From NCBI GenBank assembly GCA_024680925.1, contig JAILBM010000062.1, positions 1 to 43,049 of the forward strand: DNA of 43,049 bases. Direction: 5' to 3'. The translations under genes were made by a program, and so were the position numbers. The DNA comes from Butyrivibrio sp. Its GTDB lineage: Bacteria; Bacillota; Clostridia; Lachnospirales; Lachnospiraceae. Below are positions 1 through 43,049 of the stretch, in pieces (position 1 is the stretch's first letter; each line of letters opens with the position of its first letter). The notes under the pieces are model-generated. The model saw nothing but the letters and a program-made list of their open reading frames with translations. It was not told the DNA's origin and ran no database searches.

Positions 1-5
1 AATAT

Positions 6-141
6 AGAACAAAGAATGTCGCTTGCGACATTCTCGCGCCGAGCGCGGTTGCATTTATGCAACATTTACCTATCGCGCGAGTGCGCATCCTTAGCGGAGC
101 GTTTTTTATATCATAGGAAAGCAATTTCCTATGATATAAAA
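6..141 (+). repeat. Terminal multi-hairpin repeat, left copy
   Basis: These 136 bases match 42913-43048 exactly in inverted orientation. The element is a chain of palindromes: a 10-bp stem with a TT loop (13-22 with 25-34), a 7-bp stem with a TT loop (48-54 with 57-63) enclosed by a possible CTCGCGC/GCGCGAG pairing (33-39 with 75-81), and a 17-bp perfect stem with a GCAA loop (104-120 with 125-141). The first hundred bases are far more GC-rich than the rest of the window. There is no open frame of note and no transposase. I read it as a dispersed palindromic element, or a MITE-like or REP-like sequence, but the family is not recognised. Confidence 0.9.
104..141 (+). other. 17-bp hairpin with GCAA tetraloop inside the repeat
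   Basis: TTTTATATCATAGGAAA is followed by GCAA and then by its exact reverse complement. Transcribed rightward, this gives a long AU-rich stem capped by a GNRA-type loop; the opposite strand would have UUGC instead. The same hairpin sits at 42913-42950 in the right copy, reading leftward. It could act as a terminator or as a structured end of a repeat RNA. The structure is certain from the sequence; the role is not known. Confidence 0.7.
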
Positions 142-142
142 T

Positions 143-170
143 ATAGCCCGACTCTTTAGAGCCGGGCTAT
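143..170 (-). terminator. Rho-independent terminator of the minus-strand gene at 182-808
   Basis: ATAGCCCG-a-CTC is paired with GAG-c-CGGGCTAT around a TTTA loop. Read on the minus strand the hairpin begins 12 bases after the stop codon and is followed by a T-rich tail that runs into the terminal repeat. It would terminate the unknown gene before the repeat. Confidence 0.8.
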
Positions 171-181
171 TATTATGCCAG

Positions 182-808
182 TCAATCAACGTAATTGGTA
201 TTTTCTTTATACTTATCATAAATTTCTGCAAGATAAGTCTTGACCATTTCAATATTAGACATCTTACGAAGGTCATCATTGCCCATCTGAATGGCGATTT
301 CGTCTGCAAGAAGAAGCATATCATATACTGCAAGCTTGAATTCGTTTCTTGTTGATGCACCTACGTCTATTGACATAAGTGGTGTGCCAAGTTTCATAGT
401 AACATATTCATCAGCAATACCTGTTTCCATGATCATTGTTTCAGGATCAAAATTAACGTAAAGAATAAGCTTTTCTTTTTCGTGCTTTTTAAGAGTGAGA
501 GGTGTCTGATGACTCATTTCCATCCATTCGTAAAGGTCTGCAGTATCAGGATTTAAAAGATACTGTGTTACTTCCTCTCTGTGCTTTTCAATATATTGAA
601 GGTATTTGCTTGCATTAGGTCCGGCATAATTGCATTCAAGCTTAACACCATTTTCTGTCTTGGCGAGCTTACATTTTGATGCAACATCCTTGATCTTAAG
701 TGTTGTATCTGTGTTTCCGATTTGTTTAAATAAGCCTGTATCAGCTTCCTGTTTAAATTCCATATCCAGCTCCTGTTCTAAATCTTTGTTAACCATAAAA
801 TCAGACAT
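182..808 (-). CDS. Conserved-looking protein of unknown function
   Basis: I do not recognise this soluble protein of about 208 residues. It has no signal peptide, membrane segment or known motif; it is acidic with a mixed alpha/beta composition. The reading frame is open up to a TTG at 829, but that codon has no ribosome site. I chose the ATG at 808 (MSDFMVNKD); the ATG at 796 is equally possible. Neither has a clear Shine-Dalgarno sequence. An extended -10-like TGCTATACT lies directly before 808, which would leave the ATG at 796 almost leaderless. The gene is transcribed away from ftsK and ends at a good hairpin terminator. Long open frame, normal codon use and a terminator support a real gene. 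Confidence 0.7.
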   Translation of the reverse strand: MSDFMVNKDLEQELDMEFKQEADTGLFKQIGNTDTTLKIKDVASKCKLAKTENGVKLECNYAGPNASKYLQYIEKHREEVTQYLLNPDTADLYEWMEMSHQTPLTLKKHEKEKLILYVNFDPETMIMETGIADEYVTMKLGTPLMSIDVGASTRNEFKLAVYDMLLLADEIAIQMGNDDLRKMSNIEMVKTYLAEIYDKYKENTNYVD

Positions 809-935
809 AGTATAGCATAAAGGAACCAAAAATGATATACTTTTTAAGAGCTATAATTATGTGTCTGATTTTGACACTTAGGGGAAATTTTTTATTCGCA
901 GGTTAGAAACCTTTTTATTATGGAGGTTATTTGAC

Positions 936-971
936 ATGCGAGAATTTACAGATAGGTTGGGACTTTATTAA
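936..971 (+). CDS. 11-codon leader ORF in frame with ftsK
   Basis: ATG at 936 follows a strong GGAGG (922-926) at good spacing and encodes MREFTDRLGLY before a TAA at 969-971. The next codon is AAA and then the ftsK ATG at 975, so leader and ftsK are in the same frame, separated by one stop codon and one triplet. ftsK itself has only a weak ribosome site. The simplest reading is that ribosomes load at this leader and reinitiate at ftsK. The alternative is that FtsK once began at 936 and a nonsense codon now separates the first residues. Confidence 0.5.
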   Translation: MREFTDRLGLY

Positions 972-974
972 AAA

Positions 975-3887
975 ATGGCATCTAACAGGGGAAGATCAAA
1001 TTCAAAAAATTCAAAAAATTCAAGCAGAAAGAAAACAACAAGCAGAAAAAGACAAAGCAGCAGGGATGAATCTCTTGATTTTGCCGTAAGGAGTGAAGTT
1101 TATTTAATTTGCTTTTTATTATTGGCACTTTTTTTATTTATATGTAATTTCAGAGTTTGCGGAGCTTTTGGTAATGTGTTGAGCGATATAATGTTTGGTT
1201 TATTTGGACTTACCGCTTATATTGCTCCGATTGCAGGATTTATTTCCATAGGTCTTGCCATATCCAACGGCGGATCACCGGCAGCCGTAAGAAAGATTAC
1301 ATCGGGACTGGGCCTTGTCATGATCATCGGAATAGCGGCAGAGCTTTTGACCGGAAGACCATTTCAGGCAGAAAGCTATAACATTGCACAGATTTATACT
1401 CTTTCAAGTGAAAGCAGAAATGGTGGAGGTGCTATAGCAGGTTCAGTGGCCTATGCAGGAATTAAATATCTTTCTACTGCAGGGACAATTCTGGTTTTAT
1501 TTGCTCTTACAATTATCTGTCTTGTTCTTTTTACAGAAAAATCTTTTGTAAACGGACTTAAAAGGGGTGGAAAGAAAATTGCGGAACGCACCAGAGAGGA
1601 TGCGGATCTTTACAGAGAAAGAGCAGAAGAGAGAAGAATAAGACAGCAGGAAAAGAAACAGCGTCTTGAAGAAGAAAAGCGCCTTGCTCTTGAACAGAAG
1701 GAAGATGAAAAGATTCTTCGAATGGATAAAAAGGTTTCAGGAGTAATGCTGGATACCTCTCTTCAGGAAGATGAAAGTGAAGATAGCGAGGTATTGCCGC
1801 TTTCTGATATTAGTAGTGAAGAAAACAGAAATATTTTTATACCGGATGAAGACCAGATACATGATGATATTCACGAAATAACCCTTCAGCATTCTATGCA
1901 TACAGATGTTGAACCTGATGGACAGAGAGTTATACGTACAGAGCCGGTTATTCATACATATTACGGCGGCGAGGAAGAACCTTCTGTGACAGTTTCCGAT
2001 TCGCCTATATATATGCAGGAAAATGATGATAATTATCCTGAGGAACAGGAAGATTCATTTAGATATGAAGCTGATTCTTCTTATGACAAAGAATCTCCTT
2101 ATGAAAAAGAATCTTCTTATGAAGAGGAAGCTTCTGATGAAGGGGATATTTATAATGAACAATTTGAAGAGTCTGTCAATACACAGCAACCTGGTTCATC
2201 CTTTAGTGAAGAAGACTATGCTTCTATAAGTATTCATAAAGAAGGTGAAGATCTGGATGGTGATTATGTGGTTCATACCCAGGACTATATATCACAGACC
2301 AAAAAAAGTGATGATACCCAGAGCCGAGCTATGGTTAAAAAGCCTACAGACGCTGCTTTTGCTACAGGCAACGATATAGAGGGAGAAATTAAAAAGGAAG
2401 AGAAAAAGAAGCCTAAGAATTATGTTTTCCCACCGATATCTCTTTTGCAAAAGGGTGTTAAGAATAAAAATGATTCTACCAGAGCACTTAAGGAAACAGC
2501 TCTTAAATTACAGGAAACATTAAAAACCTTTGGAGTTAATGTTACAATAACCGACATAAGTCAGGGACCTGCAGTTACCAGATATGAACTTCAACCGGAA
2601 GCCGGAGTAAAGGTTAGTAAGATTGTAAGTCTTTCTGATGATATTAAGATGAATCTTGCTGCTACGGATATTCGTATTGAGGCACCGATACCGGGTAAGG
2701 CTGCAGTTGGAATAGAGGTTCCAAATAAGGAAAATACAATGGTTGCTTTCAGGGATCTTCTTGAAAGCGACGAGTATAAAAATTTTGATGCAAAGCTTAC
2801 CTTTGCAGTGGGTAAGGATATTGGCGGTAAGGTCGTGGTTACAGATATTGCCAAGATGCCTCATCTTCTTATTGCGGGATCAACAGGTTCGGGTAAGTCT
2901 GTTTGTATCAATACCATTATTATGAGTATTATATACAAATCTTCACCGGAAGATGTTAAGCTTATCCTGATAGATCCTAAGATAGTTGAACTTAGTGTTT
3001 ATAACGGCATACCGCATCTTCTTATACCTGTTGTTACAGATCCTAAAAAGGCTGCAGCTGCTCTTAACTGGGCAGTGGCTGAAATGACAGCAAGATATAA
3101 GAAATTTGCCGATGCAGGTGTAAGAGATTTAAAGGGCTATAATCAATATGCCAAGGCTCATCCTGAAGATGAGTCCATGGAGGTAATGCCACAGATACTT
3201 GTAATAGTAGATGAGCTGGCAGATCTTATGATGGTTTCTGCCAATGAAGTTGAGGAAGCTATATGCAGACTTACTCAGCTTGCCAGAGCTGCAGGTATTC
3301 ATCTTATAATTGCCACCCAGAGACCTTCGGTAGACGTAATCACAGGTCTTATTAAGGCTAATATGCCAAGTAGAATAGCCTTTGCTGTTTCAAGTGGCGT
3401 GGACTCCAGAACTATTCTGGATATGAACGGTGCCGAAAAGCTTTTGGGAAAAGGAGATATGCTTTTTGATCCGCAAGGATATCCTAAGCCTGCACGTATA
3501 CAGGGTGCATTTATTTCAGATAAAGAGGTTCAGGCTGTAACTGATTTCCTTAAAAAGCAGGCAGACAGTTTGGAATATAGTGAAGAAATTCAAAGTCAGA
3601 TTAGTTCATTTGAAAGTTCACCGGGAGGTGGCCAGGGTGGTGCCTCAGCAGGTGGAAATGATGTTGATGAGTATTTTGCAGAGGCCGGAAGGTTTATAAT
3701 AGAAAAAGATAAAGCTTCTATAGGAATGTTGCAAAGAGCATATAAAATTGGCTTTAACAGAGCAGCAAGAATTATGGATCAGCTTTGTGATGCAGGTGTA
3801 GTAGGTGCAGAGGAAGGTACCAAGCCTCGTAAAATACTTATGACTATGGATGAATTTGAGGGGTATCTGCAAAGCGCAAACGGGTAA
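975..3887 (+). CDS. ftsK: DNA translocase FtsK/SpoIIIE
   Basis: This membrane-anchored hexameric ATPase pumps chromosomal DNA through the closing septum. The 970-residue protein has a basic Ser/Lys/Arg-rich start, four hydrophobic segments (about 40-60, 69-97, 112-127, 166-186), a long charged linker to about residue 470 with short acidic SYEKE-like repeats near 366-388, then the motor. Walker A is GSTGSGKS near 635-642 and Walker B is the [11 protein letters not shown] segment. The C-terminal 70 residues are the winged-helix gamma domain ([12 protein letters not shown] onward) that reads polar DNA motifs. Length and order are those of the clostridial family. The ATG at 975 lacks a strong ribosome site of its own, and translation probably depends on the leader ORF just upstream. 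fhs follows after 15 bases. Confidence 0.96.
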
Positions 3888-3902
3888 AGGAGAACGCAAG
3901 CT

Positions 3903-5573
3903 ATGAAAACAGATATTGAAATCGCACAGGAAACTGTGATGCAGCCTATAAAAGAGGTTGCTGCAAAACTTGGTATGACAGAGGATGATATCGAATTATA
4001 TGGCAAATATAAGGCAAAGATATCAGAAGAGTATCTTAGAAAGTTACCAAAGGATAAGGATGGCAAGCTTATTCTTGTAACTGCCATTAATCCCACTCCT
4101 GCAGGAGAAGGCAAGACTACAGTAAGTGTCGGTCTGGGAGATGCATTGTCACGTCTTGGTAAGAAAACAGTTATTGCACTTCGTGAGCCTTCACTTGGAC
4201 CATGTTTTGGTGTAAAGGGCGGTGCAGCCGGCGGTGGATATTCACAGGTTGTTCCTATGGAGGATATAAATCTTCATTTTACAGGAGATTTCCATGCTAT
4301 TACCTCAGCTAACAATCTTCTCGCCGCTATTTTGGATAATCATATTCAACAGGGCAATGAACTTGGCATTGATACCAGACAGGTTGTATGGAAAAGATGC
4401 GAGGATATGAATGACAGAGTCCTTAGAAATATTGTAGTGGGACTTGGTAACAAGATGGACGGAGTAGTAAGAGAGGATCATTTTGTTATTACAGTAGCTT
4501 CTGAGATAATGGCTATCCTTTGTCTTGCAACTGATATGCAGGATCTTAAGAAGAGACTTTCAAATATTATCGTGGCTTATAATTTTAAGGGTGAGCCTGT
4601 TACAGCTAAGGAACTTAATGCTGTTGGTGCCATGGCTGCTTTGTTAAAGGATGCCATTAAACCTAATATAGTACAGACACTGGAACATACTCCTGTAATT
4701 ATTCATGGAGGACCGTTTGCGAATATAGCTCATGGTTGTAACTCAGTAAGAGCTACTAAGGCAGCCCTAGCTCTTGGAGATTATGTTGTTACAGAGGCAG
4801 GCTTTGGTGCTGATCTTGGTGCAGAAAAGTTCCTTGATATTAAGTCAAGAATTGCAAATCTCCACCCTGCTGCTGTAGTGCTGGTAGCAACAATCAGAGC
4901 TCTTAAATATAATGGCGGAGTTCCAAAGGATGAACTTAATAATGAAAATCTTGATGCTTTGAAAAAAGGTATTGTTAACCTTGAAAAGCACATAGAAAAT
5001 ATTCAGAAATTTAAAGTACCTGTAGTAGTTACACTAAATTCTTTTGTTTCAGATACTGAAAAAGAAATTGAATTTGTATCTGAATTCTGTAAGTCCAAGG
5101 ATTGCGAGTTTGCACTGGCAAATGTATGGGCTAAAGGCGGCGAAGGTGGTGTAGAACTTGCAAAGAAGGTTCTTTATACTATTGAAAATAAGGAAAGTAA
5201 CTATACACCTATCTACTCTACAGAGCTTTCAATCAAGGAAAAAATCAAGACCATTGCAACAGAAATTTATGGGGCAGGTGATGTAAGCTATACAGCTGCT
5301 GCTAATAAGCAAATTGCAAATCTTGAAAAGCTTGGTTTTGCCAATACTCCTATTTGTATGGCTAAAACACAGTATTCTCTTTCAGATGATGCTTCAAAAC
5401 TTGGTAGACCTGAAGGCTTTACTCTTGGAGTAAGAGAAGTATATGTTTCTGCCGGAGCAGGCTTTGTGGTTGTACTTACAGGAAGTATTGCAACTATGCC
5501 TGGACTTCCAAAAGCACCTGCTGCTTACAGAATAGATGTAGATGAAGAGGGAAAAATCACAGGATTATTCTGA
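3903..5573 (+). CDS. fhs: Formate-tetrahydrofolate ligase
   Basis: The enzyme makes 10-formyl-THF from formate, THF and ATP, the entry point of formate into the C1 pool. At 556 residues it has the normal length. The P-loop-like [10 protein letters not shown] lies near residue 64-73, followed by the conserved GLGDAL, the [14 protein letters not shown] segment and the C-terminal [10 protein letters not shown] motif of the family. An AAGGAG at 3887-3892, overlapping the ftsK stop, serves the ATG. folD follows after 37 bases, so the two C1 enzymes are very likely cotranscribed, perhaps with ftsK. In a clostridial anaerobe it can supply formyl groups for purines and initiator tRNA or run in reverse to make ATP. 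Confidence 0.97.
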
Positions 5574-5610
5574 TATCAGTTAAAACAAAATACATGCATA
5601 GGAGAACAAA

Positions 5611-6474
5611 ATGGGAGCACAGTTAATTGACGGAAAGCTTATATCTACTCAGATCAAGGATGAATTAAAGGAAAAAACAGATAAGCTTGTTGCTGAAGGA
5701 AAAAGGGTTCCAACCCTTGCAGTCATCCTTGTGGGAGCAGATCCTGCTTCACAGGTTTATGTAAGAAATAAAAAGAAAGCCTGTGAGTACATTGGATATA
5801 AGTCACTTTCCTATGAGCTTGATGAGCATATAACTCAGGATGAGCTGTTAGAGCTTATAGATAAGCTCAATAAAGATGAGGAAGTAGACGGAATTCTTGT
5901 ACAGATGCCTGTACCTAAACATATTGATGATAAGGCTGTTATAGAAGCAATTGACCCGGGAAAGGATGTTGACGGTTTTCATCCTATGAACGTTGGAGCT
6001 TTATGCACAGGGGAAAAAGGCTTTGTTTCCTGTACACCTGCCGGTATCATACAGCTTCTTAAACGATCAAATGTAGATATTTCAGGTAAGGAATGCGTTA
6101 TCGTGGGAAGAAGCAATATTGTGGGTAAGCCCATGATGATGCTTATGCTTAGAGAAAATGCCACAGTAACTGTTACACATTCCAGAACAAAAGACATTGC
6201 AGAAGTTTGTAAAAGAGCGGATATACTTATCGTTGCTATAGGTAAAGCGCGTTTTGTTACAAAGGATTTTGTAAAAGAAGGTGCTGTTGTCATCGATGTG
6301 GGAATTAACAGAAATGCTGAAACAGGAAAGCTTTGCGGAGATGTGGCTTTTGATGAAGTTTCTGAAATCGCATCTATGATCACTCCTGTTCCGGGCGGTG
6401 TTGGTCCTATGACTATTGCCATGCTTATGAACAACTGTTTTGAAGCTTATGAAATGCATGAAGCCAATAGATAA
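5611..6474 (+). CDS. folD: Bifunctional methylene-THF dehydrogenase / methenyl-THF cyclohydrolase
   Basis: FolD interconverts methylene-, methenyl- and 10-formyl-THF with NADP(H), the step after Fhs. The 287 residues include the catalytic YVRNKKKACEYIG segment (Tyr and Lys of the active site, about 50-62), the DGILVQMPVPKH motif near 97-108, the DVDGFHPMN motif, the nucleotide-binding VIVGRSNIVGKP segment near 163-174 and the C-terminal PVPGGVGPMTIAML. An AGGAG lies just before the ATG. Pairing with fhs directly upstream is a common arrangement. A 5-formyl-THF cyclo-ligase elsewhere in this window completes a folate-C1 set. Confidence 0.97.
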   Translation: MGAQLIDGKLISTQIKDELKEKTDKLVAEGKRVPTLAVILVGADPASQVYVRNKKKACEYIGYKSLSYELDEHITQDELLELIDKLNKDEEVDGILVQMPVPKHIDDKAVIEAIDPGKDVDGFHPMNVGALCTGEKGFVSCTPAGIIQLLKRSNVDISGKECVIVGRSNIVGKPMMMLMLRENATVTVTHSRTKDIAEVCKRADILIVAIGKARFVTKDFVKEGAVVIDVGINRNAETGKLCGDVAFDEVSEIASMITPVPGGVGPMTIAMLMNNCFEAYEMHEANR

Positions 6475-6512
6475 AAATCAGATATAAATACTCAAAAGCA
6501 AGGGTGTCACTT

Positions 6513-7694
6513 ATGAAATGTCCAAATTGCGGTGCTGAGATTCCTGATGATTATATGTATTGCGGCAAATGTGGTACTGAAATACATATTGTTCCGGAAT
6601 TCGATCCTGAAGTTGAAAACAAAATAAATGAAACTCTTTTTGACCTGGCCAAAGATATGTGGAAAAGCGAAGAGAAAGAGATAAAATCATCTCTTTCTCA
6701 TAAAAAAAGCCTTTTTAATCATAAAAATGGTGCTTTTATTTTTACCATTGCTACCTTTGGCTTTTTTGGCATGCTTTTGATTGCTGTAGTTGTTGTGTTT
6801 TTTAATGGTGGATTCGATGCTGATTCTGATGTGGCAGCCAACAGTTCAATATCGGTTGAGTATGTTGAAGATGATGTTATATCAAATCTTATTACATCAC
6901 CTGTTTTTTCCTATAGTGGCGGCGAATACGAGGAGGCAATAGAAATAAGCATTACCTCCGGAGAAAATGCAGATATTTACTATACCGTTAACGGTGATCC
7001 TGCCGATAATAGCAGTATTTTATATGAATCGCCAATAATTCTTGCAGATGATGGTGAGTATATAATCAGTGCAATTGCCATCGATGAAAACGGAAATAAA
7101 AGCGAAGTTGTTTCTGAAACCTATACTATAGAAATTGCCTGTCCTTCTGCACCTGTGGTTGTTGAACAAAGCGGAGAATATTCTCAGAATACCATGATAG
7201 TGGTGGTTCCCATAGAAAACTGCACCATATATTATACCACGGACGGAACTGAGCCTACATCTTCCTCAAAGATATATACATCACCTATTTCAATGCCGAT
7301 AGGAACAAGTCATTATGCCTTTGTTGCCGTGGATCAGGAAAATAATTACAGTGAGATTACCTACAGAGATTATCATCTGATCTATACAAGACTTGTATCT
7401 ACAGATCAGGCTATATCCAATGTAATAAATGTTATGGTTAAGCTCAAGAATCTGATCAATTCCGATGGTGAAGTAATAGGTCTTGGGGGGTATCATTATT
7501 ATGAATATGATTCAACCATAGAAATAGATGGTTCCGGTGAGTATTATGTCATTGTGGAAAAGCATATGAACAACGATGGCTCTAATTACTCTACAGGTTT
7601 ATTATATGCAGTAAATACCAATGATGGTACTGTAAGCAGACTCGGTTATGATTCCAGCGGAAAATATACGCTAATCACTCTTTCCAACAGGTAA
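6513..7694 (+). CDS. Zinc-ribbon membrane protein with tandem chitobiase-C-like domains
   Basis: No function is assigned. The 393-residue protein starts with a zinc ribbon (Cys3, Cys6, Cys17, Cys20), has a charged linker, one membrane helix at about 73-97, and then an outside part. Residues about 128-200 and 212-290 look like two beta-sandwich copies of the chitobiase/beta-hexosaminidase C-terminal type: each carries an IYYT-nGD/TDGT-EPxxSS-xIYxSPI core followed by an AIAIDENGNKSE or AVDQENNYSE strand. The last 100 residues are not recognised. I chose the ATG at 6513 because the protein then begins MKCPNCG and an AAGG sits 9 bases upstream; a GTG at 6504 is in frame but overlaps that site. 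It lies 38 bases after folD and could be read through from it. Confidence 0.85.
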   Translation: MKCPNCGAEIPDDYMYCGKCGTEIHIVPEFDPEVENKINETLFDLAKDMWKSEEKEIKSSLSHKKSLFNHKNGAFIFTIATFGFFGMLLIAVVVVFFNGGFDADSDVAANSSISVEYVEDDVISNLITSPVFSYSGGEYEEAIEISITSGENADIYYTVNGDPADNSSILYESPIILADDGEYIISAIAIDENGNKSEVVSETYTIEIACPSAPVVVEQSGEYSQNTMIVVVPIENCTIYYTTDGTEPTSSSKIYTSPISMPIGTSHYAFVAVDQENNYSEITYRDYHLIYTRLVSTDQAISNVINVMVKLKNLINSDGEVIGLGGYHYYEYDSTIEIDGSGEYYVIVEKHMNNDGSNYSTGLLYAVNTNDGTVSRLGYDSSGKYTLITLSNR

Positions 7695-7738
7695 AAGAGT
7701 ATTTCGAAAAACACTTTAATGATTTAAAGAATTAAATC

Positions 7739-7767
7739 TTGAAATTATCTTGTTTTCAAGTTATATT
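7739..7767 (+). promoter_or_regulatory. Promoter for nfnAB
   Basis: TTGAAA (7739-7744), a 17-base spacer and TATATT (7762-7767) resemble a housekeeping sigma promoter. The start would lie near 7774, leaving a leader of about 97 bases before nfnA. A weak AT-rich inverted repeat, CTTGAAA/TTTCAAG (7738-7744 with 7754-7760), overlaps it and may double as a poor terminator for the upstream gene. Confidence 0.55.
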
Positions 7768-7870
7768 ATTTTTATTGTATGTTACTATTTAATGGCTATG
7801 GGATTATTGAAACTATAATATTATCCTGGTGGTAATATATATTATTTAAAGCATATTCAGGAGGAGTAAG

Positions 7871-8746
7871 ATGTTTAGGATTTTAGAGGCTAAAGAGCTG
7901 ACAACCAATATTATTCAGATGGTTGTGGAAGCACCAAGGGTAGCACATTCATGTCTGCCGGGTCAGTTCCTTATTGTAAGAGTTGATCCTGATGGAGAAA
8001 GAATTCCCCTTACAATCTGTGATTACGATCGAGAGAAAGGAACTGTAGAAATTGTAGTTCAGGCAGTCGGTGCTGAATCTTACAAACTTTCTACACTTAA
8101 AGCCGGAGATTCATTTACAGATGTAGTCGGACCTCTTGGAAAGCCATCAGAGCTTTGCGAGATGTCAGAGGAAGAGTTAAAGAAAAAGAAGATTGTGTTT
8201 ATTGCCGGTGGTGTTGGTACAGCTCCTGTTTATCCTCAGGCTAAGTGGCTTAAGGAAAGAGGAGTGGACTGCGATGTAATTATTGGTGCAAGAACTAAAG
8301 ATCTTGTAATTCTTGAGGATAGATTTAAACAGGTTTCAAATCTTATAGTTACTACAGATGACGGTTCCTATGGAAGAACAGGTAATGTTACTGTTTGTCT
8401 TCAGGATTTATGGAATGAAGGCAACAAGTATGACCTTTGCATAGCTATCGGACCTATGATAATGATGAAATTCGTTTGCAAACTGACTAAGGAACTTAAC
8501 ATTCCTACAGTTGTAAGCATGAACCCGATTATGGTTGATGGAACAGGTATGTGTGGCGCATGCAGACTTACAGTTGGCGGCGAAGTTAAATTTGCTTGTG
8601 TTGATGGACCTGAGTTCGATGGACACCTTGTTGACTTTGACCAGGCTATGAACCGTATGAAGCTTTATAAAACAGAAGAAGGCAGATTATACCTTGAAGC
8701 CAAAGAGGGTGATACTCACCACGGTGGATGCGGACACTGCAACTGA
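7871..8746 (+). CDS. nfnA: NADH-dependent ferredoxin:NADP+ oxidoreductase, subunit A
   Basis: NfnA is the small flavoprotein of the electron-bifurcating NfnAB complex, which couples ferredoxin and NADH to NADP+. The 291 residues have a ferredoxin-reductase-like fold: an FAD-binding barrel with a RIPLTICDYD motif near 53-62, an NAD-binding segment with FIAGGVGTAPVYPQ near 113-126, and a C-terminal [2Fe-2S] site with Asp223, Cys228, Cys231 and Cys243, the spacing known for NfnA. The family is often labelled sulfide/dihydroorotate dehydrogenase-like. It begins after AGGAGGAG and is followed 58 bases later by nfnB; the pair is what makes the Nfn assignment better than PyrK or SudB. Confidence 0.9.
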   Translation: MFRILEAKELTTNIIQMVVEAPRVAHSCLPGQFLIVRVDPDGERIPLTICDYDREKGTVEIVVQAVGAESYKLSTLKAGDSFTDVVGPLGKPSELCEMSEEELKKKKIVFIAGGVGTAPVYPQAKWLKERGVDCDVIIGARTKDLVILEDRFKQVSNLIVTTDDGSYGRTGNVTVCLQDLWNEGNKYDLCIAIGPMIMMKFVCKLTKELNIPTVVSMNPIMVDGTGMCGACRLTVGGEVKFACVDGPEFDGHLVDFDQAMNRMKLYKTEEGRLYLEAKEGDTHHGGCGHCN

Positions 8747-8804
8747 TTTTGTAATTTATAATCGATGAGCTTTATGTTTATCATTGCATAGATGGGAGAT
8801 AACT

Positions 8805-10196
8805 ATGGTAGAAGATGTATTTAAGAGAGTTCCTGTTCGTGAACAGGATCCAAAGGTGCGAGCTACAAACTTTGAAGAAGTTTGTCTTGGATATAACAGA
8901 GAAGAAGCAATTGATGAGGCAACAAGATGCCTTAACTGCTCTAATCCACAGTGCGTTAAGGGTTGTCCTGTATCTATAAATATTCCCGGATTTATTCAGG
9001 CTGTTAAAAATGATGATATTGCAACAGCTTATAAGATCATTGGTGAATCTTCAGCACTTCCTGCTGTATGTGGACGTGTTTGCCCACAGGAAAGCCAGTG
9101 TGAAGGTAAATGTGTTCGTGGATTTAAAGGAGATTCAGTATCTATCGGTAAGCTTGAAAGATATGTTGCTGACTCTGCAAAGGCTATGGGACTTAAGCCT
9201 GAAACTGCCAAGGAAAAGAAAGGCAAGAAGGTTGCTGTTATCGGTTCAGGTCCTTCAGGACTTACATGTGCAGGCGATCTTGCCAAGATGGGTTACGATG
9301 TAACTATCTTTGAAGCTCTTCATGAGGCAGGTGGTGTTCTTGTATACGGTATTCCTGAATTCCGTCTTCCTAAGGATGCTGTTGTTAAAAAAGAGATTGA
9401 AAATGTAAAGGCTCTTGGTGTTAAGATTGAAACTGACGTTGTTATCGGTAAATCAACAACAATAGATGAGCTCCTTGAAGAGGAAGGCTTTGATGCAGTA
9501 TTTGTAGGATCAGGTGCCGGACTTCCTAAGTTCATGAATATTCCAGGTGAGCAGGCTCTTGGTGTATTCTCTGCCAATGAGTTCCTTACAAGAAGTAATC
9601 TGATGAAGGCCTTTAATGAAAATTCAACAACACCTATCATGAGACCTAAAAAGTGCGTAGTAGTAGGTGGCGGTAACGTTGCTATGGATGCAGCAAGAAC
9701 AGCTTTAAGACTTGGGGCTGAGGTTCATGTAGTATACAGAAGAAGTGAAGAAGAGCTTCCTGCTCGTAAGGAAGAAGTCGGACATGCTAAGGAAGAAGGA
9801 ATCATATTTGATCTTCTTACAAATCCTGTAGAAATTCTTGAGAATGAAGACGGATGGGTTAAGGGTATTAAATGTATTCGTATGGAGCTTGGTGAGCCTG
9901 ATGCTTCCGGAAGAAGAAGCCCTGTTCCTGTAGAAGGTTCAGAGTTTGAGATAGAGTGTGATGCAGTAATCATGTCTCTTGGAACTTCTCCTAATCCGCT
10001 AATTTCTTCTACAACTAAGGGTCTTGAGATCAACAAGAGAAAATGTATCGTAGCTGAGGAAGAAAACGGACAGACATCTAAGGCAGGTGTATTTGCCGGT
10101 GGTGATGCTGTTACAGGTGCTGCAACAGTTATTCTTGCCATGGGTGCAGGTAAGGCAGCTGCTAAGGGTATTGATGAATATCTTTCTAACAAATAA
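8805..10196 (+). CDS. nfnB: NADH-dependent ferredoxin:NADP+ oxidoreductase, subunit B (glutamate synthase small-chain family)
   Basis: NfnB carries the bifurcating FAD and two [4Fe-4S] clusters. The N-terminal region has the CLNCSNPQCVKGC motif and a second Cys set, CGRVCPQESQCEGKC. The first dinucleotide fold reads VIGSGPSGLTCAGDL and the second VVGGGNVAMDAARTA, and the C-terminal GDAVTGAATVILAMGAGK closes the FAD site. At 463 residues it matches NfnB and GltD-like proteins. The start is the ATG at 8805 with GGGAG (8794-8798) ahead; an in-frame TTG at 8784 has no ribosome site. No large glutamate synthase subunit is nearby, and nfnA lies directly upstream, so Nfn is favoured over GltD. The gene ends 23 bases before a strong terminator. 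Confidence 0.92.
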   Translation: MVEDVFKRVPVREQDPKVRATNFEEVCLGYNREEAIDEATRCLNCSNPQCVKGCPVSINIPGFIQAVKNDDIATAYKIIGESSALPAVCGRVCPQESQCEGKCVRGFKGDSVSIGKLERYVADSAKAMGLKPETAKEKKGKKVAVIGSGPSGLTCAGDLAKMGYDVTIFEALHEAGGVLVYGIPEFRLPKDAVVKKEIENVKALGVKIETDVVIGKSTTIDELLEEEGFDAVFVGSGAGLPKFMNIPGEQALGVFSANEFLTRSNLMKAFNENSTTPIMRPKKCVVVGGGNVAMDAARTALRLGAEVHVVYRRSEEELPARKEEVGHAKEEGIIFDLLTNPVEILENEDGWVKGIKCIRMELGEPDASGRRSPVPVEGSEFEIECDAVIMSLGTSPNPLISSTTKGLEINKRKCIVAEEENGQTSKAGVFAGGDAVTGAATVILAMGAGKAAAKGIDEYLSNK

Positions 10197-10219
10197 TTAA
10201 TTTTAACTTAAGAATAAAT

Positions 10220-10259
10220 GACAGTCATTGCATTTGCTTGTAATGACTGTCTTTTTTTT
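10220..10259 (+). terminator. Rho-independent terminator of nfnAB
   Basis: GACAGTCATT (10220-10229) pairs with AATGACTGTC (10242-10251) and is followed by eight T residues. It closes the nfnA-nfnB transcript. Confidence 0.93.
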
Positions 10260-10267
10260 AGTATAAT
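10238..10267 (+). promoter_or_regulatory. Promoter for the MORN-repeat gene
   Basis: TTGTAA (10238-10243), 18 bases, then a consensus TATAAT (10262-10267). The -35 box lies inside the right arm of the nfnAB terminator. Transcription would start near 10274, about 26 bases before the ATG at 10300, which has GGGGAG upstream. Confidence 0.55.
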
Positions 10268-10299
10268 TAAAAAAGTTAATTAAACGAAAAGGGGAGAAT

Positions 10300-11325
10300 A
10301 TGAAATCAACCGAAAAGTTAAAAATGGCTATTACAGTAGCCGTTGCAGCATTAATATTATTAATTCTTGTAATCATGCTTATCTGGGACAATAAAAAGTC
10401 CGATTCTGATGGCGATATATCGGCAGTCTTAGTGTCTGATATAGCTTCCTATTCAAGTAGTGCCACTTCAAACGATAAATCAAATCAATCTTCAAGCTCA
10501 AGCACAGAGACTGAAATTGATAAAGAAAGTGCATCATCTGCTTCTTCGAAAGCCTCAACAGAAACAGAAAAACAGACACAGTCTAAAACTGTCTCCGGAA
10601 ACTCTTTTTATCCTGAGACTTCGGCTGTCCTAAAGAATGTATATAAAAACGTTTCCTATGATATAAATTCACAACTTTCTGAACTTTTGTATTACTTCAA
10701 TGAAGGAAACTCGGAAGCAATAGAGGATCTGGTGGGACTGGAGCGTTTTGAGGCAATGTCTTATTCCTTATCCGGCACTACAAACTTTTATTATCTTGGT
10801 GAAACAAATGAATCTGGTGTTCCAAATGGCAAAGGAGTTGCTGTTTATGCGGATAATCAGTACTACTATGGCGACTGGGTAAATGGTCTAAGAAGTGGCG
10901 AAGGAGGATGGTATCAATATTATCCTGAATATAATACCTACGTTGTAACTTGTCATCAGTATGTAGGTGAATGGTCAGGAGATTATCCAAACGGCCAGGG
11001 ACAAGAGCATTTTGATTACAATGCAGAGCTTATGGATGAGGCATCCTTTTATGTTCAGAATGTTATCGGTAATTTCTCTGAAGGATATTATGACGGAGAA
11101 ATATATCTGATAAATGTTTATAAAGACGGAAATACCAAGGAATGGTATGGCAATCTTGTAAAAGGCAAATTTGTGGCCTACGGAGAAGCAAATAAAAAAG
11201 GCCAGCTTCCTGTTTTGCAGGCAAGGCTTAATGAGGAAGAGTACTTTTGGATGGAATCTTCACTTATTGAAGAAAATGGTATAGATAATATTATATACAA
11301 TGGTTCCATGTTAGTAGTAAAATAG
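10300..11325 (+). CDS. Membrane-anchored MORN-repeat protein
   Basis: The 341-residue protein has one N-terminal membrane helix (about 8-27), a Ser/Thr/Lys-rich linker to about residue 100 and an extracytoplasmic domain. Three or four MORN-type units are visible: YLGETNESGVPNGKG, YYGDWVNGLRSGEG, YVGEWSGDYPNGQGQ and, less clearly, WYGNLVKGKFVAYG. MORN repeats form beta hairpins that bind partners or lipid; no enzymatic domain is seen. The start has GGGGAG at 10291-10296. It has its own promoter and sits between a terminator and the rlmH-phoH-ybeY run, possibly joined to the latter since I see no terminator after it. The precise role is unknown. Confidence 0.8.
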   Translation: MKSTEKLKMAITVAVAALILLILVIMLIWDNKKSDSDGDISAVLVSDIASYSSSATSNDKSNQSSSSSTETEIDKESASSASSKASTETEKQTQSKTVSGNSFYPETSAVLKNVYKNVSYDINSQLSELLYYFNEGNSEAIEDLVGLERFEAMSYSLSGTTNFYYLGETNESGVPNGKGVAVYADNQYYYGDWVNGLRSGEGGWYQYYPEYNTYVVTCHQYVGEWSGDYPNGQGQEHFDYNAELMDEASFYVQNVIGNFSEGYYDGEIYLINVYKDGNTKEWYGNLVKGKFVAYGEANKKGQLPVLQARLNEEEYFWMESSLIEENGIDNIIYNGSMLVVK

Positions 11326-11377
11326 AATATAGGTTTTAACTGCGTAAAATATATAATTAATCTTCGGAGGATTATTT

Positions 11378-12019
11378 ATGTCATATCAAAGTAATGCTGA
11401 ACGTGCCCAGGATAACCATTCATCAGGAGCAATGCTTGTTATAGTAGGAATTATAGGTGTGATACTTGATATTATAATATTCACCTTAAATCCCTTTAAT
11501 GTTCCCGAGTTTAACAGATTCTTATCCTGTGGTGTAATGCTGGCACTTTTTATACTTTTTATTGTAATGGGTGTTTTATCTTTAAAGACATATAAGATTC
11601 TTATAAAGAAGGTGGCAGAGGAAAGTAATCTCAAGGAAGAACTTTCCAAATGGTGTGACCAAAATCTTTCAAAAGAAAAGATAGATGTGGCCATTTATGA
11701 ACAGGAGCATATTAACGAGGGTGTTACAGATTCACAGGAGCTTACTGTTACAGAGGATTTTGCCAAAACACTGGTAAAAGAGACTTCAGAAGAGGTTGAA
11801 GTTGCCGGTGATCTTTCTACAGCTGAAGATGCAAACAGTGAATTGTCTACTGATACAGCAGTTGACAGCATTGATGAAGCACTATATTTTGCAAGAACAG
11901 AAGCAATTAAAAAGATTATTAATCAGAACTTTATAAATCTTGATGAGGAAGTTCTTGACAGCTTTATTGATGAATTTTATTCAAAGATTTATGAAAATCA
12001 GGAGATACAGAAGGATTGA
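11378..12019 (+). CDS. Two-TM membrane protein of unknown function, coupled to rlmH
   Basis: I do not recognise the family. The 213-residue protein has two membrane helices (about 18-39 and 48-67), then a cytoplasmic part that is acidic and rich in Glu, Asp, Ser and Thr from about 95 to 165, ending in an amphipathic helical segment (ALYFARTEAIKKIINQNFI onward). GGAGG at 11366-11370 supports the ATG. Its stop codon overlaps the TTG start of rlmH by four bases, so the two are translationally coupled. A helper for a membrane-linked RNA or ribosome process would fit the neighbourhood, but this is only a guess by position. Confidence 0.75.
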   Translation: MSYQSNAERAQDNHSSGAMLVIVGIIGVILDIIIFTLNPFNVPEFNRFLSCGVMLALFILFIVMGVLSLKTYKILIKKVAEESNLKEELSKWCDQNLSKEKIDVAIYEQEHINEGVTDSQELTVTEDFAKTLVKETSEEVEVAGDLSTAEDANSELSTDTAVDSIDEALYFARTEAIKKIINQNFINLDEEVLDSFIDEFYSKIYENQEIQKD

Positions 12020-12498
12020 GTACCATATCAATACTTTGCGTAGGAAAAATTAAAGAGAAATACTGGAATGATGCAATCGCAGAATACAGTAAAAGGCTTT
12101 CCAGATATTGCAAGCTCAAAATAGTTGAGGTTCAGGATGAAAAAACTCCTGATAATGCACCACCTGCCATAGAAGAGCAGATAAAGCAAAAAGAAGCGGA
12201 AAGAATCATTAAAAACATTGATGATCACGGATATCTTTGCGCACTTGCCATTGATGGTAAGAAATTTGATTCTGTAGGCTTTTCGGATTTTATTCAGGAT
12301 AAGGGTTTAAAAGGATATAATCATATTCAGTTTGTGATAGGAGGCTCTCTTGGACTTCATAAAAGCATTCTGGACAGGGCTGACAGTCATATAAGTTTTT
12401 CGGATATGACATTTCCTCATCAGATGATGAGAGTAATATTATTGGAACAGATTTACAGGGGATATAAAATAAATAGTGGGGAACCGTATCATAAATGA
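12016..12498 (+). CDS. rlmH: 23S rRNA (pseudouridine-1915-N3)-methyltransferase
   Basis: RlmH is a SPOUT methyltransferase that modifies pseudouridine 1915 in helix 69 of 23S rRNA within the 70S ribosome. The 160 residues show the family start (ISILCVGKIKEKYW), the AdoMet-binding knot FVIGGSLGLH and the C-terminal FPHQMMRVILLEQIYRGYKI with YHK at the end. The start is a TTG at 12016: no ATG exists in the right place, the product then begins MSTISILCVGK as expected, and GGAGA (12001-12005) lies 10 bases upstream. The start overlaps the previous stop (TTGA) and the stop overlaps phoH (ATGA). Confidence 0.95.
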   Translation: MSTISILCVGKIKEKYWNDAIAEYSKRLSRYCKLKIVEVQDEKTPDNAPPAIEEQIKQKEAERIIKNIDDHGYLCALAIDGKKFDSVGFSDFIQDKGLKGYNHIQFVIGGSLGLHKSILDRADSHISFSDMTFPHQMMRVILLEQIYRGYKINSGEPYHK

Positions 12499-13526
12499 GT
12501 GACATAACAGAAATAACTTTAACGCTTCCAATGGAAGCGCTTCAAAACATATTTGGCGGTAATGACAGCCATATTAAGAAAATTGAAGAAAATTTTCATG
12601 TAGACATTATCGACAGGGGAGGAGTTCTTCATATTATCGGAGATGCTCAAAATGCCGCAAAGGCTTCAGATATCATAAGGGAGCTTTCTACACTTTCACT
12701 TCGCGGCAGTCAGATAGAAGCACAAAATGTTGATTATGCAATTTCCCTAAAAAATGACAAGAAAAATAAAAATACCAAGGATGATGTTCTGGTCACCATC
12801 GATCAGGATATTATTTGTCATACCATAAGTGGCAAGCCTATTAAACCTAAGACTCTGGGGCAGAAAAAATATGTAGATGCCATAAGAAACAATATGATTG
12901 TTTTTGGACTTGGCCCTGCAGGTACAGGAAAAACCTATCTTGCTATGGCAATGGCTATTACAGCATTTCAGAGAGAAGAGGTAAGTAGGATAATCCTTAC
13001 CAGACCTGCTATAGAAGCCGGGGAAAAACTTGGCTTTTTACCCGGAGATCTTCAGAGTAAAGTAGATCCTTATCTTAGACCATTATATGATGCTTTGTAT
13101 CAGATCATGGGTACGGATAACTTCCTTAAAAATATGGAAAAGGGTCTTATAGAAGTGGCACCTCTTGCTTATATGAGAGGACGTACTTTGGATAATGCAT
13201 TTATTATACTGGATGAAGCTCAGAATACCACACCTGCTCAGATGAAGATGTTTTTAACAAGAATTGGTTTTGGTTCAAAGGTAATTGTTACCGGTGATGC
13301 TACCCAAAAAGATCTTGCACCGGATGTCAAATCCGGTCTTGATGTGGCTTCTTCTGTTCTTAAAAATATTGATGACATAGCCTTTTGCAACCTTACAAGT
13401 CAGGATGTTGTAAGACATCCTCTTGTCCAGAAGATAGTTAAGGCTTATGAAGAATATGAAAATAAAGAAGCAAGCCGCAAAAAAAGAAAGAATAATACTA
13501 AATCGGAGCGTCGAGGGGTAAAATGA
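12495..13526 (+). CDS. phoH: PhoH family ATPase
   Basis: PhoH-like proteins are RNA-linked NTPases usually encoded beside ybeY, as here. The 343-residue protein has an N-terminal KH-like region (about 1-80), a linker, then a RecA-type ATPase with Walker A GPAGTGKT (140-147) and Walker B FIILDEAQN (Asp240, Glu241). The segment LTRPAIEAGEKLGFLPGDL and the VTGDATQKDLA motif are diagnostic. The C-terminal 25 residues are strongly basic, which suits RNA binding. It overlaps both neighbours by ATGA, so translation is coupled through rlmH, phoH and the PgpH-like gene. Confidence 0.95.
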   Translation: MSDITEITLTLPMEALQNIFGGNDSHIKKIEENFHVDIIDRGGVLHIIGDAQNAAKASDIIRELSTLSLRGSQIEAQNVDYAISLKNDKKNKNTKDDVLVTIDQDIICHTISGKPIKPKTLGQKKYVDAIRNNMIVFGLGPAGTGKTYLAMAMAITAFQREEVSRIILTRPAIEAGEKLGFLPGDLQSKVDPYLRPLYDALYQIMGTDNFLKNMEKGLIEVAPLAYMRGRTLDNAFIILDEAQNTTPAQMKMFLTRIGFGSKVIVTGDATQKDLAPDVKSGLDVASSVLKNIDDIAFCNLTSQDVVRHPLVQKIVKAYEEYENKEASRKKRKNNTKSERRGVK

Positions 13527-14728
13527 CCGAGAAACTTGCATCTATAAAAAATAATGTTTTGTATATTGTGATTTTTGCATCCACAGTTTTATTAGCTGCA
13601 CTTTCATCATTTTTTTATGGCAAAGAACCGGAAGAAATCATAAGAATAGTTGTTGTAATGACTCTTTGTGCAGGAATACTGGTTTTCCTGCTGATAGATA
13701 ATACTGTTTCCGATGGCTTTAAAGGGGACAACAAAGATAAGCAATGGAGGTTTTGTGCTTCATACCTTGGTACACTGATTTTAGCTGTGTCTGTGCCGCT
13801 TATTTCAAATCAGGCATGGCCGTACATGGCTATGATGGTGCTTTTGGCACTTTTTTCAAACGGCTTTATTGGAATTGTAAGTGGTTCATTTCTGATTTTA
13901 CTTTCTGTTTTGCTGGAAGAAAGCGGAAGTTATACGGAATTTTTTATTTATTTTATTTCCGGTTGCCTTGCAATTGTTTTACTGGATCACCTTCAGGATA
14001 CCCAGGATGTTGGCTTTCCCATATTTATAGCTCTTTTGATGCAGTTTGTACTGTTTGTTGCCTTTGATATTCTGTTTCAGAATAAGACTTTTACTGTTAT
14101 TTCTCTGATAGTACCTATAGTCTGTACCTTTATTGATGCAATTATATTATTTATAACTCTTGGTGCTTACAGCTTGTACATTATAAGAGGCAGCACCGAT
14201 ATGTATATGGATATAAATGATACTGAATTTTCTTTGCTTGTTGAAATTAAAGAAAAGGATAAGGACGAGTATTATAAAGCTATTCACACAGCATACCTTA
14301 CCGAGAGAGCTGCTATTGTTCTTGGACTTAATAACAGACCTGCAAAAACCTGTGCTTATTACAAGAGAGTAGGTGTTTTGTGCGACAGTAACAAATGGGA
14401 AGATGTGGAACATTATTTTATAGAAAATAACTTTCCGGAAGAAACCTTGCCTTATTTAAAAGAGTTTTTTGATGAACAGTCCATTAATGGATTTGTAAGA
14501 CGTGAAACCACTGTTGTAGATATTTGTGAAGAACTTGTAATTTCAATTATGTATCTTATAAGAAAAAACAATAATCCTGTAATTGATTATGATGCTCTTA
14601 TAGATAAGATTATTGACAATATGCTTGATAAGAAACTGTTTAATCGCAGCAGTATTTCCTTTAGTGATTTGGAAAAACTCAGAAAGCTGCTTAAGAAAGA
14701 GAAGTTATATTATGATTTTTTACGTTGA
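13523..14728 (+). CDS. Degenerate PgpH/YqfF-like 7TM protein, HD site lost
   Basis: The gene sits where firmicutes usually encode PgpH (7TM-HD c-di-AMP phosphodiesterase), between phoH and ybeY. The 401 residues give about seven membrane segments between 11 and 220 and then a soluble tail. The segment 259-284 aligns without gaps to the HD region of PgpH as I know it: LTERAAIVLGLN, then AYYKRVG where the family has AYYHDIG. Thus the metal-binding His-Asp is Lys281-Arg282, and the position of the first metal His is Lys252; the family's IENQ survives as FIENN near 299-303. The large extracellular domain between TM1 and TM2 is absent. I infer an inactive relative, possibly a sensor or scaffold. 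Start overlaps phoH (ATGA) with GAGGGG upstream. Confidence 0.8.
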   Translation: MTEKLASIKNNVLYIVIFASTVLLAALSSFFYGKEPEEIIRIVVVMTLCAGILVFLLIDNTVSDGFKGDNKDKQWRFCASYLGTLILAVSVPLISNQAWPYMAMMVLLALFSNGFIGIVSGSFLILLSVLLEESGSYTEFFIYFISGCLAIVLLDHLQDTQDVGFPIFIALLMQFVLFVAFDILFQNKTFTVISLIVPIVCTFIDAIILFITLGAYSLYIIRGSTDMYMDINDTEFSLLVEIKEKDKDEYYKAIHTAYLTERAAIVLGLNNRPAKTCAYYKRVGVLCDSNKWEDVEHYFIENNFPEETLPYLKEFFDEQSINGFVRRETTVVDICEELVISIMYLIRKNNNPVIDYDALIDKIIDNMLDKKLFNRSSISFSDLEKLRKLLKKEKLYYDFLR

Positions 14729-15215
14729 AAACGAAGTTGATGCCAAATTTGATTTTGATATTGAGGAAGTGGCAAAATCTGTATGCAGTGCCGTTCTTGA
14801 TGAAGAAAAGTGTCCTTTTGATGTGGAGATAAATCTTATTATTACAGATGATGAAGGCATTCATGAAATGAACAGAGAGTTCAGGGATATTGACAGGCCT
14901 ACAGATGTGCTTTCTTTTCCCAATATAGAATACGAAGAACCGGGAGTATTTCCAACTGAAGGAGACGATCAGTGGAACGACTGTATGGATTTAGATACCG
15001 GGGTAATAATGTTTGGTGACATTGTCATTAATGAAAAGCGCGTACGGGAGCAGGCTACGGAATATGGTCACAGTGAGAAGAGAGAATTCGCTTTTCTTGT
15101 AGCTCACAGTATGCTTCACCTTTGTGGTTATGATCATATGGAAGAGGATGAGGCAAAGGTGATGGAGGACAAACAGAACATTATTTTAAATGGTTTGGGA
15201 ATTACCAGAGATTGA
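14712..15215 (+). CDS. ybeY: Endoribonuclease YbeY
   Basis: YbeY is a zinc endoribonuclease or rRNA maturation factor that acts on the 3' end of 16S rRNA and in ribosome quality control. The metal site HSMLHLCGYDH gives His132, His136 and His142 in the family spacing. The DRPTDVLSFP motif (61-70) and FGDIVIN (101-107) are also typical. At 167 residues it has the normal length. The start at 14712 lies 17 bases inside the preceding gene and has only a weak GAGAAG ribosome site, so it relies on coupling. An acidic insertion of about 20 residues (about 74-96) lies between the two motifs. In many relatives dgkA and era follow; here a flippase does. Confidence 0.95.
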   Translation: MIFYVENEVDAKFDFDIEEVAKSVCSAVLDEEKCPFDVEINLIITDDEGIHEMNREFRDIDRPTDVLSFPNIEYEEPGVFPTEGDDQWNDCMDLDTGVIMFGDIVINEKRVREQATEYGHSEKREFAFLVAHSMLHLCGYDHMEEDEAKVMEDKQNIILNGLGITRD

Positions 15216-15235
15216 CAAAAAGTGGGGAGTTTATT

Positions 15236-16876
15236 ATGAGTAATACACCAGATAAGGAAAAAATCAGATTAAGACCGGATATGCTCACCAAGGGGGAATT
15301 TATTGCTGCGGCAATTTTAGTTGCAGTACTTGTTCCGGTTACTCGCATGGCAGGGTCTATGTGCGCCGGTTATCTTAGTGTACCTCTTATTTTATATTTT
15401 TTCTCCTGTGGTATATTTTTGGTTTCTTTTGAAAGATCTGTCTGCAAAATGGTAAAGTTCAGAATAAAAAGAGATCAATATCAAAATGCACTTTCTCTTT
15501 TTAAGAAATCTCTTTTAATAGCTTTTATCATTGATCTTGTTTTGTGTGTTATATTGGCTTCGGTAGCCTACGTTCTGATGGATAAGTTTTTTTATATGGA
15601 ACGGGGCTATATTATTTTATGGCTGGTACTTCCGGCTATATTATGTGTAAGTGTTCAGGGCTGTATCAGAGGATATCTCCATGGAATGGGTTATACTATT
15701 CAGAATTTTGTCAGTATGCTTATAATGAGTATCAGTTCTCTTATAATTTCTGTGGTTCTTTCCTTTGTGGCAAATTCCTATGGCGAGAAGGTAAATGCGC
15801 TTTTGCACGTAGACTATGTATCAAGATTTTATACAGCTTGTGTATGCATGATAGGCTTTTCAATCGGTGCATTCTTAAGCCTTTTGTATATTGTCTCCAT
15901 TTACGGCACTAAAAAAAGAGAAATTGCAATTTTTGTAAAAACTGGCGCTACCAGATATCTGGAATCTAAAAATGAGGTTCTGGAATATCTTATGAATTCG
16001 GTTCCTATTATGCTTATTATGTGTCTGGTGGGACTTGTTAATATCAGATTATACCTTTATACCACTGAAAGCGGAGAATTTAACAGCATATACATTTCTG
16101 AGCTGGGTGTACTTATAGGAATGGTTATGCCTGTGGTTCTTATCACCGTTTTTGTCATGCTCATTCCTTATGTAAAAAAGTGGTATCAGATAGAGGCCGC
16201 CATGAAAAAGGGTAAAAAGGAGATTGCCTCTGTTTTATATAGTCAGCTTAGCCACAGTATGGTAAGGGCTTTTGCACCTGTTACATTTTTTGTTATGTTT
16301 ATGTCAGATATTTTACAGGAAGTAATTTATGGTAAAACTCTTGGTGAAGAACCTGGACTTTTATCTTTTTCTGCGGTACTTATTATTATTACGGGAATAT
16401 TCATATTCCTTCAATGGTTTGTGATAAGACTTGAAAATACAAGGCTTTTAATGATAGGACTTATAATTTTTGCGGTGGTAAATATTATAGCTTCCCTGTT
16501 CTTTATGCTGGTATTACACAGAGGTCTTCATGCTATTGTTTTATCATTTATTATTTCAATGCTTGTATTTGACATTGTTTTTTATAAGCTTATCGGAGCA
16601 TTGCTTGGTTATGGAGTAGGGGATTTTGCAAGACCTGTGATTGCTTTGGCATCAGGCCTTGTGGCTGCAATTGTGGCATTTTTGTGTAAAATCGCCCTTA
16701 GATATGTAATTGGTGAGATTCTGACTCTGGCAGCATGTATTGTGGTTTCTTATGTGATATATATTTTGATCCTAACCCTGCTTCATGGTGTAGACAGGCA
16801 TAGTTTAATGAAACTTCCTTTGGGTAAATTTTTTATTAAAATGATGGATGCAAATTCAAGGAGATATAGTGAATAA
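15236..16876 (+). CDS. MATE/MVF-like polysaccharide or lipid flippase
   Basis: This is a 546-residue integral membrane protein with about 12-14 hydrophobic helices and short loops, the build of the MOP flippase superfamily (SpoVB, Wzx or MurJ-like). The RFYTACVCMIGFSIGAF segment and paired six-helix halves fit, but I see no residue that separates lipid II, O-unit or spore-type members. The start is the ATG at 15236 with GGGGAG (15224-15229); an in-frame TTG at 15212 lies before that site. It overlaps the next gene by eight bases. A role in moving a lipid-linked envelope precursor is inferred. Confidence 0.75.
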   Translation: MSNTPDKEKIRLRPDMLTKGEFIAAAILVAVLVPVTRMAGSMCAGYLSVPLILYFFSCGIFLVSFERSVCKMVKFRIKRDQYQNALSLFKKSLLIAFIIDLVLCVILASVAYVLMDKFFYMERGYIILWLVLPAILCVSVQGCIRGYLHGMGYTIQNFVSMLIMSISSLIISVVLSFVANSYGEKVNALLHVDYVSRFYTACVCMIGFSIGAFLSLLYIVSIYGTKKREIAIFVKTGATRYLESKNEVLEYLMNSVPIMLIMCLVGLVNIRLYLYTTESGEFNSIYISELGVLIGMVMPVVLITVFVMLIPYVKKWYQIEAAMKKGKKEIASVLYSQLSHSMVRAFAPVTFFVMFMSDILQEVIYGKTLGEEPGLLSFSAVLIIITGIFIFLQWFVIRLENTRLLMIGLIIFAVVNIIASLFFMLVLHRGLHAIVLSFIISMLVFDIVFYKLIGALLGYGVGDFARPVIALASGLVAAIVAFLCKIALRYVIGEILTLAACIVVSYVIYILILTLLHGVDRHSLMKLPLGKFFIKMMDANSRRYSE

Positions 16877-18110
16877 TAAGATTGTTATTGTGGGCGCAGG
16901 AGCTTCGGGACTATGTGCTGCTGTTTTTGCCTATAGAAAAGGTGCAAGAGATATTACTATAATTGAAAAAAGTGATATTCCCGGCAAAAAGCTTTCCATG
17001 ACAGGTAATGGACGCTGTAACCTTTCAAATCTTAACATGAATAGTGATATGTTTAATGCTGCAGCGAATCAGAAGGTAAATATCGCCCTGAAAAATTTCG
17101 GGGTAAAGGATACCCTGGCTTTTTTCAGGTCTTTGGGAGTTCTCATAAAAAGTGAAGAGGGATATCTTTATCCTGTTTCAAATCAGGCCAAAACTATAGT
17201 GCAGGCTCTTGTTAGTGAGATTTCAAGGCATAAGAATGAGATTGAAATAAGATACAAAGAACAGCTTAAAGAGATTAAGTCCTTTGAAGATCATATAGAT
17301 GTCAGAACGGATAAAGAAGTAATTAGCTGCAGGAAAGTTATACTTTCCACAGGTGGTCTGGCAGGACCAAAGAGCACCTTATCTACTGGAGATGCTTATT
17401 ATATCTGCAAAAAGCTTGGAATGGATATTAAGGATACCTTTCCTTGTCTTGTGCAGCTTTTAAGTGACGATGAAGCACTACCTGCAGAAAGTGGTGTAAG
17501 GGTTGATGCCATTGTAAGCTTTACGATTGGAAATGAAGTCTTTGCATCGGAATATGGTGAGGTTCAGATTACCTCAAAAGGTATATCAGGGATACCTGTA
17601 ATGCAAGCCAGCGGTAAGGTGGCTTGCCACCTTGCGGCCGGAAGACCTGTAGAGGCTGTTATAGATCTTTTACCGGATATAAACGACGAAGATTTTGAAA
17701 AACTGATTGAAGATATGTGCGGTCTTGATAAAAACAGAAGTGTCAGGGATTTTGTAAACGGACTGTCTAATTCAAATATAAATGAAATGATATTGAAAAA
17801 AATGAAATTAAGTCCGGACATGAAGATGAAAAATATCTCTGACAGTATGGCAAGATGTATTCTTGAAAACTTTAAACATCTGAAAATCACAATTACAAAG
17901 GCAGGAGATTATCAATCAGCTCAGGTAACTGCAGGAGGAGTAAGTCTTGGGGATTTGGATGATAATATGCAATCCAAAAAGGCGCCTGGAGTATATGTTA
18001 TAGGTGAATTATGTGATGTCAATGGCAGATGCGGCGGATATAATCTGCAGTGGGCATGGTCCAGTGCTTATACTGCGGCAACACATGCTGCAGGTTGCCT
18101 TTGCACTTAA
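16869..18110 (+). CDS. NAD(P)/FAD-dependent oxidoreductase, HI0933/YhiN family
   Basis: A flavoprotein of 413 residues. The N terminus has the dinucleotide fold VIVGAGASGLCAAVFA, followed by the family motif PGKKLSMTGNGRCNLSN, and the C terminus has PGVYVIGELCDVNGRCGGYNLQWAW, both diagnostic of HI0933-like proteins (a family that also contains BaiN). The substrate is not known for most members. The start is a GTG at 16869 with AAGGAG (16858-16863) five bases upstream; it overlaps the flippase stop. The next gene is another flavoprotein 19 bases downstream, so two redox enzymes end this operon. Confidence 0.9.
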   Translation: MNNKIVIVGAGASGLCAAVFAYRKGARDITIIEKSDIPGKKLSMTGNGRCNLSNLNMNSDMFNAAANQKVNIALKNFGVKDTLAFFRSLGVLIKSEEGYLYPVSNQAKTIVQALVSEISRHKNEIEIRYKEQLKEIKSFEDHIDVRTDKEVISCRKVILSTGGLAGPKSTLSTGDAYYICKKLGMDIKDTFPCLVQLLSDDEALPAESGVRVDAIVSFTIGNEVFASEYGEVQITSKGISGIPVMQASGKVACHLAAGRPVEAVIDLLPDINDEDFEKLIEDMCGLDKNRSVRDFVNGLSNSNINEMILKKMKLSPDMKMKNISDSMARCILENFKHLKITITKAGDYQSAQVTAGGVSLGDLDDNMQSKKAPGVYVIGELCDVNGRCGGYNLQWAWSSAYTAATHAAGCLCT

Positions 18111-18129
18111 GTTAAAGGAAGATAATAAA

Positions 18130-19854
18130 TTGATCAGAATAAATCAGATAAAAATGCCAAATGGCAAAGTTACGTATATAAAAACAAAGCAGGATGAAGA
18201 TAAGCTGAAGAAAGCTTTAATGGAAAAGTCAGCAAAGCTTTTAAAAATCAAGACTTCCGATATAAAAAGCTTTGAAATTATGAGACATTCCATAGATGCA
18301 AGAAAAAAGCCTGAAATATTTGATATTTACATGGTTGATCTTGAACTTTCCAATATGGATGAATTAAAAACCATTAAGAAATCCCATTGTAAAAATGCAG
18401 ATGTAGTAAAAAAAGAAAACTTTAGATTTCCGGATAGCGGCACTAAAGATATGAAAAACAGACCGGTTGTAATAGGTGCAGGACCTGCAGGACTTTTTTG
18501 CGCTTATGAGCTGGCTTTACATGGATATAAGCCGATTCTCTTTGAACGAGGAGCTGAGGTTAAGGAAAGACAGGAAAAGGTAAACAGATTCTGGGAAAGC
18601 GGAATTTTGGATGCCTCTTCAAATGTGCAGTTTGGTGAGGGCGGAGCAGGTACTTTTTCTGACGGTAAGCTTAATACCATGGTAAAAGACAAGGACGGTC
18701 GTGGAAGAGAAACCTTAAAGATATTTGTAGAACATGGGGCAGGGAGCGATATTCTGTATGAAAGTAAACCTCATATAGGTACAGACGTTTTGGCCCTTGT
18801 TGTGGAAAATATAAGAAAAGATATTATTGCTCTGGGAGGAGAAGTGTTTTTTAACACCCGGGTTTTGGAACTTCTTCTTGAAAAAACTGATGATGTGAAA
18901 TCCCCGGATAAAGAAGATAATTCTTATGAATATAGAGTTGTAGGGGTAAAAACCTCCAAGGGAGATACTTTGTCAGAAAATGTGGTTCTGGCAATAGGAC
19001 ACAGTGCCAGAGATACTTTTTATACTCTTAAGGATCAGGGAGTATATATGGAACCAAAGGCTTTTGCTGTAGGCTTTAGAGTTGAGCATAAGCAAAGTCT
19101 TATAAATGAATCTCAGTATGGAACCGATGAATCAGATACATTGCCGCCTTCTCCTTATAAGGTGGTATCAAGGGCATCTAACGGCAGGGGAGTTTATTCA
19201 TTCTGTATGTGCCCGGGAGGATATGTGGTAAATGCATCTTCAGAAGATAAAATGCTGGCAGTTAACGGTATGAGTTACCACGACAGAGGCGGTGATAATG
19301 CCAATAGTGCCATAATTGTTTCAGTAAATCCGGAGGATTATGGCCTGGACGATGTCCTTTCAGGGGTGGAATTTCAAAGAAGACTTGAGAAAAAAGCTTT
19401 TGAAACAGGTCTTGGAGACATTCCTGTTGAGTATTATGACGACTTTAAACAGGGACTGTTACTTAGACATGAAGAAAATAAAGATGTAAGCCTTGAAGGA
19501 AAAAGACATGGAAGTGAGAGCGGCAGGAATAAGCCTGCAATAAAGGGTAAATACAGATTTTCAGATGTGCATAATATTTTGCCTATAGAACTTGCAGATT
19601 CTTTTGTTGAGGGTATGGAAAATTTCGGGCATATGATAAAAGGTTTTAACAGCGATGAAACTATTATTGACGGAATTGAGAGCAGAACCTCATCACCTGT
19701 CAGGATTACAAGAGGTAAGGATTATCAGTCTCTTAATGTACAGGGACTGTATCCATGCGGTGAAGGGGCAGGCTATGCCGGAGGAATAACCTCTGCTGCC
19801 ATGGATGGAATCAAGGTTGCGGAAATGATAGCACAAGAAAATAAGCCATTTTAA
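18130..19854 (+). CDS. FAD-dependent dehydrogenase, COG2509 type
   Basis: The 574-residue protein has an N-terminal domain of about 90 residues (IRINQIKMPNG onward, with the HSIDARKKPEI motif) and then an FAD fold starting VIGAGPAGLFCAYELA. The FGEGGAGTFSDGKLNT segment and the C-terminal YPCGEGAGYAGGITSAAMDG are signatures of the uncharacterised FAD-dependent dehydrogenases of this group. The start is a TTG at 18130, preceded by AAAGGAAG (18114-18121) with an 8-base spacer; the frame is open further upstream but only as overlap with the previous gene. The stop codon lies inside the stem of a bidirectional terminator. Substrate unknown. Confidence 0.9.
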   Translation: MIRINQIKMPNGKVTYIKTKQDEDKLKKALMEKSAKLLKIKTSDIKSFEIMRHSIDARKKPEIFDIYMVDLELSNMDELKTIKKSHCKNADVVKKENFRFPDSGTKDMKNRPVVIGAGPAGLFCAYELALHGYKPILFERGAEVKERQEKVNRFWESGILDASSNVQFGEGGAGTFSDGKLNTMVKDKDGRGRETLKIFVEHGAGSDILYESKPHIGTDVLALVVENIRKDIIALGGEVFFNTRVLELLLEKTDDVKSPDKEDNSYEYRVVGVKTSKGDTLSENVVLAIGHSARDTFYTLKDQGVYMEPKAFAVGFRVEHKQSLINESQYGTDESDTLPPSPYKVVSRASNGRGVYSFCMCPGGYVVNASSEDKMLAVNGMSYHDRGGDNANSAIIVSVNPEDYGLDDVLSGVEFQRRLEKKAFETGLGDIPVEYYDDFKQGLLLRHEENKDVSLEGKRHGSESGRNKPAIKGKYRFSDVHNILPIELADSFVEGMENFGHMIKGFNSDETIIDGIESRTSSPVRITRGKDYQSLNVQGLYPCGEGAGYAGGITSAAMDGIKVAEMIAQENKPF

Positions 19855-19880
19855 ACTGATGAATTTAAAATGGCTCTTTT
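19844..19880. terminator. Bidirectional terminator containing both stop codons
   Basis: AGCCATTTTAAA (19844-19855) pairs perfectly with TTTAAAATGGCT (19864-19875) around an 8-base loop. CTTTT follows on the plus strand and TTATTTTCTT on the minus strand. The plus-strand stop (19852-19854) and the minus-strand stop (19865-19867) lie in opposite arms, so both converging proteins end in Pro-Phe. Confidence 0.85.
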
Positions 19881-20440
19881 ATAATAAAGCTTTCGGTAAT
19901 GAGCATATCGGGATTTATATCCGTTTTTTCTTTGGGAAGAGTGGTATCAAATACCTGACAGCTATAGGCTATGGCGATCTTTCTGATATGAGGATTTTTT
20001 TCTGAAAATCTGTCATAGTAGCCACCGCCGTATCCGATTCTGGTAAGCTCTTTATCAAAGGCTGTGCCCGGCATTATAAGTAGTGGATAGTTAAATTCCT
20101 CTCCATTATAGGAAATATCACCTATAGGCTCTGGTATAGTCATATAACCCGGCTTTAAGTCATCTAAAGAGTTTATTTCAAAAAAGACCATTTGATGCCC
20201 GGCTTTATCTGTGATTTTTGGGCAATAAACTTTTTTGCCAAGTGAAAGAGCATGGGTAATAATACCTATGGTATCTGTCTCATTATTGTAGCTGCAATAG
20301 GTTAAAAGTGCATCACAACAAATATAGTCCTTAGTATCAATCAGCTTTTCTAAAATACAGGAATCTTTTTGCTTTCTGTCATTTTCTGAAAGGCTGTTTC
20401 TTTTTGAAATTGAAATTTTTCTGTAATCTTTTTTATCCAT
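19865..20440 (-). CDS. 5-formyltetrahydrofolate cyclo-ligase
   Basis: The enzyme converts 5-formyl-THF to 5,10-methenyl-THF with ATP, rescuing a dead-end folate into the C1 pool served by FolD and Fhs. The 191 residues contain the KRNSLSE start, the LTYCSYNNETDT segment, the PEPIGDI region and the family signature MPGTAFDKELTRIGYGGGYYDRF. The frame stays open for 133 codons upstream, but that part is antisense to proA; the ATG at 20440 gives the family start. No Shine-Dalgarno sequence is seen, and the likely promoter would place the RNA start only about five bases before the ATG, so it may be translated from a near-leaderless mRNA. Common symbols are fthC, ygfA or yqgN. Confidence 0.93.
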   Translation of the reverse strand: MDKKDYRKISISKRNSLSENDRKQKDSCILEKLIDTKDYICCDALLTYCSYNNETDTIGIITHALSLGKKVYCPKITDKAGHQMVFFEINSLDDLKPGYMTIPEPIGDISYNGEEFNYPLLIMPGTAFDKELTRIGYGGGYYDRFSEKNPHIRKIAIAYSCQVFDTTLPKEKTDINPDMLITESFIIKEPF

Positions 20441-20451
20441 AATTACTTTAT

Positions 20452-20480
20452 ATGATAAAATGCCTTTAATTAGATTGCAA
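20452..20480 (-). promoter_or_regulatory. Minus-strand promoter of the cyclo-ligase gene
   Basis: Read on the minus strand: TTGCAA (20480-20475), 17 bases, TATCAT (20457-20452). The -35 box is the same six base pairs used by the proA promoter on the other strand. The RNA start would be near 20445, a few bases from the ATG. Confidence 0.55.
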
Positions 20481-20503
20481 ATTGATTTACGTTTAAGTAT
20501 ATT
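20475..20503 (+). promoter_or_regulatory. Promoter of proA
   Basis: TTGCAA (20475-20480), 17 bases, TATATT (20498-20503). Transcription would start near 20510, just before the GGAGG ribosome site (20517-20521) of proA. The -35 hexamer is self-complementary and is shared with the divergent promoter. Confidence 0.6.
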
Positions 20504-20531
20504 AGAAAAAGAAGTTGGAGGGAAAGCATAG

Positions 20532-21779
20532 ATGGTAAATTTAAATGAAATGGGACAGAAAGCCTGCGTTTCAAAGTATGAACTGCAGAAGCTTTCAACT
20601 GAAGTTAAAAATAAAGCTCTTATGGCTGTGGCTGATGCACTTTGCAATGAAAAGGATAAAATAATTGCAGCCAATGTCATTGATGTGGAAAATGGTGAAA
20701 AAAACGGTATGGCTCCGGGAATGGTTGACAGACTGCGTCTTGATGATAAGAGGATTGCGGCCATGGCGGAGGGACTTAGGCAGGTAGCCGAACTTCCTGA
20801 TCCTGTAGGGGAAGTGATTGAGGAGTTTGAAAGACCCAATGGACTTAAAATCAGTAAATGCCGTGTTCCTATGGGTGTTATCGGTATTATTTATGAATCA
20901 AGACCAAATGTTACAGCAGATGCCTTCAGCCTTACCTTTAAAAGTGGTAATGCCACTATTTTAAAGGGTGGTAGCGATGCTATAGAATCTAATAAAGCAA
21001 TTACAGAGGTTATAAGGGATTGCCTTTCAAAAGAAGGAATAAATCCTGATGCAATTCAGCTTATTGCCGATACGGACAGAGAAGTAACAAAGAGTTTTAT
21101 GAAGCTGGATGAGTATGTTGATGTGCTTATTCCAAGGGGAAGCGCAGGACTTATCAGAAGTGTTGTTACTAACAGTACTATTCCTGTAATTGAAACAGGT
21201 ACCGGAAACTGCCATATATACGTGGATAAGGATGCAGACCTTAAAAAGGCTCTTCCAATCATCATAAATGCAAAGACCCAGCGTATCGGTGTTTGTAATG
21301 CCGCAGAATCCCTTGTTATACATGAAGATATAAATAAAAGTTTTTTGCCCGAGCTTAATAAAGCTTTTAAAGAAAAAAATGTTGAGGTTCATGCCGATAT
21401 GCCTTCAATGTCACTTATGACCGGAGCCATCCCTGCTACCGAGGAGGACTTTGGCAGAGAATACCTTGATTACAAAATTTCTGTCAAAACAGTTTCGGAT
21501 GTAGAAGAAGCTATTGAACATATAAATAAATACAATACAGGACATTCTGAAGCTATAATAACCGAGAATGCAGACACTGCTGAGAGATTTTTGAATGGTG
21601 TTGATGCTGCCTGCGTTTATGTAAATGCATCCACCAGATTTACAGATGGTTTTGAATTCGGGTTTGGAGCAGAAATAGGTATAAGCACTCAAAAGCTTCA
21701 TGCAAGAGGTCCTATGGGCCTTAGAGAGCTTACTTCTTATAAATATAAAATAATAGGAAATGGACAGATAAGATCATAA
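20532..21779 (+). CDS. proA: Glutamate-5-semialdehyde dehydrogenase
   Basis: ProA reduces gamma-glutamyl phosphate with NADPH in proline synthesis. The 415 residues show the conserved [12 protein letters not shown] segment, the [11 protein letters not shown] motif, the [12 protein letters not shown] motif and the catalytic cysteine in [12 protein letters not shown], ending with [15 protein letters not shown]. The ATG has a strong GGAGG 10 bases upstream. The usual partner proB is not in the window, so glutamyl kinase must be encoded elsewhere. The stop overlaps the next start as TAATG, coupling proA to an aldolase-like gene not normally part of proline synthesis. Confidence 0.96.
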
Positions 21780-22879
21780 TGAGCACTATTGATAATGATG
21801 ATTTACTGGATTTAAAAAAGGAAATAATAGAAGCGGGACTTAAGCTTCAGCAAAAAGGACTTATTGTCAGAACCTGGGGTAATATAAGCTGCAGGGTGAA
21901 TAAAAAATATTTCCTTATAACTCCAAGTGGTATTCGATATGAGGACCTTACTCCTGATAAGATTGTTTTGGTTAAGATCAGTGACTTAAGTTATAAGGGT
22001 GACATAAAACCTTCAAGTGAGTACAAGGTGCATGCAGCCTGCTATAGAGCAAGAAAGGACATTAGCTTTATAGTCCATACCCATCAGGTATATGCAACAG
22101 TGGCAGGAGCCTTGGGCAAAAAAGAAATAAGAACCGAGTACAATGATGAAAGATTTATTGTTCCCTGTGCTTTATATGGTTATCCGGGCTCAGACAGGCT
22201 TGCAGACAATGTTGGTCGTATTGCAGGAAAGTACAGCCTTTCCAATGCATTTATCATGGCCAATCATGGTGCGGTATGCTTTGGGAATAACAGCTATGAA
22301 GCCATTGCTGAGGCTGAAAAGCTTGAAATTGCCTGTCAGACATATCTTGCTGACGTATGTAATCTTAGTATGGGACATGGCCTTGAAGAAGGGTATTCCA
22401 GTCACAGACAAGATGACAAAATTGTTTTTGACTTTGGAGATATTCCTGACAGAGTCAGAAAAATACATGAAGAAATATATGCAAAGAGACCGGATATTAA
22501 CTATATAGTTCATAATAAATCCGAGGCTGTTCTGACTATTTCAAGAAGGGTCAATCAGATGAGACCTCTCTTAGACGATTTTGCTCAGCTTATCGGTGTA
22601 AAGGTTAGAATACCGGTAAATGATCATGGAAGAGACGGCAATAATATCTATGTAAAGAAAAATGTTAATGCTGTTTTTGTTTTAAATGACGGAGCATACT
22701 GTCTTGGTGCGACTTTAGATGATGCTCAGGCGGTTTCTCTTGTGCTGGATAAGGGGTGTATGGCACATCTTGCAGTACTTAGATATGGTGAAGGACACTT
22801 TTTATCTACCCTTGATTGTATAAGAATGAATAGATTCTACAGAAACTCATATTCTAAACTTGCTGATAAAAAATCATAA
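21779..22879 (+). CDS. Tandem class II aldolase/adducin-fold protein
   Basis: The 366-residue protein contains two class II aldolase-like domains. The first (about 10-200) has the zinc ligands His100, His102 (VHTHQ) and His163 (ANHGAV), with Glu81 in PSSEYKVH as the likely catalytic acid, so it could be an active aldolase or epimerase. The second (about 222-340) keeps the fold pattern but reads VHNKSE and NDGAYCLG where the metal motifs should be, so it appears non-catalytic. The substrate cannot be told; fuculose phosphate aldolases and ribulose phosphate epimerases are single-domain members. Translation is coupled to proA by TAATG. Confidence 0.82.
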   Translation: MSTIDNDDLLDLKKEIIEAGLKLQQKGLIVRTWGNISCRVNKKYFLITPSGIRYEDLTPDKIVLVKISDLSYKGDIKPSSEYKVHAACYRARKDISFIVHTHQVYATVAGALGKKEIRTEYNDERFIVPCALYGYPGSDRLADNVGRIAGKYSLSNAFIMANHGAVCFGNNSYEAIAEAEKLEIACQTYLADVCNLSMGHGLEEGYSSHRQDDKIVFDFGDIPDRVRKIHEEIYAKRPDINYIVHNKSEAVLTISRRVNQMRPLLDDFAQLIGVKVRIPVNDHGRDGNNIYVKKNVNAVFVLNDGAYCLGATLDDAQAVSLVLDKGCMAHLAVLRYGEGHFLSTLDCIRMNRFYRNSYSKLADKKS

Positions 22880-22974
22880 ATTGTCTGATAACTGTATTTA
22901 AAGATTGTTAAATTTATGATAAACTTTAATTTAGAGGTTCGCTTTCTGGTATACAGATAGCAAGGAGGCACGTT

Positions 22975-24033
22975 ATGGCAGTCAAAGATAAATATGTGGC
23001 TTATATTGCCAGCTATACAACCGGTACAGGTGCTAAATTTGGTATACGTATCTATGATGTAGATATGAAAGCCGGTAGACTTAAGGAAAAAGAAAAGGTT
23101 GAGATCACAAACTCATCCTACATCGGAATAGCTCATAATGGTAAAACATTATATTCAATAACCGATCTGGGTGTTGAGTCATACCATATTGAAGAAAATG
23201 GTTCTCTCACCTATTTGAATGAAGCATCCATCAATGGTATGAGAGGATGCTATCTGAATATGGATCAGGATGATAAGTTCCTGGTTACAGCAGGTTACCA
23301 TGATGGAAAGATTACAATTTTAAGACTTAATCCGGATGGAAGCATCGGAGAGATTACCGATGAAGTATTCCATAAGGGTCTTGGTATTGCCGGTGGTCGT
23401 AACCATATTCCACATGTTCAGTGTTTAAAGGTGTCAAAAGATAACAAGTATCTTTGTGCAGCTGATCTTGGAATGGACAGAGTTAATATATACTCACTTA
23501 ATATGGAAACAGGTAAGCTTAAGGAAGTAGATGTTATTCACTGCGATCAGGAATCTGCTCCAAGACATATGCAGTTCTCCAGAGACGGAAGATTCCTTTA
23601 TATTGTTCATGAACAGAAGTGCAGTATCGAAGTATATTCCTATAAGGACAATGACGGAGATCCTGATTTTGAAAAAGTTCAGACAGTATATAATACAAGT
23701 GAAAAGGATACTACAGGTATTGCCTGCAGCGCGCTTACATTCTCGGAAGATGATAATTTCCTTGTGAGCTCAACTGCCGGTGAGAATAATGTTATTATCT
23801 ATTCAGTAGACAAAAAATACGGCGGACTTACACAGAAGCTTGCTCTTCCTATAGCCGGAGAGTATCCAAAGGATGCAGCGCTTTTCCCTGATAACAAGCA
23901 TCTTGTATCTCTTAACCATGAATCTAATTCCCTTACATTCTTTACTGTAAATATGGATGCGGGAACATTGGTTATGAACGGGCCGGAGCTTCCTGTTGAT
24001 AAGCCGAACTGTATAGTATTCCATAAACTCTGA
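22975..24033 (+). CDS. Lactonase-family beta-propeller, probable 6-phosphogluconolactonase
   Basis: The 352-residue protein is a seven-bladed propeller of the YbhE/Pgl type, which hydrolyses 6-phosphogluconolactone in the pentose phosphate pathway. Repeated blade signatures are visible: SKDNKYLCAADLGMDRVNIY, FSRDGRFLYIVHEQ and FSEDDNFLVSSTAGENNVIIY, with the conserved HIPHVQC and SAPRHMQF loops. An AAGGAGG lies just before the ATG. It is monocistronic, with a strong terminator 5 bases after the stop. The exact lactone substrate is not fixed by the sequence. An AT-rich inverted repeat (22873-22882 with 22911-22920) lies in the upstream gap and may be a weak terminator or an operator. Confidence 0.85.
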   Translation: MAVKDKYVAYIASYTTGTGAKFGIRIYDVDMKAGRLKEKEKVEITNSSYIGIAHNGKTLYSITDLGVESYHIEENGSLTYLNEASINGMRGCYLNMDQDDKFLVTAGYHDGKITILRLNPDGSIGEITDEVFHKGLGIAGGRNHIPHVQCLKVSKDNKYLCAADLGMDRVNIYSLNMETGKLKEVDVIHCDQESAPRHMQFSRDGRFLYIVHEQKCSIEVYSYKDNDGDPDFEKVQTVYNTSEKDTTGIACSALTFSEDDNFLVSSTAGENNVIIYSVDKKYGGLTQKLALPIAGEYPKDAALFPDNKHLVSLNHESNSLTFFTVNMDAGTLVMNGPELPVDKPNCIVFHKL

Positions 24034-24038
24034 TATTC

Positions 24039-24073
24039 AAGACTTCGCAGGAAAAACTTGCGAAGTCTTTTTT
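24039..24073 (+). terminator. Rho-independent terminator of the lactonase gene
   Basis: AAGACTTCGCA (24039-24049) pairs with TGCGAAGTCTT (24059-24069), with a run of six T at its end. Confidence 0.93.
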
Positions 24074-24118
24074 ATAAAATATCAGCATTATATATTACAA
24101 CAATATTATATTTGCACC

Positions 24119-24148
24119 TTGTTAAAAGGTGGTAATTTAAGCTATTAT
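24119..24148 (+). promoter_or_regulatory. Promoter of aroC with an overlapping palindrome
   Basis: TTGTTA (24119-24124), 18 bases, TATTAT (24143-24148). A 6-bp inverted repeat CACCTT-gttaa-AAGGTG (24115-24131) covers the -35 box and could be an operator. The RNA start would be near 24155, about 24 bases before the ATG. Confidence 0.5.
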
Positions 24149-24178
24149 AGTAATAATTTTATGAAAAGAGGATAGGGT

Positions 24179-25279
24179 ATGGCAGGTTCAAGTTTTGGCA
24201 ATATTATACGGGTAACAACCTGGGGAGAATCCCATGGTGCTGCTGTGGGCTGTGTTATTGATGGATTTCCTGCGGGAATGGAAATTTGTGAAGAGGATAT
24301 TCAGAAATATCTGGATCTTAGAAAACCGGGACAGTCATCTATTTCCACACCGAGAAAAGAAGATGATAAGGTTAAAATTCTTTCGGGCGTATTTGAGGGT
24401 AAAACAACCGGAACTCCCATTTCTTTAATGGTTGAAAATACATCTCAGCATTCTGCAGATTATAATGATATTGCTCAGTATTACAGACCGGGACACGCAG
24501 ATTATTCCTTTGATTCCAAGTATGGTTTTAGAGATTACAGAGGCGGTGGAAGATCTTCCGGAAGAGAAACTATTGGAAGAGTTGCTGCCGGTGCATTATG
24601 TCTTAAATTTCTTAAGCAGATGGGAATTGAGGTCATGGCTTATACCAGATCCATAGGGAAGGTTTATATCAATGAAGAAGAGGCTGATCTTTCCCTTACA
24701 TATAATACAATTACCAGAATGCCTGACCTGGAAGCTGATAAAAAGGCTACAGAACTTATAGACGAATGCAAAAAAAATCTCGATTCCGTTGGTGGTTCCA
24801 TTGGAGTTAAGATAACAGGTGTACCTGCAGGTATAGGAGATCCTGTATTTAACAAGCTTGATGCACTTTTGGCAGATGCTGTTATGGGAATCGGTGCAGT
24901 AAAGGCTGTTGAAATCGGAGATGGTATAAAGGTTAGTGAAAGTTATGGAAGTACAAATAACGATGCTTTTGAAATAAATAATAAAGTTGTTTCAAAAAAG
25001 AGCAACCATTCCGGTGGAATCCTTGGAGGTATGAGTGATGGCTCCGATATTATTTTAAGAGCATACTTTAAACCAACTCCTAGTATTGCCAGAACCCAAC
25101 AGACTTTTAATAAATCCGGAGAAAACATAGATATAAATATTAAAGGCAGACATGATCCTGTTATTATGCCAAGGGCAGTAATCGTCGTTCAGTCTATGGC
25201 TGCAATTACACTTCTGGATGCAATGCTTGTAAATATGCCTGCCAAGGCTGAAAATGTTCTGAAAATGTATACTAAATAA
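24179..25279 (+). CDS. aroC: Chorismate synthase
   Basis: AroC converts 5-enolpyruvylshikimate 3-phosphate to chorismate with reduced FMN, the last common step to aromatic amino acids. The 366 residues begin [17 protein letters not shown] and contain the signature [17 protein letters not shown] and the late [13 protein letters not shown] and [15 protein letters not shown] motifs. GAGG lies 7 bases before the ATG. It is flanked by terminators on both sides, so it is a single-gene unit with its own promoter. No other shikimate gene lies nearby. Confidence 0.97.
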
Positions 25280-25304
25280 AGATTTAAAAAATATGATATA
25301 TAGT

Positions 25305-25345
25305 GAAAACAAGGAATAGCAATGCTTTCCTTGTTTTCTTTTTTT
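25305..25345 (+). terminator. Rho-independent terminator of aroC
   Basis: GAAAACAAGGA (25305-25315) pairs with TCCTTGTTTTC (25328-25338), followed by seven T. Confidence 0.92.
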
Positions 25346-25388
25346 GCAAAAAAATAAAATTTTTTGTCAGAAGTTTATAAAAAAAGGC

Positions 25389-25416
25389 TTTAAAAATTGA
25401 AGAAAATTGTTATAAT
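25389..25416 (+). promoter_or_regulatory. Extended -10 promoter for the vanY-tgt genes
   Basis: TGTTATAAT (25408-25416) is an extended -10 element with a perfect TATAAT. The -35 region (TTTAAA, 25389-25394) is poor, as is usual for extended -10 promoters. The RNA would start near 25423, about 40 bases before the ATG. Confidence 0.5.
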
Positions 25417-25461
25417 ACCATATATATGTGTTTATAGTCGTAGTATGAGGGGAAGACGATA

Positions 25462-26652
25462 ATGAACATCGCGGATTTGTCGATGAAGACATCCTTTAAG
25501 CAAAGGGTGCTTCGAGAAGCTAAAAAGTTTATAAGAAAGCATAAGTATCTGACTGTACCGATTGTTTTAATAACTGTTATTTTACTTACAATAAATAACG
25601 TATTTTTCTTTTTTTACAGTAATACCAAGAAGTTTATATGTCTGGCCAGTGTAGTATTTTTCTTTGTTGCCAGTAGCAGTTTTTCTTATCCATCATTATC
25701 TTTAGATGTCAGCTTTGTTTCCAACACCAGTATTGATGAAAGAGAATATAACACTGTTTCTTCCGATGAGATTTTACCGGCAGATGCTGTAAATGATACT
25801 GTAGTTTTGGCGCAGGTTGAAGAAATTGATCCTGCTTTGTCTGCAATACCTGAAGATACAGTTGTTGATGAAATTGATATGGATGAAAACGGTACTGTAG
25901 AAACCTATTCTCTGGAAGATCTGTATATTTCAGAAAGTGATTCATCTGCTACAGAGTTATCTTCCGAAAATAGTGGTGACAGTGAAGAAGATGCTGTAAA
26001 TAGTATATCGTATAATGCTGAAAACAGTAATGATATTTCATCTGAATCTTCAGAAGATAGTGATAATAAAAAGTTTAGTAAGGATGATTGGAAGATTATT
26101 CTTGTAAATAAACAGCATCCTATTCCTGATGATTATGAATTTCCTCTGGGAGATCTTAATGCAAATATGCATTGCGATCAGCGTATCATTTCGAGTCTGT
26201 TTGATATGTTTACTGCAGCAAGTGCAGACGGAGTTAATCTGATCATCTGTTCTCCTTACAGAAACAGGTCCAGACAGGAAATGCTTTTTGCAAATAAGAT
26301 TGATTACTATATGGAAGCAGGCTTTTCATATATGGATGCATATAATCTTTCTTCTCAGGCAGTTACTATTCCCGGTTCAAGTGAACATCAGATTGGACTT
26401 GCCATTGATATTATAAGTGATACTTATTCATCTCTTGACGAGAATTTTGGCGATACTCTAGCGGGTAAATGGCTTGCAGAAAATAGCTATAAATATGGAT
26501 TTACCTTACGATATCCTGCAGGTAAGGAAAATATTACCAGTATTGAGTATGAACCATGGCATTTCCGTTATGTCGGCGTAGACGCAGCTACAGTAATGTA
26601 CGAGGAAGGCATTTGCCTTGAGGAATTCTGGAGCGAATATTTATATGACTAA
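25462..26652 (+). CDS. VanY-like D-alanyl-D-alanine carboxypeptidase (M15B)
   Basis: A membrane-anchored peptidoglycan peptidase of 396 residues. Two N-terminal hydrophobic stretches (about 30-51 and 57-78) anchor it, a Ser/Glu/Asp-rich acidic linker spans about 85-205, and the M15 domain follows. Zinc ligands are seen as His309 and Asp316 in SEHQIGLAID and His367 in EPWHFRY, with Glu364 as catalytic acid. It would trim the terminal D-Ala from stem peptides outside the membrane. There are no vanRS-like or other resistance genes here, so I regard it as a housekeeping cell-wall enzyme, not resistance. The stop overlaps an ATG at 26652 as TAATG, linking it to tgt. Confidence 0.88.
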   Translation: MNIADLSMKTSFKQRVLREAKKFIRKHKYLTVPIVLITVILLTINNVFFFFYSNTKKFICLASVVFFFVASSSFSYPSLSLDVSFVSNTSIDEREYNTVSSDEILPADAVNDTVVLAQVEEIDPALSAIPEDTVVDEIDMDENGTVETYSLEDLYISESDSSATELSSENSGDSEEDAVNSISYNAENSNDISSESSEDSDNKKFSKDDWKIILVNKQHPIPDDYEFPLGDLNANMHCDQRIISSLFDMFTAASADGVNLIICSPYRNRSRQEMLFANKIDYYMEAGFSYMDAYNLSSQAVTIPGSSEHQIGLAIDIISDTYSSLDENFGDTLAGKWLAENSYKYGFTLRYPAGKENITSIEYEPWHFRYVGVDAATVMYEEGICLEEFWSEYLYD

Positions 26653-26666
26653 TGGAGTTTGTTTAT

Positions 26667-27848
26667 ATGTATAAGGTTTTAAAGACTTCAGGCAGAGCCA
26701 AAAGAGCTCAGCTTGAAACAGTTCATGGAACAATTCAGACTCCTGTCTTTATGAATGTGGCCACAGTGGCAGCTATTAAAGGCGGAGTTTCTACAGAAGA
26801 TTTGGAGCAGATAGGAACACAGGTTGTATTATCCAATACCTATCATCTTCATTTAAGACCTGGTGATGACGTTATTTATAAAATGGGCGGGTTGCATAAG
26901 TTTATGTCATGCAATAAGCCCATTCTTACTGATTCCGGTGGATTTCAGGTTTTTTCCCTTGCTCAGAATCGTAAGATTAAGGAAGAAGGAGTTTATTTCC
27001 GTTCACACATTGATGGACATAAGCTTTTTATGGGGCCTGAAGAAAGCATGCGTATTCAGTCCCACATAGGTTCCACCATTGCCATGGCCTTTGATGAATG
27101 TCCGTCGGCAAGGGCAGAGCATGAATATGTTCAGATGTCTGTGGATAGAACCACAAGATGGCTTAGGCGATGCAAACGGGAAATGGACAGACTTAATTCT
27201 CTTCCCGATACAGTTAATCCTCATCAGCTTTTATTTGGTATAAATCAAGGTGCTATTTTTGATGATATAAGAATTGAACATGCCAAGGTTATTTCTGATA
27301 TGAACCTGGATGGATATGCAGTAGGTGGTCTTGCAGTAGGTGAGACTCATGAGCAGATGTATCATGTACTTGATAAGGTAGTTCCATATCTTCCACAGGA
27401 TAAACCGACATATCTTATGGGTGTTGGAACACCTGCCAATATACTTGAAGCTGTTGAGAGAGGAGTGGACTTTTTTGACTGCGTATATCCAAGCAGAAAT
27501 GGACGTCATGGACATCTTTATACCAAAAGAGGCCATATAAATCTTATGAATGCCAAATATGAGCTGGATAGCACTCCTATAGAAGATGGGTGTCAGTGTC
27601 CGGCCTGCAGAAGGTATTCAAAAAGTTATATCAGACATTTGCTTAAATCGGGTGAGATGCTTGGAATGAGACTTTGCGTTCTGCATAATCTGTATTTTTA
27701 TAATCATATGATGGAAGATATACGTACAGCCCTTGATGAAGGAAGATTTGAAACATATAAAAAAGATCTTCTCGAAAGTATGAAAGAGTTTGATAATGAT
27801 GATAATGCCGGCAAATATGATATTGCAAAGGGTTGGAAAAAAGGATAA
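26667..27848 (+). CDS. tgt: Queuine/preQ1 tRNA-guanine transglycosylase
   Basis: Tgt exchanges the wobble guanine of GUN tRNAs for preQ1. The protein has the DSGGFQVFSL motif, the substrate loop GGLAVGE, the nucleophile Asp in FDCVYPSRNGRHGHLYT and the zinc site CQCPACRRYSKSYIRH with a later His in LHNL. The frame starts at an ATG at 26652, but I prefer the ATG at 26667 because the protein then begins MYKVLKTSG like the family and GGAG (26654-26657) lies 9 bases upstream; this gives 393 residues. yajC follows, a common tgt-yajC order, but with its own promoter between. Confidence 0.95.
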   Translation: MYKVLKTSGRAKRAQLETVHGTIQTPVFMNVATVAAIKGGVSTEDLEQIGTQVVLSNTYHLHLRPGDDVIYKMGGLHKFMSCNKPILTDSGGFQVFSLAQNRKIKEEGVYFRSHIDGHKLFMGPEESMRIQSHIGSTIAMAFDECPSARAEHEYVQMSVDRTTRWLRRCKREMDRLNSLPDTVNPHQLLFGINQGAIFDDIRIEHAKVISDMNLDGYAVGGLAVGETHEQMYHVLDKVVPYLPQDKPTYLMGVGTPANILEAVERGVDFFDCVYPSRNGRHGHLYTKRGHINLMNAKYELDSTPIEDGCQCPACRRYSKSYIRHLLKSGEMLGMRLCVLHNLYFYNHMMEDIRTALDEGRFETYKKDLLESMKEFDNDDNAGKYDIAKGWKKG

Positions 27849-27895
27849 TAAAATAAATCAAGATAATTATATTGCATTTAATTAAATATTATCTC

Positions 27896-27924
27896 TTGTA
27901 ATAAAATATTATTTTGTGTATGAT
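27896..27924 (+). promoter_or_regulatory. Promoter of yajC
   Basis: TTGTAA (27896-27901), 17 bases, TATGAT (27919-27924). The RNA would start near 27931, just ahead of the GGAGG (27948-27952) of yajC. I see no terminator hairpin after tgt, so readthrough is also possible. Confidence 0.6.
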
Positions 27925-27960
27925 TGATTAGTGATTATTTAATGCTTGGAGGCATATGGT

Positions 27961-28329
27961 ATGAGTAATTTTGGAGTATTGTTAACAACAACTGATGCAG
28001 CGGCTGCAGGATCAGGATCAAGTCTTATGATTATTGTTATCTATGTATTGATCTTTGCTGCATTTTATTTCTTTATGATCCGTCCTCAGAAAAAGAGTGA
28101 GAGACAGAAAGCGCAGACAATAGCTGCTCTTGAAGTTGGAGATAGCGTAAGAACAACGGGCGGTTTTATCGGAACTGTTATTGATATCAGTGAAGAAGCT
28201 GTTATTGTTGAATTTGGTAACAACAAGAATTGCCGAATCCCAATGGTTAAGGAAGCTATAGTAGAGGTTGAAAAGCCTCAGGATGCAGTTATTAAAGAAG
28301 AGCCTGCAAACGACAAGAAGAAAAAGTAA
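27961..28329 (+). CDS. yajC: Preprotein translocase subunit YajC
   Basis: YajC is a small single-pass membrane protein of the Sec accessory complex (SecDF-YajC). The 122 residues have one helix (IIVIYVLIFAAFYFFMIRP) followed by PQKKSERQKAQ and the conserved LEVGDSVRTTGGFIGTV segment, then a charged tail. The start is the ATG at 27961 with GGAGG 8 bases upstream; an in-frame TTG at 27946 would overlap the ribosome site. secD and secF are not in the window. It is followed by a good terminator. Confidence 0.94.
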   Translation: MSNFGVLLTTTDAAAAGSGSSLMIIVIYVLIFAAFYFFMIRPQKKSERQKAQTIAALEVGDSVRTTGGFIGTVIDISEEAVIVEFGNNKNCRIPMVKEAIVEVEKPQDAVIKEEPANDKKKK

Positions 28330-28357
28330 TTTTTCCGAGTAAATTTGATTTTTAAAA

Positions 28358-28395
28358 CGCTGCGTTAGGCTTATAGGTCTGATGCAGCGCTTTTT
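28358..28395 (+). terminator. Rho-independent terminator after yajC
   Basis: CGCTGCGTTAGGCT (28358-28371) pairs with GGTCTGATGCAGCG (28376-28389), with four G-T wobbles and a TATA loop, then a run of T (28391-28395). leuB begins 27 bases later. No separate promoter is obvious for leuB, so some readthrough, or a promoter hidden in yajC, may drive it. Confidence 0.85.
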
Positions 28396-28421
28396 ACAAG
28401 ATAAGATGAGGAGAAATAAGT

Positions 28422-29516
28422 ATGAAAATGAATATTGCTTGTATTCCGGGTGATGGAATAGGTCCTGAGATTGTTGCTCAGGCTAAAAAGGTTCTTGACC
28501 ATGTAGGGGAAAAATTTGGTCATGAATTTGTTTTCACAGATGTTTACATGGGAGGATGTTCCATTGATAAGTTTGGAGTGCCTCTTACTGACGAGACTAT
28601 TGAGATAGCAAAGTCATCTGATGCAGTTCTTATGGGTTCGATTGGAGGAAATACTTCTACTTCACCCTGGTATAAGCTTGAACCGAGCCTTAGACCTGAA
28701 GCAGGACTTTTAAAGATTCGTAAGGAGCTTAACTTATTTGCTAATTTAAGACCTGCATTTCTTTATTCTGAACTTAAGGATTCCTGTCCTTTAAAGGAAG
28801 CTACAGGAGATAAGGGATTTGACCTTTTGATAATGCGTGAGCTTACAGGCGGATTGTATTTTGGACAAAGAGAGACTAAAGAAGTAAATGGCGAGAAATG
28901 TGCTATAGATACTCTTGAATATAAAGAGAGTGAGATCAGACGAATCGCCATCAGAGCCTTCGATGTTGCCATGAAGAGAAGAAAAAAGGTTACAAGCGTT
29001 GATAAGGCTAATGTTCTTGATTCTTCAAGATTGTGGAGAGCAGTCGTTAATGAAGTAGCCAAGGATTATCCTGAAGTTGAACTTGAGCATATGCTGGTTG
29101 ATAACTGCGCTATGCAGCTTGTTAAGGATCCTGCTCAGTTTGATGTTATTTTAACTGAGAATATGTTTGGTGATATTCTTTCTGATGAAGCCAGCATGAT
29201 CACAGGCTCTATAGGAATGCTCCCAAGTGCTTCTCTTAATGAAACAAGCTTTGGATTATATGAGCCAAGCCATGGAAGTGCACCGGATATTGCGGGTATG
29301 GATATTGCCAATCCTATTGCTACAATTCTCTCAGCAGCCATGATGCTTAGATATTCTTTTGATTTATCAAAGGAAGCTGATGCTATAGAAAATGCAGTAA
29401 CAAAGGTTCTTGAAGAAGGCTATCGTACAAAAGATCTTATGCCTTTAACAGATTCGGATAAGTTTGAACTTTGCGGCTGCGTTAAGATGGGTGATTTGAT
29501 TGCAGAAAGAATCTAA
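28422..29516 (+). CDS. leuB: 3-isopropylmalate dehydrogenase
   Basis: LeuB oxidises and decarboxylates 3-isopropylmalate with NAD+ in leucine synthesis. The 364 residues contain the family motifs [50 protein letters not shown] and [19 protein letters not shown] (28408-28413) serves the ATG. leuA, leuC and leuD are not in the window. A membrane glycosyltransferase gene starts inside the last 17 bases, and ilvD and ilvB follow, so leuB probably leads a branched-chain amino acid operon. Confidence 0.96.
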
Positions 29517-31215
29517 TTCCACTACACAACAGAATAATTTTCTGGATTATTTGCCTACAAAGCCGGAATCCATAGCAGTTACTTTATTTATTATTGCTAT
29601 GGGAATCTATTACTTTTGGCGAATGTTCTGGCTTACGCCCTGGTATGATGAGCTCTATACATACTATACTTTTATAAGTAAAGGTCCTATATATGCTGCT
29701 ATTCACTGGCCGGTACCTAATAACCATGTTGGATATTCTGTATTATCAGCATTTCTTGATTATTCCGGAATATCATTTATTGGTTTAAGGGGAGTAAGTT
29801 ATATCTGTGCTATTGCTAATCTTATTTTGATATATAGACTTGCCTGCAGATATTTATCCTATTGGCTTTCATTTTCTACTGTGGTTATCTACAGTGGCTT
29901 TAGAATTGTAAATGATCTTTCGGTACAGGGAAGAGGTTATACACTTTCCACTACGTGCTTTTTGGTATCGGTAATTTGTATTATTGATATTTGTATGATG
30001 GGCAAAGTAAAAAAGTCGACCTATATATGGTTTGTGGTGGCATTGTTTTACGGGCTTTACGTGGTTCCAACAAGTATTTACTGGGTTATACCGGTATGCC
30101 TTGCAGGGGGATTATATCTGCTTATAAATGGTATTCGTACCGGGAAGTATAGAGAAAAAGGCTTTTGGACTACTTCTTATATGGTAAAATTGAAATGCCT
30201 GGTAATAGCAGGTGTTGTTGCTGCTTTAGTTACGCTTTTTCTCTATTCTGTAATATGGCTTGCCATAGGCTGTAATTATCTGACAGATGATGTTACAAGT
30301 GCATTTTATGGTATGGGACATTTGTATACGCTTATTCATGCGCCTTTTAAGTCTTATTTTACAGGGATTCATCTTATGACCTCTACCTCATATATTCAGG
30401 GAAGCGGAAGAGATGGTTTTTTTGCAGAACTGCCTAAATACTTTGTATATCTGTTTAATTATTTTCTTAATGGTTATGGCGTTTTTATTGCAATAGTAGT
30501 ACTTTTGGCACTAATTATATTACTGGCACAGTGTATAAGACATTTTCAGTACAGTAAAACTCTTTTTAATCTAATATATATTTGCTGTATCATATTTGTT
30601 CCGGTCATGCTTTTTGCCCAGGGGAATTTACCCTATCTTTATCTTCGTATCTTTTCCTATGGCGGAGTACTGGTGGCTTTTGCCTTTACAACCACTCTGG
30701 ATCATATAATAAATATGAGTAACAGAATATATAACAGATTCAGAGGCTTTAAGGAAGAGACAACAGATTTTGAACTTACGGGAACTGTTAATATTAAGCT
30801 AAATGAAGATGATAAATGGTATCAAAGTGCAGGAGTATATATTCCTGTAGTTCTTATATGTATTTGCTTTGGGGTTATATTTAGTGATTCCTCTTATCAT
30901 GTACAACTTGGTACAAGAGAGCATAGCCTTAGTGAAGCACTTTATATGGCTGATTTAAATAAGCGTAGTAATATTTGCGTTACGGATTTTGAAGAACAAT
31001 ATCTTTTGAAGTTCGGATGGGATATTGATTGCACCAACACAGAAATAGAAGGTTCAGATATGGTTATTTTAAATAAATGTATGCTGACAGAAAACTATTA
31101 TGGTGCAGATTCTTATTTGTATTTTGTTAATTATGATTCAATACCATGGGATTATATAAACAGTAATCTGATTAAATCCTATGAAAATGAAGATTTTATT
31201 TTATTTGTTAAATGA
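29500..31215 (+). CDS. Membrane glycosyltransferase of GT-C (ArnT/PMT-like) type
   Basis: The 571-residue protein has about 11-12 membrane helices. The first outside loop carries Asp50-Glu51 in [11 protein letters not shown], the acidic motif typical of GT-C enzymes that use polyprenyl-phosphate sugars. The last 100 residues are soluble. The sugar and acceptor are unknown. The start appears to be a TTG at 29500, since the next methionine lies inside the first membrane helix; TGGGTG (29488-29493) may be its ribosome site. It overlaps leuB by 17 bases and is followed by ilvD after 72 bases, so an envelope gene is embedded in an amino acid operon. Confidence 0.8.
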
Positions 31216-31287
31216 TTTTAGTAAAAACGGGCATTATGTGGCTTTGACCAACAGAGCATAGAATAAAGGTATAAGGAGATTAAAACT

Positions 31288-32958
31288 ATGAATAGTGATC
31301 GCGTACTTAGAGGGCTTCAGCAGGCTCCTCACAGAAGTCTTTTTGGGGCACTCGGATTTACAGAAGAGGAAAGAAGAAGACCTCTTATAGGTATTGTTAA
31401 TTCTCAAAGTGATATTGTTCCGGGACATATGGAGCTTAACAGAATTGCTGAGGCAGTTAAAATGGGTGTTGCCGAAGCAGGCGGAACTCCTGTAGTAGTT
31501 CCTGCCATAGCTGTTTGTGATGGTATTGCCATGGGACATATTGGTATGAAATATTCTCTGGTTACAAGAGATCTTATTTGTGACAGTACAGAATGTCTTG
31601 CAATGGCTCATGGTTTTGACGGACTTGTTATGATTCCTAACTGTGATAAGACTGTTCCGGGTATGCTTATGGCTGCTGCAAGAATCAATATTCCTACAAT
31701 ATTCTGTTCCGGTGGTCCTATGATGGCAGGAAGAGTTGATGGCAGAAAACGTTCACTTTCTTCTATGTTCGAAGCTGTAGGTTCAGTTTCAGCCGGTAAA
31801 ATGACAGAAGAAAAACTTGCTGAATATGAGACAAAGGCTTGTCCAACCTGTGGATCCTGCTCAGGTATGTATACAGCTAATTCCATGAACTGTCTTACTG
31901 AAGCTATAGGTATGGGTCTTAGAGGTAACGGAACCATTCCTGAAGTATATTCAGACAGATTAAGACTGGCAAAACATGCCGGATACCAGATCATGGAGCT
32001 GGTAAAAAATAATATCAGACCAAAGGATATTATGACTGAAAAGGCATTCCATAATGCTATGACTGTAGATATGGCTCTTGGATGCTCTACAAATACTATG
32101 CTTCATCTTCCTGCTATTGCTCATGAAGCAGGTGTGCCTCTTGATATGGAAATGGCTAATGATATTTCTGCAGTTACACCTAACCTTTGTCATCTTGCTC
32201 CTGCAGGTCCTACTTATATTGAAGACCTTAATGAGGCAGGTGGTGTTTATGCGGTCATGGCGGAACTTTGCAAGAAGAATCTTCTTGATACAACAGCTCT
32301 TACTGTTACAGGAAAGACAGTAGGTGAAAATCTTGAGGGAGTTGTAAATCTTGATCCTGAAGTAATAAGACCTATTGATAATCCTTATATGGCAACAGGT
32401 GGAATTGCTGTTCTTAAGGGTAATATCGCTCCTGATACAGGTATTGTTAAAAAGAGTGCTGTTGCACCTGAGATGATGGTACACGAAGGACCTGCAAGAG
32501 TATTTGATTGCGAAGAGGATGCAATTGCTGCAATTCTTGGTGGAAAGATTGTTGCAGGAGATGTAGTTGTTATCAGATATGAAGGACCTAAGGGCGGACC
32601 TGGTATGAGAGAGATGCTTAATCCTACATCTGCTATTGCGGGCATGGGACTTGGTTCATCTGTAGCTCTTATAACTGATGGCAGATTCTCAGGCGCAAGC
32701 CGTGGTGCTTCAATTGGACATGTATCTCCAGAAGCTGCTGTAGGCGGACCTATTGCTCTTGTTGAAGAGGGAGATATTATATGCATTGATATACCTAATA
32801 ATTCACTTAATGTTAAGGTATCAGATGAAGAACTTGCCAAGAGAAAAGAGAAATGGCAGCCAAGAGAGCCTAAGGTTACAACCGGTTACCTTTCAAGATA
32901 CAGAGAACTTGTTACAAGCGGTAACAGGGGAGCAATTCTTGAAGTTCCTAAAAAGTGA
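31288..32958 (+). CDS. ilvD: Dihydroxy-acid dehydratase
   Basis: IlvD dehydrates dihydroxyisovalerate and dihydroxymethylvalerate to the keto acids of valine and isoleucine. The 556 residues contain the iron-sulfur cysteines in [15 protein letters not shown] and [17 protein letters not shown], the GLRGNGTIP segment and the C-terminal [21 protein letters not shown] motif. AAGGAG precedes the ATG at good spacing. ilvB follows after 51 bases. ilvC is not in the window. Confidence 0.97.
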
Positions 32959-33009
32959 TTTTGAAAAATTATTATTAAAATTAGGAATAATATTGAATGG
33001 AGTAAAATT

Positions 33010-34701
33010 ATGCAGTTAACGGGAGCACAAATTGTACTTGAATGTCTCAAGGAACAGGGAGTAGATACTGTTTTTGGTTATCCGGGCGGTACTATATTAA
33101 ATATTTATGATGAATTATATAAGCAAAGGGATTTTTTTAATCATGTTCTGACTTCCCATGAGCAGGGTGCTGCTCATGCGGCAGACGGATATGCAAGATC
33201 TACAGGCAAGGTTGGTGTATGTATGGCTACCAGCGGCCCGGGATCTACAAATCTTGTAACAGGTATTGCCACTGCTTATATGGACTCAGTACCTATCGTA
33301 GCAATTACATGTAATGTAAATCTGCCTCTACTTGGTAAGGATTCTTTCCATGTGGTTGATATTGCAGGTATTACAATGCCTATCACAAAGCATGGATTTA
33401 TTGTTAAGGATGTTAATAACCTTGCCTATACAATAAGAAGAGCTTTTGAAATAGCTATTTCCGGAAGACCGGGTCCTGTACTTATTGATATTACCAAGGA
33501 CGTTACTGCAAAGGTTGCAGAATATGAGCCATGCAAAATTACACATAGTGCTCCTGAAAAGAAATACAGTCCTGAGGAGATAACACAGGCTGCAGAAATG
33601 ATAAATAATGCCAAAAAGCCTTTTATCTATGTGGGCGGCGGAGCTGTAATCTCGGGTGCTGATAAAGAGCTTTCAGAATTTGCTCATAAGATAGATTCAC
33701 CTGTTTGTGATACACTTATGGGTAAGGGTGCCTTTGACGGAAGAGATGAATTATATACCGGAATGATCGGAATGCATGGTACTAAGACTTCTAATTTTGG
33801 TGTAAGTGAATGTGATCTCCTTATTGCTCTTGGTGCACGTTTTTCCGACAGAGTTATAGGTAATGCATCAACCTTTGCAAGAGGTGCCAAGATTCTTCAT
33901 ATTGATGTGGATGCAGCTGAAATCAACAAAAATATCCGTGTTGACAGAGCTGTTGTCGGAGATTTAAAGCAGGTACTTACAGATCTTAATAAAGAGGTTA
34001 AGGAAGTAAAACATACAGAGTGGCTTGAGCATATAAAGGAATTTGAGAAAAAATTTCCAATGAATTATGATCATACAAATCTTACCTGTCCATACATTAT
34101 TGAAGAGCTTGACCGTATAACCAAAGGCGATGCTATTATTTCAACTGATGTTGGTCAGCATCAGATGTGGGCTGCCCAGTATTATAAATATAATAAGCCA
34201 AGGACCTTCCTTACTTCCGGTGGTCTTGGTACAATGGGTTATGGACTTGGTGCTGTAATCGGTGCTCAGGTTGGTAATCCAGATAAGATTTGTGTTAATA
34301 TTGCAGGAGACGGCTGCTTTAGAATGAATATGAATGAGTTGGCTACTGCATCAAGATATAATATTCCTATTATTGAAATTGTAATCAACAATCATGTTCT
34401 TGGAATGGTAAGGCAGTGGCAGACTCTTTTCTACGGAAAGAGATATTCCAATACAGTTTTTGAAGATAAGGTTGATTATTGTAAGGTTGCAGAGGCACTT
34501 GGATGTGCTGCAATCAGAGTTACAAAAAAAGAAGAGGTTGGTCCGGCAATTGAAAAGGCTATAAGTCTTAAAGCTCCGGTTCTTATTGATTGTGCTATTT
34601 GTGAGGACGATAAGGTATTCCCTATGGTTCCTGCAGGTGCACCTATAAGTGAAGCTTTTGATGCGAAGGATCTTGCTCAGAAAGAAAAAGAGAAAAACTA
34701 A
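33010..34701 (+). CDS. ilvB: Acetolactate synthase, large (catalytic) subunit
   Basis: This ThDP enzyme joins pyruvate units to acetolactate, or pyruvate and 2-ketobutyrate to acetohydroxybutyrate. The 563 residues show FGYPGGTILNIYDEL, the catalytic Glu in SHEQGAAHAADGYAR, ATSGPGSTN and the ThDP/Mg motif GDGCFRMNMNELATA with VINNHVLGMVRQWQ. GGAG before the ATG supports the start. The regulatory subunit ilvN is not adjacent: an L,D-transpeptidase gene starts at the very next base after the stop. With an FAD-AHAS-like architecture and ilvD upstream, an anabolic role is more likely than a catabolic AlsS role. Confidence 0.94.
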   Translation: MQLTGAQIVLECLKEQGVDTVFGYPGGTILNIYDELYKQRDFFNHVLTSHEQGAAHAADGYARSTGKVGVCMATSGPGSTNLVTGIATAYMDSVPIVAITCNVNLPLLGKDSFHVVDIAGITMPITKHGFIVKDVNNLAYTIRRAFEIAISGRPGPVLIDITKDVTAKVAEYEPCKITHSAPEKKYSPEEITQAAEMINNAKKPFIYVGGGAVISGADKELSEFAHKIDSPVCDTLMGKGAFDGRDELYTGMIGMHGTKTSNFGVSECDLLIALGARFSDRVIGNASTFARGAKILHIDVDAAEINKNIRVDRAVVGDLKQVLTDLNKEVKEVKHTEWLEHIKEFEKKFPMNYDHTNLTCPYIIEELDRITKGDAIISTDVGQHQMWAAQYYKYNKPRTFLTSGGLGTMGYGLGAVIGAQVGNPDKICVNIAGDGCFRMNMNELATASRYNIPIIEIVINNHVLGMVRQWQTLFYGKRYSNTVFEDKVDYCKVAEALGCAAIRVTKKEEVGPAIEKAISLKAPVLIDCAICEDDKVFPMVPAGAPISEAFDAKDLAQKEKEKN

Positions 34702-36213
34702 ATGAATCGTTTTGCGAGGGGTGTTCGTTTTACATTAGTTTTATCAATTATTACTCTGGCGGCAGTTTATCTGCTGCTGGGGTATTACTATTCTGATGGA
34801 TTTTCATATGGAACGTGGATAAATGGAATTTATTGCACGGGAAAAAGCGTTGAAGAGGTAAATGAACTGTTAAAGGAAAATGTTCAATATCAGACTCTTT
34901 CCATAACCGATAAGGATGGCGCTTTACTGGAAATTTATCCGGAGGATATTGATTTGGAGTATGATTATACGGAATCTTTAAAAACCCGTATAAATAATCA
35001 AAATCCTCTCTTTTGGGGACTAAATCTTTTTGCTGCATATCGCAGCAACATTATTCCGACTATAAATTTTGATATAGATAAGCTGTATCGTATTCTGGCT
35101 GATTGGGAAATATTTAATTCAGAGCAGGATTTATCTGTATATATTGATTTTGATAAGAACGGCTTTTTCCTTGTTAATGAAAAGGAAAGTGTGCCGGATT
35201 TCGAAGCTGTCCTTGGTAAAGTAAACGATGCTGTATACAGCGAGGAAGCAGTGCTAGATTTATCTCAAAGCGATAACTGCTATAAATCGATTGAGCTAAC
35301 CGATGATGAAATAAAGATCAAAGACTTTTTTGATAAATTAAATGAACTTCAAAGTCCGGATATTTCCATAAATATCATGAATGAGGATGTTACTGTTACA
35401 AGCTCGGTAGCCTGGGAATTTTTGGTGACAAGAGATAATTATGATGATTATCGGCAGGAAGTCAGTACAAAAAAACAGCCATGGCTTGGATACTTTATCT
35501 GTAATGGGGCTGAATGTGCACTTCCTTCTGAGGAAGAGGTTATTTATGAAAATGACTTTGTGACGGATGATGATGGTAATCTTTATCTTAGCTGTTCAGC
35601 TATATATGACTTTGCAAGTGACCTTTGTGATAAATATGATACAAGCTATATGATTGATGATTATCTAGAAAAAGGAAGTGGTGAAATTCTCATTTCCAAT
35701 AATTCCAAAGGAAACAAAGGTATTTATAATACAGAGGAAATATATAACTATATTAAAGGTTATTATCTTGGAGAAAATACTGAAAAGTCCTATAGTGCTT
35801 TGCTGAAAGATGATGTTGAAAGCCATGACGGGGGTTTACTTGGTATGACATTTATAAAGGTTGATATGGGAGAGCAGGAGTTAACCTATTATGTCAATGG
35901 AAAAGAATCCATGAGATTTCCTATAGTTACAGGCAATGTAAACAGATCCAGAGGAACACCTTCAGGAATATACAACATATATAATAAACGCCATGATACG
36001 GTTTTGAGAGGCGAAAATTATGCTTCCTTTGTTCATTTTTTGCTTGGAGTATATAAAGGAGTAGGTATTCATGATGCCAGTTGGAGAGATGAATTTGGAG
36101 GAGAAATATACAAAAGTGACGGATCTCATGGTTGTATAAATTGCCCATCAGAAGAAGTTGAAATCCTTTGGAATCAAGCAGAAGTGGGAACTCCGGCAAT
36201 TCTTTTTTATTAA
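34702..36213 (+). CDS. L,D-transpeptidase (YkuD) with PG-binding-4-like domain
   Basis: A membrane-anchored cell-wall crosslinking enzyme of 503 residues that forms 3-3 peptide bonds. There is one N-terminal helix (about 10-29), a periplasm-facing region (about 35-260) resembling the peptidoglycan-binding type 4 domain, a mid region, and the YkuD domain from about 385. Catalytic residues are His457 (GIHDASW) and Cys478 in GSHGCIN. The ATG is the first base after the ilvB stop, with only a weak GAG-type ribosome site in ilvB, so it appears coupled to ilvB. I see no hairpin terminator after it. Confidence 0.92.
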   Translation: MNRFARGVRFTLVLSIITLAAVYLLLGYYYSDGFSYGTWINGIYCTGKSVEEVNELLKENVQYQTLSITDKDGALLEIYPEDIDLEYDYTESLKTRINNQNPLFWGLNLFAAYRSNIIPTINFDIDKLYRILADWEIFNSEQDLSVYIDFDKNGFFLVNEKESVPDFEAVLGKVNDAVYSEEAVLDLSQSDNCYKSIELTDDEIKIKDFFDKLNELQSPDISINIMNEDVTVTSSVAWEFLVTRDNYDDYRQEVSTKKQPWLGYFICNGAECALPSEEEVIYENDFVTDDDGNLYLSCSAIYDFASDLCDKYDTSYMIDDYLEKGSGEILISNNSKGNKGIYNTEEIYNYIKGYYLGENTEKSYSALLKDDVESHDGGLLGMTFIKVDMGEQELTYYVNGKESMRFPIVTGNVNRSRGTPSGIYNIYNKRHDTVLRGENYASFVHFLLGVYKGVGIHDASWRDEFGGEIYKSDGSHGCINCPSEEVEILWNQAEVGTPAILFY

Positions 36214-36295
36214 AATGCAAGAAAAAAACATGTTGAAAAATTGAAGAAAAGTTAAAAATAAAAAATTAAATAACAGACATTATGGAATAACGATA

Positions 36296-36323
36296 TTGAC
36301 AAATTTTTTCTTAGTATTAGAAT
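36296..36323 (+). promoter_or_regulatory. Promoter of serC-serA
   Basis: A consensus TTGACA (36296-36301), 16 bases, TAGAAT (36318-36323). The RNA would start near 36330, leaving a leader of about 96 bases before the GTG start of serC. I see no riboswitch fold in that leader. The rest of the 212-base gap after the transpeptidase is A-rich with no feature seen. Confidence 0.7.
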
Positions 36324-36425
36324 GTATTTAACATGAGATTTCAATGATTTAATCTGTTGAAGTTTACATCGCTAAAGCAAAAACAAATCAGACATAGAAA
36401 AAATAATTTACGGAGGAGTAAAATA

Positions 36426-37511
36426 GTGTCTAGAGTTTATAATTTTTCAGCAGGTCCGGCAGTTCTTCCTGAAGAGGTTCTTAAACAGGCTGCAGCAGAA
36501 ATGCTTGATTTTAATGGATCAGGTATGTCAATCAATGAGATGTCACATCGTTCTAAGGCTTTCGATAATGTGATCGAAACTGCAGAGCAGGATATCAGGG
36601 ATCTTATGGGTATTCCTGATAATTACAAGGTATTATTCCTTCAGGGTGGTGCATCACAGCAGTTTGCAGCTGTACCTCTTAATCTTATGCAGAACAAAAA
36701 GGCTGCATATATCGTAACAGGTCAGTGGGCTAAGAAAGCACAGCAGGAGGCTTCCAAGTATCTGGATGCTCAGATTGTAGCTTCTTCAGCAGATCAGACC
36801 TTCAGTTATATTCCTGATTGTTCAGATCTTGATATTCCGGAAGATGCAGATTATGTATATATTTGTGAAAACAATACAATTTACGGAACAAAGTTTAAGA
36901 CACTTCCAAATACAAAGGGACATATTCTTGTTTCAGATGTTTCTTCATGCTTCTTATCTGAGCCTGTAGATGTTTCAAAATATGGTGTTATTTACGGTGG
37001 TGTTCAGAAGAACGTAGGTCCTGCGGGCCTTGTAATTTCTATTATCAGAGAAGATCTTATAAGAGATGACGTTCCTGATTTCACACCTACAATGCTTAAG
37101 TGGAAGACACAGGCTGATAATGGTTCTTTATACAATACTCCTAACTGCTGGGCTATTTATATGTGCGGACTTGTATTTAAATGGCTTAAAGCACAGGGCG
37201 GTCTTGCAGAGATGCAGAAGAGAAATGAAGCAAAGGCAAAGATTCTTTATGATTATCTCGATAGCAGCAAGATGTTCAAGGGCACAGTAAGACCTCAGGA
37301 CAGATCTCTTATGAACGTACCTTTTGTTACAGGAGATGATGAACTTAATGCTAAGTTTATCGCTGAAGCTACAGCTGCAGGATTTGTAAGCCTTAAGGGA
37401 CACAGAACAGTTGGCGGAATGAGAGCAAGTATTTACAATGCTATGCCAATGGAAGGTGTTCAGAAGCTTGTTGAGTTTATGGATAGTTTTGAAAAAGCCA
37501 ATTTAAAATAA
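36426..37511 (+). CDS. serC: Phosphoserine aminotransferase
   Basis: SerC transaminates 3-phosphohydroxypyruvate to phosphoserine with PLP. The 361-residue protein begins VYNFSAGPAVLPEEVL, contains SHRSKAF, QGGASQQF and the PLP lysine in YGGVQKNVGPAGL. The start is a GTG at 36426, seven bases after GGAGGAG (36412-36418); the frame is open back to a TTG at 36357 but that extension has no ribosome site and does not match the family. serA follows 34 bases later. Confidence 0.97.
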   Translation: MSRVYNFSAGPAVLPEEVLKQAAAEMLDFNGSGMSINEMSHRSKAFDNVIETAEQDIRDLMGIPDNYKVLFLQGGASQQFAAVPLNLMQNKKAAYIVTGQWAKKAQQEASKYLDAQIVASSADQTFSYIPDCSDLDIPEDADYVYICENNTIYGTKFKTLPNTKGHILVSDVSSCFLSEPVDVSKYGVIYGGVQKNVGPAGLVISIIREDLIRDDVPDFTPTMLKWKTQADNGSLYNTPNCWAIYMCGLVFKWLKAQGGLAEMQKRNEAKAKILYDYLDSSKMFKGTVRPQDRSLMNVPFVTGDDELNAKFIAEATAAGFVSLKGHRTVGGMRASIYNAMPMEGVQKLVEFMDSFEKANLK

Positions 37512-37545
37512 ATATTATCTTTCCTATGGGAAATCGGAGGTTTAG

Positions 37546-38715
37546 ATGTACAAGTATAAATGCTTAAATCCAATTGCAAAAATTGGTCTTAATAATTTCA
37601 ATGAGAATTTCACAGCTACAGATAATGTAGATGATGCAGAGGGTATCCTTGTAAGAAGTGCCAATATGCTTGATATGGAATTTTCCAAAAATCTTCTTGC
37701 CATTGCAAGAGCCGGTGCAGGTGTTAATAATATTCCTTTAGACAGATGTGCTGAGCAGGGTATCGTAGTATTTAATACTCCCGGTGCCAATGCTAATGGT
37801 GTTAAGGAAATGGTTATTGCTGCTATGCTTTTAGCTTCCCGTGACATTATAGGCGGTGTTGAATGGGTTAAAGCCAATGCCGGAGATCCTGCTATTGCAG
37901 CTCTTACAGAAAAGAGCAAAAAGAAATTTGCAGGTTCTGAAATTGCAGGTAAAAAGCTTGGTATTATCGGTCTTGGTGCCATTGGTGTAAGAGTTGCCAA
38001 TGCAGCTCGTATGCTTGGTATGGAAGTATATGGTTATGATCCATATCTTTCTGTTGATGCAGCATGGAGTCTTTCCAGTGATGTTAAGCATGTAACCAAT
38101 GTTGATGACATTTATTCTAAATGTGATATTATTACAATTCATGTTCCTGCTCTTGATTCCACAAAGGGCATGATCAATGAAGCTGCAATTGCAAAGATGA
38201 AAAAGGGTGTTATTCTTATGAACCTTGCCAGAGATATTCTTTGTAACGAGGCTGATGTACTTGCAGGTATCAACTCAGGTAAGATCAGAAAATATGTAAC
38301 AGATTTCCCAAATACAGTTACAGCAGGTCATGACGGATGTATTGTTATTCCTCACCTCGGTGCTTCAACAGAAGAGTCAGAAGATAACTGTGCTGTTAAG
38401 GCTGTAGTTGAGCTTCAAGATTATCTTGAAAATGGTAATATTAACAATTCAGTAAACTTCCCTAAGTGTGATATGGGTATTTGCACTAAGCCACGTATTG
38501 CTATTTTCCATAAAAATGTAGCAAATATGATCAGCCAGTTTACACAGCAGATTGGTGGCGCAGGCTACAATATTTCTGATATGACAAATAAGTCAAAGGG
38601 TGATTATGCTTATACACTTATTGATCTTGAGGATGAGGTTACAGATACTCTTGTAGAAAAAATTTCTTCTATCGAAGGTGTTTGCCGCGTAAGAGTAGTC
38701 AGAAAAGACGTTTGA
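37546..38715 (+). CDS. serA: D-3-phosphoglycerate dehydrogenase
   Basis: SerA oxidises 3-phosphoglycerate, the first step of serine synthesis. The 389-residue protein is the short form: a substrate domain with RAGAGVNNIPLDRC, a nucleotide fold GIIGLGAIGVRVANAA (about 144-159), catalytic Arg in NLARDILCNE and His in PHLGASTEES, then an ACT domain (about 318-389, RIAIFHKNVANMISQ onward) for serine feedback. It reads NLARDI where most relatives have NTARG. GGAGG precedes the ATG. A strong terminator follows. serB is absent. Confidence 0.96.
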   Translation: MYKYKCLNPIAKIGLNNFNENFTATDNVDDAEGILVRSANMLDMEFSKNLLAIARAGAGVNNIPLDRCAEQGIVVFNTPGANANGVKEMVIAAMLLASRDIIGGVEWVKANAGDPAIAALTEKSKKKFAGSEIAGKKLGIIGLGAIGVRVANAARMLGMEVYGYDPYLSVDAAWSLSSDVKHVTNVDDIYSKCDIITIHVPALDSTKGMINEAAIAKMKKGVILMNLARDILCNEADVLAGINSGKIRKYVTDFPNTVTAGHDGCIVIPHLGASTEESEDNCAVKAVVELQDYLENGNINNSVNFPKCDMGICTKPRIAIFHKNVANMISQFTQQIGGAGYNISDMTNKSKGDYAYTLIDLEDEVTDTLVEKISSIEGVCRVRVVRKDV

Positions 38716-38768
38716 TAAGGCAAATACTTTGCCGGGCATTTTGTAAAATGCACTATATATAATAATTT

Positions 38769-38799
38769 GGCACCGCTGCATATGTAGTGGTGCCTTTTT
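38769..38799 (+). terminator. Rho-independent terminator of serC-serA
   Basis: GGCACCGCTGC (38769-38779) pairs with GTAGTGGTGCC (38784-38794) around ATAT, followed by five T. A smaller GCATTTT-type hairpin upstream (near 38737-38752) has no T tract. Confidence 0.93.
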
Positions 38800-38837
38800 A
38801 AAAAATAACCCCTTAAAAACGGAGGTAAAGGCAGTAT

Positions 38838-40070
38838 ATGGTAAAAATTAGACCTTTTAAAGCATATAGACCGACAAGTGAGCTGGTTTCCAAGGTGGCT
38901 GCACTTCCTTATGACGTTTATACAAGCAGCGAAGCAAGAGAAGTTGTAGGTCAAAATGAGCTCTCTTTTTTGGCAATAGACAGAGCAGAAACCCAGTTTC
39001 CTGAAGATGTGGATATGTATTCACAACAAGTATATGAGAAGGCAAGAGATCTTCTTAATGACAGGATTGAAAAAGGCATATTCATACAGGATGATAAGCC
39101 CTGCTATTATATTTATGAGCAGACCATGGATGGAAGAACCCAGACAGGAATCGTAGCATGTTCTTCTGTTCAGGATTATGTGGATGGTATTATAAAAAAG
39201 CATGAAAATACCAGGGAAGATAAGGAAATCGACAGAATTAAGCATGTGGATACCTGTAATGCCCAGACAGGTCCTATTTTTTTGTGCTATAGACAAAATG
39301 AAACACTGGATGAACTGGTTTTAAATATTAAAAAGGATAAACCTCTTTATAGCTTTGAGTCTGAAAATGTAAAAAACAATGTATGGATAATTGATAAGGA
39401 TTCGGATATAGAAGCACTTACCAAAGCTTTTGAAACCATGGACAATACTTACATTGCCGATGGACATCACAGATGCGCTTCTGCAGTAAAGGTGGGTCTT
39501 AAGAGAAGAAACGAAGATGCTAATGCTGACGGAAATAAAGAGTATGATTATTTTTTATCTGTTTTATTTCCGGATAATCAGCTGATGATCATGGATTATA
39601 ACAGAGTGGTTAAGGATTTAAATGGTCTTAGTTCAGAGGAGTTTTTGGCTAAAATCAGCGAGAAATTCAAGGTTACAGAATCTAAAGCGGAAGTAAAACC
39701 AAATAAAAAAGGAACATTTGGTATGTTTCTTGATGAAAAATGGTACATTCTTGAGGCTACAAGTGCTATTATGGATATAGATGTTGTTGAGAGTCTGGAT
39801 GTATCTGTACTTCAAAATGAAATCTTACATCCGATACTTGGTATAGGGGACCCAAGAACTGATAAACGTATAGATTTTATCGGCGGCATCAGGGGACTTA
39901 AGGAACTGGAAAAGAGATGTCATAAGGACATGAAAGTGGCTTTTTCCATGTATCCTACAAGTATTCATGAACTTTTTGCGGTAGCAGATGCAGGAAAGCT
40001 TATGCCACCCAAATCTACATGGTTTGAGCCTAAGCTTTTAAGCGGAATGTTTATTCATTCTCTTTCCTAA
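38838..40070 (+). CDS. DUF1015 family protein linked to serine biosynthesis
   Basis: This 410-residue family is commonly found beside serC and serA and has no settled function. Visible signatures are IRPFKAYRP at the start, ALPYDVY, KKHENTREDKEIDRIKH (120-136), ADGHHRCASA (207-216) and HPILGIGDPRTDKRIDF near the end. The DGHHR motif recalls the ParB-fold free-serine kinases SerK and SbnI; I take this as a possible clue to a phospho-transfer role, not as proof. Ribosome sites are GGAGG (38821-38825) or the closer AAAGG. It lies after the serA terminator, so it may have partly separate expression. Confidence 0.85.
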   Translation: MVKIRPFKAYRPTSELVSKVAALPYDVYTSSEAREVVGQNELSFLAIDRAETQFPEDVDMYSQQVYEKARDLLNDRIEKGIFIQDDKPCYYIYEQTMDGRTQTGIVACSSVQDYVDGIIKKHENTREDKEIDRIKHVDTCNAQTGPIFLCYRQNETLDELVLNIKKDKPLYSFESENVKNNVWIIDKDSDIEALTKAFETMDNTYIADGHHRCASAVKVGLKRRNEDANADGNKEYDYFLSVLFPDNQLMIMDYNRVVKDLNGLSSEEFLAKISEKFKVTESKAEVKPNKKGTFGMFLDEKWYILEATSAIMDIDVVESLDVSVLQNEILHPILGIGDPRTDKRIDFIGGIRGLKELEKRCHKDMKVAFSMYPTSIHELFAVADAGKLMPPKSTWFEPKLLSGMFIHSLS

Positions 40071-40126
40071 GGATTCTCTGACTTTTCAATGATACATAAA
40101 AATACATTATAAAAGGGGAGTAACTG

Positions 40127-42613
40127 GTGAATACAAAATTATACAAGCTAATGAACTGGCCGGAAATCGAAGAAATTATTTATTCTGACGGAAGTGATCC
40201 GCATAGGATCCTTGGAGCACATAAGATAGGTAATAATCTTCTGGTACAGATGTTTTATCCCGGTGCTAAGGAAGTAAATCTGTGCATTGATGGCGATGAT
40301 GAAGATACCTTTAAAATGGAACAGGCTGATGAGGCAGGCTTTTTTGCTTCTCTTATCCCATATATTGAAGGCACTGAATATCATTACGAGATTTTGACAG
40401 ATGATGATAAACAGATAAATCTGCATGATGCTTATAATTTTGGACCATTTCTTGAAAGAGAGGATTTCATTAAATTTAATAGTGGAATTCATATGGATAT
40501 TTACGAAAAGCTTGGCTCAAGACCAATGGAGAGAAATGGTTATGTGGGCGTAAACTTTTCTGTTTGGGCTCCGGGAGCTATCAGAGTCAGTGTCGTAGGT
40601 GATTTTAACGGATGGGATGGACGTATCCATCAGATGAGAAAACTGGATCCAAACGGAGTATTTGAGATTTTTATTCCTGATGTTTCTGAAGGTGATAAGT
40701 ATCAGTTTGAGATTAAGACAAAGGCAGGAATAACTTTAAGAAGAAACGATCCATATGCTCTTAGTGTAGAAAATACCGAGAACGGATATTTTTCTGTTGT
40801 AAAGGCACTTCATAATTATGAATGGGAAGATAGCACATTTTTGCAGAATCAGAAAAAGATCAATAAGGATTCAGATCCTCTTTCCATTTGTGAGATTTCA
40901 ATTGATAAGTTTATAAACAGACACAGAAGTGATAAGACTTTAAAGGAACTTACTCCTGAAATTCTGGATTATGTAGATAAACATGGTTTTGACGTAATAT
41001 CTTTATCACCGGTAATGGAACATGCTGCCGATCATAATTATCATATTCTTAATTATTATGCGGTACATGAAAAATATGGTGATGCCGATGAGCTTAAGTT
41101 TTTTGTAAACGAAGCTCATAAGAGAGAGATCGCTGTTATTTTTGAATGGGTTCCTACATTCTTTGATGGTGATGAGGGCGGACTTTCTGACTTTACTGGA
41201 AAGCCTCTTTATGAATATCCTGATCCAAGAAAGGGATATAGAAAAAATTCACCGGATAAGGTATTTGACTTTGGAAGAAAGGAAGTATGTAATTTCCTTA
41301 CTACCAATGCACTTTACTGGTTAAAGGAATTTCATGCTGATGGTTTTAGACTTTCGGATATTTCAAAGGTTCTTTACCTTGACTATGACAGAGCTGCAGG
41401 AGAATGGGAGCCTAATATTTACGGTGGCAATGAAAATCTTGAAGCGGCTGCATTTATGCGCAATTTCACAGAGGCTGTTCACAAATACAGCAAAGGCGCC
41501 CTTCTTATAACCAAGGAAACAGCCTGCTATCCAAAGGTTACTTTAAGCCTTGAGGAAGGCGGACTTGGATTTGACTATAAATGGAACAATGGCTGGACGA
41601 AGGATATCCTTACTTATGTTCAGAATGATCCGATATTCAGAGGTGGACGTCACAATGAACTTACTAACAGCATTTTGTATTGTTATTCAGAGCGCTTTAT
41701 TTTATCAATAAATCACGAGGATCTTTATAAAGGCCTTGAAAGTCTTTATGATATGATGCCCGGCGATTCAACTCAGAAGCTTTGTAATACCAGATTTGTA
41801 CTTAGCTACCTTTATACTTATCCAGGCAAAAAAATGCTTGCCATGGACCCGGATGCTTTGAATATGGATCAGTCCATTGCTCTTCAGAATATGTTAAGCG
41901 ATCTGAATACTATTTATTACAGTAAGGATGCTCTTTCTGTTTATGACACCACTGATGCGGGTTTTGAGTGGATCAATAATATGGATGCCCAAAACTGCCG
42001 TATGAGTTTTGTAAGACATGGTAAGAAAAAAGATGATTTCCTTCTTGTAGTTTGCAATATGTCAGGCGTTATGCAGGAATTTAATGTAGGTGTCCCGGAA
42101 GATGGAAAATATTCTGAAATATTTTCCTCTGATAAGTTGGAATATGGTGGGAGCGGCATTTCCAACGGGGAATTGCAGCTGGCAGAAAGAAAAGCTTATG
42201 ATGGAAGAGCCTATTGCATAAAGGTTAAGCTTGCTCCCTGCTCTGTTTCAATTCTTTCATTCACTCCTTATACAGAAGAGGAGAAGAAAATAAGAAAGAT
42301 CAAAGAAGAAGAGGAAATCCGTAAGGAAAAGGAAATCGAAAAGAGCCTTGCGGAACTTAAAGCAAAGCAGGATAAGGAAGAAGAAAAGATTCTTAAAGAG
42401 CTTCGCGAAAGATATGAAAAAGAGCTTGCTCAGCAGAGAATAGCTATTGAAGAGAAGTATGAAAAGATTCAGGAAGAGAAGATAAATGCGGTGGTAAGTT
42501 CTGCTACCGGTATTGAAAAATCTGCTTCCAAGGCAGCTTCAAAAAAGACATCCTCAAAGAAGTCTACAACCAAGGCTGCTGCGAAAAAGACTTCAAAAAA
42601 TAAGAAAAAATAA
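40127..42613 (+). CDS. Glycogen branching enzyme-like pseudoenzyme with coiled coil and basic tail
   Basis: The 828-residue protein follows GlgB from end to end: an N1 domain (PHRILGAH, about 25-110), a CBM48 (FSVWAPGAIRVSVVGDFNGWDG, 144-165), a GH13 barrel (about 250-600) and a C-terminal beta domain. The four catalytic regions can be aligned without gaps, and all are altered: region I EWVPTFF (340-346) for DWVPGHF, region II GFRLS (Ser410 where the nucleophile Asp belongs), region III TKET (Lys463 in place of the acid Glu), region IV NHED (Glu531 in place of Asp). Residues about 716-785 form a Glu/Lys coiled coil and about 797-828 a Lys/Ala/Ser/Thr tail like histone H1. It starts at a GTG with GGGGAG 6 bases upstream. 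I infer a non-catalytic glucan-binding or scaffold protein. Confidence 0.85.
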   Translation: MNTKLYKLMNWPEIEEIIYSDGSDPHRILGAHKIGNNLLVQMFYPGAKEVNLCIDGDDEDTFKMEQADEAGFFASLIPYIEGTEYHYEILTDDDKQINLHDAYNFGPFLEREDFIKFNSGIHMDIYEKLGSRPMERNGYVGVNFSVWAPGAIRVSVVGDFNGWDGRIHQMRKLDPNGVFEIFIPDVSEGDKYQFEIKTKAGITLRRNDPYALSVENTENGYFSVVKALHNYEWEDSTFLQNQKKINKDSDPLSICEISIDKFINRHRSDKTLKELTPEILDYVDKHGFDVISLSPVMEHAADHNYHILNYYAVHEKYGDADELKFFVNEAHKREIAVIFEWVPTFFDGDEGGLSDFTGKPLYEYPDPRKGYRKNSPDKVFDFGRKEVCNFLTTNALYWLKEFHADGFRLSDISKVLYLDYDRAAGEWEPNIYGGNENLEAAAFMRNFTEAVHKYSKGALLITKETACYPKVTLSLEEGGLGFDYKWNNGWTKDILTYVQNDPIFRGGRHNELTNSILYCYSERFILSINHEDLYKGLESLYDMMPGDSTQKLCNTRFVLSYLYTYPGKKMLAMDPDALNMDQSIALQNMLSDLNTIYYSKDALSVYDTTDAGFEWINNMDAQNCRMSFVRHGKKKDDFLLVVCNMSGVMQEFNVGVPEDGKYSEIFSSDKLEYGGSGISNGELQLAERKAYDGRAYCIKVKLAPCSVSILSFTPYTEEEKKIRKIKEEEEIRKEKEIEKSLAELKAKQDKEEEKILKELRERYEKELAQQRIAIEEKYEKIQEEKINAVVSSATGIEKSASKAASKKTSSKKSTTKAAAKKTSKNKKK

Positions 42614-42642
42614 GATTTAAACTTTGTGTTAAATGAATAAAG

Positions 42643-42695
42643 GCCTTTTAACGGGAAACTTTCTTTCAAAGAAAAAAGTTTCCTGTTAAAAAGGC
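42643..42695 (+). terminator. Long hairpin terminator after the GlgB-like gene
   Basis: GCCTTTTAACGGGAAACTTT (42643-42662) pairs with the segment ending GGC at 42695, with one bulged A and one G-T pair, giving a stem of about 20 bp. The 3' tail is only moderately T-rich. Confidence 0.8.
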
Positions 42696-42747
42696 TGTAT
42701 TTAAAATATTCAAATTTTTACAAAAGCAGACGGAGATTGATTTTCTC

Positions 42748-42776
42748 TTGTCAAACAACTGATTTCGATTTATAAT
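42748..42776 (+). promoter_or_regulatory. Promoter of tRNA-Thr
   Basis: TTGTCA (42748-42753), exactly 17 bases, TATAAT (42771-42776). The RNA would start near 42783, about 22 bases before the mature tRNA. Confidence 0.8.
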
Positions 42777-42804
42777 TATTTTTGCGTCTAAATTATATGG
42801 CCAT

Positions 42805-42877
42805 GCTGGAATGGCGCAGTTGGTAGCGCAACTGATTCGTAATCAGTAGGACGTCGGTTCAAGTCCGATTTCCAGCT
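42805..42877 (+). tRNA. tRNA-Thr (anticodon CGU)
   Basis: A full cloverleaf can be drawn: acceptor GCTGGAA with TTCCAGC, D stem GCGC with GCGC, anticodon stem ACTGA with TCAGT around the loop TTCGTAA (anticodon CGT at 42838-42840), a 5-base variable loop and a T arm with loop TTCAAGT. The discriminator is T at 42877 and CCA is not encoded. It reads the ACG threonine codon. It is a single-gene unit with its own promoter and terminator. Confidence 0.96.
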
Positions 42878-42885
42878 TTTTATCG

Positions 42886-42916
42886 CACAAGGTTATTTTT
42901 TAACCTTGTGTTTTTT
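42886..42916 (+). terminator. Rho-independent terminator of tRNA-Thr
   Basis: CACAAGGTTA (42886-42895) pairs with TAACCTTGTG (42901-42910), followed by six T. The T tract runs directly into the right terminal repeat. Confidence 0.93.
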
Positions 42917-43048
42917 ATATCATAGGAAATTGCTTTCCTATGATATAAAAAACGCTCCGCTAAGGATGCGCACTCGCGCGATAGGTAAATGTTGCATAAA
43001 TGCAACCGCGCTCGGCGCGAGAATGTCGCAAGCGACATTCTTTGTTCT
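42913..43048 (-). repeat. Terminal multi-hairpin repeat, right copy
   Basis: This is the exact reverse complement of bases 6-141, with the GCAA hairpin again on the inner side (42913-42950). Both copies therefore read inward. The identity of both arms and their location at the two ends suggests that the window is a contig bounded by a multi-copy genomic repeat. Confidence 0.9.
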
Positions 43049-43049
43049 T

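Follow-up and report, generated by a model that had tools for sequence, protein, structure and literature searches.

A conserved long-form GlgB homologue of Butyrivibrio that has lost the catalytic triad and is probably a non-enzymatic helper protein

Why would a bacterium keep a full-length homologue of a glycogen branching enzyme from which the catalytic triad has gone? The question is raised by one reading frame in the window, by which we mean the whole stretch of 43,049 nucleotides analyzed here (Butyrivibrio sp., assembly GCA_024680925.1, contig JAILBM010000062.1). The frame at 40127-42613 on the plus strand starts with GTG, encodes 828 amino acids and contains no internal stops. An earlier note on this DNA had called it a full-length GlgB homologue, and this was confirmed by Pfam and by the structure model, which match all four domains.

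38838..40070, plus strand: upstream neighbour, which we take to be of the DUF1015 type; part of the order LDT-serC-serA-DUF1015-[long GlgB]
40114..40120, plus strand: Shine-Dalgarno sequence AGGGGAG (sequence)
40127..42613, plus strand: long-form GlgB homologue, non-catalytic, 828 aa, GTG start (translation, Pfam, alignments)
40139..40225, plus strand: N-terminal motif, residues 5-33 (orthologue alignment, structure model)
40157..40435, plus strand: N1 domain (GlgB_N), residues 11-103 (Pfam)
40508..40759, plus strand: CBM48, residues 128-211 (Pfam)
40613..40615, plus strand: Trp163, equivalent to E. coli W159, surface glucan site IV (alignment; site according to PMC10254366)
40832..41926, plus strand: GH13 barrel, residues 236-600, approximate limits set by us (Pfam, alignment, structure model)
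41144..41164, plus strand: region I, Glu340 (D335) and Phe345 (H340) (alignment to E. coli GlgB)
41348..41368, plus strand: region II, Arg408 kept, D405 to Ser410, A406 to Asp411, S409 to Lys414
41510..41527, plus strand: region III, Thr462 Lys463 Glu464 Thr465 Ala466 Cys467, with the acid/base E458 to Lys463
41711..41722, plus strand: region IV, Asn529 His530 Glu531 Asp532, with D526 to Glu531
41840..41860, plus strand: approximate site of a loop deletion of 14-16 residues, residues 572-578 (alignments)
41969..42259, plus strand: C-terminal beta domain, residues 615-711, including Trp615 (Pfam Alpha-amylase_C)
42275..42499, plus strand: long helix, residues 717-791 (structure model)
42500..42610, plus strand: Lys/Ser/Ala-rich tail, residues 792-828, variable, with no predicted structure
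42805..42877, plus strand: tRNA-Thr (CGT), the usual downstream neighbour

The domain order of N1, CBM48, GH13 barrel and C-terminal beta domain is that of GlgB in Pfam, the model and its fold match agree, and the predicted structure appears to retain the GlgB fold. The protein scores above the cut-off of TIGR01515 (551.1 bits versus 463.95) and of Pfam Alpha-amylase (60.8 bits, with the domain matched in part only) and below those of NF003811 (607.6 versus 741 bits) and NF008967 (570.8 versus 577 bits). Its nearest relatives by sequence are GlgB models and structures, not isoamylase or debranching proteins. In the structure match list, other GH13 proteins (pullulanases and GlgX) rank under the GlgB rows; the sequence favours GlgB.

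Mapped onto E. coli GlgB (sequence from NC_000913), residues D335, H340, R403, D405, E458, H525 and D526 correspond to E, F, R, S, K, H and E here, and the GH13 triad of D405, E458 and D526 is absent, with S410, K463 and E531 in its place (the last a conservative change). The earlier note had read the changed positions E340, F345, S410, K463 and E531 correctly, but its claim that all catalytic residues were lost went too far: the triad is gone, while R408 (E. coli R403) is retained in all 58 orthologues of the genus group, H530 in 54 and Y305 (E. coli Y300) as Tyr in 48. Similarly, Asp to Glu in region I is real in the window protein but is shared with its sister alone (2/58), Asp staying in the other 56. 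The substitutions at the nucleophile and acid/base positions are, on the other hand, conserved among homologues, being S, A, P or T at the former and K or R at the latter in 58/58, and there are few replacement types at the triad positions. An altered triad in every one of the 58 orthologues puts the catalytic loss beyond chance. Weak residual branching with the altered residues could draw on the retained R408, H530 and region I Asp and on the mildness of the exchange of D526 for Glu; however, the nucleophile and the acid/base are both missing in 58/58, and the S, A, P and T found in place of the former are unable to act as a nucleophile in the retaining GH13 mechanism, so that we give this explanation practically no weight. 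That the protein is non-catalytic is well supported by these alignments.

The earlier note had the flanking residues aligning without gaps, which is true around the triad (HMMER and MAFFT) but not elsewhere: two residues are absent shortly before Y305, and the loop following region IV, where E. coli has W586, is shorter by about 14 to 16. The active-site loop and the donor-path residues are missing in the long Butyrivibrio copies. A shift in register by which Asp411 would take the place of the nucleophile was ruled out, as the earlier note had expected, because neither alignment has a gap there. Strand 4 begins at the equivalent Gly in both structure models (406 here and 408 in the canonical copy L210), and since the L210 model has a mean pLDDT of 66.6, the models lend moderate support against a shift.

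The vacated site is itself uniform, with Asp411 (replacing A406), K or R at position 414 (E. coli S409), Glu464 and Cys467 each found in 58/58. This is more uniformity than a mere vacancy needs, and Asp411, Lys/Arg463, Glu464 and Cys467 might together make up a novel site, catalytic or covalent, in an enzyme of another kind; the changes of A406 to Asp and S409 to Lys/Arg recur in 18/18 long copies of the genus g70, which does not group with Butyrivibrio, and Asp at 406 (E. coli numbering) in 9 of 20 other altered copies. Such a rebuilt enzyme is nevertheless very unlikely: D411 replaces an Ala beside the nucleophile position with no visible register shift in strand 4, the active-site loop and donor path are gone, and E464 is not new, since the position is acidic in canonical copies as well (E in 67 and D in 2 of 69 sequences, of which L142, L144 and L146 fall with the short copies and L143 apart in the 119-row tree). 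The basic residues that take over the site (Arg408 and K/R at 463 and 414), together with the new Asp411 and the recurrence of the A406 and S409 changes in g70, led us to consider that the former active site might be a regulatory pocket that senses an anionic metabolite (a sugar phosphate or ADP-glucose) and signals to glycogen synthesis. We regard this as doubtful; if true, the Lachnospiraceae would on several occasions have made a sensor-scaffold out of one of their branching-enzyme paralogues.

The gene is not decaying, and sequence comparison places its frame under purifying selection. Of the 61 genomes in the genus group, 58 have an orthologue, and the three without one (G152, G156 and G172) are 60-72% complete; the long and short copies are found together in all 34 genomes that are 90% or more complete and no more than 5% contaminated. 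The second, canonical glgB that the earlier note proposed to look for is present in the same genomes, the short paralogue being canonical in 21/21 sequences examined, and glgA and glgC are present in the window's own genome. The dN/dS against a close relative is 0.060, and residues 715-790, at 0.029, have the lowest value of the segments apart from the tail (where dS is not estimable), although these values are rough because dS is near saturation. Across residues 5-33, 24 of 29 positions are invariant in 58/58 orthologues while synonymous codons vary freely. In a comparison of 21 genomes, the dead long copies have a mean pairwise identity of 0.89 over residues 1-36 and of 0.58 over the barrel, where the canonical short copies reach 0.85; conservation is lowest in the basic tail. 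The lost catalytic residues and the quality of the window's own assembly (88.5% complete and 7.3% contaminated) might suggest a pseudogene or an assembly or alignment artefact. Against this stand the 58 open orthologous frames, the dN/dS of 0.06, the near-invariant segments with synonymous change, a consistent structure model and the presence of the gene in named isolates, Butyrivibrio hungatei DSM 14810 (L166) and B. proteoclasticus P18, and we take this explanation as refuted. The view that this is a selected pseudoenzyme and not a gene in decay is therefore upheld.

The earlier note had also seen a long open frame with normal promoter-proximal signals. The frame is open, and a Shine-Dalgarno-like sequence (by a loose pattern) precedes the start in 58/58 genus orthologues, but the promoter part did not hold: the gene begins 56 bases past the upstream gene, and the promoter scan gave 14 sites versus 15.1 in shuffled sequences, with no separate promoter found. 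A DUF1015 gene lies upstream at 49/58 dead and 22/22 canonical loci, and tRNA-Thr(CGT) is found at 49/58 and 16/22, respectively. Gene order is thus common to the dead copies of Butyrivibrio and the canonical ones of other Lachnospiraceae, so that by position the long copy is orthologous to a GlgB that is canonical and presumably active. The locus adjoins serine-synthesis-type genes and not glycogen genes, so that gene context offers no pathway link.

The same kind of loss, judged from the sequences, arose repeatedly among related bacteria of the gut. We searched for the family in 150 genomes, each from a different genus and with the genus of the window among them, leaving 149 others, and long copies were examined from 86 of these. 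An altered GlgB triad was found in at least 25 of the 149 other sampled Lachnospiraceae genera, and the counts of altered genera are lower bounds since further long-type matches were left out (for example G011:C74, G054:C38, G074:C59, G029:C11 and G129:C37). A first set comprised 20 altered genera, 17 with the nucleophile lost and 19, rather than 20, with an altered triad, since L127 keeps D405, E458 and D526 and differs at H525 only. Six more altered genera lie beyond this set, among them G045, with no N1 in its frame, and G048, which is partial; G130, also examined, is canonical. Excluded were L092 (a second row for the gene of L070), L003 and L004 (GH13 proteins of other kinds) and L034 save its glgB. 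Parsimony gave at least six changes of the triad on a 44-row tree with the catalytic columns left out, and likewise six on the 119-row tree; the count has no direction, and we take the changes to be losses, since it is implausible that a triad would be regained. A single loss for all dead copies was rejected, as holding the 19 dead rows together cost 319.7 log-likelihood units (AU p 8.8e-78). Holding Butyrivibrio and g70 together cost 115.0 units (p 1.6e-6), for a pair picked after seeing the tree. In the 119-row tree L013 and L018 group with Butyrivibrio, but this placement is unsure, since long dead branches may attract each other. Counting the best six or fewer candidates scored per genome, a single GlgB match was found in 11/66 genera with a canonical long copy versus 0/20 with an altered one (Fisher test, one-sided p 0.044; the two-sided value of 0.061 misses 0.05). 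G048 (D405N, split over contigs) has no other GlgB among the matches listed.

With key catalytic residues lost yet the gene kept and strongly conserved, and the loss repeated in relatives, the product probably serves as a helper without enzymatic activity, perhaps one of glycogen metabolism. As to its molecular role, we infer, with somewhat better than even confidence, a selected non-catalytic descendant of long-form GlgB that acts as a glucan-binding scaffold or subunit comparable to plant ISA2. The short GlgB would have taken over the branching reaction, leaving the long copy free to keep an architectural job alone. It would hold alpha-glucan chains through surface sites on the CBM48 side and the C-domain without cutting them, and its near-invariant helix at the N-terminus could be a docking surface for a partner protein, as the low model confidence of residues 1-20 in the monomer would allow. 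The 75-residue helix and basic tail could also help hold another protein, be it the short GlgB, GlgA or the protein itself, and a partner held on growing glycogen could set branching or chain length.

Of the twelve surface glucan sites of E. coli GlgB (Table 1 of PMC10254366), IV, VI and VIII are kept here and I, VII and XII are lost, whereas II, III, V, IX, X and XI are uninformative because canonical long copies also lack the E. coli residue type there. Trp615, equivalent to E. coli W628 (site VI), is W in 58/58 orthologues, Trp163 (W159, site IV) is W in 55/58 and the Y499 equivalent is F or Y in 52/58; the equivalents of W586 and F294 are gapped in 58/58, and that of W262 is lost in the long Butyrivibrio copies. 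The kept residues give thin support for glucan binding, and Trp163 and Trp615 could be retained for structure instead. The same sites would equally serve a competitor or brake that binds glycogen and masks its chains, blocking branching or degradation with no partner protein, and masking is among the non-catalytic modes proposed for plant ISA complexes (PMC12510319). This is improbable, as it leaves unexplained a near-invariant N-terminus resembling a protein-binding surface. It is also possible, though unlikely, that the protein moonlights outside glycogen metabolism, with the GlgB body as a platform and the N-terminal helix, long helix and Lys-rich tail doing the work, for instance by binding nucleic acid, membrane or a cell-structure protein. 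Conservation is indeed highest in the N-terminal 36 residues and, less clearly, in the long helix, not the barrel, the tail is basic, and the neighbours are not glycogen genes. However, Trp persists at two surface glucan sites, the N-terminal motif and long helix are present on canonical long copies too, and a basic tail occurs likewise in the four canonical tails compared, so that none of these three parts is tied to the catalytic loss.

Compared to canonical long-form GlgB with an N1 domain (for example, M. tuberculosis GlgB, PDB 3k1d), the scaffold that we propose has its triad replaced and its active-site loop deleted, while the long helix and basic tail are also seen in the canonical Lachnospiraceae copies compared. 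A likely orthologue has been published: glgB2 (bhn_I1458) of Butyrivibrio hungatei MB2003, which at 824 aa, with GH13 and CBM48, stands beside a 663-aa glgB1 and, by its length, is probably the same gene (PMC5716241). The annotation there reads 1,4-alpha-glucan branching enzyme, and missing catalytic residues are not mentioned in the available part of that paper (PMC5716241). Our results suggest that this gene is not a branching enzyme, and if the label is wrong, the error would carry over into models of glycogen and into the numbers of glgB genes counted in gut and rumen data. Searches of the open-licence literature, judged partly by titles and the beginnings of abstracts, turned up no account of a bacterial branching enzyme that has become a pseudoenzyme; Butyrivibrio proteome data on glycogen branching and a paper on the Faecalibacterium branching enzyme FdBE2 were likewise not found in open-licence literature.

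The closest parallels come from non-catalytic subunits already known, ISA2 in plant starch synthesis and inactive GlgD in bacterial glycogen synthesis. ISA2 is a GH13 paralogue that lost its catalytic residues in a common ancestor, was kept in the descendants and changes faster than the catalytic paralogue that is also present (PMC12510319). The Butyrivibrio protein is alike in being a selected paralogue without catalytic residues throughout a lineage, in its faster change and in the presence of a catalytic paralogue in the same genomes. In contrast, ISA2 is of the isoamylase type (GH13_11), has ISA1 as its partner and shows a phenotype in the polymer, whereas the Butyrivibrio protein descends from a branching enzyme, belongs to a bacterium and has a partner only by hypothesis. 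GlgD is an activity-lacking subunit of ADP-glucose pyrophosphorylase in Firmicutes that forms a complex with GlgC (PMC9093745); it resembles our protein as a catalytically silent member of the same pathway retained in related bacteria but belongs to another protein family and another step. Genus-wide in a rumen genus and recurring elsewhere, the long GlgB copy thus offers a natural replicate experiment on the non-catalytic roles of a glycogen enzyme.

The feature under study is a long-form GlgB homologue, that is, a copy with an N1 domain:

40127-42613, forward strand: GlgB-like gene, an uninterrupted frame of 828 codons

The upstream gene ends 56 bases before it and a tRNA-Thr gene lies downstream, 3' of which is a terminator-like hairpin with a T-run (window 42885-42911). 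A domain search found all the parts that the earlier note had read, with N1, CBM48, the GH13 barrel and the C-terminal beta domain in the order of a full-length long-form GlgB, and a helix of ~75 residues followed by a Lys-rich tail is predicted beyond the beta domain. The solved structure that best matched the protein by sequence was M. tuberculosis GlgB 3k1d (461 bits). The note's claim that the catalytic residues had been lost needed small corrections but stood: on alignment to E. coli GlgB, whose numbering is used for D405 and the like, the positions D335, H340, R403, D405, E458, H525 and D526 are occupied by E, F, R, S, K, H and E. The nucleophile and the acid/base are thus absent and the third acidic position holds Glu; a loop of ~14-16 residues C-terminal to region IV is also missing in the alignments. 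Judged by these residues, the protein is very probably non-catalytic.

This state is general in the genus. An orthologue was found in 58 of 61 Butyrivibrio-group genomes, with 48-83% identity to the window protein (self excluded), and the three genomes without one are 60-72% complete. Over all 58 orthologues, the nucleophile position is S in 36, A in 10, P in 8 and T in 4, the acid/base position is K in 52 and R in 6, and the D526 position is E in 53 and D in 5, while R403 is retained in 58/58 and D335 in 56/58. Two residues are newly fixed in every orthologue, Asp411 (Ala in canonical copies, which keep D405, E458 and D526) and Cys467, and position 414 is always Lys or Arg (Ser in canonical copies; window-protein numbering). 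Among the best 80 of 381 places in a scan of named contigs, whose genomes overlap with the genus group, 58 were dead (triad altered) with the same type of signature, 50 of them labelled Butyrivibrio and 8 Lachnospiraceae bacterium, and 22 were canonical, at 42-46% identity and none labelled Butyrivibrio; the nearest dead carrier among these 80 was Butyrivibrio sp. SIG348 (84%).

The own genome (449 contigs, 88.5% complete, 7.3% contaminated) does hold the second, canonical glgB that the note had proposed to look for, a copy of ~660 residues without N1, and this short paralogue is canonical in 21/21 genomes (own plus 20 others). glgA is present as well. Two glgC-like genes score above the family cut-off (G000:C222:22160-24468 and G000:C407:5937-8121), and behind each lies a gene of lower score that is probably glgD-like, which suggests two ADP-glucose pyrophosphorylase pairs.

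With dS near saturation, dN/dS of the window gene against an 84% relative was 0.060, compared to 0.059 for serA, 0.044 for serC, 0.133 for DUF1015 and 0.228 for LDT, and that of the short GlgB against genome G157 was 0.034. The highest value among the compared genes belongs to window 34702-36213 in the conserved block, a putative L,D-transpeptidase-like gene by our reading of its translation. The low dN/dS of the window gene and the lack of nucleophile and acid/base in 58/58 genus orthologues support the earlier suggestion of a selected pseudoenzyme, and the gene has almost certainly been retained by selection for some function. The constraint is unevenly distributed. Between pairs of dead copies from 21 genomes, identity averaged 0.89 over residues 1-36 and 0.50 over the remaining N1; it was 0.62 in CBM48, 0.58 in the barrel, 0.59 in the C-domain and 0.64 in the long helix. 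The canonical short copy reached 0.85 in its barrel, so the dead barrel evolves faster than the active one. Within residues 5-33, 24 of 29 positions show one and the same residue in all 58 dead copies while synonymous codons differ, showing that the constraint acts on the protein. The mean majority-residue frequency in Butyrivibrio was 0.93 for residues 1-36 and 0.74 for the barrel, but the order is opposite in canonical long copies (0.59 and 0.77), a multi-genus and more diverse set. The N-terminal helix was modeled with low confidence (pLDDT ~60), as would be expected if it folded upon binding a partner, other causes being possible.

Dead and canonical loci have the gene order LDT-serC-serA-DUF1015-[long GlgB] in common, mostly with a nearby tRNA-Thr(CGT); the four upstream names are what we take these genes to be from their translations. 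With short contigs counted, DUF1015 is upstream in 49/58 dead and 22/22 canonical loci, and the tRNA is nearby in 49/58 and 16/22. By this common order, the dead gene is orthologous in position to a canonical enzyme that is presumably active. A tree built without the catalytic columns groups Butyrivibrio with canonical copies from the same type of locus in a clade of 16 rows (SH-aLRT 99), a placement that is less well resolved on a larger tree. Seven Butyrivibrio loci (L158, L163, L167, L170, L186, L194 and L206) lack the serC-serA-DUF1015 neighbors and have the tRNA-Thr(CGT) ~1-2 kb downstream; six of the seven have Ala at the nucleophile.

The loss is not confined to Butyrivibrio. In a sample of 150 genera with one genome each (149 besides our own), long copies came from 86 other genera, 66 canonical (69 sequences) and 20 altered; in the latter, the triad was altered in 19 and the nucleophile lost in 17, and all 20 have a second, canonical GlgB (a partial frame in G010). 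A further look at 23 genomes added six altered genera (represented by G043, G072, G120, G114, G045, whose frame lacks N1, and G048, which is incomplete), giving an altered triad in at least 25 of the 149. Trees of GlgB copies require at least six changes and reject a single clade for all dead copies. In the genus g70 (L292-L309), D526 is lost in 18/18 long copies and the D405 position holds Asp in 9, Glu in 7 and Ala in 2. All 18 carry A406D with K/R409, a pair identical to that of Butyrivibrio, although the two do not group as one clade. Of the five long copies in the genus g88, four (L015, L283-L285) have lost the nucleophile while L286 keeps the triad with H340 changed to Asp, placing the loss within one genus. 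Loss is thus recurrent, and its stages are visible.

In the open-licence literature, judged in part by title or abstract start among the papers listed, we found no paper on a pseudoenzyme branching enzyme or glgB. The 824-aa glgB2 of B. hungatei MB2003 is entered as a branching enzyme (PMC5716241, consulted in part), and the portion seen of a review describing multiple glgB copies in some gut bacteria, e.g., Blautia obeum and Dorea longicatena, does not mention catalytic loss (PMC10395257).

Twelve surface glucan sites have been described on E. coli GlgB (PMC10254366, in the part seen). Dead Butyrivibrio copies keep W628 (58/58), W159 (55/58) and an aromatic residue at Y499 (52/58) and lack the equivalents of W586, W262 and F294; in canonical long copies, these three positions are W, F/Y and L/F/Y, respectively, each in 69/69. 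Such a pattern fits a protein that would still bind glucan on the face formed by CBM48 and the C-domain and no longer guide a donor chain. The conserved Trp residues at W628 and W159 could instead serve structure. Starting from what is read directly in the sequences, namely, catalytic loss, conservation, locus, paralogue and retained residues, we moderately favor a glucan-binding, partner-binding subunit, because the surface Trp residues are kept and the N terminus is constrained. The dead GlgB would then bind glucan, engage a partner and have an effect on glycogen. The nearest logic is that of the plant non-catalytic isoamylase ISA2, in which catalysis was lost in an ancestor and which has been retained since, affecting the form of the polymer through complexes (PMC12510319, as far as seen). 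Also close is GlgD, the inactive partner of GlgC, described in the portion seen of PMC9093745 as a modulating subunit in Firmicutes.
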